From: Acetobacter indonesiensis
GTDB taxonomy: Bacteria > Pseudomonadota > Alphaproteobacteria > Acetobacterales > Acetobacteraceae
DNA length: 64,000 nucleotides
Direction: 5' to 3'
NCBI RefSeq assembly: GCF_000963945.1
Contig: NZ_BAMW01000078.1
Span: 1-64,000, forward strand
The translations under genes were made by a program, and so were the position numbers. Shown here piece after piece: positions 1 through 64,000 of the stretch. The notes under the pieces were generated by a model, which was not told the DNA's origin, made no database searches, and saw nothing but the letters and a program-made list of their open reading frames with translations. Position 1 is the first letter of the stretch. Each line of letters opens with the position of its first letter.

Positions 1-1
1 C

Positions 2-1429
2 CTGCAGGTGCAGCAGGGGGGCAGTGCCAGCGGCACAGTCCAGCAGGGCGGCACGACGACGATCTTTGCTGGCGCGTCTGCCACAGACACCACCGTCACT
101 GGTGGCACGCTCAATCTGGTTGAGAGCGGCACGGCGACAAACATTACAGTTAACAGTGGCGGTAAGCTGGACATACAGGCGAACAGCACAGCCTCTGATG
201 TCACAGTGCAGAGCGGTGGTCAGATTGAAGTCGCAGGGAATCTTGCCAATGCGACTGTGAATAGCGGTGCCTCACTTTCTGTGACATCGACAGCGACGAT
301 TTCGGGTGTGGTTGTTAATAGCGGCGGTAGCCTGCAAGTGCAGTCCGGCGGGTCTCTGACTGGAGTGCATCTGAGTGCAGGTGGTTCTCTGGATCTGGGG
401 TGGCTGGCATATGATAGTAGCACAACGGCTACCATCGACGGGGGGCACACCATTGATATTTCCGGGGGGAGCGTCACCAGTTCCGTTGCAACGCTGGATG
501 GCGATTATAGCAATGATTTTTTCGTTCTTTCTGACGATGGGCATGGTGGCACCCTTCTTACGCTGGAAGAAGGCACACCCTGCTACTGTCCTGGCAGCTT
601 AATTCTGACAGAAATAGGGGAACGCCCGGTCGAAACACTGGAAATTGGTGATCTCCTGATGACTCATGCCGGGGTGCTGCGCCCGATCCGCTGGATTGGC
701 CGCCGTGCTTATGATGGTCGTTTTGCTGCCGGGCGCACTGATATCATGCCGGTCAGAATTTCTGCAGGTGCACTGGGCGATGACTTGCCGCGTCGAGATC
801 TGGTTATTTCCCCCTTACATGCCATGTTCCTTTATGGCGTGTTGGTACCTGCGTATGTTTTGGTCAATGGAAAGACCATCAGGCAGGAACACAATGTTCC
901 CGTTATTGAATACATTCACGTAGAACTGGAAACACACGATATTATTATTGCCGAAGGCGCACCGTCTGAAACTTTTGTGGATGATGGCAGCCGCGGTATG
1001 TTCCATAATGCGCACGAATACGGGGAACTTTACCCGGATGCAGAACCTGTTGCGCCACGTTACTGTGCTCCACGTGTGGAGGACGGTGAAGCGCTGGAAA
1101 TTATCCGCCGGTCTTTGGCATCGTCTGAACAAGGTGCCGCGACGTCTGTAGAGCTCTACGTGGACAAAGTAAGCAGCAGCCGCATTTTGGGCTGGGCTTG
1201 GGACCCAACGCAGCCTGCTGGTCGGCTGCGCCTGAAAATCTGTGTGAATGGTGTTGTGCTTTGTTATGCGCTGGCAGACCAGTATCGTGCAGATCTGAAA
1301 GCGGCAGGCAAGGGAGACGGCTTCCACGCTTTTGAAGTGGATGTGATTGGCGGCCTGACGGACGAGCAGATTGCAAATCTGTCTTGCACGGTGATTGACG
1401 TCGTCTCATCGTCTCGTGCTGTGGCCTGA
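2..1429 (+). CDS. Repeat-containing Hint-domain surface protein (5' partial)
   Basis: The reading frame is open to the left edge, so the N-terminus is missing; the GTG at 8 is not a convincing start. Residues below are counted from that GTG. About residues 28-130 are Gly/Ser/Thr/Val-rich imperfect repeats of 17-19 residues with the core VNSGGSLxV, as in AIDA-type adhesin passengers. Residues 190-330 form a Hedgehog/intein (Hint_2) domain: the entry motif is CYCPGS (C192, C194), and a block-B-like histidine lies in SPLHAM (H271). Hint domains in inteins and hedgehog proteins catalyse N-S acyl shift self-cleavage; whether this one does is inferred. Residues 381-447 form a beta-module (RILGWAWDP, then VNG, then GF) that is also found at the N-terminus of the next gene. 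The protein is probably exported, but the signal lies outside the window. Confidence 0.8.
   Translation: MQVQQGGSASGTVQQGGTTTIFAGASATDTTVTGGTLNLVESGTATNITVNSGGKLDIQANSTASDVTVQSGGQIEVAGNLANATVNSGASLSVTSTATISGVVVNSGGSLQVQSGGSLTGVHLSAGGSLDLGWLAYDSSTTATIDGGHTIDISGGSVTSSVATLDGDYSNDFFVLSDDGHGGTLLTLEEGTPCYCPGSLILTEIGERPVETLEIGDLLMTHAGVLRPIRWIGRRAYDGRFAAGRTDIMPVRISAGALGDDLPRRDLVISPLHAMFLYGVLVPAYVLVNGKTIRQEHNVPVIEYIHVELETHDIIIAEGAPSETFVDDGSRGMFHNAHEYGELYPDAEPVAPRYCAPRVEDGEALEIIRRSLASSEQGAATSVELYVDKVSSSRILGWAWDPTQPAGRLRLKICVNGVVLCYALADQYRADLKAAGKGDGFHAFEVDVIGGLTDEQIANLSCTVIDVVSSSRAVA
89..397 (+). repeat. AIDA-like degenerate coding repeats
   Basis: Five to six imperfect units of about 17-19 codons are seen. 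Each carries a variant of TVNSGG followed by a hydrophobic-x-V step and a Ser/Thr/Ala-rich turn. This periodicity predicts a right-handed beta-helix. The repeats probably continue upstream of the window. Repeats of this type are glycosylated in AIDA-I and TibA. Confidence 0.6.
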
Positions 1430-1446
1430 TCCAAAGCCGGATAAGA

Positions 1447-3117
1447 ATGAAAGCACCTTATATTGTCCCGGTACACCGCACGGTGTTACCGGGATATCTG
1501 GATATGGCAACGCGTACGCGTATTGCAGGTTGGGCTCAACCTGATCTAGGCGGAGAGCCAGCCGCGCTACAAATCCTCGATAATGGTGAACCTATCGCAA
1601 GGGTTATTGCCAATCAGCCTCGCCCAGACGTGGCGCAGGCCGGATTTGGTGAAGCCCGATGCGGGTTTGACCTTCTCATTCCAGTCGCTTTGCCTGTGCA
1701 TGAGCGGCACGTCATTCAGGTTCGACGGGAAAGTGACGGGTCTGAACTGAATGGTTCCCCGATAGTTATTGAAGCAGCCAGAGCGTTCGATGAGGACTTA
1801 CAAAGACTTGTGCGTCAGGCTGCACTTGGCGCACAGACGAACGCAGAACGAGAAGATACGTTAGCGTTCTTGGCCGATATTGCTGACAAAGTCATCACTG
1901 CTTATGCAAAGGCAGAAAGCGGGCAGGAACAAAGAGAGCATTATGCGCGTTTAGTGCGGCGTTACGGACCATCTGTTCCGCAGCAAACACGAACACCGCG
2001 TGCTCTGATTATTGACGAAATCGTGCCAATATTTGGCAGAGATGCAGGCTCGCAAGCGGTTCTTTCTCATGCAAAGAGTCTGCAAAATCTTGGCTATAGC
2101 GTTAGTTTTGTTGCTGCTAACGATTTGGCTCCTGAACCATCAACCTGTGCGCTTCTGGAAAAAAAGAGCCTGACTGTCTGGCATGCACCATTTTACAGTT
2201 GCGTTGAAGATGTATTGCACCGGCAGGCCGGATCGTTTGATGTGGTTTATCTGCACCGCATTGGTATAGCGACGCGGTATCTTGCGTTAGCCCGCCATTA
2301 TCAGCCGGGTGCAACAGTGCTGTACAGTGTAGCTGATCTTCATCATCAGCGTTTGACTGGACAGGCCGCGTTTGAAAAAAGACCTGAATTACTTGCGCTC
2401 AGCCGGTCTGTGCGATTGCAGGAGTGCACGGCTGCATGGCAAGCCGATGGTGTGCTGACTCATTCGCCAGAAGAAGCGGAATGGCTGGTTAAAGCTGTGC
2501 CCCAGGCACGCGTTGCCTGTGTTCCATGGTCTATCCCAATCCGATCTCCGGCAAAGAATTTTGAAAAACGCTCTGATATCGCCTTTATCGGAAATTATTC
2601 TCACGCCCCAAATCTTGATGCCGTCCGCTGGTTTGTTGAAACTATTTTGCCGGACTTGCGCGCAGAGTACCCGACACTGACTATTTGGTTGGTTGGTGCG
2701 CATTTACCGCAACATCTGTCTTGGCCCGAAGGGGTGCGGATTGTGGGGCATGTGACTGATCTTGATAAAGACGTTTTAGACCGCGTTCGCCTGACAGTTG
2801 CTCCGCTGAGATTTGGGGCAGGGATTAAAGGGAAGGTTCTGGAGAGCTTTGCTGCCGGTGTTCCGTGTGTCATGACCCCGACAGCAGCTGAAGGGCTGAA
2901 ACTACCCAAAACGTTAGCCGGACTTGTGGCAAAAGATGAAAAACAGCTGAAAAAATGCATCCTGAAATTATATGCCAATACAGAAGCCTGCCAAAAGCTG
3001 AGCAAGAAACTTCAAGCCTACGTTAAGTCAGTGTTTAGTGAAAAAAATACAACACAAACTCTTCAGGATGCTATTAGATTGGCAAATAAAAAAAGAAAAA
3101 TTACTGAAAATTCTTGA
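1447..3117 (+). CDS. GT-B fold glycosyltransferase with N-terminal beta-module
   Basis: The C-terminal half (about residues 375-500) is a group 1 / GT4-like nucleotide-sugar binding domain: FIGNYSHAPN, then WLVGAHLP, then the donor-site stretch RFGAGIKGKVLESFAAG with the conserved glutamate E466. Residues 185-345 look like the matching N-terminal Rossmann half (LIIDEIVP, then VVYLHRIG). Residues 24-95 are an extra beta-module (RIAGWAQPD, DNGEPIARV, GFGEARCGF) that matches the C-terminal module of the upstream Hint protein. No signal peptide or membrane segment is seen, so it should act in the cytosol. It starts 17 bases after the Hint gene stops and is probably cotranscribed with it. Acceptor and sugar are unknown; the neighbouring repeat protein is an obvious candidate acceptor. 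Confidence 0.8.
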   Translation: MKAPYIVPVHRTVLPGYLDMATRTRIAGWAQPDLGGEPAALQILDNGEPIARVIANQPRPDVAQAGFGEARCGFDLLIPVALPVHERHVIQVRRESDGSELNGSPIVIEAARAFDEDLQRLVRQAALGAQTNAEREDTLAFLADIADKVITAYAKAESGQEQREHYARLVRRYGPSVPQQTRTPRALIIDEIVPIFGRDAGSQAVLSHAKSLQNLGYSVSFVAANDLAPEPSTCALLEKKSLTVWHAPFYSCVEDVLHRQAGSFDVVYLHRIGIATRYLALARHYQPGATVLYSVADLHHQRLTGQAAFEKRPELLALSRSVRLQECTAAWQADGVLTHSPEEAEWLVKAVPQARVACVPWSIPIRSPAKNFEKRSDIAFIGNYSHAPNLDAVRWFVETILPDLRAEYPTLTIWLVGAHLPQHLSWPEGVRIVGHVTDLDKDVLDRVRLTVAPLRFGAGIKGKVLESFAAGVPCVMTPTAAEGLKLPKTLAGLVAKDEKQLKKCILKLYANTEACQKLSKKLQAYVKSVFSEKNTTQTLQDAIRLANKKRKITENS

Positions 3118-3224
3118 AAAATTATGCAAGGTGTAATATTGAAACAGATAGGTTTATGCTCTCCAGCCACCAGAAGGTGAATACTTTCGGGTAGCAGTAT
3201 TTGTTGGCTCTACAGATATGCGGT

Positions 3225-4241
3225 TTACTGGACAGAAGAAGGCCTAAGGGCCGCCACTATGACATCGGGATAGTTCGTTGTAATTGCGTTAATTCCTAAT
3301 GCGACAGCTTTGCTTGTTTCTGTGAGCGTATCGACCGTCCATACGCCAGTTTTTAAACCAATTTTCTGTGCCTGACTTACAAGGGGAAGGGTCGCATCAT
3401 CTTTATAAGCATCTAACATCCAGCCGCCCTGTTTTTTTATATAGTCTGCGTACAGGGAATAATTGCTGACAGGTCCAAAGCCATCCGTCAGACGGTCAAT
3501 AATTTTTTGCGGTGTCAGAGAAGTTATATCGATCCCAAGGCCCCTCATATCATTTGCAAACTCACGTGCGTAAACGAGAGGATCTCTAAAAATATAAACG
3601 GTTTTTTGTGTTGGGTCTATTGTGTGGATTAAATGAAGAAGTTTCCAATCGAATGAAATGATAGAAATTTTATCTTTAGCGGCATGTTTATGAATAATTT
3701 TTAGGATGTCTATTGCCAGAGTTTCCGCAGGATACCCGGCGGGAAGATCAAGTGCAGATTTTACTTCAACAAAAACTTGCGGATTATTGGGGCTCTTCGA
3801 AATAAGCTCAAGTGCATTATCCAGGTTGATAATAGTCTCTTGTTCTTGATTTTTCCTGAAAGGATAAGGTTTATCAGAAGGTGATCCAGATCGGCTCTGC
3901 CCGATACTGTAATTGGACAGTTCAGCGAATGTCAGATTTCTAATAAATGTTGTCCGCTTATCAAGCCAATGGTGATTCTGTTGTGTTTCATCAGGTTGAA
4001 GAACGAAGTCATGATGTAAAACTGGAATATGATCTTTTGTATCTTGTACATCAAATTCAATAATATCCGCTTTCACATCTAGCGCATGCAATATGGCCGA
4101 ACGGGTATTATGAGCGTGATAAGCGGCTCCTCCTGCATGAGCTACAACCATGGTTTTTATTATGGATTGACATAATGCGGGGGCTGGCAGCATTCCCATG
4201 CTACCAGCACAAAACCAAATAGTGGCTAATGATTTTCGCAT
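3225..4241 (-). CDS. Secreted glycerophosphodiester phosphodiesterase
   Basis: It hydrolyses glycerophosphodiesters to sn-glycerol 3-phosphate and an alcohol. The GDPD catalytic signature is visible: H35 in VVAHAGG, N45 in HNT, the metal ligands E62 and D64 in IIEFDVQ, and H76/H77 in VLHHD. The start MRKSLATIWFCAGSMGMLPAP reads as a signal peptide, so the enzyme should be periplasmic. Its ATG overlaps the stop codon of the FecA-type receptor by one base (TAATG), so the two are translationally coupled. That suggests the receptor imports, or responds to, a phosphodiester compound. Length (338 aa) fits the secreted GlpQ-like group. Confidence 0.9.
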   Translation of the reverse strand: MRKSLATIWFCAGSMGMLPAPALCQSIIKTMVVAHAGGAAYHAHNTRSAILHALDVKADIIEFDVQDTKDHIPVLHHDFVLQPDETQQNHHWLDKRTTFIRNLTFAELSNYSIGQSRSGSPSDKPYPFRKNQEQETIINLDNALELISKSPNNPQVFVEVKSALDLPAGYPAETLAIDILKIIHKHAAKDKISIISFDWKLLHLIHTIDPTQKTVYIFRDPLVYAREFANDMRGLGIDITSLTPQKIIDRLTDGFGPVSNYSLYADYIKKQGGWMLDAYKDDATLPLVSQAQKIGLKTGVWTVDTLTETSKAVALGINAITTNYPDVIVAALRPSSVQ

Positions 4242-6976
4242 TAGAATTGGCCCGTTAAAGAAAGGCGGAAACTACGCCCCAAAATAGGACGGGCGAGGAA
4301 AACGCTATTATTCGATTGGGAACTTAACACTTCGCCTGAACGAGGATTCCCCTCGGTTAATCCGAGAGAATTATTCAGGTTCTGGCCAGACAAGTTGATG
4401 GTCAGATAGTTGCCAACCTGATACGCGGCACCAAAGTTAACAACTGTGTAAGAGGGAAGTTTCTGGCTGTTTGCGGCATCTGCATAACGTAGACCGTAAT
4501 GTTCTACATCTGCCTGCAAAAGTAGTTTGTCATTGAATAAATGAAGACGTGGTGTAACGCGAAACATTACAGGCGGAACGCGCAGAAGATGGTTGTTACT
4601 ATAGTCATTTAAGACGGGAGCATTTTGAGAAAGGGTCTGATAACGCAACCCTTTGAACCGGGCGTCTTGAGCTGTCCCTGTAAAAACAACGTCAAAATAT
4701 CGGATAGGGCGGATAGTGCCCTCAAATTCGACCCCATATGCACGGGTATCAGCATTAATAGTCTGCTGCGTATACCCACCATTGGCAACATTAAAAACGT
4801 AATTATTAACCTGAAACCCATGATAATCCGTGTCGAAACCGGTGACATAGGCATCGACATAGCGCGAATTATATTTAACTCCGCCTTCATACATATTCAT
4901 TGTCTGGTTGGCAGGAACAGCAACCGGATTGGTGATGAAAGACGCCAGACTGGGGAGACGGTAAGCGCGCGTAAAGCGTGCAAAGAAGCCCAGGTTAGGG
5001 TGTAGCTGGTAGTTAATGCCAATCGTCCCACCGAAATTATCGTAGACTTTATCATAATGCCTGAAAGCACCATTTCCGGATAAAACATTGGAAAGATAGG
5101 GCGCAGACCCTAAAGCGACACTATGGGTGCCTTCTACAGTCCCGGTGGCGCGCTGCACTTCATACCGGACACCTGCATCAAGACGGAGTTTTCGGGTAAT
5201 CGCCCATTCGTCGGTAGCATATCCGGCCACATCAATGTCATGCCCCCAGCCATTGGCAAATTCAGAGCCATAACGGGTATAGCCATTTTGTGTCATGGAG
5301 CCCAAGACTGTGCCAGCGGCATCGACAGCATCTATATTCAGCGAGCGAGCGTGAGATGTCGTGTCTAAAAGCATGTTAGCGGAATAACGGTTGAAATCCT
5401 CGTTAAAATAGGAGGCAAACGCTCCCATAGCAATGTCATGATGCCCAAGGAAAGAAAGTGATTTTTCCAGTTTGAAGTCATTCATAACTTCGTGCTCGTT
5501 GACCCAGACAGCACGGAGAGAGGCATCTGTAACGTAATTATTGCCAGTCGTTGACGAAGAAAACTGCTGATTAGGATTATCAGCATAGCGAAGTTGCCAA
5601 CCTGTGGCGCCGGCAAATAGAGTGTATGCTGTTGCAAGACCATTCAGTCTTGTAGTGGCATCAGTGACGGTGCTGGGGGAGAGAACCGTCCATGCAGCAT
5701 TCATTGACCGGTAGCGGAGTGTATCAGTCAGATGCCATCCGTCAGCCAGATCGTGTTTGAAACCAGCCGTCACCTGATCAATCCGCATATGGATGCCGCT
5801 TTGCAGGTCAATATGCTTTGTGCTGCCACCGGGGCCAGGTAGATACGCATTGGCGAGGGCTTTAGAGGAATATGTTCCTGTATTGGCATTGAAGCCTGTG
5901 AGAGACGTTATATTCCCAGATTTGTCATATGTAACAGGAATGTCGGTAAAAAAGGCCGTTCGATCATCAAGGTGTTTATAATCAACAAAAAAACTGCCAC
6001 CGTGGCTGAATGATCGGCTGACGTTCGCACGGATTTGTCCACCCGAATTTGCACGAAAACCGGGGTCGCGAACGCCATTTTCAACACGATAAAATCCGCC
6101 AAGGCTCCAACGCCACGGACCCGCTGGTCCGCCTAACCATGCGTCTGTACGATAAAGGCCGTCATCACCAAATGTTTGCTTGCCTACGCCCGAAAGTTTT
6201 TCTGTGCCGCGTTTGGATATGAAGTTTACCAGTCCGCCTGGTGCATTTTGGGCCACGATAGAGCTAGGACCACCACGGACAACCTGAATATTCCGCAGTG
6301 TTTCATCAATGCGGAAACTATCGTCTGCATTCAGATAGCCTAGAGCAGGGTCTGATTGCAGAGGAAGACCATCTTCTTCCAACTGCACTGACCCGTAACC
6401 ATCAACGGGGATACCACGCGCACGGATATTGGCCCCGACTTCCCCGCCGGATGCTTCAACCCAAAAGCCGGGTGTATTTTTTAGAGCTTCCGACACAGAC
6501 GAAATACTGCGCATACGCAGATCTTTCTGAGAAATGGTTGTAATTGCATAGCTCGCATCAATTTTTTTCTGATGCTTGCTGGATGCGCGCCCGGTGACGA
6601 TAAGATTTTCTTCCTGTACAGCTTGCGTCGTTTGGTGCGGGACTGAAACCGGTTGGCTTGTGAGCACAATCAGGCCGCCTGCGTGTTCTGTCGCAACAAC
6701 ACCTGTTCCAGCGAGAATTTTCTTGAGGGCACTGTCCGGGCTCATAACGCCCGTGACGGGTGCAGTACGCACTTTCCCGGCGATTGTGCCTGCAACGGCA
6801 ACGTGTAGACCTGACTGGCGTGCAAAGAGCGTAATTGCAGACGAAAGCGGTTGTGCAGGAATGGAAAAATGAACTTCGCTTGGTGTCGCAGCATCTGCGT
6901 TAGAGAGGAGGTAAGTGCTAATTGCGCTACAGCAAAGTAGGCTTAAACAAAGAGGGACATGACGCATAATAAGCAT
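4241..6976 (-). CDS. FecA-type TonB-dependent transducer receptor with STN domain
   Basis: Outer-membrane receptor that both transports and signals. After the signal peptide, about residues 35-105 form an STN domain (FSIPAQPLSSAITLFARQSG), the periplasmic part that contacts FecR-type anti-sigma factors. A plug domain (about 135-250, with VSEALKNTPGFWV and VVRGGPSSI) and a 22-strand barrel ending in GRSFRLSLTGQF follow. The length of 911 aa is normal for transducers. ATG 6976 opens the frame, but an ATG three codons later (6967) has better Shine-Dalgarno spacing (AGGA, 9 nt). The gene lies downstream of the sigma/FecR pair, as in fecIRA, and overlaps the GDPD gene by one base. The substrate is not identifiable from sequence; FecA proper imports ferric citrate, but the GDPD neighbour argues for something else. 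Confidence 0.9.
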   Translation of the reverse strand: MLIMRHVPLCLSLLCCSAISTYLLSNADAATPSEVHFSIPAQPLSSAITLFARQSGLHVAVAGTIAGKVRTAPVTGVMSPDSALKKILAGTGVVATEHAGGLIVLTSQPVSVPHQTTQAVQEENLIVTGRASSKHQKKIDASYAITTISQKDLRMRSISSVSEALKNTPGFWVEASGGEVGANIRARGIPVDGYGSVQLEEDGLPLQSDPALGYLNADDSFRIDETLRNIQVVRGGPSSIVAQNAPGGLVNFISKRGTEKLSGVGKQTFGDDGLYRTDAWLGGPAGPWRWSLGGFYRVENGVRDPGFRANSGGQIRANVSRSFSHGGSFFVDYKHLDDRTAFFTDIPVTYDKSGNITSLTGFNANTGTYSSKALANAYLPGPGGSTKHIDLQSGIHMRIDQVTAGFKHDLADGWHLTDTLRYRSMNAAWTVLSPSTVTDATTRLNGLATAYTLFAGATGWQLRYADNPNQQFSSSTTGNNYVTDASLRAVWVNEHEVMNDFKLEKSLSFLGHHDIAMGAFASYFNEDFNRYSANMLLDTTSHARSLNIDAVDAAGTVLGSMTQNGYTRYGSEFANGWGHDIDVAGYATDEWAITRKLRLDAGVRYEVQRATGTVEGTHSVALGSAPYLSNVLSGNGAFRHYDKVYDNFGGTIGINYQLHPNLGFFARFTRAYRLPSLASFITNPVAVPANQTMNMYEGGVKYNSRYVDAYVTGFDTDYHGFQVNNYVFNVANGGYTQQTINADTRAYGVEFEGTIRPIRYFDVVFTGTAQDARFKGLRYQTLSQNAPVLNDYSNNHLLRVPPVMFRVTPRLHLFNDKLLLQADVEHYGLRYADAANSQKLPSYTVVNFGAAYQVGNYLTINLSGQNLNNSLGLTEGNPRSGEVLSSQSNNSVFLARPILGRSFRLSLTGQF

Positions 6977-7009
6977 TCCTGAGTTGGATTATCTACTCAG
7001 GTGATGCTT
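6971..7009 (-). promoter_or_regulatory. Hairpin covering the fecA-type translation start
   Basis: On the minus-strand transcript, AAGCA and CCTGAGT pair with ACTCAGG and TGCTT around a 10-nt loop. The 3' arm holds the CAGGA Shine-Dalgarno element, and the hairpin runs into the first ATG. When folded, the ribosome site would be closed. Confidence 0.45.
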
Positions 7010-7062
7010 GGAGAGCATGTTTTCTGCCACTGGAAATTGTTAAGATTTAAAGACAGGAAGGT

Positions 7063-8016
7063 TTAATAAAGGTCAATGCGTCCAGATGTTACCACCCCAT
7101 CTATATGTAAGGTGGAGCGCACTGCATCAATGAATGTGTCCGGATCTTTCAGGGCAAAAGACCCCAGCAAAACAAGAGAACGCGCTTTGCCATGAACAAA
7201 GATTTTTTTCTGGTTGTATTTATTGAAAGTGGCAGCGACTTCAGACAAGGGTTGTCCGTAAAGTTCTACAATCCCCTGCGCCCAGTTGGTTTCTCTCGTT
7301 ATTTCGTCAGGCAACAGTTTGCGGCGTGTCAGCTTTCCTGTGCTTGAGACACATAGCTCTTCGCCAGGAGAAAGAACAATAGGCTGATCGTAGAAATTCC
7401 TCATTATCTTGGCTTGTCCTTCCAGCAGAAGAAGGCGATTTTTTTCCACACTGAGCGAGCTTTGCAGCTTACCGCTAACTGTTGCATGAATATGCTCAAG
7501 TCTTAATTCTGCTGGGTGTGAGCATGAAAGAAGGCATCTGCCAGCAAGATGGTCGATAGATGTACCATATTTTCTGATTTGAGAGTAACTATCCAGGGAA
7601 ACTTGTCCAATCTGGGGTATCTGCGTATCGAGGGTGTTATCTGTTGTGCTGTAGAAGCGCCCCATTTCATGTGATGTGCGTGGCAGCATGCACAAGGCTA
7701 AAGAGGCCGCTAATCCTGATATCACGTGCCGTCGAGAAACAGGAAAATCTGTTGTGACGGCGCTTTTGTTTTTCTCCGGCAGAATTGGTTTATCTGTTCG
7801 CAGTGCAACAGAGCGGCTTGTAGCCTGCCAGACCACTTCAGCACGGATTAATGCGCCTTTGTTACGGACGTCATTAGCCAGCCAGGTCTCTAATAAAGCC
7901 TGTTCCTGCTCAGTCAGGGGAGCATTCTTTTTTTTTGCTACCCAGAAAGATGCCGTTTCATTACGGTCTGTTTTTGTGTGATCTGCCAAGCGGGAGAGGC
8001 CTATACCCGATATCAT
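7063..8016 (-). CDS. FecR-family anti-sigma regulator
   Basis: Inner-membrane signal relay between the STN domain of the receptor and the ECF sigma factor. The N-terminal cytosolic part carries the DUF4880-type helix pattern (FWVAKKKNAPLTEQEQALLETWL). A single hydrophobic stretch at about residues 100-115 (VISGLAASLALCMLP) is the membrane anchor, and the periplasmic FecR domain follows. At 317 aa it is typical. Its start lies inside the sigma gene (56 bases of overlap), indicating translational coupling; a TTG nine codons downstream is an alternative start. Operon order is sigma, FecR, receptor, GDPD. Confidence 0.87.
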   Translation of the reverse strand: MISGIGLSRLADHTKTDRNETASFWVAKKKNAPLTEQEQALLETWLANDVRNKGALIRAEVVWQATSRSVALRTDKPILPEKNKSAVTTDFPVSRRHVISGLAASLALCMLPRTSHEMGRFYSTTDNTLDTQIPQIGQVSLDSYSQIRKYGTSIDHLAGRCLLSCSHPAELRLEHIHATVSGKLQSSLSVEKNRLLLLEGQAKIMRNFYDQPIVLSPGEELCVSSTGKLTRRKLLPDEITRETNWAQGIVELYGQPLSEVAATFNKYNQKKIFVHGKARSLVLLGSFALKDPDTFIDAVRSTLHIDGVVTSGRIDLY

Positions 8017-8527
8017 GTTGCCGTTCTTGATGTCCGTAAGCGTCCCCGATAAGGCGAAGCGCTTTGGCTACCTGTTTGGCAATGATAGTTTCTGAAAGGT
8101 TGAGACGTTGCGCACATTCCTTGTGCGAATAACCGTGAATACGATGTAAAGTAAATATTGCCCTGCAACGTGGTGGCAGGTTGGAGATAACATGATTTAG
8201 AAATTCCAGCTCCTTTCGTGCTCCTACCGATTGTTCAGGACTAATTGTGTCGTGCCCTGAGCATTCATCTGAAAGATCTGCCAGAGAACTGAATGAGACA
8301 ATTTGAGCACGTCGATAATGTTGAAGAACAATATTTCGAGTTATTGTGAACAAAAGCCTACGTGGGAATTGAATCGTCGTAAAATCGACCTTTGCCAGAA
8401 TAACCCACGCCTCCTGAAGAATGTCGTCCGCGTCGATGTCCTTATATTTTGACAGCCAGCGTCTAACATCGGATTCATGAGGCAAAATGTTCTCAGCGAG
8501 CCATTTTGCCTGTTTGTCATTCAACAC
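7961..8527 (-). CDS. ECF RNA polymerase sigma factor, FecI type
   Basis: A small sigma-70 protein of 188 aa. Region 2 is seen in DADDILQEAWVILAKVDF and in FPRRLLFTITRNIVLQHYRR. Region 4 is seen in LPPRCRAIFTLHRIHGYSHKECAQRLNLSE, which ends in a helix-turn-helix. The genes directly downstream are FecR and an STN-bearing receptor, so it should direct transcription of the receptor operon when the ligand is bound. The 183-base upstream gap is AT-rich around 8580-8620, which fits a promoter; I see no clear Fur box there. Confidence 0.9.
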   Translation of the reverse strand: MLNDKQAKWLAENILPHESDVRRWLSKYKDIDADDILQEAWVILAKVDFTTIQFPRRLLFTITRNIVLQHYRRAQIVSFSSLADLSDECSGHDTISPEQSVGARKELEFLNHVISNLPPRCRAIFTLHRIHGYSHKECAQRLNLSETIIAKQVAKALRLIGDAYGHQERQHDIGYRPLPLGRSHKNRP

Positions 8528-8710
8528 GTTGTCTGACCCTATGCCATATCCGGTTTTCGTATAGGCAGTTCAGGCTTTGGAAAATATTATAATTATATGA
8601 AAAATAAAAAAACGATGTCGTCACAAAGTTAACGGCTGGAGGCTGATCGGATCTGTGCTCAAAGAGCTATAGTGTTTGATACGGCCGTGTTAAAAAGAAG
8701 TAATTTGTTT

Positions 8711-9340
8711 CTAAAATATATGCTGACCGCCTTGCCAAAAGAGAAGTGCCGCAAGGAAGAGCATAATGCACCCAATAAGCATGTCTAAAACGCGCCACGC
8801 TTGGGGTTTGGCAAAAATGGGCTGAAGCAAGCGGGCTCCATACCCCAAAGAGGCGAACCAAAGAAAACTGGCGGATGCAGCCCCTGCGGCAAAAAACGGT
8901 CGTAATGCGATAGGTTGTGCGGTTGAAGCTGTGCCCATCAACAAAACAGTATCAAGATACACATGCGGATTGAGCCACGTAAAAGCTGCAACAGCAGCAA
9001 GCGCTTTCCCAAGAGAAACAGATTGCGCTTGTGTCACGGTCATACTGTCCTGGTTTTTAGCGCGTTGCAGGGATTTTAGGCCATACCATGCCAGAAACAG
9101 GGCTCCAGAAAGGGCAAAGGCCGTAGAAAGCTGAGGAACCCTGTTCAGGAAAGCGCCCATCCCACTTACGCCAGCAACAATCAGAAGAGCGTCCGATAGT
9201 CCACAGAAGAGGACAATCATCCCGACATCCTCTTTCTTCAGGCCTTGTCGGAGCACAAACAGATTTTGTGCTCCGATCGCGACAATGAGGGAGGCAGATA
9301 GCGCAAATCCAGCAAAGAATGGGAGAAGATAGCAGATCAT
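8711..9340 (-). CDS. LysE/ArgO-family amino acid exporter
   Basis: An inner-membrane exporter of basic amino acids. The protein is 209 aa with about six hydrophobic segments and the family opening FFAGFALSASLIVAIGAQN, followed by VLRQGLKKEDV. LNPHVYLDTVLLMG is the conserved LysE loop. The divergent neighbour is an ArgP/LysG-type LysR regulator, the classic partner that senses lysine or arginine. Substrate choice between Lys and Arg cannot be read from the sequence. Confidence 0.88.
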   Translation of the reverse strand: MICYLLPFFAGFALSASLIVAIGAQNLFVLRQGLKKEDVGMIVLFCGLSDALLIVAGVSGMGAFLNRVPQLSTAFALSGALFLAWYGLKSLQRAKNQDSMTVTQAQSVSLGKALAAVAAFTWLNPHVYLDTVLLMGTASTAQPIALRPFFAAGAASASFLWFASLGYGARLLQPIFAKPQAWRVLDMLIGCIMLFLAALLFWQGGQHIF

Positions 9341-9394
9341 AGGGGCGTCATAGAGAAATCCACATGATAAATAAAACTTGTTTTTTTCAATTCA

Positions 9395-10318
9395 ATGAAG
9401 AAAAACTTAATCATGCTGGATTATGCTGCTCTTGCCGTTGTGAGTGCCGTTGTGAGTGAAGGCTCATTTGAAGGAGCTGCACGACTTATGGGTCTTACCC
9501 CTTCGGCTGTGTCGCAACGTGTGCGAAGTTATGAGGAACGCTTAGGTTCCTTGCTGATCATCAGGGGCAGCCCGTGTAGGCCGACGGATCTGGGGCGGTC
9601 ATTATGTGCGCATGTTGATAGGGTGCGTCTTTTGGAAGCTGATATTCCTCACTTGTCCGAGGAGGCTGGAGGAGAAAGGGCGTATCCAGTCAGTTTAAAA
9701 ATTGCCGTCAATGCGGATAGTCTTGCGACATGGTTTCCTGATGCTATGGCTTCATTCATCAAACAATCCGGTATTTTTTTAGAACTTTATGCGGAAGATG
9801 AAAGCCATACAGTAGAGCATGTTCGGTCTGGTGCAGTTATGGCAGCGATTACAGCGGATGCTGAACCCGTTACTGGCAGCAAAATAGTGAGGCTTGGGCA
9901 TCTTCAGTATATTGCCTGTGCAAGTCCTGGTTTTGTTAAGCAGTTTTTCGCGAACGGCTTTACTCCTCACTCTTTTCAAACCGCGCCGTGTATCTGCTTT
10001 GATAAAAAGGATGGTCTGCAAAGCCGCTGGCTTCAGGCAACACAAGGGGTATCCGTACCCAAGCAGGTCCACTACGTGCCCTCTACTCAGGGCTTTCTAG
10101 ACTTTATTTTGGCTGGGTTAGGGTGGGGACTGCAACCGCTTTCTCTTGCTCGGGATTATCTGAAGCAAGGACTGCTGCTTCCTCTGGGTTCTGATCATTT
10201 TATGGATGTGGATTTATACTGGGTCTGCCCAAGGTTGAAGAATAAGCTCATGGAAGACCTTACTCGCCATTTAATGCAGTACTGTGCTGCTACGACCAAT
10301 TTGGTAGATAAAAAATAA
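9395..10318 (+). CDS. ArgP/LysG-type LysR transcriptional regulator
   Basis: Activator of the divergent LysE exporter gene. The N-terminal winged helix reads EGSFEGAARLMGLTPSAVSQ, and the effector-binding domain runs from about residue 95. Family members start MLDYxxL, which matches the second methionine (ATG at 9413), so the true protein may be six residues shorter than this frame. The 54-72 base gap to lysE should contain both promoters. Confidence 0.88.
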   Translation: MKKNLIMLDYAALAVVSAVVSEGSFEGAARLMGLTPSAVSQRVRSYEERLGSLLIIRGSPCRPTDLGRSLCAHVDRVRLLEADIPHLSEEAGGERAYPVSLKIAVNADSLATWFPDAMASFIKQSGIFLELYAEDESHTVEHVRSGAVMAAITADAEPVTGSKIVRLGHLQYIACASPGFVKQFFANGFTPHSFQTAPCICFDKKDGLQSRWLQATQGVSVPKQVHYVPSTQGFLDFILAGLGWGLQPLSLARDYLKQGLLLPLGSDHFMDVDLYWVCPRLKNKLMEDLTRHLMQYCAATTNLVDKK

Positions 10319-10330
10319 AGATGTCTTTTG

Positions 10331-11296
10331 CTAGCGGCTGTGACCGAAGCGCTTTCTGTATTCTATAGGTGTGATTCCCAGGTGACGTTGAAAAACACGT
10401 CGTAAGGTTCGGACAAACCCAAAGCCAGAGTCAGCAGCCACAACCTTAAGAGGACTTCTGCCTGCTTCAAGAAGGCTACGGGCGATTGCCAGTCGTGTTT
10501 GTTCGACCCATTGCGCGGGGGACAAGCCAGTTTCCTGCGTGAAAAGCCGTGTCAGTTGCCGTCGCTCCAACTGCATAATCTCTGCCATCACGTCAACGCT
10601 GTAAGTGGCAGAGGGGTGTTCCATGATTTGCCGTTGTAAAGATTGGAGGGCTGATCTTCCCGCGGGAGACAATTCTTTCTGTCGGCTATACTGTCTTTGC
10701 CCTCCCGGTCGTTTGTAAAAAAGAATAAGCTGACGTGCGACATCACGCGCAATTTTTTCACCCAGATCTTCTCTCACCAGAGCAAGAGCCAGATCTAAAC
10801 CGGAGGAAACCCCAGCAGCAGTACGAACCGGGCCATCTTCTTCCACAATGGAATCTGCATTGACCGTGATTGTGGGGAAGCGTTGTCGAACAGGGTCAAC
10901 ATCAGCCCAATGAGCTGTTATTTTTTTGTTATTTAGTAGGCCAGTTGCGGCCAGCGAAAACACCCCACCACAAATTGAACCAAAGCGTCGGGCCTGTGGT
11001 GCCGTGTCAGAAAGCCATTGTATGAACTCTGGTGCTGGCAAACTGTGTGCGGCATCTGGGGCGCCAGCAACCAGAAGGGTATCGATCGACAAAGGATTGA
11101 GGTCTTGAAGACGATAGTCTGCCTGTAAAGCAAACCCGCATGAACTTCGAATGGATTTCTGGGGTGCTGCAATAACAGACCGATAAACAGGCCGCCCATG
11201 CAGAGTATTTGCTTCGGCAAATACATCTGCCGGGCCAGCAATATCCATCAGTTGCACGTTGTCATTGACGACAAAGACAATCAGAAGTTCTGTCAC
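10331..11296 (-). CDS. GlxA-family AraC regulator with DJ-1/PfpI domain
   Basis: Residues 1-170 form a DJ-1/PfpI-like sensor domain with the nucleophile-elbow cysteine in GSICGGVFSLA. Residues about 220-321 carry an AraC-type double helix-turn-helix (DVMAEIMQLERRQLTRLFTQ, then GFGFVRTLRRVFQRHLGITP). Family members activate catabolic operons (for example GbdR and CdhR), and the DJ-1 domain usually serves as a ligand sensor. The gene follows the AarC-like CoA-transferase by 19 bases on the same strand, so it may control that gene. Confidence 0.88.
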   Translation of the reverse strand: MTELLIVFVVNDNVQLMDIAGPADVFAEANTLHGRPVYRSVIAAPQKSIRSSCGFALQADYRLQDLNPLSIDTLLVAGAPDAAHSLPAPEFIQWLSDTAPQARRFGSICGGVFSLAATGLLNNKKITAHWADVDPVRQRFPTITVNADSIVEEDGPVRTAAGVSSGLDLALALVREDLGEKIARDVARQLILFYKRPGGQRQYSRQKELSPAGRSALQSLQRQIMEHPSATYSVDVMAEIMQLERRQLTRLFTQETGLSPAQWVEQTRLAIARSLLEAGRSPLKVVAADSGFGFVRTLRRVFQRHLGITPIEYRKRFGHSR

Positions 11297-11315
11297 GTGT
11301 TTCCCTTAACCAAGT

Positions 11316-13242
<1,927 letters not shown>

Positions 13243-13686
13243 TTAAAATTGCTTGTATGGTAAAAATTTTCCGCTAAGAACAATTTTTACACGATCTCCA
13301 GCGTTATTTTCTTCTCTCTGGATAGCCATATTAAAGTCTATAGCGCTCATAATACCGTCGCCAAATTCTTCATGGATCAAGGCTTTGAGTGTGCTTCCAT
13401 ATACGTTCAACATTTCATAAAACCGATAAAGAACGGGGTCTGTTGGAATGGCGGTTGGCAAAGTTCCTTTGGATGGAACAACCTGCAACCATTTTACTTC
13501 TTCGTCTGTAAGATCAAAAATCTCTCCTACAATCGCCGCCTGACTTTCATTGAACGTCATTTGCCCAAGGCAGGCGGCTGTAACCCACTCTTTGCTTGAA
13601 CCAACCTTCTTGGCGATATCTGCCCAATTTAATCCTTTTAAGACTTTTGTTGAGATGATTTTTTCAGTTACAAGCAGGCGATTCAT
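13243..13686 (-). CDS. cynS: Cyanase (cyanate hydratase)
   Basis: Converts cyanate plus bicarbonate to ammonia and two CO2. The protein is 147 aa (E. coli 156). The N-terminal helical domain resembles a lambda-repressor fold (GLNWADIAKKVGSSKEWV), and the C-terminal catalytic domain reads DPVLYRFYEMLNVYG and GDGIMSAIDFNM. The catalytic triad is intact with the correct spacing: R88, E91 and S114 correspond to R96, E99 and S122 of E. coli. It lies at the 3' end of a same-strand series with a NrtA/CynA-type ABC transporter, matching the cyanobacterial pairing of cyanate transporter and cyanase. Confidence 0.95.
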   Translation of the reverse strand: MNRLLVTEKIISTKVLKGLNWADIAKKVGSSKEWVTAACLGQMTFNESQAAIVGEIFDLTDEEVKWLQVVPSKGTLPTAIPTDPVLYRFYEMLNVYGSTLKALIHEEFGDGIMSAIDFNMAIQREENNAGDRVKIVLSGKFLPYKQF

Positions 13687-13777
13687 GGCAGTAAGTTCCT
13701 AAAGAATTTACAAGAGAACATTAAGAATATAGCGAATTAAAAATCTTAAACAAAAACAATCAAATGGGAACCAAATT

Positions 13778-14674
13778 TTATTGGTCGAGTAATGCCAACG
13801 CTGCAACCACACGGTTTTGATCGCATTCAGCCAAAGGTAAAATTGGGCGAGGAGGCAGGGCATTTGATAGCTTGAGGTGATTAGCTGCAGCGTAAGCTAC
13901 GCGAAGGCTGCCAAATTCTCGAAACAGTTCCCATAAAGGCAAAAGATTCTGTTGGTGCTGCTCGACGGTGGTGGGGTCTTCTACGGCTACAGCATCCACT
14001 AATGCACGAGCAATCTTCGGTAAAAAGCCGCCAAGGACGCTGAACCAGCCATCGCATCGTGCGAAAAGAGCTTCTGCAGCAATCCAGTCCCCACTATAAC
14101 CAATCGCAATTTTACCAACTGGACTTTGACGCATTTGCTTTAGTTCTGCTGCTACGTCTCCTTCTTTTGGAGGCGGCATCTTCACAGCCTGAACAGTCGG
14201 TAGGTCTGCCAGACGTCCCAACAGCTCTTGGCTGAAAGTGAAATGCGTAGTGCTGGGATTATTATAAATACAAAGAGGAAGATCCGTTACTTCTGCAACA
14301 GCTTTATAATGCTGAAACGCTTCCTCCTGTGTCAGCGGGGCGTAGGAGACTGGAGCCAGAAGTAGGCCGTCAGCACCTTCTGCAGCCGCGTCACGCGCAA
14401 GATTTTGAGCATCATCTGTGCGTAATGAACCTATCCCGACAATAAGAGGTGTTTTTCCTCCCACGGCTTGTATCGCCGCACGGACAGCCCGTTTTCTTTC
14501 CGTCCGCGTGAGATAAGCATAAACCCCTGTGCTGCCAAGCAGCCCGATAGAGTCTACGTTATGAGCAGAAAGATGCTCGGCCAGCATCATAACGTCATCG
14601 GTATTAACAATGCCATGTTCATCAGCCGGAGTAATGGGAAAGGCAGAAAGACCGTGAAACAATGACATTTTCAA
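13778..14674 (-). CDS. DapA-family aldolase/lyase
   Basis: A class I aldolase of the dihydrodipicolinate synthase / N-acetylneuraminate lyase superfamily, 298 aa. The Schiff-base lysine lies in VQAVKMPPP, the catalytic tyrosine in LCIYNNPSTTHF, and the glycine-rich pyruvate site in GLLGSTGVYAYL. The sequence departs from true DapA around these motifs (STGVYAYL rather than the usual GTTGE), so lysine synthesis is unlikely. Substrate is unknown. It lies between cyanase (91 bases downstream) and a small lipoprotein. An ATG two codons in is an alternative start. Confidence 0.8.
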   Translation of the reverse strand: MKMSLFHGLSAFPITPADEHGIVNTDDVMMLAEHLSAHNVDSIGLLGSTGVYAYLTRTERKRAVRAAIQAVGGKTPLIVGIGSLRTDDAQNLARDAAAEGADGLLLAPVSYAPLTQEEAFQHYKAVAEVTDLPLCIYNNPSTTHFTFSQELLGRLADLPTVQAVKMPPPKEGDVAAELKQMRQSPVGKIAIGYSGDWIAAEALFARCDGWFSVLGGFLPKIARALVDAVAVEDPTTVEQHQQNLLPLWELFREFGSLRVAYAAANHLKLSNALPPRPILPLAECDQNRVVAALALLDQ

Positions 14675-14784
14675 ATCTCACTCATGGAAAGCACTTTGAC
14701 GCCTATGGATTTCAGGTAGCGTTTGGTATTGTGTAAAGCTTGCCCGATACATAGTTTATTGTCGACTGGTGCAGTATGACTTGT

Positions 14785-14973
14785 CTACATGGAATCTTCA
14801 CACTGCTTCCGTAGCCTCTGTATGGCGTCTGGAGGCATGGGGGCAGTCATCAAGGAATGGTAGTTCATACAGGCAGGCGTAGCATTAGACCGATGTTGAG
14901 ACTGGTGCGCACAGCCAGCGAGCATAGTGGTTAGAAAGGCTATTGTCAGCCAGTTACAAATCATACCTATCAC
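14785..14973 (-). CDS. Small lipoprotein, function unknown
   Basis: About 62 aa. A lipoprotein signal peptide (ICNWLTIAFLTTMLAGC) ends at the lipobox LAGC, leaving a mature part of roughly 40 residues with two further cysteines. The GTG at 14973 is chosen because GGGAAG lies six bases upstream; an ATG at 14964 is possible. The longer frame upstream (to 15165) shows no protein-like composition and no ribosome site. It probably sits in the membrane facing the periplasm. I do not recognise the family. Confidence 0.5.
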   Translation of the reverse strand: MIGMICNWLTIAFLTTMLAGCAHQSQHRSNATPACMNYHSLMTAPMPPDAIQRLRKQCEDSM

Positions 14974-15182
14974 GTTGTTCTTCCCACAATTAACGTGTCC
15001 CCAGTCTTTTTGTCTGATGCTCTGAGCAATCGCAATATTTTGCGGGAGTACAGACAATCTTCTCCTAATTGTAATCACTAAAGTGTTGCTTAGGTGGGAG
15101 AGTGAGTAAATATTATTCATTATTACAAAAAATACAAAACATTTTGTAATAGAATTATTTTTCAAATTTGTAATTTTTGTAA

Positions 15183-15974
15183 TTACTTGTTGGGTTTCAC
15201 AAGAAAATCCATAATGTGTTTGCGAAGGTCTGAATAGCCTTCCTGATGATGGATTTCTGTCCGTGATCTATTCTTTGGAAGAGGGTTCTCCACAATTTCT
15301 GCTATGTGTGCGTTTGGTCCTGTGCTCATAAGAACAAGACGATCAGCCAGCAGGATAGCTTCATCGATATCATGGGTAATCATGAAGACTGTTTGGCTTG
15401 TCTGGGTGCAAATGTTCAAAAGCTCGTCCTGAATGACGCCACGTGTCAGGGCATCAAGGGCACCAAAAGGTTCATCCATCAAAAGCAGTTCTGGCGTTGT
15501 CGAAAAAGCACGCGCGATGCCCACACGCTGCCGCATACCACCGGATAGTTCTGCTGGGCGTTTATGGATGGCTCCTGTCAAATTAACCAATTCCAGATAA
15601 TGTTCTGTTTTTTTCTGAACATCCTCACGTGGCATAGCAGGGTGCCGCGCACGGATAGCCATGGCAACATTTTGTTCAACAGTTAGCCACGGCATAAGGG
15701 CGTGTCCTTGAAAAACAACACCTCGGTCTAGTCCCGGACCTTTGATTGCATGACCGTTTATTGAAACCTGTCCTGAAGTGGCCACTTCAAGACCTGCCAG
15801 AATGTTCAGAATTGTGCTTTTTCCGCATCCAGAATGGCCGATCATGCAAACAAATTCGCCACGAGCAATGCTGAAAGAAATATCAGAAAAAACAGACGGG
15901 TTATTTTTTGTGTATTGCTTCTCTAGTTGATTAACTGTGACCAAGGGAAGAGGCTGGTTTATTCTATTCTGCAT
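15183..15974 (-). CDS. Nitrate/sulfonate-type ABC transporter ATP-binding protein
   Basis: Cytosolic ATPase of the NrtD/SsuB/TauB group. Walker A is GHSGCGKST, the signature motif LSGGMRQR, Walker B LLLMDEP, and the H-loop lies in MITHDIDEA. The start at 15974 is favoured by GGAGAG six bases upstream; the frame opens further up at 16001 inside the permease gene. It overlaps the end of the permease gene by 11 bases, so the two are coupled. Confidence 0.92.
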   Translation of the reverse strand: MQNRINQPLPLVTVNQLEKQYTKNNPSVFSDISFSIARGEFVCMIGHSGCGKSTILNILAGLEVATSGQVSINGHAIKGPGLDRGVVFQGHALMPWLTVEQNVAMAIRARHPAMPREDVQKKTEHYLELVNLTGAIHKRPAELSGGMRQRVGIARAFSTTPELLLMDEPFGALDALTRGVIQDELLNICTQTSQTVFMITHDIDEAILLADRLVLMSTGPNAHIAEIVENPLPKNRSRTEIHHQEGYSDLRKHIMDFLVKPNK

Positions 15975-16824
15975 AACTAACTCTCCGTTGCAGAGCTGCA
16001 AAGGTTGTGTCCAGGATCATTCCAGTAATCCCAATAAGCAAAACAGCCAGTATCACATTAGAAATGGAAAGATTATTCCATTGGTTCCAGACAAAATAAC
16101 CGATACCAGAGCTTCCAACCAACATTTCTGCCGCTATGATAGCAAGCCATGCGATACCCAAGCCGACACGCATCCCAGTGACAATGGTCGGTGCAGATGC
16201 GGGAAGAATGATAAGCCAGAGGCGTCTGGCCCATCCCAGTTCCAATGTTTTAGCAACGTCTAGCCATTCTTTCCGTAATCTGCTGACGCCAAAAGACGTG
16301 TTAAGTAATATTGGCCAAACAGAACAGATAAAAATAACAAAGATCCCACACTCTTCCGCATTTTTAATGGTGTAGAGTGCAATTGGCATCCACGCTAGTG
16401 GCGAAATTGGTCGCAAAATCTGAATAAATGGATTTAAGGCGGCCCGCAGAATAGGCTGTTGCCCCAATAGGAGGCCTAAAGGAACAGCGACAAGAACTGC
16501 AAGCCCATAACCAATAATAACACGGTATAGCGAAGCGCCTAATTGCCAACCAATCCCACGATCATTTGTGCTAGTGTTATGAAAGGGGGCTTTCAGTTCT
16601 TGCCATGCCTCTAAGGCAAATTGCCGCGGAGACGGGAAGTTATGATCAGGCTGTTGGGTAGCCTGCGTATGGCCCATCAAGATCTCGTATTCTCTGTTTT
16701 CAGCAGAGATGTCGTGCGACTGAATGCTATTTGACTCTGTAAGATATTGCCAAGAGAATAGCAAAATCAAAGCAAGGATGAGGCTGAGCACAACCCCCTT
16801 GAGGTGATCCGCTCTACTCATCAT
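15964..16824 (-). CDS. Nitrate/sulfonate-type ABC transporter permease
   Basis: Inner-membrane BPD_transp_1 permease, 286 aa, with about six membrane segments. The EAA loop is visible as EWLDVAKTLELGWARRLW followed by ILPASAPTIVTG, and PISPLAWMPIALY is typical of NrtB/SsuC proteins. Its ATG overlaps the stop of the substrate-binding protein gene by four bases (ATGA). Confidence 0.92.
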   Translation of the reverse strand: MMSRADHLKGVVLSLILALILLFSWQYLTESNSIQSHDISAENREYEILMGHTQATQQPDHNFPSPRQFALEAWQELKAPFHNTSTNDRGIGWQLGASLYRVIIGYGLAVLVAVPLGLLLGQQPILRAALNPFIQILRPISPLAWMPIALYTIKNAEECGIFVIFICSVWPILLNTSFGVSRLRKEWLDVAKTLELGWARRLWLIILPASAPTIVTGMRVGLGIAWLAIIAAEMLVGSSGIGYFVWNQWNNLSISNVILAVLLIGITGMILDTTFAALQRRVSYAE

Positions 16825-18077
16825 GGCTTGGTGCCTTGTGTGGATGGGTACGTCGAGGCCGTGAAAGGCACTCCTAAAACCTGAAAGTCAGGATAATTCG
16901 TATTTTCAGGAGAGGGGAGGTCAGCTAACGCAAGCGCCGTCGCTTGACGGCGGACATCAGGCAGAAGAAAAACTTGCTCAACGATGTTTCTACTATCAAC
17001 TGACCGAGGAATGTAGCCCCAGCGTTGCATTTGTTCCATCATCCAAACCCCGGAGGAATAGTAAGGAAAGGGGCTGAATTCGGCGCGATGCAGGTTATTT
17101 TTAACGTTTCCCAGACCATCGGCATAATGTCCGGTCAGTCCTTGCCGGATGACTAGTTCTGAGTGATTTAGATATTCGGGTTTAGAGAGAATCTGAGCAG
17201 CTTCCAAACGATTTTCCATTTTATGCATGAAAGCAGCGGCACGTATCATGGCGCGCTGGACCGCTGCATACGTGTTTGGGTTTTCTGCAATGAATTCCTC
17301 TGTCATGCCCAACGCACAACATGGGTGACCATCCCATATTTCAGCTGTTAGAATATGTAGAAAACCAATTTCGTTTATCACTGCACGCTGATTGAATGGT
17401 TCTGGCCCCAAAAAGCCATCAATATTTCCTGCACGGAGATTAGCGACCATTTCGGGTGGGGCAGTGACGCGTAGTGTCACGTCATGATCAGGGTCTAAGC
17501 CGTAATGCGCCAGATAAGCTCGGAGCATAAGATTATGCATGGAAAACTCGAAAGGGATGGCAAAAGTCATACCCTTCCAGTCTCGTGGATCGCGGCGCTC
17601 TCTATGCTTCAATGCCAGTGTAATCGCTTGCCCGTTAATGTTTTGCATGGTGACTGCACGAACGGGATGCGGGGTATGCCCCGCACCGGCTGAAAGAGCC
17701 AGTGGCATGGGGGAAAGCAGATGGGATGCGTCAAAACTACCGTTTAGGAGATTGTCGCGTATAAGGGCCCAGCCCGGGGTTTTTCTGAGTTCAACGGTAA
17801 TGCCCTCATCCTGAAAGTACCCTTTTGCTTGCGCCATAATCAAAGGAGCAGCACAACTGATTGGGACGAAGCCAATTTTCAACGCTTTTTTTTCAACCGG
17901 ATACGGCACTGCAGCATGGGATTGCGTTGCTATGCCGGACAAGGCAGCACCAAGCGTACTTGCCATGAACCCGCGGCGAGTAAACCCATGCAAATCACCG
18001 CAAGGGCAAGGGAGCACAGGAACTGTTTCAGGGCAGGCCAACTGTGGTCTGCGAAAGATGTTTGAAAGATTTTTCAT
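16821..18077 (-). CDS. NrtA/CynA-like substrate-binding protein with Tat signal
   Basis: Periplasmic receptor of the ABC system. The N-terminus carries a twin-arginine motif (TRRGFM) before a hydrophobic stretch, so it is probably exported folded by Tat. The mature part is of the NMT1/NrtA type: GFVPISCAAPLIMAQAKGYF, PFEFSMHNLMLRAYLAHYG and GFLGPEPFNQRAV are hallmarks of the nitrate/bicarbonate/cyanate (NrtA, CmpA, CynA) branch rather than the taurine or sulfonate branch. Four bases separate it from the upstream rubredoxin reductase gene. Cyanate, nitrate or a related anion is the best guess, supported by the cyanase gene downstream. Confidence 0.88.
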   Translation of the reverse strand: MKNLSNIFRRPQLACPETVPVLPCPCGDLHGFTRRGFMASTLGAALSGIATQSHAAVPYPVEKKALKIGFVPISCAAPLIMAQAKGYFQDEGITVELRKTPGWALIRDNLLNGSFDASHLLSPMPLALSAGAGHTPHPVRAVTMQNINGQAITLALKHRERRDPRDWKGMTFAIPFEFSMHNLMLRAYLAHYGLDPDHDVTLRVTAPPEMVANLRAGNIDGFLGPEPFNQRAVINEIGFLHILTAEIWDGHPCCALGMTEEFIAENPNTYAAVQRAMIRAAAFMHKMENRLEAAQILSKPEYLNHSELVIRQGLTGHYADGLGNVKNNLHRAEFSPFPYYSSGVWMMEQMQRWGYIPRSVDSRNIVEQVFLLPDVRRQATALALADLPSPENTNYPDFQVLGVPFTASTYPSTQGTKP

Positions 18078-18081
18078 GCAG

Positions 18082-19425
18082 TCAGGCTTTCAATGTGGCC
18101 GTAATAGTGTGGCCTTGTTTCTGCTGCATAAGCAGGTGGGAAGGGGACGATTCGATAACCTCCCATGCTCGTTCAGGGGCAGGTTTTCCTCGTAATTCCA
18201 GAGGCATAATCTGGCTTTTAAGGCGAATAGTTGGATATGTATGTTTATGCTGCTTGCGCGGAAGGTTAAGGAGCGTGTGCGCAATGGTATCAGCTTGGGC
18301 TGCAATTGGTGCGATATAACGGCAGGTTTCTCCATTTAGACTGATGCAGTCTCCCAAAGCATAAATTGACGGATTACTTGTCTGAAGTGTCACTTCATCA
18401 ACAATAATTCCTTGGTCTGTCAGAAGGTTTGCCATGTGTGCTAACCGAAGATCCGTTTCCAGACCAACTGCGGATATAATGATATCGCTCTCAAACGACT
18501 GTCCGGATGAAAGAGTGATAGTCTTTCCGTGGGCATGGGGACTGACAGCCGCAACTGTTGTTTTGGTGATGACGGTAATACCGCACTGGCGCAGCCGTTG
18601 TTCTAGTAAAGTGCCAGCGTGGGCTGGGACCAGAGTGTCAAGGGGAAACGGGCCTTGAGTTATGAGTGTGACCGCATGTCCAGCTGTCGCGGCGTCCTCA
18701 GCCAGTTCACATCCGACTAAGCCTGCTCCTACCACGGTAATACGGCGAGGCTGAGAGCCAATATGATCACGCAATTTCAGCCATGTGTTAAGGGTATTAA
18801 TTTGCCAGACTAAAGATGTAGGAAGGGAAGGTAACGTAATGGGTTTGGCACCCTGAGCGATCACCAGATTTTTGTAGTTCAGTGTTCCACGTGTTGTACG
18901 CAAGCGGCGTGCGGCAGCATCCAAACCAACCGCTGCTGTTTGTGCAAGCAGACGAATATTTAGGCGTGCTGCTGCTTGCTGGCCCGTCTCTTTGCAGAGT
19001 GTTTCATGTGTCAAGTTGCGTGTCAGCGCGACTGAGAGTTCAGGCTTTATATAAACATCGCCAGAACAGGCAGTGACGAGTGTGATCGCTACAGACGCGT
19101 CGAGTTCACGTAATTTTCGTGCGACAGCCCATCCTGCTGTGCCTGCCCCGAGAATAACGATGGAGTCCGTTTTCTGACGCGTGATAGCGGGTGCTACTTT
19201 TGGTTGATATGCTGGAGCGGGGCTGGGGATATAGAGTTCAAAGTCGGCTTTTGTGACGCCACATAACGGGCAATACCAGTCATTAGGAATATCTTCAAAA
19301 CGTGTGCCAGGTGCTATGCCACTATCCGGGTCTCCCTTTGCCTCATCATAAATCCAGCCGCAAACGGTGCAGATATAGGTTGCGACAGAAGGCTTTTCTG
19401 GGTGCGTTGTAGACGGGGAAGTCAT
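18082..19425 (-). CDS. Rubredoxin-FAD-dependent reductase fusion
   Basis: An electron-transfer protein. Residues 14-65 are a rubredoxin with iron ligands C19/C22 (CTVCG) and C52/C55 (CPLCG). Residues from about 90 form an NAD(P)H:rubredoxin reductase: the FAD site reads [17 protein letters not shown], the NAD(P) site [17 protein letters not shown], and the second FAD motif [10 protein letters not shown]. Separate AlkG and AlkT proteins do this in alkane hydroxylation; here both are one chain of 447 aa. It overlaps the acyl-CoA-dehydrogenase-like gene by four bases, so it probably supplies electrons to that enzyme or to an oxygenase reaction in the same operon. Confidence 0.9.
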
Positions 19426-20579
19426 AATGGCAGTTTCTCTCGAGAGAGTTGAGCCATTTCTGAGCGGAGATGTTTGATGGCAGGGGTTACAATAGCGACG
19501 AACTGGGCTTCTCGCATTCTTCTTTGTGGTGCTGCACTGCTGATGTACCCGCGCGCGCCCTGATGTAGTAAAGCAGATTGTGCTGCGCGCAATGCAAGTT
19601 CAGATCCCTGTTCCCGTGCATCAAGAACATTTAAGAGATAATCTGTGTCTGAAGCCTGGGGCTTCTGGGTAAGGGTAAGCACGCGATTGAGCAGATTGTC
19701 CAGTTCAGATTGAACAGTATCAGGGCGGTCTTCCAGATATTGGTTCACGTGTCCAAGTGGCCCTTCAACCGCACGCATACTATCAATCGCGCCCTGAATA
19801 ATACCTACAGCTAGACCGCATTGCAGAAGCAGAAACGGGATTCTGATGCGTTGCAGTAAGTCTCCGGCGGGAGCCGCGATAACATCCTGATTTGGGATGA
19901 AATGATTTTCCAGCCGAATGCCCCAAGTACTGGTTCCTTCCATGCCGGAGAAATGAGGGCATTTGAAAAGCATATCCGGCTTGTCAAACCGAAGCAGGAA
20001 AAGAACTTTTTCCGCACTGCTTCCATCAAGGCTTGCAACAGCGCCACAGTAGTGACCTGGGGCAATATGACTGACCCAGGGGAGCGTGCCATTGACATTG
20101 TATCCGCCTGCCGTGCGCGTCGCATGCAAGGCAATTTTTTCAATCCCTGCCAGCGCTTTTATGGGGTTGGATAAAGCCGTACCACCAAACTGTTCAGCGT
20201 TAAGGTGCTGGGTCAGCAGGGCATCATGTAAAGCCGCAGCAGGTGCTGCGGCGAGGTATAATGCACAGGCCATGTGGCACCATACAAGAAAACCAGTTGA
20301 ACCGCAGACGCGTGATACGGCGGCTAGCCCCTTGATAGCCTGCACCAGATCGGGATTTTCCTTATCCGAAAAAGGCGAAAAAATCCCTGCGTCTGCCAGA
20401 CCTTTCAAGATATCAAGCGGATAATATCCCTCTAGGTCAATTTTAACGACAAGATCTGCTAACTGGTTGGCGGCAATCTGCTCAATTTTTTCCAGCACAT
20501 GATCTCTCCCTTTATGGCCGACGCTATGCGGGGCTGTAGGTGTCAGGTCTGCTAATGGGGTGGATATGTGCTGGGTCAT
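19422..20579 (-). CDS. Acyl-CoA dehydrogenase-fold flavoenzyme
   Basis: 385 aa with the three-domain ACAD fold: an N-terminal helical domain ([21 protein letters not shown]), a central beta domain around [21 protein letters not shown], and a C-terminal helical domain ([26 protein letters not shown]). Members of this fold outside fatty acid oxidation include flavin-dependent monooxygenases (DszC, SfnB and HsaA types), and the operon context (ABC uptake, rubredoxin reductase, no thioesterase or hydratase) favours that role. Substrate unknown. It lies five bases after the OsmC-like gene and overlaps the rubredoxin reductase gene by four. Confidence 0.82.
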
Positions 20580-20584
20580 AAGAC

Positions 20585-21127
20585 TTAGTCCGCCAAACTG
20601 ACGGTCAACGGGACGGGATTGCGAAGCGTGTTTGCAACAGGCGAGAATGTATTGGCGTGTGCAACAATCTCATCCAGAACATCACGAGGAGCATCGCCTT
20701 CTACATTCACGCGAACCCGAACCTGCTTAAATCCCATTTCTTCGGGTTTGCGTTCCGCGCCACCAGCGCCCCAGGCAGCGGCATTCCCAATATCGCCCTC
20801 GAGCCAAAGTTCAAGCTTGCTCAATTTTACCTGCCGATAGGTCGCAACGGCCGTAATGCCCACAGCCAGACATCCGCCAAGGGCAGAAAGCACGATTTCC
20901 CCAGGGGCTGGGGCTGTATTCTGACCAAAAAGGTGCAGCGGTTCATCAACTACTACCGGCGCGTGGTCACCTACATAGCTTAGTGTGCGGTACTGTCCTT
21001 CAGTGACAGTATGCACTTTATTCGTGCCAAATCCCTCAGGGTTTGCTTTGCCTTTTTCCGCAAATTCCAGAAGGCCTTCACGGTTAATCGGTCGAAGATA
21101 AGTGGTAACAGTTGATGTTTCAGGCAT
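20585..21127 (-). CDS. OsmC-family protein lacking the resolving cysteine
   Basis: OsmC/Ohr proteins are peroxidatic enzymes with two active-site cysteines. Here the first is present (C86 in SALGGCLAVG), but the position of the second is serine (S162 in NTFSPVANTL). It may therefore not be a classical organic peroxide reductase. The start at 21127 has GGAG about seven bases upstream; the frame opens six codons earlier. First gene of the operon, divergent from a TetR regulator. Confidence 0.85.
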   Translation of the reverse strand: MPETSTVTTYLRPINREGLLEFAEKGKANPEGFGTNKVHTVTEGQYRTLSYVGDHAPVVVDEPLHLFGQNTAPAPGEIVLSALGGCLAVGITAVATYRQVKLSKLELWLEGDIGNAAAWGAGGAERKPEEMGFKQVRVRVNVEGDAPRDVLDEIVAHANTFSPVANTLRNPVPLTVSLAD

Positions 21128-21146
21128 TTCACGCTCCAAAAACAAC

Positions 21147-21165
21147 GATAATAAATAGTATTATC
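21147..21165. promoter_or_regulatory. Candidate TetR operator
   Basis: GATAAT and ATTATC flank a 7-bp centre between the divergent osmC-like and tetR genes. A wider ACGAT/ATCGT pair surrounds it (21145-21178). Position and symmetry fit the binding site of the adjacent TetR-family protein. Confidence 0.5.
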
Positions 21166-21240
21166 ATTAGAAATCGTTATTTATGGGTATACCGGTCAGT
21201 CTATGTCGTCAACATCGAAATTGCGTGGTAAGCAAACATC

Positions 21241-21885
21241 ATGATTGACGCCATTCCCTCCCTTCTGCCGACCTATGCGCCGGAGACAGACGTTTCTGTT
21301 CCAAATCAGGATGCGGGGGAGGCTTTGATAACGGCTGCCATCTGGCTGTTCTGTCGGAATGGAATTAAAAATACCGGGGTCGAGAAAATAATATCACGCG
21401 CAGGCGTCTCTAAAATGACGCTCTATAATCGCTTTTCAACCAAGGAGGGCTTGGTAGCCGCTGCGGTTGAAGTCGAGGCTGAACAGTGGAGGGAGTGGCT
21501 TTTCTCATATGTAAGAAGCGGGGAGCCCGATGCGCAGTATGGGCGGATATTACTGGTTTTTTCAGCCTTGTTCGACTGGTTTTCGCGCAAAGATTATTTC
21601 GGCTGCCTGATTATGAAAGCCGCTATCGAATTTGGAGATGATTCCCCGGAAATTACCCGCATATTTAACGCCCATAAAACCGCAATGATCTTGTTCCTGA
21701 CAGAATTATGTGAGGATAATCAGTGTGAGAAATGCGATATCCTTTCATCAATGCTGATGACTATTGTTGACGGAAGTATCGTGAAGTCTCTTCTTACAAA
21801 GAATGCAGATTACGGTTTGGAAGCAGAGGAAATGGCGAAAATCATTATTGACTCATTTTTACCTTTTGCTTTATCCGGTCAATAA
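21241..21885 (+). CDS. TetR-family transcriptional regulator
   Basis: 214 aa. The N-terminal helix-turn-helix reads GIKNTGVEKIISRAGVSKMT followed by LYNRFSTKEGLV. The C-terminal ligand domain is not recognised beyond the family. It is transcribed away from the osmC-like operon and probably represses it. The compound it senses may be the substrate of the ABC transporter or the flavoenzyme. Confidence 0.88.
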   Translation: MIDAIPSLLPTYAPETDVSVPNQDAGEALITAAIWLFCRNGIKNTGVEKIISRAGVSKMTLYNRFSTKEGLVAAAVEVEAEQWREWLFSYVRSGEPDAQYGRILLVFSALFDWFSRKDYFGCLIMKAAIEFGDDSPEITRIFNAHKTAMILFLTELCEDNQCEKCDILSSMLMTIVDGSIVKSLLTKNADYGLEAEEMAKIIIDSFLPFALSGQ

Positions 21886-22002
21886 AGATGTTGATATGCG
21901 TATAGTATTTTGATTTTTTTATTTGTATTGACTTGCTGTGTGCATATTTTCATTAGATCACGAAAGATAATAGCCCTCTAGTCTTTACGGTCTGATCTGT
22001 TT

Positions 22003-22182
22003 TCACCGTGATGCCAGTTGCAGCAGGTGCGGTGTCAGGTCGTATTGGAACAAGCAGGCGGTAGCGTCAGAAAGAGCAAAAAGCACGGCTCGCGTTTCGT
22101 GCGCAGGCAGAAAAGCTGTCCCTATAATGGCAAAAAGCCCACCTGTGGCTAAAGCAGGCCAAAGCGCTTTCCTGAGCGACAT
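22003..22182 (-). CDS. Small hypothetical protein with one membrane segment or signal
   Basis: 59 aa from the ATG at 22182, which has a strong GGAG six bases upstream (the frame opens earlier at 22248). MSLRKALWPALATGGLFAII reads as a signal anchor or signal peptide; the remainder contains one cysteine. No family recognised. It is divergent from the peroxiredoxin gene. Confidence 0.4.
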   Translation of the reverse strand: MSLRKALWPALATGGLFAIIGTAFLPAHETRAVLFALSDATACLFQYDLTPHLLQLASR

Positions 22183-22337
22183 TGTTTTCTCCATGAGGTG
22201 GGATTCCTCGTTCTCTGTGCGTTCAATTGCTCGGTAACACTGTTCCACTAAAATATGATGAATTATAATTTTTACAACGATAAAAATATGTGCTTATTTT
22301 TATATCTGATTTTATTGTGTGATTCTGAGGTGAACTT

Positions 22338-22967
22338 ATGACACTCCAGCTTGGCCAGACTGCGCCTGATTTCGTGCAGGACAGCACCCAGGGACACATC
22401 CATTTTCATTCATGGCTCGGGACTGCTTGGGGCATCCTGTTCAGCCATCCAAAAGATTTTACCCCAGTCTGCACAACGGAACTGGGTGTGGTCGCCCGTC
22501 TTGCGCCCGAGTGGGCTAAACGGAAGACCAAGGTACTGGGCCTGTCTGTTGACGGGCTGAAAGATCATGCGGCCTGGGAGGCAGATATTGCTGAAACGCA
22601 GGGCGGTGTTGTGAATTTCCCCATCCTCGCGGATGCAGATAAAAAAGTGTCCACCCTGTATGGCATGATCCATCCGGACACAGATCCCAAGGTGACGGTA
22701 AGAAGTGTTTTCATTATTGACCCCAACAAGAAAGTCAGACTGACACTGATCTATCCCCCTTCAGCCGGACGGAACTTCGATGAAATCCTCCGTGTGCTTG
22801 ATAGTCTTCAACTGACAGACCAACAGAAGGTGACAACGCCCGCGAACTGGCTGCCTGGGCAGGACGTGATCATTGCTCCCTCAATCAGTGATGAGCAGGC
22901 GAAAACGCTTTTTCCTCAAGGGTGGAAGGCTCTCAAACCCTATCTGCGGTTAGTGAAACTTTCATAA
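22338..22967 (+). CDS. 1-Cys peroxiredoxin (Prx6 type)
   Basis: Reduces hydrogen peroxide and organic peroxides in the cytosol. The peroxidatic cysteine is C45 in PKDFTPVCTTE, with the threonine and proline of the active site. The C-terminal extension (NWLPGQDVIIAPSISDEQAK) is typical of the Prx6 group, and 209 aa is its usual length. No resolving cysteine is present. The start has GAGGTGA six bases upstream. An alpha/beta hydrolase gene follows. Confidence 0.93.
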   Translation: MTLQLGQTAPDFVQDSTQGHIHFHSWLGTAWGILFSHPKDFTPVCTTELGVVARLAPEWAKRKTKVLGLSVDGLKDHAAWEADIAETQGGVVNFPILADADKKVSTLYGMIHPDTDPKVTVRSVFIIDPNKKVRLTLIYPPSAGRNFDEILRVLDSLQLTDQQKVTTPANWLPGQDVIIAPSISDEQAKTLFPQGWKALKPYLRLVKLS

Positions 22968-23008
22968 AACAAGCAGAGACAGACTGGTCAAAGAAGAGGA
23001 TTGTCAGG

Positions 23009-23818
23009 GTGCGACACGGTGTCATTAAGCGGACGTCTGAAGCAAAATATGCAAGAACCATGCATTCGGCAGACAAAAAGACAGTTGTGTCGCAGCCCGC
23101 ATTTTTGAGACAGAACTTAGCGAAGAAAAGAGCATCCTCTCTACAGACTAATATCGAGCGTGATGATGACGCGCCTGCTGATATAGTCCGGCACCTTTCT
23201 ACGTCTCTTGCAGCGTTTGAACTTGTTATTGTGCCGGGTCTGGACGGTTCTGCCCGGCATCATTGGCAGTCCCGCTGGCAGACTCTTTTTCATGCGGGCG
23301 ATATTTCATTCTCAAGGGCCAATCAGGAAATCTGGTCAAAGCCTCACTATAAAAGCTGGATTTTAACTCTGGTTTCTACGGTGAAAAAAAGCAGAAAACC
23401 GGTTTTGCTTATCGGGCATAGCCTGGGGTGCCTTCTGATCGCGCATGCCGTTGAACAGGGACTGTTACCGGATACGGTTGTCGGTGCGCTGCTGGTTGCA
23501 CCAGCCGATGTCGAGAACGGGCCCGAACACGATCTCTCCCGTGTTGCTGCGTTCAGTCCGGTGGCACTTTCACCGCTACCGTTTCCGGCGTTAGTTGTTG
23601 GTAGTCTTAACGATCCCTGGCTGAGTGTCACCCGTGCCCGCATGTTGGCCCGGCATTGGAATGCTTCTTTTGTTGATGCTGGTCGTAAGGGGCATATCGG
23701 TAATCAGAGCGATCTTGGATATTGGCTGGATGGATTGATGTTCCTGGATCGGTTGGCCCAAACCGTTCTGGTAGAGACAACGGGTCTACGGCATCCCCAT
23801 AAAAAAACACTACAATAG
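23009..23818 (+). CDS. RBBP9/YdeN-type small serine hydrolase
   Basis: Alpha/beta hydrolase of the Ser_hydrolase family: FELVIVPGLDGSARHHWQ opens the domain, the nucleophile lies in LIGHSLGC, the acid probably in VGSLNDPW, and the histidine in KGHIG. The domain occupies the last 200 residues. It is preceded by a basic, low-similarity stretch, so the start is uncertain: the frame opens at a GTG (22922) inside the peroxiredoxin gene, a GTG at 23009 has AGAGGA upstream (chosen), and the first ATG is at 23060. Substrate unknown. Confidence 0.78.
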   Translation: MRHGVIKRTSEAKYARTMHSADKKTVVSQPAFLRQNLAKKRASSLQTNIERDDDAPADIVRHLSTSLAAFELVIVPGLDGSARHHWQSRWQTLFHAGDISFSRANQEIWSKPHYKSWILTLVSTVKKSRKPVLLIGHSLGCLLIAHAVEQGLLPDTVVGALLVAPADVENGPEHDLSRVAAFSPVALSPLPFPALVVGSLNDPWLSVTRARMLARHWNASFVDAGRKGHIGNQSDLGYWLDGLMFLDRLAQTVLVETTGLRHPHKKTLQ

Positions 23819-23884
23819 ATGGACTGGTAATCTTGGATAAATATTTATCAAACACTGTCTGTATGGGGAATGGCTTACCATAGC

Positions 23885-23918
23885 CTCTACAGGCGTCCAG
23901 ATAACTTCGCCTGTAGAG
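23885..23918. terminator. Hairpin between convergent genes
   Basis: CTCTACAGGCG and CGCCTGTAGAG pair perfectly (11 bp) across a 12-nt loop between the convergent hydrolase and atoE-like genes. No U-run follows on either strand, so a bidirectional terminator role is only inferred from position. Confidence 0.45.
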
Positions 23919-23961
23919 AGTTGTGAAATATCTTTTACACGCGCATTAGTTTTTGTAATGA

Positions 23962-25335
23962 TTACCCTAGAAAAAATACTGAGATTGAACAAATTATAAG
24001 AGAGATAATAAATGTAATGGATGTAAAAGCCATGACACGTTGAATACCAATTCCAGCAATAGCTACGATAGGAACAGCCCAGAAAGGCTGAAGCATATTC
24101 GCGACGTTTTCCGCTATGGCTACGCCCATGATCACATGCGGAATTGACGCATGCAGACTTAGCGCCGCAGGAACAACGAAGGGGCCTTGCACTGCCCAGT
24201 GACCACCTGCACTGGGAACAAGAAACGTAATAATAAGAGAACTGATAAAGCTCCAGAAGGGAAGGGTCTGTGCGGAAGCAATATGCACAAAAAAGACAGA
24301 GATAACCCCAGCTAGACCAGTCGCGGTCATTATCCCCATAATTCCACCATAGAAGGGAAACTGAAGCAAAATGGGACCAGTTTGTGCAATAGCTTCTTTT
24401 ACAGCGTTTACGTACGCTATCGGGCGCTTCTGAAGCAGAAGACCTACAATAAGAAAGCTAAGAATAAGACTATCAATATCAAAACCAAAGCCATGATCAT
24501 ACCAGTGAAGAATAAGCGCACCCAAAGCAAAAAAGGCGATGCTAAAAGAAAGAACTGGTGAATATTCAACTATGGTACGAGGAGACCATTTGGAGGGAAG
24601 GGTATCCTGTTCTTCATTGGTGGGAGAGGGGGCAGCTTCTAAATAAACGGATTGAGATGCCGGCGGACAGAAATACGGAAAAACCACTGCAGACGTAACG
24701 ACAGTCAGAACTGTAGGAATGAGAGTAAAGCCAGAAAAAAGAGACTCTCTAAGAGGCACGATCTGTCCTGTTAGCTGCTCCACAATGTTCATGGGATTTC
24801 CGTGGGTCGCTTGAGAAAGGGCGATGGAGCTGGACAGGCCGGAGTTGCATAACCACCATGCTGTATAACCGCAGGCAACCAACCAGCCATAATCAACCTT
24901 TATCTGCCGCGCAATTTCTCTGGCAACAAAAGCCCCAACGACAAGACCCAAGCCCCAGTTCAGCCACGTCGCGGGGACGACAAGAGCAAACATCATGATA
25001 ACAGCCTGGCGAGGTGTACTAACCCATCTTACAAGACGGCTTAATGCCTTCCTGACAGGTTTGGCCCCTGCGACAGCATGCCCTGTAACCAGTATCAGCA
25101 TCATCTGAAAGGCAAAGGCCACAATTTTGAAAGCGCCAGTGTACCAAGCATTTAGAATATCAGTCGGTGTGCCATGTGGTGCTAGCCCCATTGCGAGCAA
25201 TGCTGTCACAAACGTCAGCAGGAGTGCGATAACAAAGGGCTCTGGCATATAACGATCAAAAAAGATCACACAAAAATTGACCAGAGAACGCTGGAGGGAG
25301 TTTTGGGAGAGAGAGGCATCGATTTTTTTTTGCAT
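23962..25335 (-). CDS. atoE: Short-chain fatty acid transporter, AtoE family
   Basis: Inner-membrane carrier of 457 aa with about 12 hydrophobic segments. Family landmarks are visible: MPEPFVIALLLTFVTALLAM, the AWYTGAFKIVAFAFQM loop, and SAGGHWAVQGPFVVPAA. AtoE imports short-chain fatty acids and acetoacetate. It is the last gene of the CoA-transferase/thiolase operon, 65 bases after the beta-keto acid cleavage gene, which fits uptake of a keto acid substrate. Confidence 0.9.
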   Translation of the reverse strand: MQKKIDASLSQNSLQRSLVNFCVIFFDRYMPEPFVIALLLTFVTALLAMGLAPHGTPTDILNAWYTGAFKIVAFAFQMMLILVTGHAVAGAKPVRKALSRLVRWVSTPRQAVIMMFALVVPATWLNWGLGLVVGAFVAREIARQIKVDYGWLVACGYTAWWLCNSGLSSSIALSQATHGNPMNIVEQLTGQIVPLRESLFSGFTLIPTVLTVVTSAVVFPYFCPPASQSVYLEAAPSPTNEEQDTLPSKWSPRTIVEYSPVLSFSIAFFALGALILHWYDHGFGFDIDSLILSFLIVGLLLQKRPIAYVNAVKEAIAQTGPILLQFPFYGGIMGIMTATGLAGVISVFFVHIASAQTLPFWSFISSLIITFLVPSAGGHWAVQGPFVVPAALSLHASIPHVIMGVAIAENVANMLQPFWAVPIVAIAGIGIQRVMAFTSITFIISLIICSISVFFLG

Positions 25336-25400
25336 GGTGGCTCACTCGAGAGCGAAGTGCCCGACCGTTGTCTATGGCACAAGCGTTGGAAATAGGATGA

Positions 25401-26234
25401 TCAGGCGCTTTTCCGAAGCTGCAAGATTTGACGTGCTTCAGCCGGGGTCGCTGGGCGTCTGCCGTGGGAGGCCAGCGTTTCTGCTGCTATTCGCACCAAT
25501 TCGGCGTTGCCGGAGGCCAGTTGATTTGTATTTATCCGAATATTGTCTTCCATCCCCGTCCGCACAGCATCTGCGCCTCGCGCAAGTGCCCAGTTCATGA
25601 CGGGTAGCTGGAACTTACCGATCCCGGCGGCGGTCCATGTTGCATGCGGCAGAATACGCTGTTTTTCTGCCAGAAGAACATCCAGTAAATGCTCTTCTGC
25701 TGGCATCGCATTTTTCACCCCCAGTACAAATTGAACATGCGGGTGGTCATTTATTAAACCTTCCTCAATCAAACGCCGCGCTCCATGCAAATGAGAAAGG
25801 TCAAAAATTTCGATTTCAGGTGCGATATCATGATCGCGCATTGAGGATGCAAGCGTGTTTACCAGAGAAGCACTATTTTCATACACAATAGTAGGAAAAT
25901 TGACTGACCCTGTTGAAAGGGATGCCATATCTGGTCTTAAGGGTAAGGAACTGCCGCGCGCGTTCGCATCTCTGCCACGACCTCCAGTGGAAAATTGGAT
26001 AATCATACCGGGGCAATACTGAGTGACCCCTTCCTGCACAGCCTGAAAAAGATCGGGGTCCGAAGACGGTGTTTCGTCAGGATTCCTGACATGAATATGC
26101 ACGAGTGACGCGCCAGCTTCAAATGCTTCGTGGGTCGACTCAATTTGCTCGGACGGTGTTACTGGAAGTGCTGGATTATCAGACTTTCTCGGTACAGAGC
26201 CTGTTATGGCTACGGCGATAACGGCAGGACGCAT
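25401..26234 (-). CDS. Beta-keto acid cleavage enzyme (BKACE)
   Basis: Zinc-dependent enzyme of the former DUF849 family: a beta-keto acid plus acetyl-CoA gives acetoacetate and a new acyl-CoA. The zinc motif is LVHIHVRNP near the N-terminus. The RTGMEDNIRI segment near residues 220-235 contributes the conserved arginine and glutamate. The start at 26234 is chosen because AAGGGA lies about ten bases upstream and the protein then begins MRPAVIAVAITG, like the family. The specific keto acid is not determined by sequence; its place after pcaI, pcaJ and pcaF-like genes points to 3-oxoadipate or a related acid. Confidence 0.9.
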   Translation of the reverse strand: MRPAVIAVAITGSVPRKSDNPALPVTPSEQIESTHEAFEAGASLVHIHVRNPDETPSSDPDLFQAVQEGVTQYCPGMIIQFSTGGRGRDANARGSSLPLRPDMASLSTGSVNFPTIVYENSASLVNTLASSMRDHDIAPEIEIFDLSHLHGARRLIEEGLINDHPHVQFVLGVKNAMPAEEHLLDVLLAEKQRILPHATWTAAGIGKFQLPVMNWALARGADAVRTGMEDNIRINTNQLASGNAELVRIAAETLASHGRRPATPAEARQILQLRKSA

Positions 26235-26326
26235 GGGGATTTTCCCTTCTTGTGGCACCTGATTGTTGATTTCTGGATTTGGTGAGGAAAAATAAAGAAA
26301 GGGTATGATTAAAAACAATCAGAGGA

Positions 26327-27529
26327 TTACACACGCTCGATAATGGCTGCTATACCCTGACCCACGCCAATACACATAGTCACAAGCGCGCGTCGGCCTC
26401 CTCTGGCCTCTAGCCCATTCAGTGCAGTTAAGGCCAATCGTGCGCCAGACATACCAAGAGGGTGACCTAACGCGATTGCTCCTCCATGCGGGTTGACGCG
26501 TTCACAATCATCTTCCAATCCAAGTTGGCGGAGGACAGCCAGAGACTGACTGGCAAAGGCCTCGTTAAGTTCGATCAAGTCTATATCATCGAGAGTTAGG
26601 CCTGTGCGGGCGAGGAGTTTGTGTACGGCTGGAACGGGACCAATTCCCATAATGCCGGGGGCAACACCCGCGCAGGCCATACTGACAACGCGCCCGATAG
26701 GGGTTAGGGAGTGCCGTTTGGCACCATCTTCGCTTGCCAATAATAAAGCGGCGGCACCGTCGTTCACGCCAGATGCGTTTCCGGCTGTCACTGTCCCTCC
26801 CGCACGGAAAGGGGTTTTTAGCTTTGCTAATCCATCAAGAGTGGTTTCTGGTCGCGGATGTTCATCTTCTGTGACTGTCGTTTCCAATTTTCGTGTTTTG
26901 ACAGAAACCGGCGTGATCTCACGATTGAAATAACCTGTTTCTTTTGCTTTCGCTGTTTTTTGTTGTGAGCGATAGGAGAAAATATCCTGATCTTGTCTTG
27001 AAATATTAAACATATCAGAAATATTTTCTGCTGTTTCAGGCATTGTTTCCACCCCAAAGGTCTCACGCATGACCGGGTTTATAAAACGCCATCCTATTGT
27101 CGTGTCTTGTAGGGTTGCTTCACGAGCAAAAGCGTCTGTTGTCTTACCTAATACAAACGGCGCACGGCTCATGCTTTCAACACCGCCCGCCAGCATTAGA
27201 TCTGCCTCGCCGCAACTGATTGATCGTGCGGCCTGACCGACGGCATCCAGACCAGAACCACACAGACGATTGATTGTGGTTCCCGGTGTAGATAATGGGA
27301 AACCCGCTAAAAGAACGGCCATTCGTGCAATATTACGGTTATCTTCGCCAGCCTGATTGGCGCATCCCATGATGCAATCATCAATTTGGTCCCAATCTAC
27401 CGAGGTATTTCTCTCCTTTAGTGTCTTTAAGGGAATTGTCGCCAGATCATCCGCACGGATGGAACTAAGCGCACCAGCGTAACGGCCAATGGGCGTGCGT
27501 GTGTAATCACAGATATAAGCGTCACGCAT
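26327..27529 (-). CDS. pcaF: 3-Oxoadipyl-CoA thiolase
   Basis: Cleaves 3-oxoadipyl-CoA to succinyl-CoA and acetyl-CoA. The whole sequence follows PcaF/PaaJ closely: ICDYTRTPIGRYAGALSS, IMGCANQAGEDNRNIARMA, and DTTIGWRFINP, which is diagnostic for this thiolase branch. The nucleophile is C90 in INRLCGSGLD, with the histidine in NPHGGAIALGHPLG and the second cysteine in TMCIGVGQG. The gene overlaps pcaJ by eight bases. Confidence 0.93.
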   Translation of the reverse strand: MRDAYICDYTRTPIGRYAGALSSIRADDLATIPLKTLKERNTSVDWDQIDDCIMGCANQAGEDNRNIARMAVLLAGFPLSTPGTTINRLCGSGLDAVGQAARSISCGEADLMLAGGVESMSRAPFVLGKTTDAFAREATLQDTTIGWRFINPVMRETFGVETMPETAENISDMFNISRQDQDIFSYRSQQKTAKAKETGYFNREITPVSVKTRKLETTVTEDEHPRPETTLDGLAKLKTPFRAGGTVTAGNASGVNDGAAALLLASEDGAKRHSLTPIGRVVSMACAGVAPGIMGIGPVPAVHKLLARTGLTLDDIDLIELNEAFASQSLAVLRQLGLEDDCERVNPHGGAIALGHPLGMSGARLALTALNGLEARGGRRALVTMCIGVGQGIAAIIERV

Positions 27530-28190
27530 TGACGTTTTCCCTGAAATATAATTTTGCGCCTGTGAGTTTCTGTAGTCCTTCCGGCGTCAGGCCGGAAACC
27601 ATGTCACGAACAACAAAATGACCGTTTTCAACATCAATAACCGCAAGGTTGGTGTAAATGCGACTGACAACCCCTGGCGCGGTGAGCGGATAATGACATT
27701 GTTCTACAAGTTTGGGGGCACCCTCGCGGGTGGTATGTTCTGTTGCCACCCAGACCCGTTTGGCACCGACGGCTAGGTCCATTGCCCCGCCTACGGCAGG
27801 AGCCATATCCTGTGCAGATGTTGACCAGTTTGCGATGTCACCATCAGATGAAACCTCAAAGGCACCGAGAATGCAGAGGTCGAGATGGCCACCGCGAATC
27901 ATGGCAAAACTGTCGGCATGATGGAAAAAGCTGGCTCCGGGCCGCAATGTTACATGCTGTTTTCCTGCATTGATTAACCAGGGGTCAACATGGTCCGGGT
28001 CCGGCGCAGGGCCAAAACCAAGAATACCGTTTTCACTGTGGAGGAAAATATCTTTGCTGTCCGGCAGCGCATCGGCAACAAGAGTGGGTATGCCTATACC
28101 AAGGTTAACATACCATCCGTCCTGAATGTCTTCTGCTATGCGCTTCGCCATGGCTCGGCGGGAAAGAGGGGTGAAAGAGTCAGGGCTCAT
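27522..28190 (-). CDS. pcaJ: 3-Oxoacid CoA-transferase subunit B
   Basis: The beta subunit carries the catalytic glutamate, E53 in HSENGILG. PcaJ with PcaI moves CoA from succinyl-CoA to 3-oxoadipate. YVNLGIGIPTLVADAL and RIYTNLAVIDV are family hallmarks. It overlaps pcaI by four bases (ATGA) and pcaF by eight, so expression is tightly coupled. Relatives use acetoacetate (AtoA), which cannot be ruled out given the AtoE-like gene downstream. Confidence 0.92.
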   Translation of the reverse strand: MSPDSFTPLSRRAMAKRIAEDIQDGWYVNLGIGIPTLVADALPDSKDIFLHSENGILGFGPAPDPDHVDPWLINAGKQHVTLRPGASFFHHADSFAMIRGGHLDLCILGAFEVSSDGDIANWSTSAQDMAPAVGGAMDLAVGAKRVWVATEHTTREGAPKLVEQCHYPLTAPGVVSRIYTNLAVIDVENGHFVVRDMVSGLTPEGLQKLTGAKLYFRENVNA

Positions 28191-28906
28191 GCTGCTTGTT
28201 TCCTTGTTTCAGCAGATGCGCTGCTATCGGTCAGTAGGGTGCGTTCAGGGACGTGAACGATCCGCTGAACAAATAAACCAGGCGTAACAATTGCTTCCGG
28301 ATCCAGAGTGCCAGCTTCCGTCATATTGCAGGCCTGCACGATGGTGAGTTTGGCTGCTGTCGCCATGATGGCGTTAAAATTGCGACCACTTTCGCGGTAA
28401 ACGCAGTTGCCAAACTGATCAGCTGTCCAAGCTTCGACTAAGGCAACATCTGCTGGCAGAGCTTCTTCAAGGACATAAGTGCGTCCATTAAACTCCCGAT
28501 GCTCTTTGCCTTTGGCCAGAATGGTTCCAACTGTGGTCGGCGTATAAAAAGCGGGAATCCCGGCACCCGCAGCCCGGATCCGCTCGGCCAGAGTACCTTG
28601 GGGTACAATTTCCAGGTCCAGTTTTCCGGCCTGGAAAAGAGCTTCAAACACAACTGAGCCAGATGACCGGGGATAAGAGCAGATAATGCGGCTTACGCGT
28701 CCGGCATTGAGAAGTTTTGCCAGCCCGACATGGCCGCTGCCTGCATTATTGGCAATCAGTGTGAGATTTCGTGCTCCCTGTTCAATCAAGCCTTCAATGA
28801 TTGCATCCGGTTGGCCAACCGAACCGAAGCCGCCAATCATCACCACAGAGCCGTCACGTATCCCCTCAAGAGCGTCTGCTACGCTACGAACCTGCTTATT
28901 AATCAT
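28187..28906 (-). CDS. pcaI: 3-Oxoacid CoA-transferase subunit A
   Basis: The alpha subunit, 239 aa. The CoA-binding loop reads VVMIGGFGSVGQPDAIIEGL and is followed by LTLIANNAGSGHVGLAKLL. It is the first gene of the operon pcaI-pcaJ-pcaF-BKACE-atoE. Its Shine-Dalgarno GGAG lies inside the 3' arm of a perfect 24-bp inverted repeat directly upstream. A divergent IclR regulator faces it. Confidence 0.92.
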   Translation of the reverse strand: MINKQVRSVADALEGIRDGSVVMIGGFGSVGQPDAIIEGLIEQGARNLTLIANNAGSGHVGLAKLLNAGRVSRIICSYPRSSGSVVFEALFQAGKLDLEIVPQGTLAERIRAAGAGIPAFYTPTTVGTILAKGKEHREFNGRTYVLEEALPADVALVEAWTADQFGNCVYRESGRNFNAIMATAAKLTIVQACNMTEAGTLDPEAIVTPGLFVQRIVHVPERTLLTDSSASAETRKQAA

Positions 28907-28911
28907 TGCCT

Positions 28912-28967
28912 TGCTCCATAATGTTCGCTATACGAACAAAAAATCGTATAGCGAACATTATGGAGCA
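28912..28967 (-). promoter_or_regulatory. Perfect 24-bp inverted repeat in the pcaI leader
   Basis: Arms at 28912-28935 and 28944-28967 are perfectly complementary across an 8-bp spacer. Each arm holds a GTTCG/CGAAC-like element; the outer-to-inner reading contains the 17-bp palindrome TGTTCGCTATACGAACA at 28922-28938. PcaU/PcaR-type IclR regulators bind GTTCG-type palindromes, so this is probably the operator. In the mRNA it would fold into a hairpin that hides the pcaI Shine-Dalgarno (GGAG in the 3' arm). Confidence 0.75.
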
Positions 28968-29089
28968 TTTTCCTACGTGAGATAGCAAGGCAGAAAAAAA
29001 GTCCTCGCTGTGATGTGACTAGCAAACCCTCTTGCTCCGTTAACCGGGCATCAGCTTCCATTCAGTTATAAGGAGCTATCAAAACAATC

Positions 29090-29878
29090 ATGGCCATTGA
29101 ATCGACTGAAGAAAGTGCGGAAAGCCGAGATTTTGTGACGGCTTTGGCCAGAGGGCTGGACGTATTGCGTGTGTGCGCAGGAAGACCTGAAGGCTTGACG
29201 TTGTCAGAAGTTGCAAATTTTGTAGCCTTACCGCGCGCTGCGGTAAGACGGTCTCTCATAACCTTGGTTTCGACAGGTTATCTCTTTCAGACAGGGCGTC
29301 TGTTTATCCCAACAACAAAGGTGTTGAGTTTATCAGCGCGGGTAAAAGATATGCCGTTGCCACGGTTGGCTCAGCCCATCCTTGAAAGCTTGAGTAAAGT
29401 TTTGGATGAAAGCGCGTCGCTGGCCGTACTTGATGGAAAGGACATTCTCTATATTGGGCGGGCAGAAGCGAACCGTATTCTTTCAGTAGATCTATCGGTG
29501 GGGGCGCGGCTTCCTGCTTGGTGCACCTCTATGGGCCGTGTGCTGCTTGCGTCCTTGCCCGAAGAAGAACGCAAGCAACATATTCCTGATCAGTTGACGA
29601 TGCGAACAGTCCATACAATAGGAGATAAAAGCCAGTTAAATGGTGCTTTCGATAGCATTAGAAAGCAGGGGTTCTGTATTTTAGATCAAGAACTGGAATT
29701 AGGGTTAAGGTCTGTTGCAGCCCCGGTCTATGATTCTACAGGAAAGGTCATCGCAGCCTTGAATGTTGGTATGCATGCGGCCCGTTTGTCATTAGATGCG
29801 GTAGACGAGAATGTTGTCCCGGCAGTGGTTAAAGCAGCGCAGGATTTAAGTGAGGCCATTCAATTACAAAATAAGTAA
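29090..29878 (+). CDS. IclR-family regulator, PcaR/PcaU/PobR type
   Basis: 262 aa. The winged helix reads GLTLSEVANFVALPRAAVRRSL and the effector domain LSVGARLPAWCTSMGRVLL, both typical of the beta-ketoadipate pathway regulators PcaR and PcaU. It faces the pcaIJF operon across a 183-base gap containing a perfect inverted repeat. The expected role is 3-oxoadipate- or protocatechuate-responsive control of that operon. Confidence 0.9.
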   Translation: MAIESTEESAESRDFVTALARGLDVLRVCAGRPEGLTLSEVANFVALPRAAVRRSLITLVSTGYLFQTGRLFIPTTKVLSLSARVKDMPLPRLAQPILESLSKVLDESASLAVLDGKDILYIGRAEANRILSVDLSVGARLPAWCTSMGRVLLASLPEEERKQHIPDQLTMRTVHTIGDKSQLNGAFDSIRKQGFCILDQELELGLRSVAAPVYDSTGKVIAALNVGMHAARLSLDAVDENVVPAVVKAAQDLSEAIQLQNK

Positions 29879-29972
29879 GATATTCACACAGGAATGCATG
29901 TTTTTGCACATTATTCTCAATTAGTGTTAAGAGAATAAAGCAGAAAACCATCACAGTGCGGCTAAGACCATC

Positions 29973-30626
29973 ATGATAAAAAAAGTGCCCGTTTTGCGCG
30001 ATCCGGGTGTTCCTCGTCGGAATAATACACAACAGATTCTCAATGCTGCCGAAAAAACATTTTCAGCCTATGGTTTGGCAGGGGCACGCGTGGATGATAT
30101 TGCCAAAGCGTGTGACTTACCCAAAGCGAATATCCTCTATTATTTTGGTAGTAAGGAGGATCTGTATCGTGCAACTTTGCAACGCCTGCTAAGCGGTTGG
30201 TTGGAAGACGCGGATGAATGGATTTCTACCAAATACCCACCATTTGTGGGCTTGGAGGGTTATATCCGGGCAAAGATGAAATTTTCTCGGCAAAGGGCAG
30301 ACGCCTCACGCCTGTTTATGCATGAATTATTGGCCGGTGGTGAGTGCATAAAAGAGTTTTTGAAGACAACCTTAAAAAATCATGTAGCAGAGAAGAAAGA
30401 GGTTTTTGAACACTGGCATAAAGAAGGTCTTTTTGCTGAGGTTGATGCTGCTCACTTTCTTTTTCTTCTCTGGTCAATGACGCAGGCTTATGCAGATATG
30501 CAGGTTCAGTTTTCGTCAGTTTTGGGACACCGCTTGCAGAGTGCCGATTATGAGAACGGTGTCACAATGATTATGCGTATGGTTGGTTCTTTCTGCTCGT
30601 CACCCTTAGAAAGCGATGCAAGATAA
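29973..30626 (+). CDS. rutR: RutR-like TetR-family regulator of pyrimidine catabolism
   Basis: 217 aa and similar to E. coli RutR along its length: AYGLAGARVDDIAKACDLPK, then ILYYFGSKEDLY in the DNA-binding part, and SRLFMHELLAGG, HFLFLLWSMTQAYAD in the C-terminal part of the RutR-type ligand domain. E. coli RutR is released by uracil. Genes of reductive pyrimidine breakdown follow, and three RutR-box-like sites lie in their promoters. No such box is seen in front of this gene itself. Its 3' end overlaps the convergent permease gene by 56 bases. Confidence 0.85.
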   Translation: MIKKVPVLRDPGVPRRNNTQQILNAAEKTFSAYGLAGARVDDIAKACDLPKANILYYFGSKEDLYRATLQRLLSGWLEDADEWISTKYPPFVGLEGYIRAKMKFSRQRADASRLFMHELLAGGECIKEFLKTTLKNHVAEKKEVFEHWHKEGLFAEVDAAHFLFLLWSMTQAYADMQVQFSSVLGHRLQSADYENGVTMIMRMVGSFCSSPLESDAR

Positions 30627-32043
30627 GGTGTAAAGCTGCGCCCACACAAAAGCCTGAAAGCCAGGAAAAGTTTCTTAAAGCGGCATACGGTTGCATAAAA
30701 ATAACGAAAAGCCCGCAGCTAACGCCTACAGCTAGTGCAACAATGGCAATAGGGTTAAAGCCCGCTTTGTACCAGTAACGGCCCTTTGGCGCAGTGCTAT
30801 ACAGATCATTAGGGAAAATGGTCTGCTGTTGAATGAAATAGTAATCAGCCAACAGAATTCCGACCAAGGGTGCAATAAACGTACCTAGCACATCCAGCGT
30901 GAAGTGAATGAGTTCAGGGCGCGTGTAAAGGGTCCACGGCATGACAAGAATGGCACCCACAGCCGCAATAATTCCTCCTTTGCGCCAAGAAAGAATATTC
31001 GGGGCGAGGTTGGAGAAATCAAAAGCAGCCGACACAAAGTTGGCGGAAATATTGATGCCTATAGTCGCCGTTAGAAAAGTTGCCATACCGACAATAACGA
31101 CAGTCAGGCTTTCCATTTTTGTGACGGTTTCCACTGGGTCTAAAATAACATGGCCAAAAACGGGTTGTGTAAGAGAAATGGTAATTAATGTCAGAATTGA
31201 AAAACCCATAAAATTGATCGGTAAACCCCAGAAGTTGCCAATTTTAATGTCCTTCATAGATTTTCCGTAGCGCGAAAAATCACCAAAATTCAGAATAATG
31301 GGTGAAAAATAGGCGACAGTCAGTGCGATCGCATTCAACATTCCTAACAGGCGGGGCATGAACCCTGTTTTCTCAATCGGGCCAAAAACATGCAGATTGA
31401 TTGCCCCATGTGTGCGCCAGAGCAACCAGCCATCTAATGCTAGCATCATGACGTAAATAGCGGGGCCCGCCCAGTCTATAAAATGTCGAATAGCTTCCAT
31501 TCCTCGCCAGAAAATGATGAGCTGAATAAGCCACACAGCCATGAAGGATAACCACCCAAGCGGGGATAATCCCGCAAAACTGGAGAGTGCTGTGTCTGCC
31601 CAAGGCATAAGTTGGGGCCAGATTTTAAGGGTAAGCACCAGCAATGCATTCGACGCTAACCACGTCTGGATACCATACCAGCCCACGGCTATTGCCCCAC
31701 GAACAAGGGCCGGTATGATTGCCCCATGAACACCAAATGCCATACGCATGACGACGGGAAACGGTGTGCCAGAAGCAAAGCTGGGGCGCGCAACTAGGTT
31801 GCTTCCAATCTGTACGACCACAATAGCAAGAATAAGAGCCAGAAAGACGTCTGTTGCCGGTAAGCCCATGGCAAACAGGCTGCCAGCCGTAACATAGCCT
31901 GCAACACTGTGAACATTTGACATCCATAAAAACAGGTAGTCAGACCATGCCCATGTTCTGGTCTGGATTGGGGCCAGATCTTTGTTGGTTAAACGGGCAT
32001 CGGCCTGTCCATCCAGAGTGCTGGGCATGTTGGGTTCTTCCAA
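30571..32043 (-). CDS. NCS1-family nucleobase/allantoin permease
   Basis: 490 aa, about 12 membrane segments. Family marks are QTRTWAWSDYLFLWMSNVHS near the start and ILNFGDFSRYGKSMKDIKIG in the middle, which is the substrate-site region of NCS1 carriers such as PucI and Mhp1. Context (dihydropyrimidinase divergent, RutR box between them) suggests uracil, thymine or a hydantoin-like compound. An ATG at 32028 is an alternative start. Confidence 0.9.
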   Translation of the reverse strand: MEEPNMPSTLDGQADARLTNKDLAPIQTRTWAWSDYLFLWMSNVHSVAGYVTAGSLFAMGLPATDVFLALILAIVVVQIGSNLVARPSFASGTPFPVVMRMAFGVHGAIIPALVRGAIAVGWYGIQTWLASNALLVLTLKIWPQLMPWADTALSSFAGLSPLGWLSFMAVWLIQLIIFWRGMEAIRHFIDWAGPAIYVMMLALDGWLLWRTHGAINLHVFGPIEKTGFMPRLLGMLNAIALTVAYFSPIILNFGDFSRYGKSMKDIKIGNFWGLPINFMGFSILTLITISLTQPVFGHVILDPVETVTKMESLTVVIVGMATFLTATIGINISANFVSAAFDFSNLAPNILSWRKGGIIAAVGAILVMPWTLYTRPELIHFTLDVLGTFIAPLVGILLADYYFIQQQTIFPNDLYSTAPKGRYWYKAGFNPIAIVALAVGVSCGLFVIFMQPYAALRNFSWLSGFCVGAALHLILHRFLRVTSRKNQPYA

Positions 32044-32068
32044 ATTGGTTCGACTTCAGAATATATTA

Positions 32069-32084
32069 TTGACCGAAAGGTCAA
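32069..32084. promoter_or_regulatory. RutR-box candidate 1 (permease/dihydropyrimidinase)
   Basis: TTGACCGAAAGGTCAA matches 12 of the 14 fixed positions of the E. coli RutR consensus TTGACCAnnTGGTCAA, and its six-base arms are exact. It lies 26 bp from the permease start and 66 bp from the dihydropyrimidinase start, so it can serve both. Confidence 0.75.
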
Positions 32085-32143
32085 AATAACAATACGATTT
32101 CGGTATAAAATATTCGTTCAGGCGCGATTAGGCTTAAAATTAA

Positions 32144-34602
<2,459 letters not shown>

Positions 34603-34716
34603 TTTCCAAAAATCCTGAAATTATTTTCTAAATTATAGTAATTATACGTCACAAAATACAAGATTTATACACCTGACCCTCAGGAGATTACGCACGCTTT
34701 GCGTTCTCAATAAAAT

Positions 34717-34732
34717 ATAACCAAATGGTCGA
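34717..34732. promoter_or_regulatory. RutR-box candidate 2 (TonB receptor/oxygenase)
   Basis: ATAACCAAATGGTCGA matches 11 of 14 fixed positions of the RutR consensus, with the core ACCAnnTGGTC intact. It lies between the divergent redoxin-oxygenase and TonB-receptor genes, 127 bp before the receptor start. Confidence 0.65.
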
Positions 34733-34858
34733 AATACCATTGCGATTTCGTACCGAATCACCTTATCGTTTCGTAGACGATATATGACCTCGGTAGGATC
34801 CCTGCGGGCTATGCAGATCACAACGGCATGCAGCCACTTTGCCAGAGTTGGGAAAATT

Positions 34859-37258
34859 ATGCCTTATTTTCGAACATCAGCCGTACAGTTCCTGCTGACA
34901 GGGACAATTCTTGGTTCTTTGTTGGTAGGGCAGGGGGCTGTGGGGCAGACCTTACCAAATCATGCAAAAGTACCGGGAAAAGTTGTTACAAAAAAGCATA
35001 AAAAGCCGTATGGCCCGGTGTCGGCTACGTCCGGGCCAGAAGAAATTCAGGTGGCAGGGTCTTCAACTGTGCAGGGTGTTACGCGGCATGCGCCGGGTGG
35101 TGGTCTTATGCGGGTTGAAACCCGATCTGGCACAATACAATCTGTCACACGCGACTTCATTGCCAAGCAGCCGCCGTCAGCCAACCCTGTTCAGGTTCTG
35201 GCCCTTGCGCCAAGTGCCTTCGTGACGCTGACTGAACCTTACGGTATTGCAGGTGGCAATCTGATGTTGCGTGGCTTGCCGGGAGACCATGTCGGCTGGA
35301 TTTATAATGGTGCCCCCGTCAATGACGTTGGGGATGGCGGTTTTTATGCGAACCAGACATCCGATGGGGATAATCTGAAATCTGTTTCGCTTATGCCGGG
35401 GTCGGCTGATATTGACACACCTAGTATTTCTGCAGCGGCAGGAAGTGCCTATGCGGAGTTGATTGATCCATCCCACAAGCGGGGAGGGTTTGTCGATTTT
35501 TCCTATGGTTCTTATAATATGCACCGCGAATTTATTCGGTTGGAAACCGGTGATATTGGCAATAGCGGCGTAAGGGCCTTTGCCTCTTTTTCAAACACGG
35601 CGGCGAATAACTGGCGTGGGCCGGGAAAATTTGGACGTAAACACGTTGATTTCAAACTGATCAAAGATTTTACTCCTGATAGCCGCTGGACTGTAAATGC
35701 CAGTTACAACACAAATGTGCTGCAACTGGATATGAACCCGACAAAAGATCAGTTTGAAAAATATGGGAAACATTATGATTTTTCATCACATTATGACCCC
35801 AATAATAAAACCGATTATTATAAATACGGTCTTGATGCCTTTCAGAATCTGATTGCATCGGCCCCGCTTTCTCTAAAGCTGGCTGATGGGTTGCGCTTTG
35901 ATGATACTCCTTATTTATGGTGGGGGTCTGGCAGCATTGGAGGTGTCAGCACGATTACGAATGGACAGACATTTTCGGGCAATCAACCTGTAAATGTCGA
36001 TGTTGCAGACGGAACCACAGTCTATACACCGCTATATTTCAGCTATCATCGGACAGGCAATAACGCGAAGCTGACATGGCAGAAAGGCCATAATACAGTC
36101 ACCTTTGGGTGGTGGTATGAATGGTCTAGGACAAACCAATCCACACCTGTTTCCTATATCAACCAGCAGACAGGTGGTCCTGCCAATATTTATGGCGACT
36201 ATGGCCCCCATATTTACAAGACATCTGATGATAACCGTTGGTACCTGAACGACCATAATACATTTACGCAGGTCAATATGCTGTACCTGGGTGATAAACT
36301 TAGTCTGTTGAATGATAAACTTGAGCTTCAGGCTGGGCTACGGGTTGCTATGGTGAACCGTAAGGTTGACAGCTATGTACCCAATATTCAGCCGCATAGG
36401 GGGCAGAATGTTTTTGAACCTTTACCGCAATTTAGCGCCAGCTACAGGTTCAATAGCCACCATCAATTATATGTTCTGGGCACAACCAATTTTAAAATGC
36501 CCAATAATAATACATTATTTGAATTGTATAATGCTGATGGGTCTATGTCGACAGCCCCTTCCTCTAATGTAAAACCTGAATATGCAATAGAAGAAGAAAT
36601 TGGTTATCGCTATCATGATGATCTGTTCGTCGGCGAAATCTCTTTCTTTAATTATAATTTCACAAACCGACAGATGGGGGTTCTGAGCTATTTTGGAAGT
36701 GCTCCGATGTCGACAACTATGAATGTTGGGAATCAGACATCTCGTGGCGTGGATGTGCAGCTTGGAACCCGGCCGATACTAGGCCATTTCCGCCCCTATA
36801 TTAGCTTCGAATATCTTGATGCGACGATGGATTCCAATATTCAGTATCTTAGCGACTATCTACACACAAAAGGAAAACGTCCGGTCAGCACGCCAAAAGA
36901 AATGGGAGCTTTGGGAATAGATTGGGATAATGGCCATATATTCGCTAATCTCAATCTTAAATATATAGGGTCCCAATATTCAACATTGGTTAATGATGAG
37001 AAAATTCACCCTTATATTATGGATACGGTAACAATAGGGTATCGTTTCTCCAATAAATGGCATCTGCGCTCGCCGCAGATCCAGCTTAATTTCCAGAATT
37101 TGGCTGGGTCTCTTTATCGGAACGGGGTGTATTCAATGTCACCCTTCGCGCATGCGACAACAGGACTGTACGGAACGCAGTTCGCTGCGGGCAGTGCGCC
37201 AACGTATACATTGTCACCGGGGTTTGCGGTTTCTTTTTCTATCTCCACAGGTTTCTGA
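34859..37258 (+). CDS. TonB-dependent receptor, pyrimidine-locus associated
   Basis: About 799 aa from the ATG at 34859, which has GGGAAA eight bases upstream and begins a signal peptide (TSAVQFLLTGTILGSLLVGQ). The frame opens at 34784, but those 25 residues have no signal character. Plug domain at about residues 60-180 (NLMLRGLPGDHVGWIYNGAP), then a beta-barrel ending in aromatic residues (VSFSISTGF). No STN domain, so no sigma signalling. It sits inside the pyrimidine catabolism island with its own RutR-box candidate and a terminator, so the likely cargo is a pyrimidine base, nucleoside or derivative rather than iron. This is inference; receptor sequences rarely reveal cargo. Confidence 0.87.
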   Translation: MPYFRTSAVQFLLTGTILGSLLVGQGAVGQTLPNHAKVPGKVVTKKHKKPYGPVSATSGPEEIQVAGSSTVQGVTRHAPGGGLMRVETRSGTIQSVTRDFIAKQPPSANPVQVLALAPSAFVTLTEPYGIAGGNLMLRGLPGDHVGWIYNGAPVNDVGDGGFYANQTSDGDNLKSVSLMPGSADIDTPSISAAAGSAYAELIDPSHKRGGFVDFSYGSYNMHREFIRLETGDIGNSGVRAFASFSNTAANNWRGPGKFGRKHVDFKLIKDFTPDSRWTVNASYNTNVLQLDMNPTKDQFEKYGKHYDFSSHYDPNNKTDYYKYGLDAFQNLIASAPLSLKLADGLRFDDTPYLWWGSGSIGGVSTITNGQTFSGNQPVNVDVADGTTVYTPLYFSYHRTGNNAKLTWQKGHNTVTFGWWYEWSRTNQSTPVSYINQQTGGPANIYGDYGPHIYKTSDDNRWYLNDHNTFTQVNMLYLGDKLSLLNDKLELQAGLRVAMVNRKVDSYVPNIQPHRGQNVFEPLPQFSASYRFNSHHQLYVLGTTNFKMPNNNTLFELYNADGSMSTAPSSNVKPEYAIEEEIGYRYHDDLFVGEISFFNYNFTNRQMGVLSYFGSAPMSTTMNVGNQTSRGVDVQLGTRPILGHFRPYISFEYLDATMDSNIQYLSDYLHTKGKRPVSTPKEMGALGIDWDNGHIFANLNLKYIGSQYSTLVNDEKIHPYIMDTVTIGYRFSNKWHLRSPQIQLNFQNLAGSLYRNGVYSMSPFAHATTGLYGTQFAAGSAPTYTLSPGFAVSFSISTGF

Positions 37259-37281
37259 TTAACGGAGTAGTCGGCAAGAGA

Positions 37282-37313
37282 GGCCTGCCCATTATTCGGG
37301 CGGGTCTTTTTTG
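37282..37313 (+). terminator. Intrinsic terminator after TonB receptor
   Basis: GCCTGCCC pairs with GGGCGGGT (two G-T wobbles) across a short loop and is followed by CTTTTTTG. It lies about 25 bases after the receptor stop and separates it from preT. Confidence 0.7.
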
Positions 37314-37352
37314 TTTTGTTATCAAAGACACACAAAAACAAAGTTAAAAAAG

Positions 37353-37368
37353 CTGAACAAATGGTCAG
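37353..37368. promoter_or_regulatory. RutR-box candidate 3 (preT)
   Basis: CTGAACAAATGGTCAG matches 11 of 14 fixed positions of the RutR consensus. It lies 69 bp before the preT start, upstream of the preT-preA-ureidopropionase-aminotransferase operon. Confidence 0.65.
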
Positions 37369-37436
37369 AAAAACATTGCTAAACCGGCTCGTTTTCTCAT
37401 ACCATTACGAAATCGGAATTTCATGGGAATTGGAAG

Positions 37437-38786
37437 ATGAGACTCCCGGATACCATCAGTGGTCGCCTAAGTGAGGCAGAGCTTGCCGCTAATTTTGCGG
37501 ATGCGCATCCGCCCCTTACGCACGCACAGGCCGTGGTGGAGGCCGAGCGGTGTTTTTTCTGTTACGATGCGCCCTGTATTGAAGCGTGTCCGACAAGTAT
37601 TGATATTCCTAAATTCATTCGCGCAATAGCGACTGACAATATGCAGGGTTCTGCCAGAACCATTCTTGAATCAAATATACTGGGCGGTGCTTGTGCCCGT
37701 GTATGCCCCACTGAAATTTTGTGCGAACAGAAATGTGTTCACAATACACGGGAAGAAGGGCAGCCAATCCGCATTGGCGCGCTGCAACGGCATGCAACTG
37801 ACTGGCAGATGGAACACGGGGGGCAGCCTTTCAAACGGAACGTTCTGACCGGTAAGACCGTTGCTGTTGTGGGGGCAGGGCCAGCCGGTCTGGCCTGCGC
37901 GCATCGTCTGGCAATGTATGGCCATGATGTCGTGTTGTTTGATTCACATGATCTGGCTGGTGGTTTGAACGAATATGGCGTCGCTGCTTACAAGCTGGCC
38001 GATAATTTTGCACAGAGAGAAATAGATTTCCTCATGGAAATCGGCGGTATTTCGTTTGTGGGCGGAAAACGGTTGGGGCAAAATCTGCATATTTCAGAGC
38101 TGCGTTCCGATTATGATGCCGTGTTTCTTGCTGTAGGCCAAGCCGGTGTAAGGGCTTTAGGGATTGACGGCGAGCACGTTGACGGCGTGATGGATGCTGT
38201 CAGATTTATTGAAGACCTTCGCTCACAAGATAAAAAGACCGTGCCTGTGGGGCGCAGAGTTGTTGTGATTGGCGGTGGGAATACGGCAGTGGACGCAGCT
38301 GTGCAGGCGCGTCGGCTTGGCGCTGAAGAAGTTTCTCTTATCTACAGGCGCGGGTATGAGCATATGTCTGCCACGCCTGTTGAGCGTGAATGGGCACAGA
38401 CCAATGGCGTCACGGTCAAGATATGGGCCTCGCCTGTCAAAATTGTTGCAGATAATGGAGCGTTGCAGGGCGTTGAATTTGCCCGTGGCATAGTCGGAAG
38501 TGATGGTCGGCCTCAGTATGATCTGACTGATACATTTGTGGTGCCAGCAGATATGGTGCTGAAAGCTGTCGGCCAACTTTTTGTGCCTGATGATGTGCAG
38601 GAAGAGTCCATTACAATCAGTAACGGTCGGATTTTGGTGGATGACCAGTATAGGACCTCGCTGCCTGGTGTGTACGCCGGGGGAGATTGCACTCCGGGTG
38701 AAGATTTGACGGTTGCTGCTGTGCGGGACGGGCGAGACGCAGCAGAGGCAATTCATCTGATGTTGTCTGGCCTGTCAGGGCAGTAA
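37437..38786 (+). CDS. preT: NAD-dependent dihydropyrimidine dehydrogenase subunit PreT
   Basis: The flavin/NAD subunit of the PreTA complex, which reduces uracil and thymine to the dihydro forms in the cytosol. The N-terminal iron-sulfur region has clustered cysteines (CFFCYDAPCIEACP and CARVCPTEILCEQKC). Next come an FAD site (VAVVGAGPAGLACAHRL) and an NAD(P) site (VVVIGGGNTAVDAAVQARRL), as in the glutamate synthase small subunit family. 449 aa. Twelve bases separate it from preA. Confidence 0.94.
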   Translation: MRLPDTISGRLSEAELAANFADAHPPLTHAQAVVEAERCFFCYDAPCIEACPTSIDIPKFIRAIATDNMQGSARTILESNILGGACARVCPTEILCEQKCVHNTREEGQPIRIGALQRHATDWQMEHGGQPFKRNVLTGKTVAVVGAGPAGLACAHRLAMYGHDVVLFDSHDLAGGLNEYGVAAYKLADNFAQREIDFLMEIGGISFVGGKRLGQNLHISELRSDYDAVFLAVGQAGVRALGIDGEHVDGVMDAVRFIEDLRSQDKKTVPVGRRVVVIGGGNTAVDAAVQARRLGAEEVSLIYRRGYEHMSATPVEREWAQTNGVTVKIWASPVKIVADNGALQGVEFARGIVGSDGRPQYDLTDTFVVPADMVLKAVGQLFVPDDVQEESITISNGRILVDDQYRTSLPGVYAGGDCTPGEDLTVAAVRDGRDAAEAIHLMLSGLSGQ

Positions 38787-38798
38787 AGGAACAAAAAC

Positions 38799-40073
38799 AT
38801 GGCTGATTTGCGCACAAATTTTGCTGGTATTTCTTCGCCTAATCCTTTTTGGCTGGCGTCTGCACCCCCTACCGATAAAGCCTATAATGTAAGACGTGCT
38901 TTTGAAGCAGGATGGGGCGGCGTTGTGTGGAAAACACTTGGTGAAGATCCGCCTGTCGTCAATGTCAGTTCTCGTTATGGTTCCCTGAACTATAATGGGA
39001 ACCGTATGATGGGGCTGAATAATATTGAACTGATTTCCGATCGGCCCCTGGCTGTCAATATTGCTGAGATCAAGCAGGTCAAGAGGGATTATCCGGATCG
39101 GGCAGTTGTTGTCAGCCTTATGGTCCCGTGTGTGGAAGATAGCTGGAAATCCATACTGCCGATTGTAGAAGAAACCGGGGCTGACGGTATCGAACTCAAT
39201 TTCGGCTGCCCACATGGTATGTCTGAACGCAATATGGGTGCGGCTGTTGGTCAGGTGCCCGAATATGTTGAAATGGTAACACGCTGGTGCAAGCAATACA
39301 CGCGGATGCCAGTCATTGTAAAACTGACGCCCAATATTACAAATATCCTTATGCCAGCATATGCCGCCAAGCGCGGTGGGGCGGATGCCGTTTCGCTTAT
39401 TAACACCATCCAGTCTGTCATTGGGGTGGATCTTGATCAAATGGCCCCCATGCCAGTTGTTGGTGGGAAAGGTACCCATGGGGGATATTGTGGGCCTGCT
39501 GTAAAACCTATTGCCTTGCGCATGATTGGGGAAATAGCGCGTGATCCCGAACTGGCGGGTCTGCCTATTTCTGGTATCGGCGGTATTGGTTCTTGGAGAG
39601 ATGCTGCCGAATTTCTGGCAATGGGATCAACCACGCTTCAGGTTTGCACAGCGGCAATGCATTATGGCTTTCGCATTGTGGAAGACATGATTGATGGTCT
39701 TTCCAGCTGGATGGATCAAAAGGGCTATGCCGATATTCCGTCAGTCAGTGGGCAGGCAATTCCAAAATTTGTGAATTGGAATAAGCTCAACCTGAAGTTC
39801 AAGACGATTGCAGAAATCAATCAGGATGCTTGCGTTAGCTGCGGGTTATGTCACATTGCCTGTGAAGATACGTCTCATCAGGCCATTTCCAAAACCCTCA
39901 TGAATGGTGAGCGCCATTATGATGTGATTGAAGAAGAATGCGTCGGGTGCAACCTGTGTGCGCATGTTTGCCCAGTAGATGGCTGTATTACCATGCAGCC
40001 CCAACCAGTAGAAGAAGAACTGACATGGCCGGAGCATCCAAATAATCCACACAGAATGCATGTTGGCTCTTAG
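38799..40073 (+). CDS. preA: Dihydropyrimidine dehydrogenase catalytic subunit PreA
   Basis: FMN-binding TIM barrel with a C-terminal ferredoxin domain, 424 aa. The catalytic cysteine region reads ELNFGCPHGMSERNMGAA. Two [4Fe-4S] motifs follow near the C-terminus (CVSCGLCHIACED and CVGCNLCAHVCPVDGC). Works with PreT in the first, reductive step of uracil and thymine breakdown. Confidence 0.95.
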   Translation: MADLRTNFAGISSPNPFWLASAPPTDKAYNVRRAFEAGWGGVVWKTLGEDPPVVNVSSRYGSLNYNGNRMMGLNNIELISDRPLAVNIAEIKQVKRDYPDRAVVVSLMVPCVEDSWKSILPIVEETGADGIELNFGCPHGMSERNMGAAVGQVPEYVEMVTRWCKQYTRMPVIVKLTPNITNILMPAYAAKRGGADAVSLINTIQSVIGVDLDQMAPMPVVGGKGTHGGYCGPAVKPIALRMIGEIARDPELAGLPISGIGGIGSWRDAAEFLAMGSTTLQVCTAAMHYGFRIVEDMIDGLSSWMDQKGYADIPSVSGQAIPKFVNWNKLNLKFKTIAEINQDACVSCGLCHIACEDTSHQAISKTLMNGERHYDVIEEECVGCNLCAHVCPVDGCITMQPQPVEEELTWPEHPNNPHRMHVGS

Positions 40074-40111
40074 ATTTTATTGTCAATATTTTATAAAAGG
40101 AGTTGGTGACT

Positions 40112-41386
40112 GTGGTTCAGAAAACAAACAGTGGTAAAATAAGTAACTTATGTGTGGATGGTCAGGCTTTGTGGACTGATCTGATGGAAACGGCCCGCTT
40201 TGGGGGGACAGCAAAGGGAGGAATCAAACGTCTGACCCTGACGCAGGAGGACAAGCAGGTACGTGACTGGTTCATGCAGACCTGTGAAGCACTAGGCTGT
40301 ACTGTTTCGCATGATTCAATGGGTAATTTATTCGCCAGACGTGCAGGACAGGACAACACACTGCCACCCATTAGTATGGGCAGTCATTTAGATACACAGC
40401 CCACAGGCGGCAAATTTGATGGTATCCTTGGTGTTTTGGGTGGCCTGTCGGTGCTGCGCGCGTTGCACAAATCCGGCTACGTGACGCGGCATCCCATCGA
40501 ACTGATTAACTGGACGAATGAGGAAGGGTCCCGATTTTCTCCGCCCATGATGTGCTCGGGTGTTTTTGCCGGTGTCTTCACGGAAGAGGAGGTGCTGGAA
40601 AAACGTGACCGCGCCGGTATCCGTTTTGGCGATGAACTGGATGCAATAGGCTATCGCGGCGTAGAAAAATGCGGCGAGCACCCGTTAACAGCCTATTTTG
40701 AACTGCATATTGAACAAGGCCCCATTCTTGAGGCGGAAGAGAAAACTATCGGGATTGTGACGGGGATCCAGGGGGCCCGTTGGTATGAGGTCACGGTGCG
40801 GGGTAAGGATGCTCATGCGGGCTCCACCCCTATGCCACTTCGGCATGATGCGCTTTTAGCGTCGGCAAAAATGATTCAGACTGTCAGCGCGGTTGCGGTA
40901 AAATATGGTCCATCAGCCGTGGGGACCGTGGGTTTGCTTGAAAACCGGCCAAATAGCAGTAACGTCGTGCCGGGCGAGGTCTTTTTTACGATTGATATTC
41001 GAGACCCTGATGATTCTGTTGTTTTGAAAATGGAACGCGAACTTCTGACTCAGTTGCAGCAGATTGCAACAGACAGTGCTGTCACCGCCGAAGTGGTTCA
41101 AATCTGGGATGCGCCGGCAGTTCATTTTGACAAAGAATGTGTGAGCATGGTCGAGCAGGCTGCGGCTGAAGCACAGTACCCTGCACGGCGCATTGTCTCT
41201 GGCCCCGGGCATGATGCAGGATATGTCGCACGCGTTGCCCCGACAGCCATGATTTTTGTGCCTTGCAAAGTTGGGCTTAGCCATAACGAGGAAGAAAGTA
41301 TCACAAATCCGCAGGCAGAAGCTGGTGCAAATGTGCTTCTGGAGGCAGTATTAAAAGCAGATCAGTTCTTTAACGTAACTGAATGA
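40112..41386 (+). CDS. hydC: Beta-ureidopropionase / N-carbamoyl-amino acid hydrolase (M20)
   Basis: Hydrolyses N-carbamoyl-beta-alanine to beta-alanine, CO2 and ammonia. Zinc hydrolase of the M20/AllC family: H and D ligands in SMGSHLDTQPTGGKFDG, the bridging glutamate in WTNEEGSRF, ELHIEQGP, and the C-terminal histidine in VGLSHNEEES. The frame opens with TTG at 40103, but AAGGAG at 40096-40102 is best spaced for the GTG at 40112. Third step of the pathway. Confidence 0.9.
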   Translation: MVQKTNSGKISNLCVDGQALWTDLMETARFGGTAKGGIKRLTLTQEDKQVRDWFMQTCEALGCTVSHDSMGNLFARRAGQDNTLPPISMGSHLDTQPTGGKFDGILGVLGGLSVLRALHKSGYVTRHPIELINWTNEEGSRFSPPMMCSGVFAGVFTEEEVLEKRDRAGIRFGDELDAIGYRGVEKCGEHPLTAYFELHIEQGPILEAEEKTIGIVTGIQGARWYEVTVRGKDAHAGSTPMPLRHDALLASAKMIQTVSAVAVKYGPSAVGTVGLLENRPNSSNVVPGEVFFTIDIRDPDDSVVLKMERELLTQLQQIATDSAVTAEVVQIWDAPAVHFDKECVSMVEQAAAEAQYPARRIVSGPGHDAGYVARVAPTAMIFVPCKVGLSHNEEESITNPQAEAGANVLLEAVLKADQFFNVTE

Positions 41387-41446
41387 TAATTTATAGAAGA
41401 CAGATTGAAACAAAATTTCTTGGAATTGGTGGGTAAGGCAGACAAA

Positions 41447-42799
41447 ATGCAGCTTAACGATAGTCTGGAAAATTTCGATCCTGTTGCAACAGCCCAGAAA
41501 GGAACGTACTGGCAGCCATTTACCTCCAGTCGGGTACTACAGGCTAATCCAGTTCCCCGCACATTGGTGTCTGCCAAAGGGGCCTATTATCAGACACTTG
41601 ATGGGCATAAGGTATTTGACACTCTCTCGGGCCTGTGGTGCACCCCTCTGGGTCACGCACATCCTCTGATTGGTGAGGCGATTCAAAAACAGTTTGAAAA
41701 ACTTGATTTTTCCCCAAGCTTCCAGTTAACACATTCAGGCGCTTTATCTCTGGCGCAGCGTATTGCTGACATGGCACCAGAGGGTATGAACCACGTGTTT
41801 TTCACCAATTCCGGTTCGGAAGCGGTGGATACTGCCCTGAAAGTGGTGCTGGGGTATCATCGTATCAAAGGGGCTGCAAACCGCTTCCGCATGATTGGGC
41901 GTGAACGTGGTTACCACGGGGTCGGCTTCGGCGGTATGTCTGTTGGGGGCATCCTGTCTAACCGTAAAATGTTTGCGGCAGGCATGATGCCCGGTGTTGA
42001 TCACCTTCGGCATACTTATGATCCCGTTCATATGGCCTTTACGCGAGGTCAACCCACATGGGGGGCTGACAGGGTAGAAGACCTTGAGCGGCTGGTGGCG
42101 TTGCATGATGCGTCAACTATTGCGGCTGTTATCGTTGAGCCTGTGCAGGGGTCAACTGGGGTTATTGTCCCACCATTAGGGTATCTTAAGCGTTTACGCG
42201 AAATCTGCACGAAACATGGCATCCTGTTGATCTTTGATGAGGTAATTACAGGCTTTGGTCGTATGGGTGCTCCATTTGCATCCCAGCGTTTTGACGTAAA
42301 GCCTGATATCATTACCTTTGCCAAGGCCATTACCAACGGTATTGTGCCTATGGGTGGTGTGATTGTTACCGATGAAATTTATAAAACATTCATGACCGGG
42401 CCGCAGAGCGCGATTGAATTCTGTCATGGCTATACTTACTCAGGCCATCCTTTGGCGGCGGCTGTAGGTCATGTCGTGCTGGATATTATGGAAAGCGAAG
42501 GCCTGTTTGAACGGGTTAAAGAGTTAGAACCTGTTCTGGAAGATGCTGCCCATAGCCTGAAAGGAATACCGCATATAGCGGATATCCGAAATATTGGTCT
42601 GACAGCTGCTGTTGAACTCAAACCTGCTGAAGAAGGCGTTGGTGTAAGAGGCGCCACTGTGTTTGAAGAAGCGCTGAAACAGGGGCTACTGCTACGTGTG
42701 ACTGGCGATATTATTTCTTTCGGACCACCCTTTATTTCAACTGAAGAAGAACTAAAATCCATGATGGTAACCTTAAGGAAAGTTATTTCTGAAGTATAA
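41447..42799 (+). CDS. Omega-amino acid:pyruvate aminotransferase (class III)
   Basis: PLP enzyme that converts beta-alanine and pyruvate to malonate semialdehyde and alanine. Class III marks are FTNSGSEAVDTALKVVLGYH, LIFDEVITGFGRMG, and the PLP lysine in ITFAKAITNGIVPMGG. 450 aa from the ATG at 41447 (AAGG eight bases upstream); the frame opens with a weak TTG at 41405. Last gene of the pyrimidine operon. No malonate semialdehyde dehydrogenase gene is present in the window. Confidence 0.9.
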   Translation: MQLNDSLENFDPVATAQKGTYWQPFTSSRVLQANPVPRTLVSAKGAYYQTLDGHKVFDTLSGLWCTPLGHAHPLIGEAIQKQFEKLDFSPSFQLTHSGALSLAQRIADMAPEGMNHVFFTNSGSEAVDTALKVVLGYHRIKGAANRFRMIGRERGYHGVGFGGMSVGGILSNRKMFAAGMMPGVDHLRHTYDPVHMAFTRGQPTWGADRVEDLERLVALHDASTIAAVIVEPVQGSTGVIVPPLGYLKRLREICTKHGILLIFDEVITGFGRMGAPFASQRFDVKPDIITFAKAITNGIVPMGGVIVTDEIYKTFMTGPQSAIEFCHGYTYSGHPLAAAVGHVVLDIMESEGLFERVKELEPVLEDAAHSLKGIPHIADIRNIGLTAAVELKPAEEGVGVRGATVFEEALKQGLLLRVTGDIISFGPPFISTEEELKSMMVTLRKVISEV

Positions 42800-42801
42800 G
42801 T

Positions 42802-42921
42802 TTGCCATATATAGAATTATTGCACTGCCTTACAGGCTTAGGCTCAAAACCTAAGTGGCAATAAAAGTGCTTTTAGGTAAAAGGGTACATGGGCGAGGTA
42901 AAATTTCCGATTACCTCGCCC
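42802..42921. other. Stacked inverted repeats after the pyrimidine operon
   Basis: TTGCCA (42802-42807) pairs with TGGCAA (42856-42861) and encloses CTTAGG/CCTAAG (42837-42842 with 42850-42855). A second hairpin pairs GGGCGAGGTAA (42891-42901) with TTACCTCGCCC (42911-42921). There is no U-run after either. The second is probably a terminator-like or stability hairpin at the end of the aminotransferase operon. Confidence 0.5.
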
Positions 42922-43031
42922 CTAAAGAAAATTAACAAATTAAATTGAAAGCCATAGGGTAAATAATACCCTCATAATGCCAGAGTGACGTCGTCTGCTG
43001 ACCTATGGTTGGGGCGTGTAACTTATATGTT

Positions 43032-43487
43032 CTACTCTGGTTTATGATGTTCAGCCTCTAATTCTCCTAAACGGTCATTAAGGCGCTTCAGAAGCGTAAT
43101 GAGGGCGCTCTCCTCATCCTTATTGAGAACCTTGAAAAGATCCTCTGCAAAGGCATTTCTGATCGGTTCAAACTCGGCCAGAATGTCCAGTCCTTTGGGG
43201 GTAAGAGAAACTCTTTTAACCCTGCGATCTTCCGGGTCGGGTGTTCGACAGGCTAGGCCTTCTTTTTCTAACGCGTCGATCGCTTCCGTGACAGTGCGGG
43301 GGGCTAAACTAAGCACGTCAATTACGTCAGCCGATCGGGTCCAGCCCCGTCTTTCTATAAAAATCATTAGACGAATGCGTGTGAAGGAAACGCCTTTGAC
43401 CTCGCACACGCGCTCCATAATCCGCTGCGACGTCACATAGAAATCGCGCAAGGCCTCCTGAAGGGTGGCATATGTTGTCTTTTCCAT
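43032..43487 (-). CDS. MarR-family regulator
   Basis: 151 aa winged-helix regulator: RSADVIDVLSLAPRTVTEAI is the recognition helix region, and DPEDRRVKRVSLTPKG the wing. Divergent from the efflux pump operon, with a palindrome between them, so it is probably the repressor released by the pump substrates. Confidence 0.9.
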   Translation of the reverse strand: MEKTTYATLQEALRDFYVTSQRIMERVCEVKGVSFTRIRLMIFIERRGWTRSADVIDVLSLAPRTVTEAIDALEKEGLACRTPDPEDRRVKRVSLTPKGLDILAEFEPIRNAFAEDLFKVLNKDEESALITLLKRLNDRLGELEAEHHKPE

Positions 43488-43511
43488 ATAATGCTACTAC
43501 CATATCATATT

Positions 43512-43525
43512 GATTGCATTCAATC
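43512..43525. promoter_or_regulatory. Candidate MarR operator
   Basis: GATTGCATTCAATC has perfect GATTG/CAATC arms and lies between the marR-like and emrA-like genes, in the position expected for a MarR-type site. Confidence 0.5.
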
Positions 43526-43577
43526 TGGGCTGGGATCATAGCCCATTCTTTCTGATGGACGGAACCGGCAGTCTCAG

Positions 43578-44741
43578 ATGACGGCAGAGAAGCAGACAAA
43601 CACCGCACCGAATTTGCCGTCTGAACAGCCTGTTGAGGCTGGCCAAGGTGAAAAGCAACGCCTCTCACCCAAAGCGCGGCGCATATTGGTGGCACTTGGT
43701 AGCTTCGTGTTCATCAGTATTGTCGCATGGTTTGTATGGGACCAGCTTTACGGAAAGTACCGGCAGACGACGAACAACGCCTATATTGAGGCGGATATCG
43801 TGTCGGTTGCGCCCCGTATTTCTGGCTATGTTGACCAGATTTATGTCCGTGACAATGAAGACGTTAAGGCTGGACACCCCCTGATTCATATTAATGTTCA
43901 GGACTATCAGGCAAAAGCACGACAGGCACAGGCACAGATAGAAGTAGCCAAGGCCGAAGCCGCCAATGCAACGGCCGCCATTGATGAACAGGCTGCGGCA
44001 GTGGAGCAATCTCATGCTCAGTTCATGGCCGCAGACAGCGACGCCCGTGCGGCAAGAAACGAAGTTCTGCGATATGAACCGTTGAGTAGAACAGGAGCCG
44101 AAACACAGGAAAAGCTGACATCTTTGCGCACGACTGCCGCGAAGTATGAAGCCAATGCAAAAGCGGCCCGTGCGACGTGGGTGCAGAATCAGCGCCATAT
44201 TGTGACTTTACAAACGCAGGTTCAGCAGGCGCGGGCTCAGGCCGAAGGCGCGCAGGCAGAACTTGATGCTGACAGTGTGAGTGTGGATGCGGCCGTTGTC
44301 CGTGCGGGAGTTGATGGCAGGGTAGGGGATAGGAGTGTACGGCTTGGGCAATATGTTCAGCCCGGTACACGACTGCTTTCTTTGGTTCCTTTGGACACGC
44401 TTTATGTCACTGCGAATTTCAAGGAAACGCAGGTGCGTCGCATGGCGGTAGGTCAGCCTGTCTCAATAAAAGTAGATGCGCTGCCGGGTGTGACGCTACG
44501 GGGATCTGTCGAAAGTCTTTCCCCTGCCACGGGAGCCTTGTTCTCCCTGCTTCCACCACAGAATGCGACGGGAAATTTCACCAAAGTGGTGCAGCGGGTT
44601 CCTGTCAGAATTGCTTTTTCCGTTCCGTCGGAATTGCGCGGAAAACTGCTGGCGGGACTGTCAGTCGTTGTCGAAGTCAATACGAAACCGGGAGATCAGG
44701 CCGATCATTCTCCACAAGGGCAGGGGCATTCTTCACCATGA
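43578..44741 (+). CDS. emrA: EmrA/HlyD-type membrane fusion protein
   Basis: Periplasmic adaptor of a tripartite efflux pump, 387 aa. One N-terminal membrane segment (RRILVALGSFVFISIVAWFV), a biotinyl-lipoyl-like domain (ADIVSVAPRISGYVDQIYVR), a long coiled-coil hairpin at about residues 115-220 rich in A, Q and E, and a beta-barrel (VDGRVGDRSVRLGQYVQPGT). The coiled coil predicts contact with the outer-membrane factor. Overlaps emrB by four bases (ATGA). Confidence 0.92.
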   Translation: MTAEKQTNTAPNLPSEQPVEAGQGEKQRLSPKARRILVALGSFVFISIVAWFVWDQLYGKYRQTTNNAYIEADIVSVAPRISGYVDQIYVRDNEDVKAGHPLIHINVQDYQAKARQAQAQIEVAKAEAANATAAIDEQAAAVEQSHAQFMAADSDARAARNEVLRYEPLSRTGAETQEKLTSLRTTAAKYEANAKAARATWVQNQRHIVTLQTQVQQARAQAEGAQAELDADSVSVDAAVVRAGVDGRVGDRSVRLGQYVQPGTRLLSLVPLDTLYVTANFKETQVRRMAVGQPVSIKVDALPGVTLRGSVESLSPATGALFSLLPPQNATGNFTKVVQRVPVRIAFSVPSELRGKLLAGLSVVVEVNTKPGDQADHSPQGQGHSSP

Positions 44742-46291
44742 CCGCTGCTCGCGATCCAACGGGGGCTGCTGGAGGACGGGCGAACCTTTCTGACTGGCTT
44801 GCTGTGCTGGCAGGAACGCTTGGGGCACTGATGGCGACACTGGATGTCTCTATCGTTAACTCTGCACTGCCGGTTGTACAGGGCGAAATCGGTGCAAACG
44901 GTACAGAAGGGACGTGGATTGCAACGGCGTATCTGGTCGCAGAAATTATTATCATTCCGCTTTCAGCATGGCTAACGCGCCTTCTTGGACTGCGCACGTT
45001 GCTTTTAACGGTCACTTTTCTTTTTACTGTATTTTCGATTGTCTGCGGAATATCGACCAGTTTGCCGATGATGATCATCGGGCGGTTGGGGCAGGGCATG
45101 ACTGGGGGAGCACTTATCCCTACCGCCATGACAATTATTGCAACACGTCTGCCCCCAGCACAGCAGGCAATCGGGAACGCCTGTTTTGGAGCAACAGCGT
45201 TGGTTGGGCCAGTGGTAGGGCCGCTGCTAGGCGGTTGGCTGACGGAGGCAATCTCGTGGCATTATATATTTTTCGTCAATCTGCCTCTTAGTTTTGTTCT
45301 GATCGTTCTTCTGCTGACCACTATGGCGCATGAGCGGCACCGTCTTGACCTGATAACGCAGGCAGATTGGTTGGGGATAGCAGGGCTGGCATTTGGTTTG
45401 GGCGGTCTGACCGTCGTGTTGGAGGAAGGAGAGCGGGAGCGCTGGTTTGAATCGTCCATGATTCAACAACTGGCGCTTATGTCTCTCATCGGGTTTGTTC
45501 TTCTGTTTCTGGGGCAGATTTATGCTGCGAAACCCGTTATCCGGCTGCGTTTGCTACTTCAGCGGCAGTTTAGCAGTGTCATTATCATGTCTATGGTTGT
45601 GTCTATGGTCAGTTACGGCACAGCCTATGCTATTCCGCAGTTTCTGGCAGGTGTCGCCAATTATAATGCGTTGCAGTCGGGCATTATTGTCATGTTGTCT
45701 GGCGTGCCAATCCTGCTGATGATGCCCATTACGCCGTTGATGATCCGGGCACTCGATATCCGTCTTGCTGTCGGTATCGGGATGCTTTTGCTCGCAGGTA
45801 GCGCATTTCTGGAAACAGATCTAAGCCCTCTTTCGGCAGGCGGGGCCTTTGGATTATCGCAAGTGCTGCGTGGAATTGGCACTACATTTACAGGACTGTT
45901 TCTTAATCAGGCCGCCATTCGTTCCGTTACGCGGGAACATGCGGCCGATGCCGCAGGTGTTTACAACGCAGCCAGAAATGTGGGTGGCTCTCTGGCGTTG
46001 GCTGCCATTGCTATCCTTCAGGATCGACGGGAATGGCTACATAGCCGCCGTATCGAAGAAACTCTCAACGCCAATTCTCCTCTTGTCCAATCATGGCTTG
46101 ACGCGCAGAACGGAAATCTTAACGGCCCATCCCCAGCACTCAGCATGCTTGAAAACATTATTCACATTCAGGCGCTGACAATGACATATGCCGATCTGTT
46201 CTGGCTTTTGGCTATTACCATCATCATTGTCACACCGTTGGTAGTGATTTTGCGTCCCCTGCAAACCGTGAACGCAACCGTAAAAGAATAA
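44738..46291 (+). CDS. emrB: EmrB-type DHA2 drug:proton antiporter
   Basis: Major facilitator of 517 aa with about 14 membrane segments. LDVSIVNSALPVVQGEIG is the DHA2 opening motif, and GRLGQGMTGGALIPTAMTI the conserved TM4/5 region. GATALVGPVVGPLLGGWL is the antiporter motif C. Inner-membrane engine of the pump with EmrA and the NodT-type channel. Substrate range not predictable. Confidence 0.93.
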   Translation: MTAARDPTGAAGGRANLSDWLAVLAGTLGALMATLDVSIVNSALPVVQGEIGANGTEGTWIATAYLVAEIIIIPLSAWLTRLLGLRTLLLTVTFLFTVFSIVCGISTSLPMMIIGRLGQGMTGGALIPTAMTIIATRLPPAQQAIGNACFGATALVGPVVGPLLGGWLTEAISWHYIFFVNLPLSFVLIVLLLTTMAHERHRLDLITQADWLGIAGLAFGLGGLTVVLEEGERERWFESSMIQQLALMSLIGFVLLFLGQIYAAKPVIRLRLLLQRQFSSVIIMSMVVSMVSYGTAYAIPQFLAGVANYNALQSGIIVMLSGVPILLMMPITPLMIRALDIRLAVGIGMLLLAGSAFLETDLSPLSAGGAFGLSQVLRGIGTTFTGLFLNQAAIRSVTREHAADAAGVYNAARNVGGSLALAAIAILQDRREWLHSRRIEETLNANSPLVQSWLDAQNGNLNGPSPALSMLENIIHIQALTMTYADLFWLLAITIIIVTPLVVILRPLQTVNATVKE

Positions 46292-46294
46292 GCC

Positions 46295-47707
46295 ATGCGC
46301 CTTAAATACTTTTATTTTCCAACGATAGTGCTGCTTTCCGCTTGTTCAGTGGGACCGGATTACAAGGGGCCGCCTGTCATCAAAGGTGTGACGGACAGTC
46401 AAAAACCGTTTGCGCGAGCCGTAGGAATACAGAGTGCTTCTGTGGCATCAGAAAAAATGTGGTGGGTGTCTTTGGATGACCCTCTCTTGAATGATCTTAT
46501 TCTTCGGACGAGGAAAGCTAATCCAGATATTTCAATCGCAATAGCCCGTATTCGGCAGGGTAGGGCAGAGACACGATTGCAGGGCGCAAATTTCTTTCCA
46601 GATCTCTCCTCAAACACATCTTATGCTCGCGCCCGATTTCCCAGCGCGGCAGACGGTGGCCCTGCCAGCAATGTCGAGGCCTATTTCCAGGGCTTTGATG
46701 CAAGCTGGGAAATAGATATTTTTGGAGAAAAAAGACGAGCACTCGAAGCGGCAAAAGCAAATCGGCAAAGTGCGGAGGCTGCACTTGACGATGTATATGT
46801 GACACTGGAAGCAGAAGTTGCCCATACCTATGTCATGCTTCGCGACCAGCAGCAGAGACAAGCCCTGTATCAATGTTCTATTGAGTCTTTAGAACGAACG
46901 GTTTCCCTTGCAAAAGAGCGTTTTCAAAGGGGAACAACGTCTACCCTGGATGTTTTGCGGTTAGATCAGCAACTTCAGCAAGTCAGGGCAGAGGCCCAAG
47001 CTCTGACAGCAGAAAGGGAAGCGTCTCTCGATAAAATAGCGATCTTAGTAGGGACCAAACCAGGGGATATTGATGGAGACTTATCGCGTTCAGCCAGTAT
47101 TCCTCTGCCACCGCTCAGCTTCACAATTTCTAATCCGGAAGAGGTGCTTAAAAGGCGGCCAGATATTCGGCAGGCAGAACGGAAACTGGCGGCAAGTACA
47201 GCAAAAATCGGGCAAGCTCAGGGGGCGCGTTTTCCCAAAGTCAAATTTACCGGTTTGATTGGAACTGGCGGATTAAAGTCTTCTGATTTAACGCGCTTTG
47301 ATGACTTTACTGCTTACCTTGCACCGCAGATTAGTTGGGATTTTCTAGATTTTGGCCGGAATGCAGCCAAAGTGCAATCTGCAAAAGGGGGGCGGGATGA
47401 AGCTTTGGCTAACTATCATAAGACAGTCTTGGTAGCGCTTCAGGAAACCGAAGATGCTCTTTCAAAATTCAAGAATGATCGTATTCAAGTCGCGGTTTTA
47501 GCCAGATCTGAGCAGGATGCTGTTACTGCTGTTCAACTGACACGCCAACGCTATCAACGCGGTACCGCCTCTTTGATGGATTTGCTTGACACAGAGCGCC
47601 GTCAAATTTCTACTAGACAGTCATTGGTGCAGCAGCAAGCCGCTTTAACAATTGATTATATTGCTATTCAGAAAGCATTTGGTGCAGGTGTGTCTGTAGC
47701 ACAATAA
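46295..47707 (+). CDS. NodT-type outer-membrane efflux lipoprotein
   Basis: Outer-membrane channel of the RND/MFS pump class, 470 aa. The N-terminus is a lipoprotein signal (IVLLSACSVGPDYKGP). Two repeated helical hairpin halves are seen; ERFQRGTTSTLDVLRLDQQL and RYQRGTASLMDLLDTER are the mirrored motifs. Three bases after emrB, so the three pump parts form one operon. Confidence 0.93.
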   Translation: MRLKYFYFPTIVLLSACSVGPDYKGPPVIKGVTDSQKPFARAVGIQSASVASEKMWWVSLDDPLLNDLILRTRKANPDISIAIARIRQGRAETRLQGANFFPDLSSNTSYARARFPSAADGGPASNVEAYFQGFDASWEIDIFGEKRRALEAAKANRQSAEAALDDVYVTLEAEVAHTYVMLRDQQQRQALYQCSIESLERTVSLAKERFQRGTTSTLDVLRLDQQLQQVRAEAQALTAEREASLDKIAILVGTKPGDIDGDLSRSASIPLPPLSFTISNPEEVLKRRPDIRQAERKLAASTAKIGQAQGARFPKVKFTGLIGTGGLKSSDLTRFDDFTAYLAPQISWDFLDFGRNAAKVQSAKGGRDEALANYHKTVLVALQETEDALSKFKNDRIQVAVLARSEQDAVTAVQLTRQRYQRGTASLMDLLDTERRQISTRQSLVQQQAALTIDYIAIQKAFGAGVSVAQ

Positions 47708-47804
47708 TATTTGTTAGTATCCTGACTCTTTTAATCGGATGAGCACATTTGGGCACAACACATTCCGGGAATGATATCTATTTTGAAGCAATCCAAACTG
47801 GACG

Positions 47805-48491
47805 CTATAAGGAGTGTGTACTTTGTAAAGCTATTTCTATTTTTTGTAATATACGTGTAGAAAATGGAAAGCCATTTTCCTGAAAGTAATTTTTTAGAAA
47901 AATCCAATAGTCAGGAAATCCATATGATATGGACTGATCAAACCAGTGGACCGCAGTTGAATAGTCTTCTGCTTCCAGTGCTAATCGTCCTAGATTAAAG
48001 GCGGCCCAGCAATCTCCCGCATTGGCTCCTGCTTGAAAATAAAGAAGTGCTTTCGTTTGGTCCGGGGGGGCTTCCTCTATACCTTTTTTGCACAATGTGC
48101 CCAGCATATTGAGGGCCTTGTTTACGCCGAGATTGGCTGCCTGCACGTAATAGAAAAATGCTCTATGGGTGTTTTGTGGTACGCCATCTCCAGAAAGATA
48201 CAAATCACCCAGATTGAAATATGCCCAGCCATCGTTCTGTTCTGCGGCGGCTTCAAAATATTTGATAGCCTGAGATATGCTGCGGGGTACCCCCCAGGCT
48301 TGTTCATACGCGCGTCCAAGCATGTTGAGTGCCTGTGGCTGCCCGCTTTGTGCTGCAACGGCAAACAGATTAAATGCTTGCGTGAATTGTTTTTTATTGA
48401 GGCACAATTGCCCCAGAAGCAGCTGTACTTCAACTCTATTGGGTAGCTTACTGGTAGGGGTGGTGGCCCCTACCAGAGAATTCTGTTGCAT
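47805..48491 (-). CDS. Sel1-like TPR protein
   Basis: 228 aa made mostly of about four Sel1 repeats of 35-38 residues (for example AINMLGRAYEQ-type and FNLGDLYLSGDGVPQNTHRA). No clear signal peptide. Its ATG overlaps the stop of the siderophore receptor gene by one base. In Pseudomonas aeruginosa a Sel1-like gene likewise accompanies piuA and piuC. Role unknown; Sel1 repeats usually mediate protein contacts. Confidence 0.85.
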   Translation of the reverse strand: MQQNSLVGATTPTSKLPNRVEVQLLLGQLCLNKKQFTQAFNLFAVAAQSGQPQALNMLGRAYEQAWGVPRSISQAIKYFEAAAEQNDGWAYFNLGDLYLSGDGVPQNTHRAFFYYVQAANLGVNKALNMLGTLCKKGIEEAPPDQTKALLYFQAGANAGDCWAAFNLGRLALEAEDYSTAVHWFDQSISYGFPDYWIFLKNYFQENGFPFSTRILQKIEIALQSTHSL

Positions 48492-50785
48492 TAAAATGTT
48501 AAGCCTACATTGCCCAGAAAAGACCGTGCTGGCCCCGGTACTGCCCGGCTGGAACTGAAGGAAGAAGCGTAGTTAAGATGATTGGTGATATTATTAGCGT
48601 TAAAGGAAACACGGTAATGTTTTGTTTCCCATGAAATCATACCGTTAAGGGAAAACTGATAAGGGATACGGGCTGTGTTGCTAAAGTCCCCGTTTGCCCA
48701 ATAACCAGAGGCATATTGTGCTCCACCAGCAATTTTAAGATGGCCGGTTTCCGCTCTCAAGAAGTGATTTCCAATGTCATAAGATGTCCAGAGCGAGAAA
48801 TTATTGTGTGACACGCCGGGTGCCTGATTCCCCTTATAGGTCGCGTTGTTTCTGATTTTACTGTCCATCCACGAATAGTTGCCATAGATGTCCCAGTTTT
48901 TGGTAATTTTGCCTGTCAGATTCAGTTCTACACCGCGGGTGCGTAGACCGACGCCAGAGTCACTGAAGCCGTTAACAACGTCGCCACTTTCATCATAATA
49001 GTAGGAGTTGTTTTGGTTGATCTGGAAAAAGGCCACCCCCATTCCCAATCGTTTATTAAAGAAATCGGTTTTGTTCCCGAATTCGAACAGGTCGCTCCGT
49101 TGTGGTTTGTAGTCTGCTCCATTTTGGGGCGTATCGCTTGCTAGAATAGTAACTTGGGACGACACATCCGTGCCGATTGGTTTATAAGAGCGGGAGAAAG
49201 TAAAGTAGAAAGACGAGTTTTTCAGAGGTGTATACATGATGCTCCCTGAAGGGCTCCAGCGATCGGCATTCTGCTTCTGTCGCGGTACAAGGGTTGACGA
49301 TAGCTGATACCCGGCGAAAGTAGACTGGAAAGCATCCCAGCGCACTGTGCCAAAGAGAGAGAGCTGTTTTGTAAGCTGGATATGATCTGAAAGAAATAAT
49401 CCGACGTCGCGCTGATCCGAGTTGGACATATTTGCTTTCGGAAGGCGGAGATAGGCCCCGTTAGAGGAATGAGACGGGTTACGGATTGTCTGGGTGTTAG
49501 ACCGCCCATACCAAGTGCCTATATAGCGGTTTTCATCCTGATAATTAACATCAACACCAAATTTTAAATCGTTCTTGAAGCGCCATGTGTCGAAACGTGC
49601 ATTGCCCATAAAAACATTCTCTACACCCCAACCTTTTGAAAGGTAGGCAACGCCTCCGCCCGCCCCATAACTAAGCAAAGGATTCCCGCCCGCATTAAAC
49701 TGACTGATGCAAGCGGGGGTACTACACGCGGCAGGGGTGGTCGCTGAATAATTACGTTCGTACTTTGTCAGACGTGTATTGTTGCTAAGTGTAAACCAGG
49801 ATGAAATCTTGGATTTAAGAGACGATGTCAGGCTATGAATGTCAGAATTATCCCGGTCCTCGCTGCGAGTATACGTCGTGTCGCGGGCAAGCCCTTCACT
49901 GGTAATGGGGCGGAATGTGCCGTTAGACGTTTTGATCATTCCAACACCGTAGTCGGGCAAACTGTCGGTATGCAGCCAACGCCAGTTCAGATGCCACGAG
50001 GTATCACTGTGCAGCCCGACACCGAGGTCAGCGGCTGCGCCATAACGGTTGGCGTAAATGTAATCTCTGCCGGGAACACCTGCACGATTATACATGCCGT
50101 TAATACGGAGGGCGACATCGCGGTTGAACTGATAGTTTACATCGCCCTGGCCACGATATGTGCTGGCGCTTCCGAAAGCCTGATCATAATTATAGGATGT
50201 GCCGTCATGCGCTTTTTTAAGAGACTGATTAATAAGGCCACCCAGATTTGCTGCACCAAAATATTCGCCTGCGGGACCTTTAATAACCTCAACATTTTCT
50301 ACGTCGAAGATATCACGCGTATAGGTACCAAAATCTTTTAAACCATCAGTATAAACGTCACCGCGAGCCTGTTGGCCACGAATACGGAATTGGTCTCCGT
50401 TTAGGCCCCCACGTCCTTCACCTGTTGAAAGCGTAATGCCCGGCACATTGGCCAGAGCTTGATCAAGCGTATAAAGGCGTTGCTGTTTTATAATTTCCTG
50501 CGGCACGACATTAATGACTTGTGGCGTGTCACGCACAGAAGTGGGCATGCGGCCAATATCCAACACAGTTGCATTAGTATTGGGAATTTCAGAAATATCT
50601 TTATGTTCTCCACGAACTCTGACAGCGGGGAGGTTTATATTCGTGTTGGTTAAGGCTGGATCTGTTTTTGCTTCTTGCGCGTCAGCTTCATTTTCTGCGT
50701 AACCGAAACCAGCAGATAGGCCGATGGCCATAGCTGCCCCCACGCGTAGTTTGGGGGAAAAAGAACGATCGTGCCGTTTCATCAT
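48491..50785 (-). CDS. piuA: PiuA/Fiu-type catecholate siderophore receptor
   Basis: Outer-membrane TonB-dependent receptor, 764 aa, with a signal peptide (GAAMAIGLSAGFGYA). The plug is of the Fiu/PiuA kind: DTPQVINVVPQEIIKQQ, TLDQALANVPGITLSTGEG, DVENVEVIKGPAGEYFGAAN. No STN domain. The downstream Sel1 gene and the nearby PiuC gene repeat the piu arrangement. A Fur-box candidate lies 66 bp upstream. Cargo is likely a ferric catecholate or related monomer. Confidence 0.88.
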   Translation of the reverse strand: MMKRHDRSFSPKLRVGAAMAIGLSAGFGYAENEADAQEAKTDPALTNTNINLPAVRVRGEHKDISEIPNTNATVLDIGRMPTSVRDTPQVINVVPQEIIKQQRLYTLDQALANVPGITLSTGEGRGGLNGDQFRIRGQQARGDVYTDGLKDFGTYTRDIFDVENVEVIKGPAGEYFGAANLGGLINQSLKKAHDGTSYNYDQAFGSASTYRGQGDVNYQFNRDVALRINGMYNRAGVPGRDYIYANRYGAAADLGVGLHSDTSWHLNWRWLHTDSLPDYGVGMIKTSNGTFRPITSEGLARDTTYTRSEDRDNSDIHSLTSSLKSKISSWFTLSNNTRLTKYERNYSATTPAACSTPACISQFNAGGNPLLSYGAGGGVAYLSKGWGVENVFMGNARFDTWRFKNDLKFGVDVNYQDENRYIGTWYGRSNTQTIRNPSHSSNGAYLRLPKANMSNSDQRDVGLFLSDHIQLTKQLSLFGTVRWDAFQSTFAGYQLSSTLVPRQKQNADRWSPSGSIMYTPLKNSSFYFTFSRSYKPIGTDVSSQVTILASDTPQNGADYKPQRSDLFEFGNKTDFFNKRLGMGVAFFQINQNNSYYYDESGDVVNGFSDSGVGLRTRGVELNLTGKITKNWDIYGNYSWMDSKIRNNATYKGNQAPGVSHNNFSLWTSYDIGNHFLRAETGHLKIAGGAQYASGYWANGDFSNTARIPYQFSLNGMISWETKHYRVSFNANNITNHLNYASSFSSSRAVPGPARSFLGNVGLTF

Positions 50786-50850
50786 ATTCTCCTGGATGAT
50801 GCTCTCATCCGACAGTGGGCTATGACAGCCAATTACTCGGCCTCTATGAT

Positions 50851-50870
50851 GTTACTGATTATCGTTCGCA
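50851..50870. promoter_or_regulatory. Fur-box candidate (piuA)
   Basis: The minus strand reads AACGATAATCAGTAAC, matching 13 of 16 positions of the Fur consensus segment AATGATAATCATTATC. Located between piuC and piuA in the receptor promoter. Confidence 0.7.
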
Positions 50871-50922
50871 ACAAAAAAGAAGTGCTGTCTTTTCATAAAC
50901 GTCAAGATGTGTTGCATCCAGG

Positions 50923-51618
50923 TTACAATTCAGCCCACCGTCGCACCAAATTATGGTAGCTGGCCGTCAAACCCAGAATAGCTGGGGACGTATCAGGAAT
51001 AAGCTGTCGGGCTTGCCGTATAGACTGATCGAGTTCGTAAAGAAGTGTGCGACAGCCATCATCTTTTACCATGGATTGAGTCCAGAAAAAGGACGCCCAC
51101 CTGCTGCCTCGTGTAACACGGTTGACCTTATGAAGGCTGGTGGACGGATACAGGACAAGATCCCCCGCGGGGAATTTGGCGGTATGCACGCCGTATGTGT
51201 CCTGTATTACCAGCTCTCCGCCATCATAACTTTCCGTGTCACTTAGAAAGAGGGTGGAGGAGACATCTGTGCGAATACGGAAACCTGTTTCAGGGTCGGG
51301 CCGAATGCTGTTATCGACATGATATTCAAACTCCATGCCAACGTCGTAGCGGTTGAACAAAGGTGGGAATACGCGCAAGGGCAGGGCGGCGCTGGTAAAA
51401 ATATCGTTTCGGGCCAGCGCGTTAAGAATAAGACGGCCAAGCTGATGCGCTACGTCTGATTCTTGTGGAATTTGCAGATTGGCCTTTGCTTTGGCGGACT
51501 GATCTCCCGCAGTAATTTTTCCGTCGACCCATTCGCTCTGCTCCAGTCTTTGGCGACAATGCAAGACTTCTTCCCGACTAAGTATTCCCGGAATATGGAT
51601 CAACATGACTTTACTCAC
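50923..51618 (-). CDS. piuC: PiuC/YbiX-type Fe(II) 2-oxoglutarate hydroxylase
   Basis: PKHD-type hydroxylase of 231 aa. Iron ligands H and D lie in [11 protein letters not shown], the second histidine in [10 protein letters not shown], and the 2-oxoglutarate arginine in [14 protein letters not shown]. Family members accompany siderophore receptors of the Fiu/PiuA type and are iron-regulated. Exact substrate not established here. Divergent from exbB. Confidence 0.92.
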
Positions 51619-51643
51619 TTCACCAACATAGATACGCTATATA

Positions 51644-51663
51644 TGAGAATGACTCTTAGTTGC
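51644..51663. promoter_or_regulatory. Fur-box candidate (piuC/exbB)
   Basis: TGAGAATGACTCTTAGTTGC lies between the divergent piuC and exbB genes. Read on the minus strand it agrees with 12 of 19 positions of the Fur consensus, so the match is moderate. Confidence 0.5.
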
Positions 51664-51755
51664 GTAATTGTTAAATATCAACCATAAGTGTTTGCCCGAC
51701 GCTTTGCCGAGCTTTGTGGGTCAGCACGCGTCGTTTTGTAGAAGGTAATCTGCCT

Positions 51756-52496
51756 ATGCCCGCGCTTTCGCCGTCAGCACTATCGCTCTCCCCGTGGGAT
51801 ATGTTCATGAATGCAGGGCCGATTGTGCGCTGTGTTATGATGCTGCTTGCTTTCGCCAGCGTATTAACGTGGACCATTTTTATCGCAAAATCTGTCGAAT
51901 TGTTCAGGGTGCGCCAGACCTTGCGAAAAGCAGAGCAGGCGCTGGAAAGTGCGAATACGTTAGATCTGGGGGAAGAGGGCACGCGTCAGAATGGGATTGC
52001 TCATACCCTGGTTATGGCGGCTGAGACTGAACGCGTCCGTTCGCAAGATATTGTAGACGACAATGAAGGACTGAAGGAACGCATTGTGCTGCACCTTGAG
52101 CGGCTGGAGGCGGCTGAAGGACGCAGGTTGATGCGGGGCACGGGGTTGCTCGCCACCATTGGGGCAACGTCACCTTTTATTGGGCTGTTTGGCACGGTGT
52201 GGGGTATTATGACCTCCTTTACAGGGATTGCTGCCAGTAAGGCTACCAGTCTGGCCGTTGTTGCGCCGGGCATTGCCGAAGCGTTGCTGGCGACAGCTTT
52301 AGGGTTGGTGGCGGCAATCCCGGCTGTTGTCATTTATAATCACCTTGCACGTCAAAGTGCGACGTGCCGGGCACATGTCGCAGACTTGACAGCGCTTGTT
52401 ATGCGGCTTGTTTCGCGTGATTTGGGGCGTATGCAGGCATTGACCAAAACCGGACAGGTTGTGCGCTTTGACCCCTCGCGCATGGCGGGGGAATAA
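51756..52496 (+). CDS. exbB: ExbB/MotA-TolQ-type proton channel
   Basis: Inner-membrane component powering TonB. 246 aa from the ATG at 51756 (GAAGG about nine bases upstream); the frame opens with a TTG at 51714. Three membrane segments: CVMMLLAFASVLTWTIFIAK, GTGLLATIGATSPFIGLFGT and GIAEALLATALGLVAAIPAV. First gene of exbB-exbD-tonB. Confidence 0.92.
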   Translation: MPALSPSALSLSPWDMFMNAGPIVRCVMMLLAFASVLTWTIFIAKSVELFRVRQTLRKAEQALESANTLDLGEEGTRQNGIAHTLVMAAETERVRSQDIVDDNEGLKERIVLHLERLEAAEGRRLMRGTGLLATIGATSPFIGLFGTVWGIMTSFTGIAASKATSLAVVAPGIAEALLATALGLVAAIPAVVIYNHLARQSATCRAHVADLTALVMRLVSRDLGRMQALTKTGQVVRFDPSRMAGE

Positions 52497-52502
52497 GGCA
52501 GC

Positions 52503-52967
52503 ATGTTGCGTATTCGCCATACAGATGAAAACCCGCATGAGGCGAGCGAAATAAACGTCACACCATTTATTGACGTGGTGTTGGTGTTGCTGGTCATTTT
52601 CATGGTAACGGCGCCACTTACGACAGTGAATGTGCCGGTTGATTTGCCATCTTCAACCGAAAAGCCTGCGCCGCGTCCAGATGATCCTGTTTTTTTAACT
52701 GTTAAAGCGGATCACAATCTGGCTTTGGGGGAGGATAATGTGGCCGTAGAAGGATTGCCCAATGCCTTGCAGCAGGCCACCAAGGGTGACAAGGAACAGC
52801 GCATTTTTCTGCGTGCGGATAAGACTGTCGATTACGGAACATTGATGAGCGTTATGGATAAATTGCGGGCAGCAGGTTATCTAAAGGTGGCTTTGGTTAA
52901 TTTGCAGGGGCAAGAAGAAGGGCAAGAAGTCAAATCTTCTGGGGCAATGGGTTCTGGAGCGCAGTAG
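52503..52967 (+). CDS. exbD: ExbD/TolR-type protein
   Basis: 154 aa with one membrane helix after the motif NVTPFIDVVLVLLVIFMVTA, which contains the conserved proton-pathway aspartate. A periplasmic domain follows. Six bases after exbB. Confidence 0.93.
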   Translation: MLRIRHTDENPHEASEINVTPFIDVVLVLLVIFMVTAPLTTVNVPVDLPSSTEKPAPRPDDPVFLTVKADHNLALGEDNVAVEGLPNALQQATKGDKEQRIFLRADKTVDYGTLMSVMDKLRAAGYLKVALVNLQGQEEGQEVKSSGAMGSGAQ

Positions 52968-52972
52968 TCGGC

Positions 52973-53806
52973 ATGCTTATTGATAAAGTGATTTCAGTAT
53001 CAGGTTCTTTTTCTAATTGGCAACAGATCAACAGGCATCGGCAGTTAAAAGAAGAAAGCATGCGCTGGGGACTATCCTTTGTCAGCGTTTTGCTGGCAAC
53101 GGGTGGGGTAATTTGGTGGGTCTCTCGTCTTCCTCAACCTGTTGTTGCAGTGGCAGAGCCTCCGCCAGCCGCCATAGCGATTGACATGACGCCTGAGCCG
53201 GTTTCGACACAGTCGCAAACACAAGATGTTCCTTTGGCGCCCCAACAGACACTTTCAGAGCCAGACCCGTCACCCGTTGAACCGCCGAAGATTATGGCAG
53301 CATCGTCTCCGGCCCCTAATCCACCGGTGCCGGTTCCAAAACCCGAGAAAGTGCGGAAAGTGGTTAAACCGCACAAGCCTGTTCTGTACCAGAAAAAGGT
53401 GATTCCGGATAATAGCCAGCCTGCCGAGATGACGACGGCTCCCCCACGATCAGATGCTCCGGTGGCTCAAGCTCATAATGCAGCTTCATCTGGCGCATCA
53501 TCCCCCAAAGCCGCACATGATCCGGTAACGTGGCAGGGGGCTTTGTTGGCGCAACTGGAAAGAGTCAAGCGTTATCCGCAAGAGGCTATGGCCGATCACG
53601 ACGAAGGTGTGCCAACGGTTACCTTTACTATGGATCGTTTGGGGCATGTGTTATCTGTCAGGTTAAATAAGAGTTCTGGCCACCCATTGTTGGACGCAGA
53701 AGCTGTTGCCCTGCCTAAACGCGCGCAACCCCTCCCGGTCCCGCCTGATAGCGTCCCCGGAAACCCGATAACACTGACTGTTCCTGTTGAGTTTTATATT
53801 CGCTAA
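52973..53806 (+). CDS. tonB: TonB energy-transducing protein
   Basis: 277 aa. One membrane segment (LSFVSVLLATGGVIWWVS), a long Pro/Glu/Lys-rich linker (about residues 55-165), and a C-terminal TonB domain (RVKRYPQEAMADHDEGVPTV, then VKLNKSSGH-type turn and LPVPPDSVPG). Energises receptors such as the piuA, fecA and pyrimidine-locus receptors. An ATG at 53060 is an alternative start just before the membrane segment. Confidence 0.92.
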   Translation: MLIDKVISVSGSFSNWQQINRHRQLKEESMRWGLSFVSVLLATGGVIWWVSRLPQPVVAVAEPPPAAIAIDMTPEPVSTQSQTQDVPLAPQQTLSEPDPSPVEPPKIMAASSPAPNPPVPVPKPEKVRKVVKPHKPVLYQKKVIPDNSQPAEMTTAPPRSDAPVAQAHNAASSGASSPKAAHDPVTWQGALLAQLERVKRYPQEAMADHDEGVPTVTFTMDRLGHVLSVRLNKSSGHPLLDAEAVALPKRAQPLPVPPDSVPGNPITLTVPVEFYIR

Positions 53807-53974
53807 CACATCTTAAGTTTGGGTTGGTTTATTACCTGATATTCCTGCAATGCTGACCGGATTGTTTGCGTTGTTGTGAAGCACGCAGAAAAAGTTGATA
53901 AAGCTGGCGATCCCTCCTTTGGATAATACTTTAGAATTTGAGGGTGGCGTTTTTATTTATTGAAGGAAGCCTTC

Positions 53975-54265
53975 ATGTTACGTTTCGCACGTCTTGCGAT
54001 GCTTGCCAGCGGACTAGGTATTTCAGCTTTATTGTCTCTCCATCATGCCGAAGCGCAGTCAGTGCCAGTTGTGGAAGATGGTCATTCTGCTCGGCCTTTA
54101 TGGGTTTTGCTGGTGCAGCGTGGTCCCGATAATGAAGATCAGATTGCAACAGCATCATTTTATACGAAAGAGGCCTGCGAAAATGCTCTGAATTTTCTGC
54201 GGAACCAGCAGGAACATCCTAACCGTGAGTTTCGTGCAGCCTGCATGCCTTCTGGTGCCGTGTAA
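53975..54265 (+). CDS. Small secreted hypothetical protein
   Basis: 96 aa from the ATG at 53975, five to six bases after a strong GAAGGAAG. A signal peptide (LARLAMLASGLGISALLSLH-type, ending near HAEAQS) is followed by a short domain with two cysteines (EACENAL and AACMPSG) that could form a disulfide. No family recognised. Confidence 0.6.
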   Translation: MLRFARLAMLASGLGISALLSLHHAEAQSVPVVEDGHSARPLWVLLVQRGPDNEDQIATASFYTKEACENALNFLRNQQEHPNREFRAACMPSGAV

Positions 54266-54593
54266 GATAGGCTTATTATAAGAGAGCATAAAGAGATTGC
54301 GATCTGTTCAAATGGTCTCTCTATAAATAACTCGATAATATTAAAATGCTCTGACACTGTTTTGAGAATGCTGTCAGAGCATCTTTATCGAGACACTATA
54401 AATGCAAAATTAAAAAAACCTACATCTGATGGCAGGTTAAGACTCTTTTTTGATGTTGAAGAATAAAGTTCTTTAGGTCTTGAGAGAAAAAAGAAGCAAT
54501 AAAGTTCGACCAAATTTATTCGTTAACAAATCAAGATATATATCTTCCATAAACAAGCTGATGCCGGGTATATGCGCGGAGGTAGTGCATTTT
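54266..54593. other. 328-base gap with a long stem-loop
   Basis: No gene is seen. The notable element is an interrupted stem-loop at 54331-54392: ATGCTCTGACA (54346-54356) pairs with TGTCAGAGCAT (54372-54382), extended outward by CTCGATAA/TTATCGAG. No U-run follows. It may end the preceding transcript or act in the leader of the chorismatase gene. Confidence 0.5.
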
Positions 54594-55595
54594 ATGGAAC
54601 AGTCGCATCTTATGGTTGGCCACAATATTTTACGGGTTTCTTATGGTGCGTTTCAGACGGAGCACAGATCGGCCTTGGCTGTTGTGCAGTATGCTCCGGG
54701 CAACGCAAAACTTTGCTATCGTAATGGTCAGGTGCAGCTAACTATTCCCTATACACATGGCGAATGCTCCGAATATTGGTCAACACTAGAAGTAAGCTCC
54801 TGTCGCGGTGGTATGACTGACCAAGGAGTTGCATGGTGTGAAGACGGTACAAACCTGTTTGCAGCCTTTATTCTTGACGATAGGCCAAGGTTATCAGGCG
54901 CTGTTCAGGAAAAATATGAAGCCCTGTTAAATTTTGTACAGGAAAAAGAGTATAGAACACTTTATAGAATATGGAATTATATTGGTCGTATTAATCAATC
55001 GAATAAAGATGGTCTTGAACGGTACCGGGACTTTTGCTTGGGGCGAGCGCTCGCGTTTGAGCGTTCAGGGTTCACGATGGAAACTTTGCCAGCAGCCACA
55101 GGGATTGGGTTCGACGAGGGAGGCGTGTGTGTTTATCTGCTTGCTCGTCGTGATGGGCTGGCCGCCAATATAGAAAACCCATTACAAATACCAGCCTATC
55201 GTTACCCAATAACCTACGGGCCTAAGTCTCCATCTTTTGCACGTGGCACTGTTCTTTATGATCAACAGAGGCTTGAGTTATACCTTTCCGGCACAGCAAG
55301 CATTCGTCAGTCTGTTTCTGTTGGAAGTAACTTGGAAGAGCAAATAAATATTACAATAGAAAACATACACGCTTTGATAGAGAGCGTTAAGGAAAAAGAG
55401 GAACTAGACAATTGTGTCTGCTCAAGTTTAAAAATTTATGTAAGACATGCTAAAGACAAGGCTGCTGTATCTAATGTTTTCCGTCATGTTTTTAATGTGT
55501 CCCCCGAAAATTCGCCTGTTTTCGTTTCCGATATTTGCAGGTCAGAACTTCTTTTAGAAGTCGAAGGTGTTTTCTCCTACACTATGAATAAATAA
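54594..55595 (+). CDS. Chorismatase-family enzyme (FkbO/Hyg5/XanB2 type)
   Basis: Chorismatases hydrolyse chorismate; FkbO makes a dihydroxycyclohexadiene carboxylate, Hyg5 3-hydroxybenzoate, and XanB2 both 3- and 4-hydroxybenzoate. Family blocks are clear: YRIWNYIGRIN, LERYRDFCLGRALAFERSG, ENPLQIPAYRYP followed by YGPKSPSFARGT, LYLSGTASI, and the C-terminal CRSELLLEVEG with its glutamate. The usual GHxSxH segment after SGTASI is replaced (RQSVSVGSN), so the enzyme is divergent. 333 aa from the ATG at 54594 (GGAGG 11 bases upstream) fits the family length; the frame opens with TTG at 54480. It could supply 4-hydroxybenzoate for ubiquinone or an aromatic secondary product. Confidence 0.82.
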   Translation: MEQSHLMVGHNILRVSYGAFQTEHRSALAVVQYAPGNAKLCYRNGQVQLTIPYTHGECSEYWSTLEVSSCRGGMTDQGVAWCEDGTNLFAAFILDDRPRLSGAVQEKYEALLNFVQEKEYRTLYRIWNYIGRINQSNKDGLERYRDFCLGRALAFERSGFTMETLPAATGIGFDEGGVCVYLLARRDGLAANIENPLQIPAYRYPITYGPKSPSFARGTVLYDQQRLELYLSGTASIRQSVSVGSNLEEQINITIENIHALIESVKEKEELDNCVCSSLKIYVRHAKDKAAVSNVFRHVFNVSPENSPVFVSDICRSELLLEVEGVFSYTMNK

Positions 55596-55713
55596 CGAGA
55601 TTGAGGGTATTGTGGCAAGTTGACACACAACGATAATATAATACCAACAAAAATATTTTAATAAATAAAGCTGAAGTCTTCCGTAATCTAGTCTCAAAAT
55701 TCAGCCTACTGAA

Positions 55714-55731
55714 TTCACAGAACATTCACAG
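55714..55731 (-). promoter_or_regulatory. Pho-box candidate
   Basis: Read on the minus strand, two CTGTGAA heptamers are separated by four bases, giving the 11-bp period of PhoB sites (consensus CTGTCAT repeats). It lies about 60 bp before the PiT transporter start. Confidence 0.6.
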
Positions 55732-55790
55732 TCTGACTAAACCAAATTTTATAAAAGGAACCTATTCATAGCTCGTGTAGGAACTTTTCT

Positions 55791-57404
55791 ATGTCTGAAA
55801 CGATAGTCGGCGCTGGTACGCAAAGCCGCCCCAACATGCAGGGTGGTGAACATCAGGCATTTCGTTTTTTCTTTCTGGCGGTGATAGCCGCAGCCCTTTC
55901 TTTTGTCGGCTACAGTGTTTTGCAGGACCTGCATCAGGCAGGGGCAAATGGCATCGCCGTGGGGGCTTTTGTGTTGCTGGCTCTGGCGCTTCTCATTGCG
56001 CTGGGGTTTGAATTTGTAAATGGCTTTCATGACACTGCAAATGCTGTGGCAACAGTCATTTACACCAATAGCCTTCCGCCACTGGTTGCTGTGGTTTGGT
56101 CCGGGGCCTGGAACCTTTTGGGTGTGTTGGTTTCTTCCGGTGCCGTGGCCTACAGCGTTGTAACATTGCTGCCTGTTGAACTTATTCTTCAGGTAGGGAG
56201 CGGGGCAGGGCACGCCATGATTTTTGCTCTGCTGCTTTCGGCTATTGTTTGGAACCTTGCCACATGGGCTATGGGCATACCCAACAGTTCTTCCCACGCG
56301 TTGGTAGGCTCAATTCTGGGGGTGGGGTTTGCGAACCAGTTAATGGCTCCTACAGGGAGTGCGCTCTATGGGGTTGATTGGTCGCAGGTCAGGAAAGTTT
56401 TTTCTTCCCTATTATTCAGCCCGATCTGCGGCTTTATTCTCGCTGCTGGTCTGTTGCTGGTTTTCAAGCTGCTGATCAAAAATCCTGCTCTGTATAAATC
56501 CCCTGAAGGGGATGCACCGCCTCCATTGTGGATCCGTGGTTTGCTGGTTGGGACCTGCACCGGGGTGTCTTTTTTCCACGGCAGCAATGATGGCCAGAAA
56601 GGCATGGGTCTTATCATGCTCATTCTGATCGGTGCGGCGCCTACGGCTTATGCTCTTAATCGTGCCATGCCTGAAAGCGCTATGCCCGCGTTCGTCCAGA
56701 CAGCGGAACAGACCGCAACAGTTTTTCGTCAACATGCGCCAGCAGCCGGGGTGGCCCCGAATGCTGTTGAGGCCAGAAGCATTGTAACGGATGCGCTGAG
56801 AGAGAAATCAGTTAACCGGCCGCTTGTTTACAGCGCACTAGGCACGTTGTCTGACGATATTGCTGAATCTGTTAAAAACTATCGTTCCTTGCATGCCATT
56901 CCGGCGGCTGCCGTACCAAACGTCCGTACAGATATGTATCTGGTTTCAGATGCCATTCGCACACTTGGCGCGGCCAAGGATTTTTCAGGTGATGAAGGGG
57001 CACAGCTTAAAAGCTTCATGGGGCTGTTGAACGCAGGTACCCGTTTTATTCCGACATGGGTCAAAATCTCGGTCGCGCTGGCGCTCGGGCTTGGTACAAT
57101 GGTTGGTTGGAAGCGTATTGTCGTAACCGTTGGTGAAAAAATTGGAAAAACGCATCTAACCTATGCGCAGGGTGCTTCGGCCGAAATTGTCGCTATGGGC
57201 ACAATCGGTCTGGCAGAAGGCTATGGTATGCCGGTTTCTACCACGCATATTCTCTCCAGTGGTGTTGCCGGAACAATGGTCGCTGGCGGTGGTGGCCTGC
57301 AAATGAGCACATTGCGGAGCATGGCTATGGCGTGGATTATCACATTGCCAGCCGCTATGCTTATTAGTGGGGTGCTCTACATGGTTTTCCGCTACATTTT
57401 CTAA
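55791..57404 (+). CDS. pit: PiT-family inorganic phosphate transporter
   Basis: Inner-membrane phosphate carrier, 537 aa. The two internally repeated PiT signatures are NGFHDTANAVATVIYTNSLP near the start and PVSTTHILSSGVAGTM near the end; GIPNSSSHALVGSILGVG is the matching first-half motif. A large cytosolic loop occupies about residues 270-410. AGGAA lies seven bases before the ATG. Preceded by a Pho-box candidate and followed by a porin gene 32 bases downstream. Confidence 0.92.
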   Translation: MSETIVGAGTQSRPNMQGGEHQAFRFFFLAVIAAALSFVGYSVLQDLHQAGANGIAVGAFVLLALALLIALGFEFVNGFHDTANAVATVIYTNSLPPLVAVVWSGAWNLLGVLVSSGAVAYSVVTLLPVELILQVGSGAGHAMIFALLLSAIVWNLATWAMGIPNSSSHALVGSILGVGFANQLMAPTGSALYGVDWSQVRKVFSSLLFSPICGFILAAGLLLVFKLLIKNPALYKSPEGDAPPPLWIRGLLVGTCTGVSFFHGSNDGQKGMGLIMLILIGAAPTAYALNRAMPESAMPAFVQTAEQTATVFRQHAPAAGVAPNAVEARSIVTDALREKSVNRPLVYSALGTLSDDIAESVKNYRSLHAIPAAAVPNVRTDMYLVSDAIRTLGAAKDFSGDEGAQLKSFMGLLNAGTRFIPTWVKISVALALGLGTMVGWKRIVVTVGEKIGKTHLTYAQGASAEIVAMGTIGLAEGYGMPVSTTHILSSGVAGTMVAGGGGLQMSTLRSMAMAWIITLPAAMLISGVLYMVFRYIF

Positions 57405-57436
57405 GTGTTCCAGTAACATCAGATTTGTTTTTCTGA

Positions 57437-58891
57437 ATGTTTCTGTCAAAAAAACTTTGTGTTTATTGTTTGGGTATTGGCCTGATGCTTGCTGTGGCAT
57501 CAGGTCAGATTTTTGCGGCCACCCGACCTCTTACAACGGATATTCTTCCGTCTGGTGTTCCGCTGCCCTTTCCCGCACCCGGCATGCAATCGTCGTCAGA
57601 TGACTGGAATAGCACTCTCTTTGCAGACACATATGGCGTCAGAAGCTGGCTGAACCATTACGGTCTGCGTTTTAGCCTTCAGGACGTGGAGGAAGTGTGG
57701 GGCGTGGCATCGGGAGGGCTCCATCAGGGAGCCAGCTATAACGGAATGAGTGCTGCCAGCTTGACGTTTGATCCTTCTCGGATTGGTGGTTGGAAATACG
57801 GGTTATTCAATGTCAGCGCACTGCAAATAAGGGGGCGTTCAGCTACATCCGATAACGTCGGTGCGTTGAATACACTGAGCGGCTATGATGCCCAAAGGTC
57901 TTTAAGGCTTTTTGAACTTTGGTATGGTCAAGGATTTTTGGGCAATAGGCTCGACGTCCGTGTTGGTTCTCTTGACCTTGATACAGAGTTTATGGTCAGC
58001 CAAAACGCGTCTCTATTTTTGAATGCCAGTTTTGGCTGGCCTCTTTCTGCTTCAACAGATTTGTATTCTGGTGGTCCCTCATGGCCCTATTCAGCGCCTG
58101 GAGTTCGCATTCGTTATAATCCGCTTTATCCTCTGGTCCTGATGTTTGCTGCAACGGATGATAACCCGACAGGTGGCCCTTTCTATCCGTCACAGGATAA
58201 TCCGGCACAAAATCTGTCAGGCACGCGATTTGGTGTGTCCAACGGAGCATTGTTCATGTTTGAGGCCCAGCTATGGGTTGATGCCGCAAGGCGTCTTGGG
58301 CTTGACCATGCGGCATTGCCGGGCACATGGAAAATTGGTGGCTATTATGACACCGGGTCTTTTCCGGATCGGCGGTACTCGGCAAACGGCCGTATTCTCG
58401 CTGCACCGGATGCGTCTGTATCGCCGCGTTATTACCACGGTAATTGGATGGTTTATGGCGTGTTTGATCAGACAATCTGGCGGATAGAAGGTGATACACC
58501 GCGTGCAGCAAGTGTCTTCATTCGTGTCACAGGAAATGACGGCATAAAGAATACATTTTCTTTCGGTGCTGAAGCAGGGCTGACTGTGCAGGGGATTGTC
58601 CCACACAGGAAAGATGATGTTCTGGGAATAGCGTGGGGAGCAGGCTTTTTCGGTCGGCGGGCAAAACAGGCTGCCGAAGATAGTCTTCTCTATTCAGGAG
58701 AAATAACGTCCGGTCGGAAGTCAGAACACCATATAGAACTAACATGGCAAACACCTGTTCAGCCTTGGCTGAACATCCAGCCGGACTTTCAATACATATG
58801 GAATGTAGGTGGCGGCGCAAGCAGTCAGTCAGATACTCCGGCCATTCCCAATGCAGCAATATTTGGCTTGAATGTAAGTTCCTCTTTCTGA
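57437..58891 (+). CDS. OprB-family porin
   Basis: Outer-membrane porin of 484 aa, with a signal peptide (LGIGLMLAVASGQIFAATRP). OprB marks: WLNHYGLRFSLQDVEEVWG, LFELWYGQGFLGNRLDVRVG, and a C-terminal strand ending in aromatic F (NVSSSF). OprB porins are annotated for glucose and other sugars; here the PiT gene upstream and PPK2 gene downstream suggest it may instead serve phosphate-related uptake. Confidence 0.85.
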   Translation: MFLSKKLCVYCLGIGLMLAVASGQIFAATRPLTTDILPSGVPLPFPAPGMQSSSDDWNSTLFADTYGVRSWLNHYGLRFSLQDVEEVWGVASGGLHQGASYNGMSAASLTFDPSRIGGWKYGLFNVSALQIRGRSATSDNVGALNTLSGYDAQRSLRLFELWYGQGFLGNRLDVRVGSLDLDTEFMVSQNASLFLNASFGWPLSASTDLYSGGPSWPYSAPGVRIRYNPLYPLVLMFAATDDNPTGGPFYPSQDNPAQNLSGTRFGVSNGALFMFEAQLWVDAARRLGLDHAALPGTWKIGGYYDTGSFPDRRYSANGRILAAPDASVSPRYYHGNWMVYGVFDQTIWRIEGDTPRAASVFIRVTGNDGIKNTFSFGAEAGLTVQGIVPHRKDDVLGIAWGAGFFGRRAKQAAEDSLLYSGEITSGRKSEHHIELTWQTPVQPWLNIQPDFQYIWNVGGGASSQSDTPAIPNAAIFGLNVSSSF

Positions 58892-59029
58892 TTGTTGTAT
58901 TTTTATGAAATCGGCATTTTCAAAGCCAGAATTGGTGATTTTATACCGAAAATCTGCCAGTTCTAGGGTCAGAACAATCTATTATTCTCCGGCATCGGCC
59001 GAATGAGAATTGGGTGGGGAGCAAAGATA

Positions 59030-59944
59030 ATGACTGAGACACTGGATGGATTTTCTCCGGCTGAACTGGAACGTATCCGTATCAGGCAGGAAATTATTGA
59101 TGATCTGGATGAAGAGTTTGAACTGGAACTTGAAGAAGGTGATGCCGACGGCAACGCGTCTGAATATTCTTCATCATTTCGGAAAACCTATTTCAGTGAA
59201 CTGGTGCGGCTACAGGGTGAACTTGTAAAGCTGCAGGATTGGGTCAAGGAAACAGGTTATAAGGTTGTTGTCCTTTTTGAAGGCCGTGATGCGGCGGGCA
59301 AAGGGGGCGTTATCAAACGTATTACGCAGCGCCTTAACCCGCGTATCTGCCGCGTGGTGGCTTTGCCCGCCCCGACAGACCGTGAGCGGACCCAATGGTA
59401 TTTTCAGCGTTACGTTGCCAATCTGCCTGCAGCAGGGGAAATGGTTCTGTTTGACCGAAGCTGGTATAATCGTGCCGGTGTAGAACGCGTGATGAATTTT
59501 TGCTCGGACGAGGAATATGAAGAGTTCTTCCGTTCCGTCCCAGAATTTGAGCGGATGCTGGTAAGAAGCGGTATTAAACTGGTCAAATACTGGTTTTCGA
59601 TTACGGATGATGAGCAGGAAGCCCGGTTCAAGGCACGTATTGAAGACCCATTGAAGCAGTGGAAGCTGAGCCCGATGGATCTTGAAAGCCGGAAACGGTG
59701 GGAGGCTTATACCAAAGCGAAAGAGATCATGCTGGAACGCTCAAGCATTCCGGAAGCTCCTTGGTGGGTTGTGCAGGCTGTTGATAAAAAACGGGCGCGC
59801 CTGAACTGTATCAATCATCTTTTGCAGCAGGTTCCGTATCAGACAATCAGCCGCCCAGAAGTCGTGTTACCGCCCCGTGTTTATCATGAAGATTATGAAC
59901 GGCAGCCTACCCCTGAAAATATGATTATCCCTGAACTTTACTGA
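59030..59944 (+). CDS. ppk2: Polyphosphate kinase 2 (PPK2)
   Basis: Transfers phosphate between polyphosphate and nucleotides. Walker A is EGRDAAGKGGVIK, Walker B LFDRSWYNRAGVERV, and KYWFSITDDEQEARF with DPLKQWKLSPMDLESR are PPK2 signatures. 305 aa from the ATG at 59030 (GGGGAG eight bases upstream); the frame opens at 59003. An acidic N-terminal stretch of about 40 residues precedes the domain. Closed by a good terminator. Confidence 0.93.
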   Translation: MTETLDGFSPAELERIRIRQEIIDDLDEEFELELEEGDADGNASEYSSSFRKTYFSELVRLQGELVKLQDWVKETGYKVVVLFEGRDAAGKGGVIKRITQRLNPRICRVVALPAPTDRERTQWYFQRYVANLPAAGEMVLFDRSWYNRAGVERVMNFCSDEEYEEFFRSVPEFERMLVRSGIKLVKYWFSITDDEQEARFKARIEDPLKQWKLSPMDLESRKRWEAYTKAKEIMLERSSIPEAPWWVVQAVDKKRARLNCINHLLQQVPYQTISRPEVVLPPRVYHEDYERQPTPENMIIPELY

Positions 59945-59983
59945 TTTAATTTCAGAGGCCACGCCTACGTCTTTGTTTGAAGG

Positions 59984-60023
59984 CCATGTCATTGTTTTTA
60001 AGAAACTGTGACATGGTTTTTTT
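59984..60023 (+). terminator. Intrinsic terminator after ppk2
   Basis: CCATGTCA pairs with TGACATGG across a 17-nt loop, followed by TTTTTTT. Forty bases after the ppk2 stop. Confidence 0.85.
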
Positions 60024-60150
60024 ATGATGGATATAGATGCCTCTCCCAAACCTTAAAACAACAAGGCCTAGTGCATGTTCACGAATAAGTGGGTTGCTCG
60101 CTCACGTTGATATGCGGTGTTCTTGTCTGAAATCATAAGGAAAATCTGCC

Positions 60151-60720
60151 ATGCCGTCGCAAAAAGAGCTTCATTTTGTCGTCCTTCTTGGCAGTCTTCG
60201 TGCAGGCTCTCTCAATGGTATTGTTGCCCGTACACTGCCACAAATTGCGCCGCCCGGAGTAAATATTTCACTCCTTGGGTCAATTGCAGACTTTCCTCAC
60301 TATAATCAGGACGTGCAGGACAAAGGTATTCCAGCGCCCGTATTGCGCACGGCTGATCAGATACGTCACGCTGACGGGCTTATTATTGTCACCCCCGAAT
60401 ATAACTACTCTATACCCGGAGTGCTGAAGAACGCAGTGGATTGGCTTTCCCGCCTGACGCCGCAACCGCTGACTGGTAAACCTGTCGCAATTCAGACGGT
60501 GTCTCCCGGTGCTATCGGAGGTGCACGGGCACAGTATCATCTGCGTCAAAGTCTGGTTTTTCTGGACGCTTTTGTGTTGAACAAGCCAGAAGTCATGATT
60601 GGGCAGGCAGCAGAAAAATTTGATAGTGAACGTCTCGAACTCACAGATCAGAAAACTAAGGATTTTCTGGTGCGTCAGATAAATGCGTTGGCGGATTTAA
60701 CGCGCAAAGTTGCACCATAG
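60151..60720 (+). CDS. NADPH-dependent FMN/quinone reductase
   Basis: Flavodoxin-fold reductase of 189 aa (NADPH_dep_FMN_red). Flavin-binding loops: LLGSLRAGSLNGIVAR at the phosphate site and IVTPEYNYSIPGVLKNAVDW at the isoalloxazine site. Relatives (ChrR, YieF, azoreductases) reduce quinones and oxidants. AAGGAAA precedes the ATG by about eight bases. Independent transcription unit. Confidence 0.9.
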   Translation: MPSQKELHFVVLLGSLRAGSLNGIVARTLPQIAPPGVNISLLGSIADFPHYNQDVQDKGIPAPVLRTADQIRHADGLIIVTPEYNYSIPGVLKNAVDWLSRLTPQPLTGKPVAIQTVSPGAIGGARAQYHLRQSLVFLDAFVLNKPEVMIGQAAEKFDSERLELTDQKTKDFLVRQINALADLTRKVAP

Positions 60721-60930
60721 GCATCCTTGATCAATAGGGGCGGGGGTATTGGGTTGGGTGCCAGTTTCCCCAGGGGCAGAGAGGCATTTAACCTTCTGTC
60801 GAGAAAATAGATGTTCTGGATTTTTCTTACCGTGAGACCTGTCCGATTTTTATGACGTCTTGGACGTAAGGCTGTCTGAATTCTGCCACAAGCGTTGGCC
60901 AGCATGATCAGGTTAGAAGTGGAGAATTCC

Positions 60931-61359
60931 GTGAAACAAAAATTAATGACAGCACTGATGGTGGGTTTGGTTGTGGGGGGCGCTACTGTCGCCTCTGCTG
61001 AACCGGGCGGACCTATGCAGGGAGATCACGGACGCGGACATCAGAATCATGGCCGTAACATGGGGCCGGGAGATCGCGGGCCCGGTGGTCCGGGCGGCCC
61101 AGGCCGTGGAAATGACGGGAGAGGCGGCATGCCCGGCCCCGATGGTGGTCGCGTCTGGCACCGTGGGGATCGGTATGATGGCCCCCGTGGTGGAATGTGG
61201 GCCGTGCAGGATTGGCGGCAGTATCGTGGGCTTTCCGCTCCGCCGCCGGGATATTACTGGGTGCAGTATGGAAATCAGTTTCTGTTGACGGCTGTCGCAA
61301 CGGGCATCATTTCCAGCGTAATTGCTGGCACCTATGCAGCCGGACCAGGCGGATATTGA
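60931..61359 (+). CDS. RcnB-like small periplasmic protein
   Basis: 142 aa from the GTG at 60931, which has GGAG six bases upstream; the frame opens earlier with TTG at 60895. A signal peptide (LMTALMVGLVVGGATVASAE) precedes a Gly/Pro/Arg/Asp-rich disordered stretch (about residues 25-80) with clustered histidines. The C-terminal RcnB-type motif reads YRGLSAPPPGYYWVQYGNQF. RcnB in E. coli affects nickel/cobalt homeostasis; metal function here is inferred only. Confidence 0.75.
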   Translation: MKQKLMTALMVGLVVGGATVASAEPGGPMQGDHGRGHQNHGRNMGPGDRGPGGPGGPGRGNDGRGGMPGPDGGRVWHRGDRYDGPRGGMWAVQDWRQYRGLSAPPPGYYWVQYGNQFLLTAVATGIISSVIAGTYAAGPGGY

Positions 61360-61413
61360 AGACACCAAGCGAGTCTTACTTTTTATAAGAAACTAAGATC
61401 GATTCTTATTTAG

Positions 61414-61457
61414 AAATCCTGCCTTTGGTAAAAAAGCCGAAGGCAGGATTTTTTTTG
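61414..61457 (+). terminator. Intrinsic terminator after rcnB-like gene
   Basis: AAATCCTGCCTT pairs with AAGGCAGGATTT across a 14-nt loop, followed by TTTTTT. The stem is 12 bp without mismatch. Confidence 0.9.
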
Positions 61458-61526
61458 TAAATTCAAACTGCTTAGCTATTGTTCTACAGTCTGGCGTGAC
61501 GAAACCGATGTTTTGCGCGTGCATAT

Positions 61527-61572
61527 CACTAGATATAGTGCCATCCTGTTTCCAGAACCACAATATTGGCCA
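61527..61572. promoter_or_regulatory. Candidate NrdR box pair
   Basis: CACTAGATATAGTG (61527-61540) differs at one position from CACTATATATAGTG, close to the NrdR consensus. A weaker second site, CACAATATTGGCCA (61559-61572), lies 32 bp centre to centre, the three-turn spacing of paired NrdR boxes. Together they precede the ribonucleotide reductase gene. Confidence 0.55.
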
Positions 61573-61625
61573 ATCCTGACGACGGGCACGTTTAAGGAAG
61601 CCATTTGTCTGATGGAGAAGCGATT

Positions 61626-64000
61626 ATGGATGGAAACCTCTTTCTGGCTGAACGCCCCTCTAAGGTGCTTGAGGTTTCCCGCTCTCCATTTGAAGGCGGT
61701 TTTAGCTCCCAGTCAGAACCGTCTCGCAGATTGGATAAGGGGATGGGAGAAGCCGTAGGTCGGCGTACAGTATTCAGACCATCCGACGCAGAAGATTTTG
61801 GTGCAGTTGCAGACCGCGTGGCGACAGGAAATATGGCTCTCCTGCCAAGAGTGGATAATCACGAAAAGGCACAGTTGCGGAATGCAATTGCCACCGGCGC
61901 ATTGTTGACGTCTGGGCGGCATCTTCAGCACGGGGATGACACTCAACCCAAGCGCAATATGGAAATGTTCACGAATTGCGCAACGGCTATCTGCTCCTTC
62001 GCAAAGTTCTATCTGCTGCTGAATGGTTCAGGCGTAGGCCGGGCTTATGATGATGAACTCTGTGTCGTTGATTGGGCTAACGCCCCCGACCTTTTGTTCA
62101 GGCTATCAGAAGACCATCCAGATTATCCCAAAGACCGCACCAGCTTACTGCGGTTTGGTCTGGATATGAATGTGCTGCCTTGGGGGACGGGATTATCAGG
62201 CTTTACTGTCGAAATGGAGCAGAACGTCAAAGATTTCCTTGCCAAGACGGTCATAAGAGACGCCGAGATACCGAAGGGAGCCTCTGTCCATACAATAGAA
62301 GACAGCCGTGAAGGCTGGGGAAAGGCCATCGAGCAAATAGAAGCGCAGGCTTTTACGGGCGTTGGTAACCAGACACTGGTTCTTGATCTAAGTGATATCC
62401 GATGTGCGGGTAGCCCGATTGCGGGTATGCAGGGCCGTCCAGCTTCGGGCCCGATCTCTTTATTGCGTGGGTTATTGAATATTCGGGACCATGTGATTGA
62501 GGCAGCACGGCAATCGCCTATGCCATTGTGGGAACAGGCGCTCCGGGTTGATCACTATCTGTCGGTTGAGGTGCAGGTGGGGGGCGCACGGCGCGCGGCA
62601 AGAATGGCTACCAAATCCTGGCGGGATGCTGATGTTCTTCGGTTTATTCGTGCCAAAGAAGAAGGTGGCTTATGGACAGCTAACCACTCTGTCATGGTGG
62701 ATGCTCTGTTCTGGCACTATGCAAACGACAGGGCGCAGTCCGGTCCGATGGCTGATCATGCCCGGACGGTCTTTGCGGAAGCAACGCGCTGCGCGTGGGT
62801 AAATGGGGAACCGGGTTTTATCAACGGCGATAAACTGGAAGATAATCGCACCGGCAGTGCACGGCAGAAAAAAATCCATGCAGATGGGCGGGATTTTCGG
62901 TCTCGGCGTTATCAGGCAACGCATGCATCCAGTTTGTTGGCGCTTTTGGCACAGCGTGCGGCCGACGCACATTTTCCTGTTACGACTAATCCCTGCGGCG
63001 AAATTACGCTGCATGTGACAGGGGGATACTGCGTAATAGGTGACTTTGCTCCTGTTCTGGCTTGCCCTGTCGCATTTGAGGAGATTCATCCGGGTAAGCT
63101 GGATGAACAGATTGCGGCAGTATGGGACGCTCGTGTTCGGGATTCCGTTAGGCTTGGCGTCCGTTTTCTGCTTCGCGCCAACACGATGGATGCACTTTAT
63201 GGCGAAGAAGTCAGACGTACCAATCGGATAGGCATAGGCCCGACCGGGTTGCATGAATGGGCATGGATGCGGTTTGGATTTGGTTTTCGCGATTTGCTGG
63301 ATGAAAAACACTCATCCGCATTCTGGCTGGCAGTGCGGTCTTTGTCCGAGATTGCGAAAGCAGAGGCGAATACTTATGCAGATGAGATAGGAACAAGTCG
63401 ACCCGTGACGGTTACGACTGTCAAACCTGCGGGCACGACATCCAAACTATTTGGTTTGACGGAAGGGGCGCATCTTCCTGCACGGCGGCAATATTTGCGG
63501 TGGGTGCAGTTTAAAGGCGTGCAACGCGAAGATGGAAGCTGGGAAGCCGGAACGGACCCGCTGCTACCGACGTATGAGCAGAAAGGATACCCGATAAAGG
63601 CTCTGCAAACATTCCCGGGTATGAGCATTGTTGGTTTCCCAACCGTGCCCCTTCTTCAACGGTTAGGGATCGGCGAGAAAGCAGTGACCGCGCCAGAAGC
63701 AACGCCTGAGGAGCAATATCAGTGGCTTAGCCTTTTGGAAAAATACTGGATTGGAGCAGATCAGGGCAATCAGGTCTCTTACACGCTTAAGGTTTACACA
63801 GATCGGTATGATCTTGATGGTTTCAGAACCATGGTCGCTACCCGCCAACCGCATGTGCGATGCTGCGCCGTGCTCCCCAGTCGGCCTGATTCTGATCTGG
63901 GTTATGAATACTTGCCAGAAGAAGAAGTGTCAGCAGGACGTTTTGCCGCTTTAACAGGGGCTATTCACGATAATGATGTGCAGGAAATGATTGATTGGGC
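61626..64000 (+). CDS. nrdJ: Class II (B12-dependent) ribonucleotide reductase (3' partial)
   Basis: Reduces ribonucleotides using adenosylcobalamin, without an oxygen-dependent partner subunit. The frame runs uninterrupted to the right edge (about 791 residues). GGAGAAG lies about six bases before the ATG. Active-site features: C118 in TNCATAICSFAKF, a position matching C119 of the Lactobacillus leichmannii enzyme; C457 and E459 in TNPCGEI, the thiyl-radical site; and a further cysteine C469 as likely partner of C118. KPAGTTSKLFG and TEGAHLP are family motifs. No ATP-cone is evident. Neighbouring genes are unrelated. Confidence 0.92.
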   Translation, partial: MDGNLFLAERPSKVLEVSRSPFEGGFSSQSEPSRRLDKGMGEAVGRRTVFRPSDAEDFGAVADRVATGNMALLPRVDNHEKAQLRNAIATGALLTSGRHLQHGDDTQPKRNMEMFTNCATAICSFAKFYLLLNGSGVGRAYDDELCVVDWANAPDLLFRLSEDHPDYPKDRTSLLRFGLDMNVLPWGTGLSGFTVEMEQNVKDFLAKTVIRDAEIPKGASVHTIEDSREGWGKAIEQIEAQAFTGVGNQTLVLDLSDIRCAGSPIAGMQGRPASGPISLLRGLLNIRDHVIEAARQSPMPLWEQALRVDHYLSVEVQVGGARRAARMATKSWRDADVLRFIRAKEEGGLWTANHSVMVDALFWHYANDRAQSGPMADHARTVFAEATRCAWVNGEPGFINGDKLEDNRTGSARQKKIHADGRDFRSRRYQATHASSLLALLAQRAADAHFPVTTNPCGEITLHVTGGYCVIGDFAPVLACPVAFEEIHPGKLDEQIAAVWDARVRDSVRLGVRFLLRANTMDALYGEEVRRTNRIGIGPTGLHEWAWMRFGFGFRDLLDEKHSSAFWLAVRSLSEIAKAEANTYADEIGTSRPVTVTTVKPAGTTSKLFGLTEGAHLPARRQYLRWVQFKGVQREDGSWEAGTDPLLPTYEQKGYPIKALQTFPGMSIVGFPTVPLLQRLGIGEKAVTAPEATPEEQYQWLSLLEKYWIGADQGNQVSYTLKVYTDRYDLDGFRTMVATRQPHVRCCAVLPSRPDSDLGYEYLPEEEVSAGRFAALTGAIHDNDVQEMIDW

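Follow-up and report, generated by a model that had tools for sequence, protein, structure and literature searches.

Hyg5 and Nat-hyg5, CH-II chorismatases and 3-hydroxybenzoate synthases of Streptomyces, are among the described systems with which a lone gene of Acetobacter indonesiensis can be compared. The gene lies at 54594–55595 of the window, the whole stretch of 64,000 nucleotides that was analysed. Its protein is like Hyg5 in fold, in the catalytic Glu, in three CH-II residues and in its part of the tree. It differs in sequence (ca. 33–36% identity to Hyg5 or a near-identical Streptomyces relative, among the matches listed), in scoring below the TIGR04444 cut-off, and in the loss of a Gly-His pair from one loop. 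Enzymes of the Hyg5 kind supply assembly lines of the type I PKS or NRPS kind (PMC7170507), while the Acetobacter enzyme presumably serves a type II aryl polyene cluster.

FkbO (CH-I) is similar to the protein in fold and general sequence, but has Ala at the positions of Gly233 and Cys315. XanB2 and ArcB (CH-III) are of the same family, though XanB2-like sequences have Ala at position 170, where the Acetobacter protein has Gly. XanB2 and ArcB have a similar partner cluster, with an AMP-ligase, LolA, an exporter, an acyltransferase and a halogenase-like protein, and they make both 3-hydroxybenzoate (3-HBA) and 4-hydroxybenzoate (4-HB) from genes within those clusters (PMC3949708); the gene in the window is unlinked. 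In Lysobacter enzymogenes, deletion of the chorismatase cut the pigment by ca. 90%, and 3-HBA restored it (PMC3691225). In the Azoarcus arcuflavin system, where the chorismatase is ArcB, the AMP-ligase ArcT is active on 3-HBA; ArcT accepts 4-substituted benzoates too, so 4-HB could also serve as a starter (PMC3949708). UbiC (PF04345) also acts on chorismate, but is of a different family from the protein, which had no PF04345 match at E ≤ 1.

The arcuflavin and xanthomonadin clusters resemble loci of acetic acid bacteria in gene content (PMC3949708). The products of the aryl polyene clusters in this family are probably undescribed (PMC8776678), and a cluster in Bombella apis has a weak similarity of 14% to that of xanthomonadin (PMC8262860); the parts of these last two papers that were covered name no chorismatase. 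There was no joint mention of chorismatase and Acetobacter-type names in the literature searched, outside which subscription papers and database annotations lie, and that literature seems to contain no report of acetic acid bacteria in which a CH-II-type enzyme is paired with clusters of the xanthomonadin type.

An intact chorismatase gene

The ORF is real and intact – the ATG is at 54594, the stop ends at 55595, and the translation of 333 amino acids has no internal stop. The features of the window that bear on it are:

48491–53806, both strands: iron-uptake genes, context only – TonB-dependent receptor and PKHD hydroxylase (-), ExbB/ExbD/TonB (+)
54340–54388, +: strong hairpin (inverted repeat) separating the chorismatase from the genes before it; possible end of transcription, T-tract weak
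54578–54582, +: GGAGG 11 nt ahead of the ATG, a putative ribosome-binding site
54594–55595, +: chorismatase (Pfam, alignment, tree, model), Hyg5-type (CH-II) by residues, predicted 3-hydroxybenzoate synthase
55101–55103, +: codon of Gly170 (Hyg5 Gly173), CH-II signature residue 1, by alignment
55290–55292, +: codon of Gly233 (Hyg5 Gly240), CH-II signature residue 2, by alignment
55305–55325, +: codons 238–244, RQSVSVG, where xGHxSxH is usual, by alignment
55536–55538, +: codon of Cys315 (Hyg5 Cys327), CH-II signature residue 3, by alignment
55557–55559, +: codon of Glu322 (Hyg5 catalytic Glu334), by alignment
55596–55695, no strand: synteny limit by DNA comparison; 55696 is the first position similar to the pitA locus of A. 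cibinongensis
55791–57404, +: PHO4-family phosphate transporter, downstream context only

Pfam, sequence and fold all identify the protein as a chorismatase, and the enzyme belongs to an already known family. It scores 118.4 bits against PF21168 (FkbO_Hyg5-like_N), which has a gathering cut-off of 27. The original prediction had assigned it to the chorismatase family from nearly all of the family's sequence blocks, and the assignment is borne out by this score and by the fold, as are the blocks YRIWNYIGRIN, AYRYP, YGPKSPSFARGT and SGTASI by the ORF itself. Solved structures that match the protein are Hyg5 (5ag3, E 2e-50) and FkbO (4bps, E 1e-42). The AlphaFold model, built with 36 sequences, has a mean pLDDT of 94.6, and its top 7 Foldseek matches are all Hyg5/FkbO chains with TM scores of 0.85–0.88 (Hyg5: E 1e-35, TM 0.87). 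Against the NCBIfam model for FkbO/Hyg5 family chorismatases, TIGR04444, the protein scores 243 bits, under the cut-off of 325. The four other members of its acetic-acid-bacteria clade that were scored reach 243–256 bits, so that all five tested are below the cut-off, as are three XanB2-like sequences (190–229 bits); the three actinomycete/Caballeronia sequences scored (Amycolatopsis, Streptomyces, Caballeronia) pass it. The clade thus lies outside the reach of this curated subfamily cut-off.

The gene has a GC content of 43.4%, compared to 48.8% for the window, and 12 of 126 1-kb windows are equally low. This is not evidence of transfer, because the related gene of Acetobacter G315 is also at 43.5%. 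Insertion by a mobile element was considered and rejected: there is no tRNA gene in the window and there are no convincing flanking repeats. Chorismatases were found in 11 of 72,556 plasmid records, none of them named as from an acetic acid bacterium. The best plasmid matches, at 47% identity to the ORF protein, are FkbO/Hyg5-family chorismatases of ant-derived Pseudonocardia (Apterostigma dentigerum; NZ_CP012186.1, NZ_CP010990.1).

The CH-II signature, Gly/Gly/Cys at Hyg5 positions 173, 240 and 327, is present in the protein as G170/G233/C315, and the catalytic Glu, Hyg5 E334, as E322 (for the signature and the role of Glu, see PMC7170507). The CH-I pattern of Ala at positions 240 and 327, seen in FkbO, is absent. 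Ala at the Hyg5-173 position reportedly sets the CH-III type apart; the Lysobacteraceae sequences have it, while the protein has Gly. XanB2 is represented here by sequences from Lysobacteraceae, Rhodanobacteraceae and Thioalkalivibrio, all with Ala in this column, as X. campestris XanB2 is not among the aligned rows. Of the 106 rows, 58 have Ala in this column, 43 have Gly and 5 have other residues, and Asaia astilbis, of the same clade as the ORF protein, has Ala. Alignment alone does not accurately predict the reaction of a chorismatase, according to a paper of 2014 (PMC3949708). With G170/G233/C315 and E322, the predicted product is 3-HBA only, and it is likely that the enzyme makes 3-HBA.

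A tree of 99 rows was rooted at its midpoint. Seven of the 106 aligned rows were left out of the tree and of the conservation counts – L079 (Ns), L023 (truncated) and five identical or near-identical rows – and the named relatives come from the best 80 of at least 568 confirmed loci. The chorismatases of Acetobacter, Saccharibacter, Bombella and Asaia astilbis form one clade (support 100/99), which is sister to actinomycete and Caballeronia proteins that include Hyg5 and FkbO (joint clade 96/81). Within the clade, the ORF protein is sister to those of A. cibinongensis and Acetobacter G315 (99/90). The tree of FkbO, Hyg5 and XanB2 types that the original prediction had called for, with XanB2 present by its stand-ins, places the protein beside Hyg5/FkbO; together with Gly at position 170, this goes against an enzyme of the XanB2 type, while the residues favour the 3-HBA which had been supposed as a product. 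The truncated row, L023 (genome G030), has Lys for Glu two residues past the catalytic Glu, and no aryl polyene exporter was found in that genome.

Aryl polyene clusters here and in related genomes

The closest homologues of the protein among the matches listed, at 43–51% identity, are the chorismatases of A. cibinongensis, G315, Bombella, Saccharibacter floricola and Asaia astilbis. In these genomes the gene is beside aryl polyene genes (a partial set only in Asaia astilbis), whereas in A. indonesiensis it is away from the cluster, which is of another subtype. In A. cibinongensis, G315, Bombella and Saccharibacter the chorismatase is within a few kb of genes for an ACP, an AMP-ligase, an acyltransferase, a LolA-like protein, an MMPL exporter and ketosynthase-like proteins; some or most of the loci add a dehydratase-like frame, a reductase, a halogenase-like flavoprotein and a UbiE-like methyltransferase. 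Gene names at these loci were transferred from the Pfam matches of the A. indonesiensis genes; for the dehydratase, a sequence pattern is the only basis.

The association extends across the Acetobacteraceae. The exporter was found in 20 of the 23 family genomes with PF21168 and in 79 of the 274 without it (Fisher p 4.8e-8, kinship ignored), or, counted by genus, in 8 of 9 and 38 of 82 (p 0.03). This search scored at most 3 first-look candidates per genome, so absences of the exporter may be overcounted. In Acetobacter, where all candidates were scored, the exporter is in all three genomes with a chorismatase and in 9 of the 46 without one (p 0.012, kinship ignored). Gene and exporter are within 12 kb of each other in 15 of the 20 genomes and unlinked in five (A. 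indonesiensis, which is G000, and G187, G089, G134 and G171). Three genomes have PF21168 and no exporter match: G030, of the Bombella genus group, in which the chorismatase is without its N-terminal part; G073, in which it is very divergent; and G287, whose congener G192 has a weak exporter match (33% identity). Nine genomes of the Bombella group have a chorismatase, and G030, with the truncated one, is the only one of these without an exporter match.

The exporter and the halogenase-like protein of A. cibinongensis, used as queries, each had a match on contig C132 of the A. indonesiensis genome (61% and 68% identity). The cluster on C132 encodes a UbiE-like methyltransferase, a GT2 glycosyltransferase, an ACP, an AMP-ligase, an acyltransferase, a LolA-like protein, an MMPL protein, two ketosynthase-like proteins, a reductase and a halogenase-like protein. 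A further frame resembles a dehydratase in its sequence pattern alone and has no Pfam match. None of the frames has an internal stop. The chorismatase is on contig C104, neither inside nor beside the cluster but unlinked to it, at least ca. 31 kb away as judged from the lengths of the contigs. The original prediction had described the gene as without a biosynthetic cluster and had proposed a search for aryl polyene genes; the description is right for the neighbourhood in the window and wrong for the genome, in which that search finds this xanthomonadin-type aryl polyene cluster. Two genes that mark its subtype, and a neighbour of the cluster, are:

L126:10106–10954 (C132): GT2 glycosyltransferase
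L127:3633–4952 (C132): 440-aa lipoprotein-like gene
L126:74–9288 (C132): putative CRISPR-Cas operon of type I-E and putative CRISPR-array-like frame, directly beside the cluster

In a tree of exporters, this cluster groups with those of G320, G302, G306, G307 and G314, not with those of A. cibinongensis and G315. None of the five carries a chorismatase, and they share with A. indonesiensis the GT2 glycosyltransferase and the 440-aa lipoprotein-like gene. Of 14 cluster loci examined that are without a chorismatase, 10 have both genes; the eight loci examined that have a chorismatase of the acetic-acid-bacteria clade are all without either. The 14 loci leave out the A. indonesiensis locus and those of G187 (glycosyltransferase only) and G089 (neither gene), two genomes with an unlinked chorismatase. 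Loci with a linked XanB2-like chorismatase carry the glycosyltransferase in 4 of 4 cases and the lipoprotein-like gene in 2 of 4, so the split between subtypes holds only within the acetic-acid-bacteria clade. The G320 cluster (L155) looks interrupted: the AMP-ligase breaks off ahead of several other frames, and the exporter is in two frames.

The surroundings of the gene are also uneven. PitA is 96% identical to that of A. cibinongensis, compared to 51% for the chorismatase and 61% for the exporter, and similarity to the A. cibinongensis pitA locus at the DNA level begins only downstream of the chorismatase. The A. cibinongensis genes upstream of pitA (L188) differ from those in the window. 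From the grouping of the exporters, the contrast in identity and the break in synteny, it seems that the gene and the cluster do not share one history. One possibility is that the lone enzyme feeds a cluster subtype that is chorismatase-free elsewhere, perhaps with a change from a 4-HB to a 3-HBA starter; the other is that it survives from a lost cluster.

The first of these is the reading we lean towards: a Hyg5-type chorismatase that probably supplies 3-HBA in trans to prime the C132 aryl polyene pigment. Glu322 would donate a proton to the methylene group of chorismate, and in the pocket of Gly170, Gly233 and Cys315 pyruvate would be lost via an arene-oxide intermediate, with release of 3-HBA. 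The C132 AMP-ligase would then activate 3-HBA and load it onto the ACP, the type II ketosynthase set would extend this starter into the pigment, and the LolA-like and MMPL proteins would export it. With gene and cluster unlinked in this genome, the enzyme would act in trans. In favour of this reading are the fold, the CH-II residues, the clade, the position of the gene beside such clusters in relatives and the association with the exporter, and there are precedents, genetic in Lysobacter enzymogenes and biochemical for ArcB and ArcT. Against the in-trans reading are the broad substrate range of ArcT, the 2014 caution about alignments, the separate contigs, the lack of a chorismatase for this cluster subtype in its five closest tree relatives, the lost G239-H240, the Ala170 of Asaia astilbis, and the TIGR04444 scores of the clade. 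A more specific form of the in-trans reading is put forward tentatively, and may well not hold: a swap of starter unit, in which a subtype that elsewhere is chorismatase-free, and presumably primed with 4-hydroxybenzoate, is fed by the unlinked Hyg5-type enzyme to give a meta-hydroxylated, 3-HBA-primed pigment. More broadly, enzymes of the CH-II type, not the XanB2 type, would then prime the xanthomonadin-like pigments of acetic acid bacteria.

Survival from a lost cluster is the next best account, though an unlikely one. An ancestor would have had an A. cibinongensis-like cluster with a linked chorismatase, this cluster would have been replaced by one of the other subtype, and 3-HBA would now be unneeded or a minor starter. 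The chorismatase, unlike the exporter, does group with those of A. cibinongensis and G315, it stands at the synteny break, and it shows the contrast in identity with PitA. Weighing against survival are the intact frame, the retained catalytic residues, and a branch no longer than those of its sisters; also, the truncation in G030, the lone exporter-less case of the Bombella group, looks as if decay follows the loss of a cluster.

The stretch after SGTASI, ubiquinone and iron uptake

The GHxSxH that usually follows SGTASI is replaced, as had been noted from the sequence at the outset: residues 238–244 are RQSVSVG. The first His is absent from 5 of the 106 rows and the Gly before it from 7, the ORF protein included in both counts, and it is the only row in which both are missing. 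The second His is absent from 31 rows (in one of them the position is a gap). All members of the acetic-acid-bacteria clade shown belong to these 31, so the departure from GHxSxH is partly a trait of the clade. The corresponding stretch is GHESVG in Bombella, and RNHVSLC and RNHTSLT in the sister Acetobacter proteins. There are 48 columns conserved to at least 85% in 98 other sequences. The ORF protein keeps 45 of these, with departures at A218G, G239Q and H240S, compared to two departures in the median row. The branch leading to it has a length of 0.41, and the paths to its sisters are 0.42 and 0.46; with a branch no longer than these paths, there is no sign of decay or relaxed constraint. 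A change of product or loss of activity through the replacement of G239-H240 is to be weighed, since the two positions are 95–96% conserved in the 98 other sequences and no other row lacks both; it is improbable, as four other rows do without the His and six without the Gly, the named catalytic residues are kept, and the AlphaFold confidence is high.

Replacement of UbiC, with the chorismatase supplying 4-hydroxybenzoate for ubiquinone, was one function first proposed for the gene, together with a search of the genome for ubiC. In the genome (3.41 Mb in 181 contigs, complete to 100%) a profile search with PF04345 recognised no ubiC; among 14 control genomes the profile matched only E. coli. 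No ubiC candidate was seen by eye beside ubiA, and PF01947 (Rv2949c-like chorismate lyase) is also without a match in this genome; in 60 genomes of the family PF01947 matched one, where the match coincides in position with ubiC. Across 297 Acetobacteraceae genomes, sampled with a requested completeness of at least 90%, ubiC is in 9 (2 of 91 genera) and PF21168 in 23, with both in none and neither in 265. Within Acetobacter, 3 of the 49 genomes sampled have the chorismatase, and none of 11 has ubiC.

This distribution does not fit a replacement: the chorismatase does not follow the absence of ubiC, and most relatives lack both genes, which rules out replacement of UbiC as the main reading. With ubiC missing from 288 of the 297 genomes, its absence says nothing special about the chorismatase gene. 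The absence of PF04345 here, the lack of any genome with both genes, and the part of this kind that XanB2 plays in Xanthomonas (PMC5069965) are what speak for replacement; against the 265 genomes with neither gene, the 46 of 49 Acetobacter genomes without a chorismatase, and residues that predict 3-HBA only, it is very doubtful. If ubiquinone is made from 4-hydroxybenzoate, as expected, the 265 genomes imply another source of 4-HB in most of the family. The 4-hydroxybenzoate for ubiquinone in most Acetobacteraceae is accounted for by neither ubiC nor a chorismatase, and PF01947 adds one genome in 60.

Upstream of the chorismatase is an iron-uptake module, in which the names ExbD and TonB are presumptive, being given from the sequence. 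The nearest model to its TonB-dependent receptor is Fiu, though the score is below that model's cut-off. The hairpin at 54340–54388 (fold -18 kcal/mol, z -3.3) is not among the three terminator-like sites of a consensus scan, which found no promoter before the chorismatase on its strand; the scan gave 2 promoter-like and 3 terminator-like sites, compared to 4.5 and 2.0 expected by chance. Membership of the chorismatase in the iron module is not supported – the hairpin lies between the units, and in the acetic-acid-bacteria relatives examined the chorismatase is near pigment-cluster genes – and no functional tie between the gene and its iron neighbours was found. A role of 3-HBA as a signal or metal-related compound was first proposed for the gene; in the form of a diffusible signal, or of a metal- or siderophore-related compound tied to the TonB genes, it is the least probable of the alternatives, despite the adjoining Fiu-like receptor, PKHD hydroxylase and ExbBD/TonB and the role of 3-HBA as a diffusible factor in Xanthomonas (PMC3949708), given this hairpin (not called by the terminator scan) and the position of the relatives' genes.

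Meaning for the acetic acid bacteria

Provision of 3-HBA for the start of a yellow, sunscreen-like pigment encoded elsewhere in the genome, rather than for ubiquinone or iron uptake, is the most likely role of the gene. In Acetobacteraceae, the absence of ubiC does not indicate that a chorismatase has taken its place. An orphan gene gains a testable assignment, and the chorismatases of several acetic acid bacteria are tied to aryl polyene clusters whose products are given as probably undescribed (PMC8776678) or only weakly xanthomonadin-like (PMC8262860).
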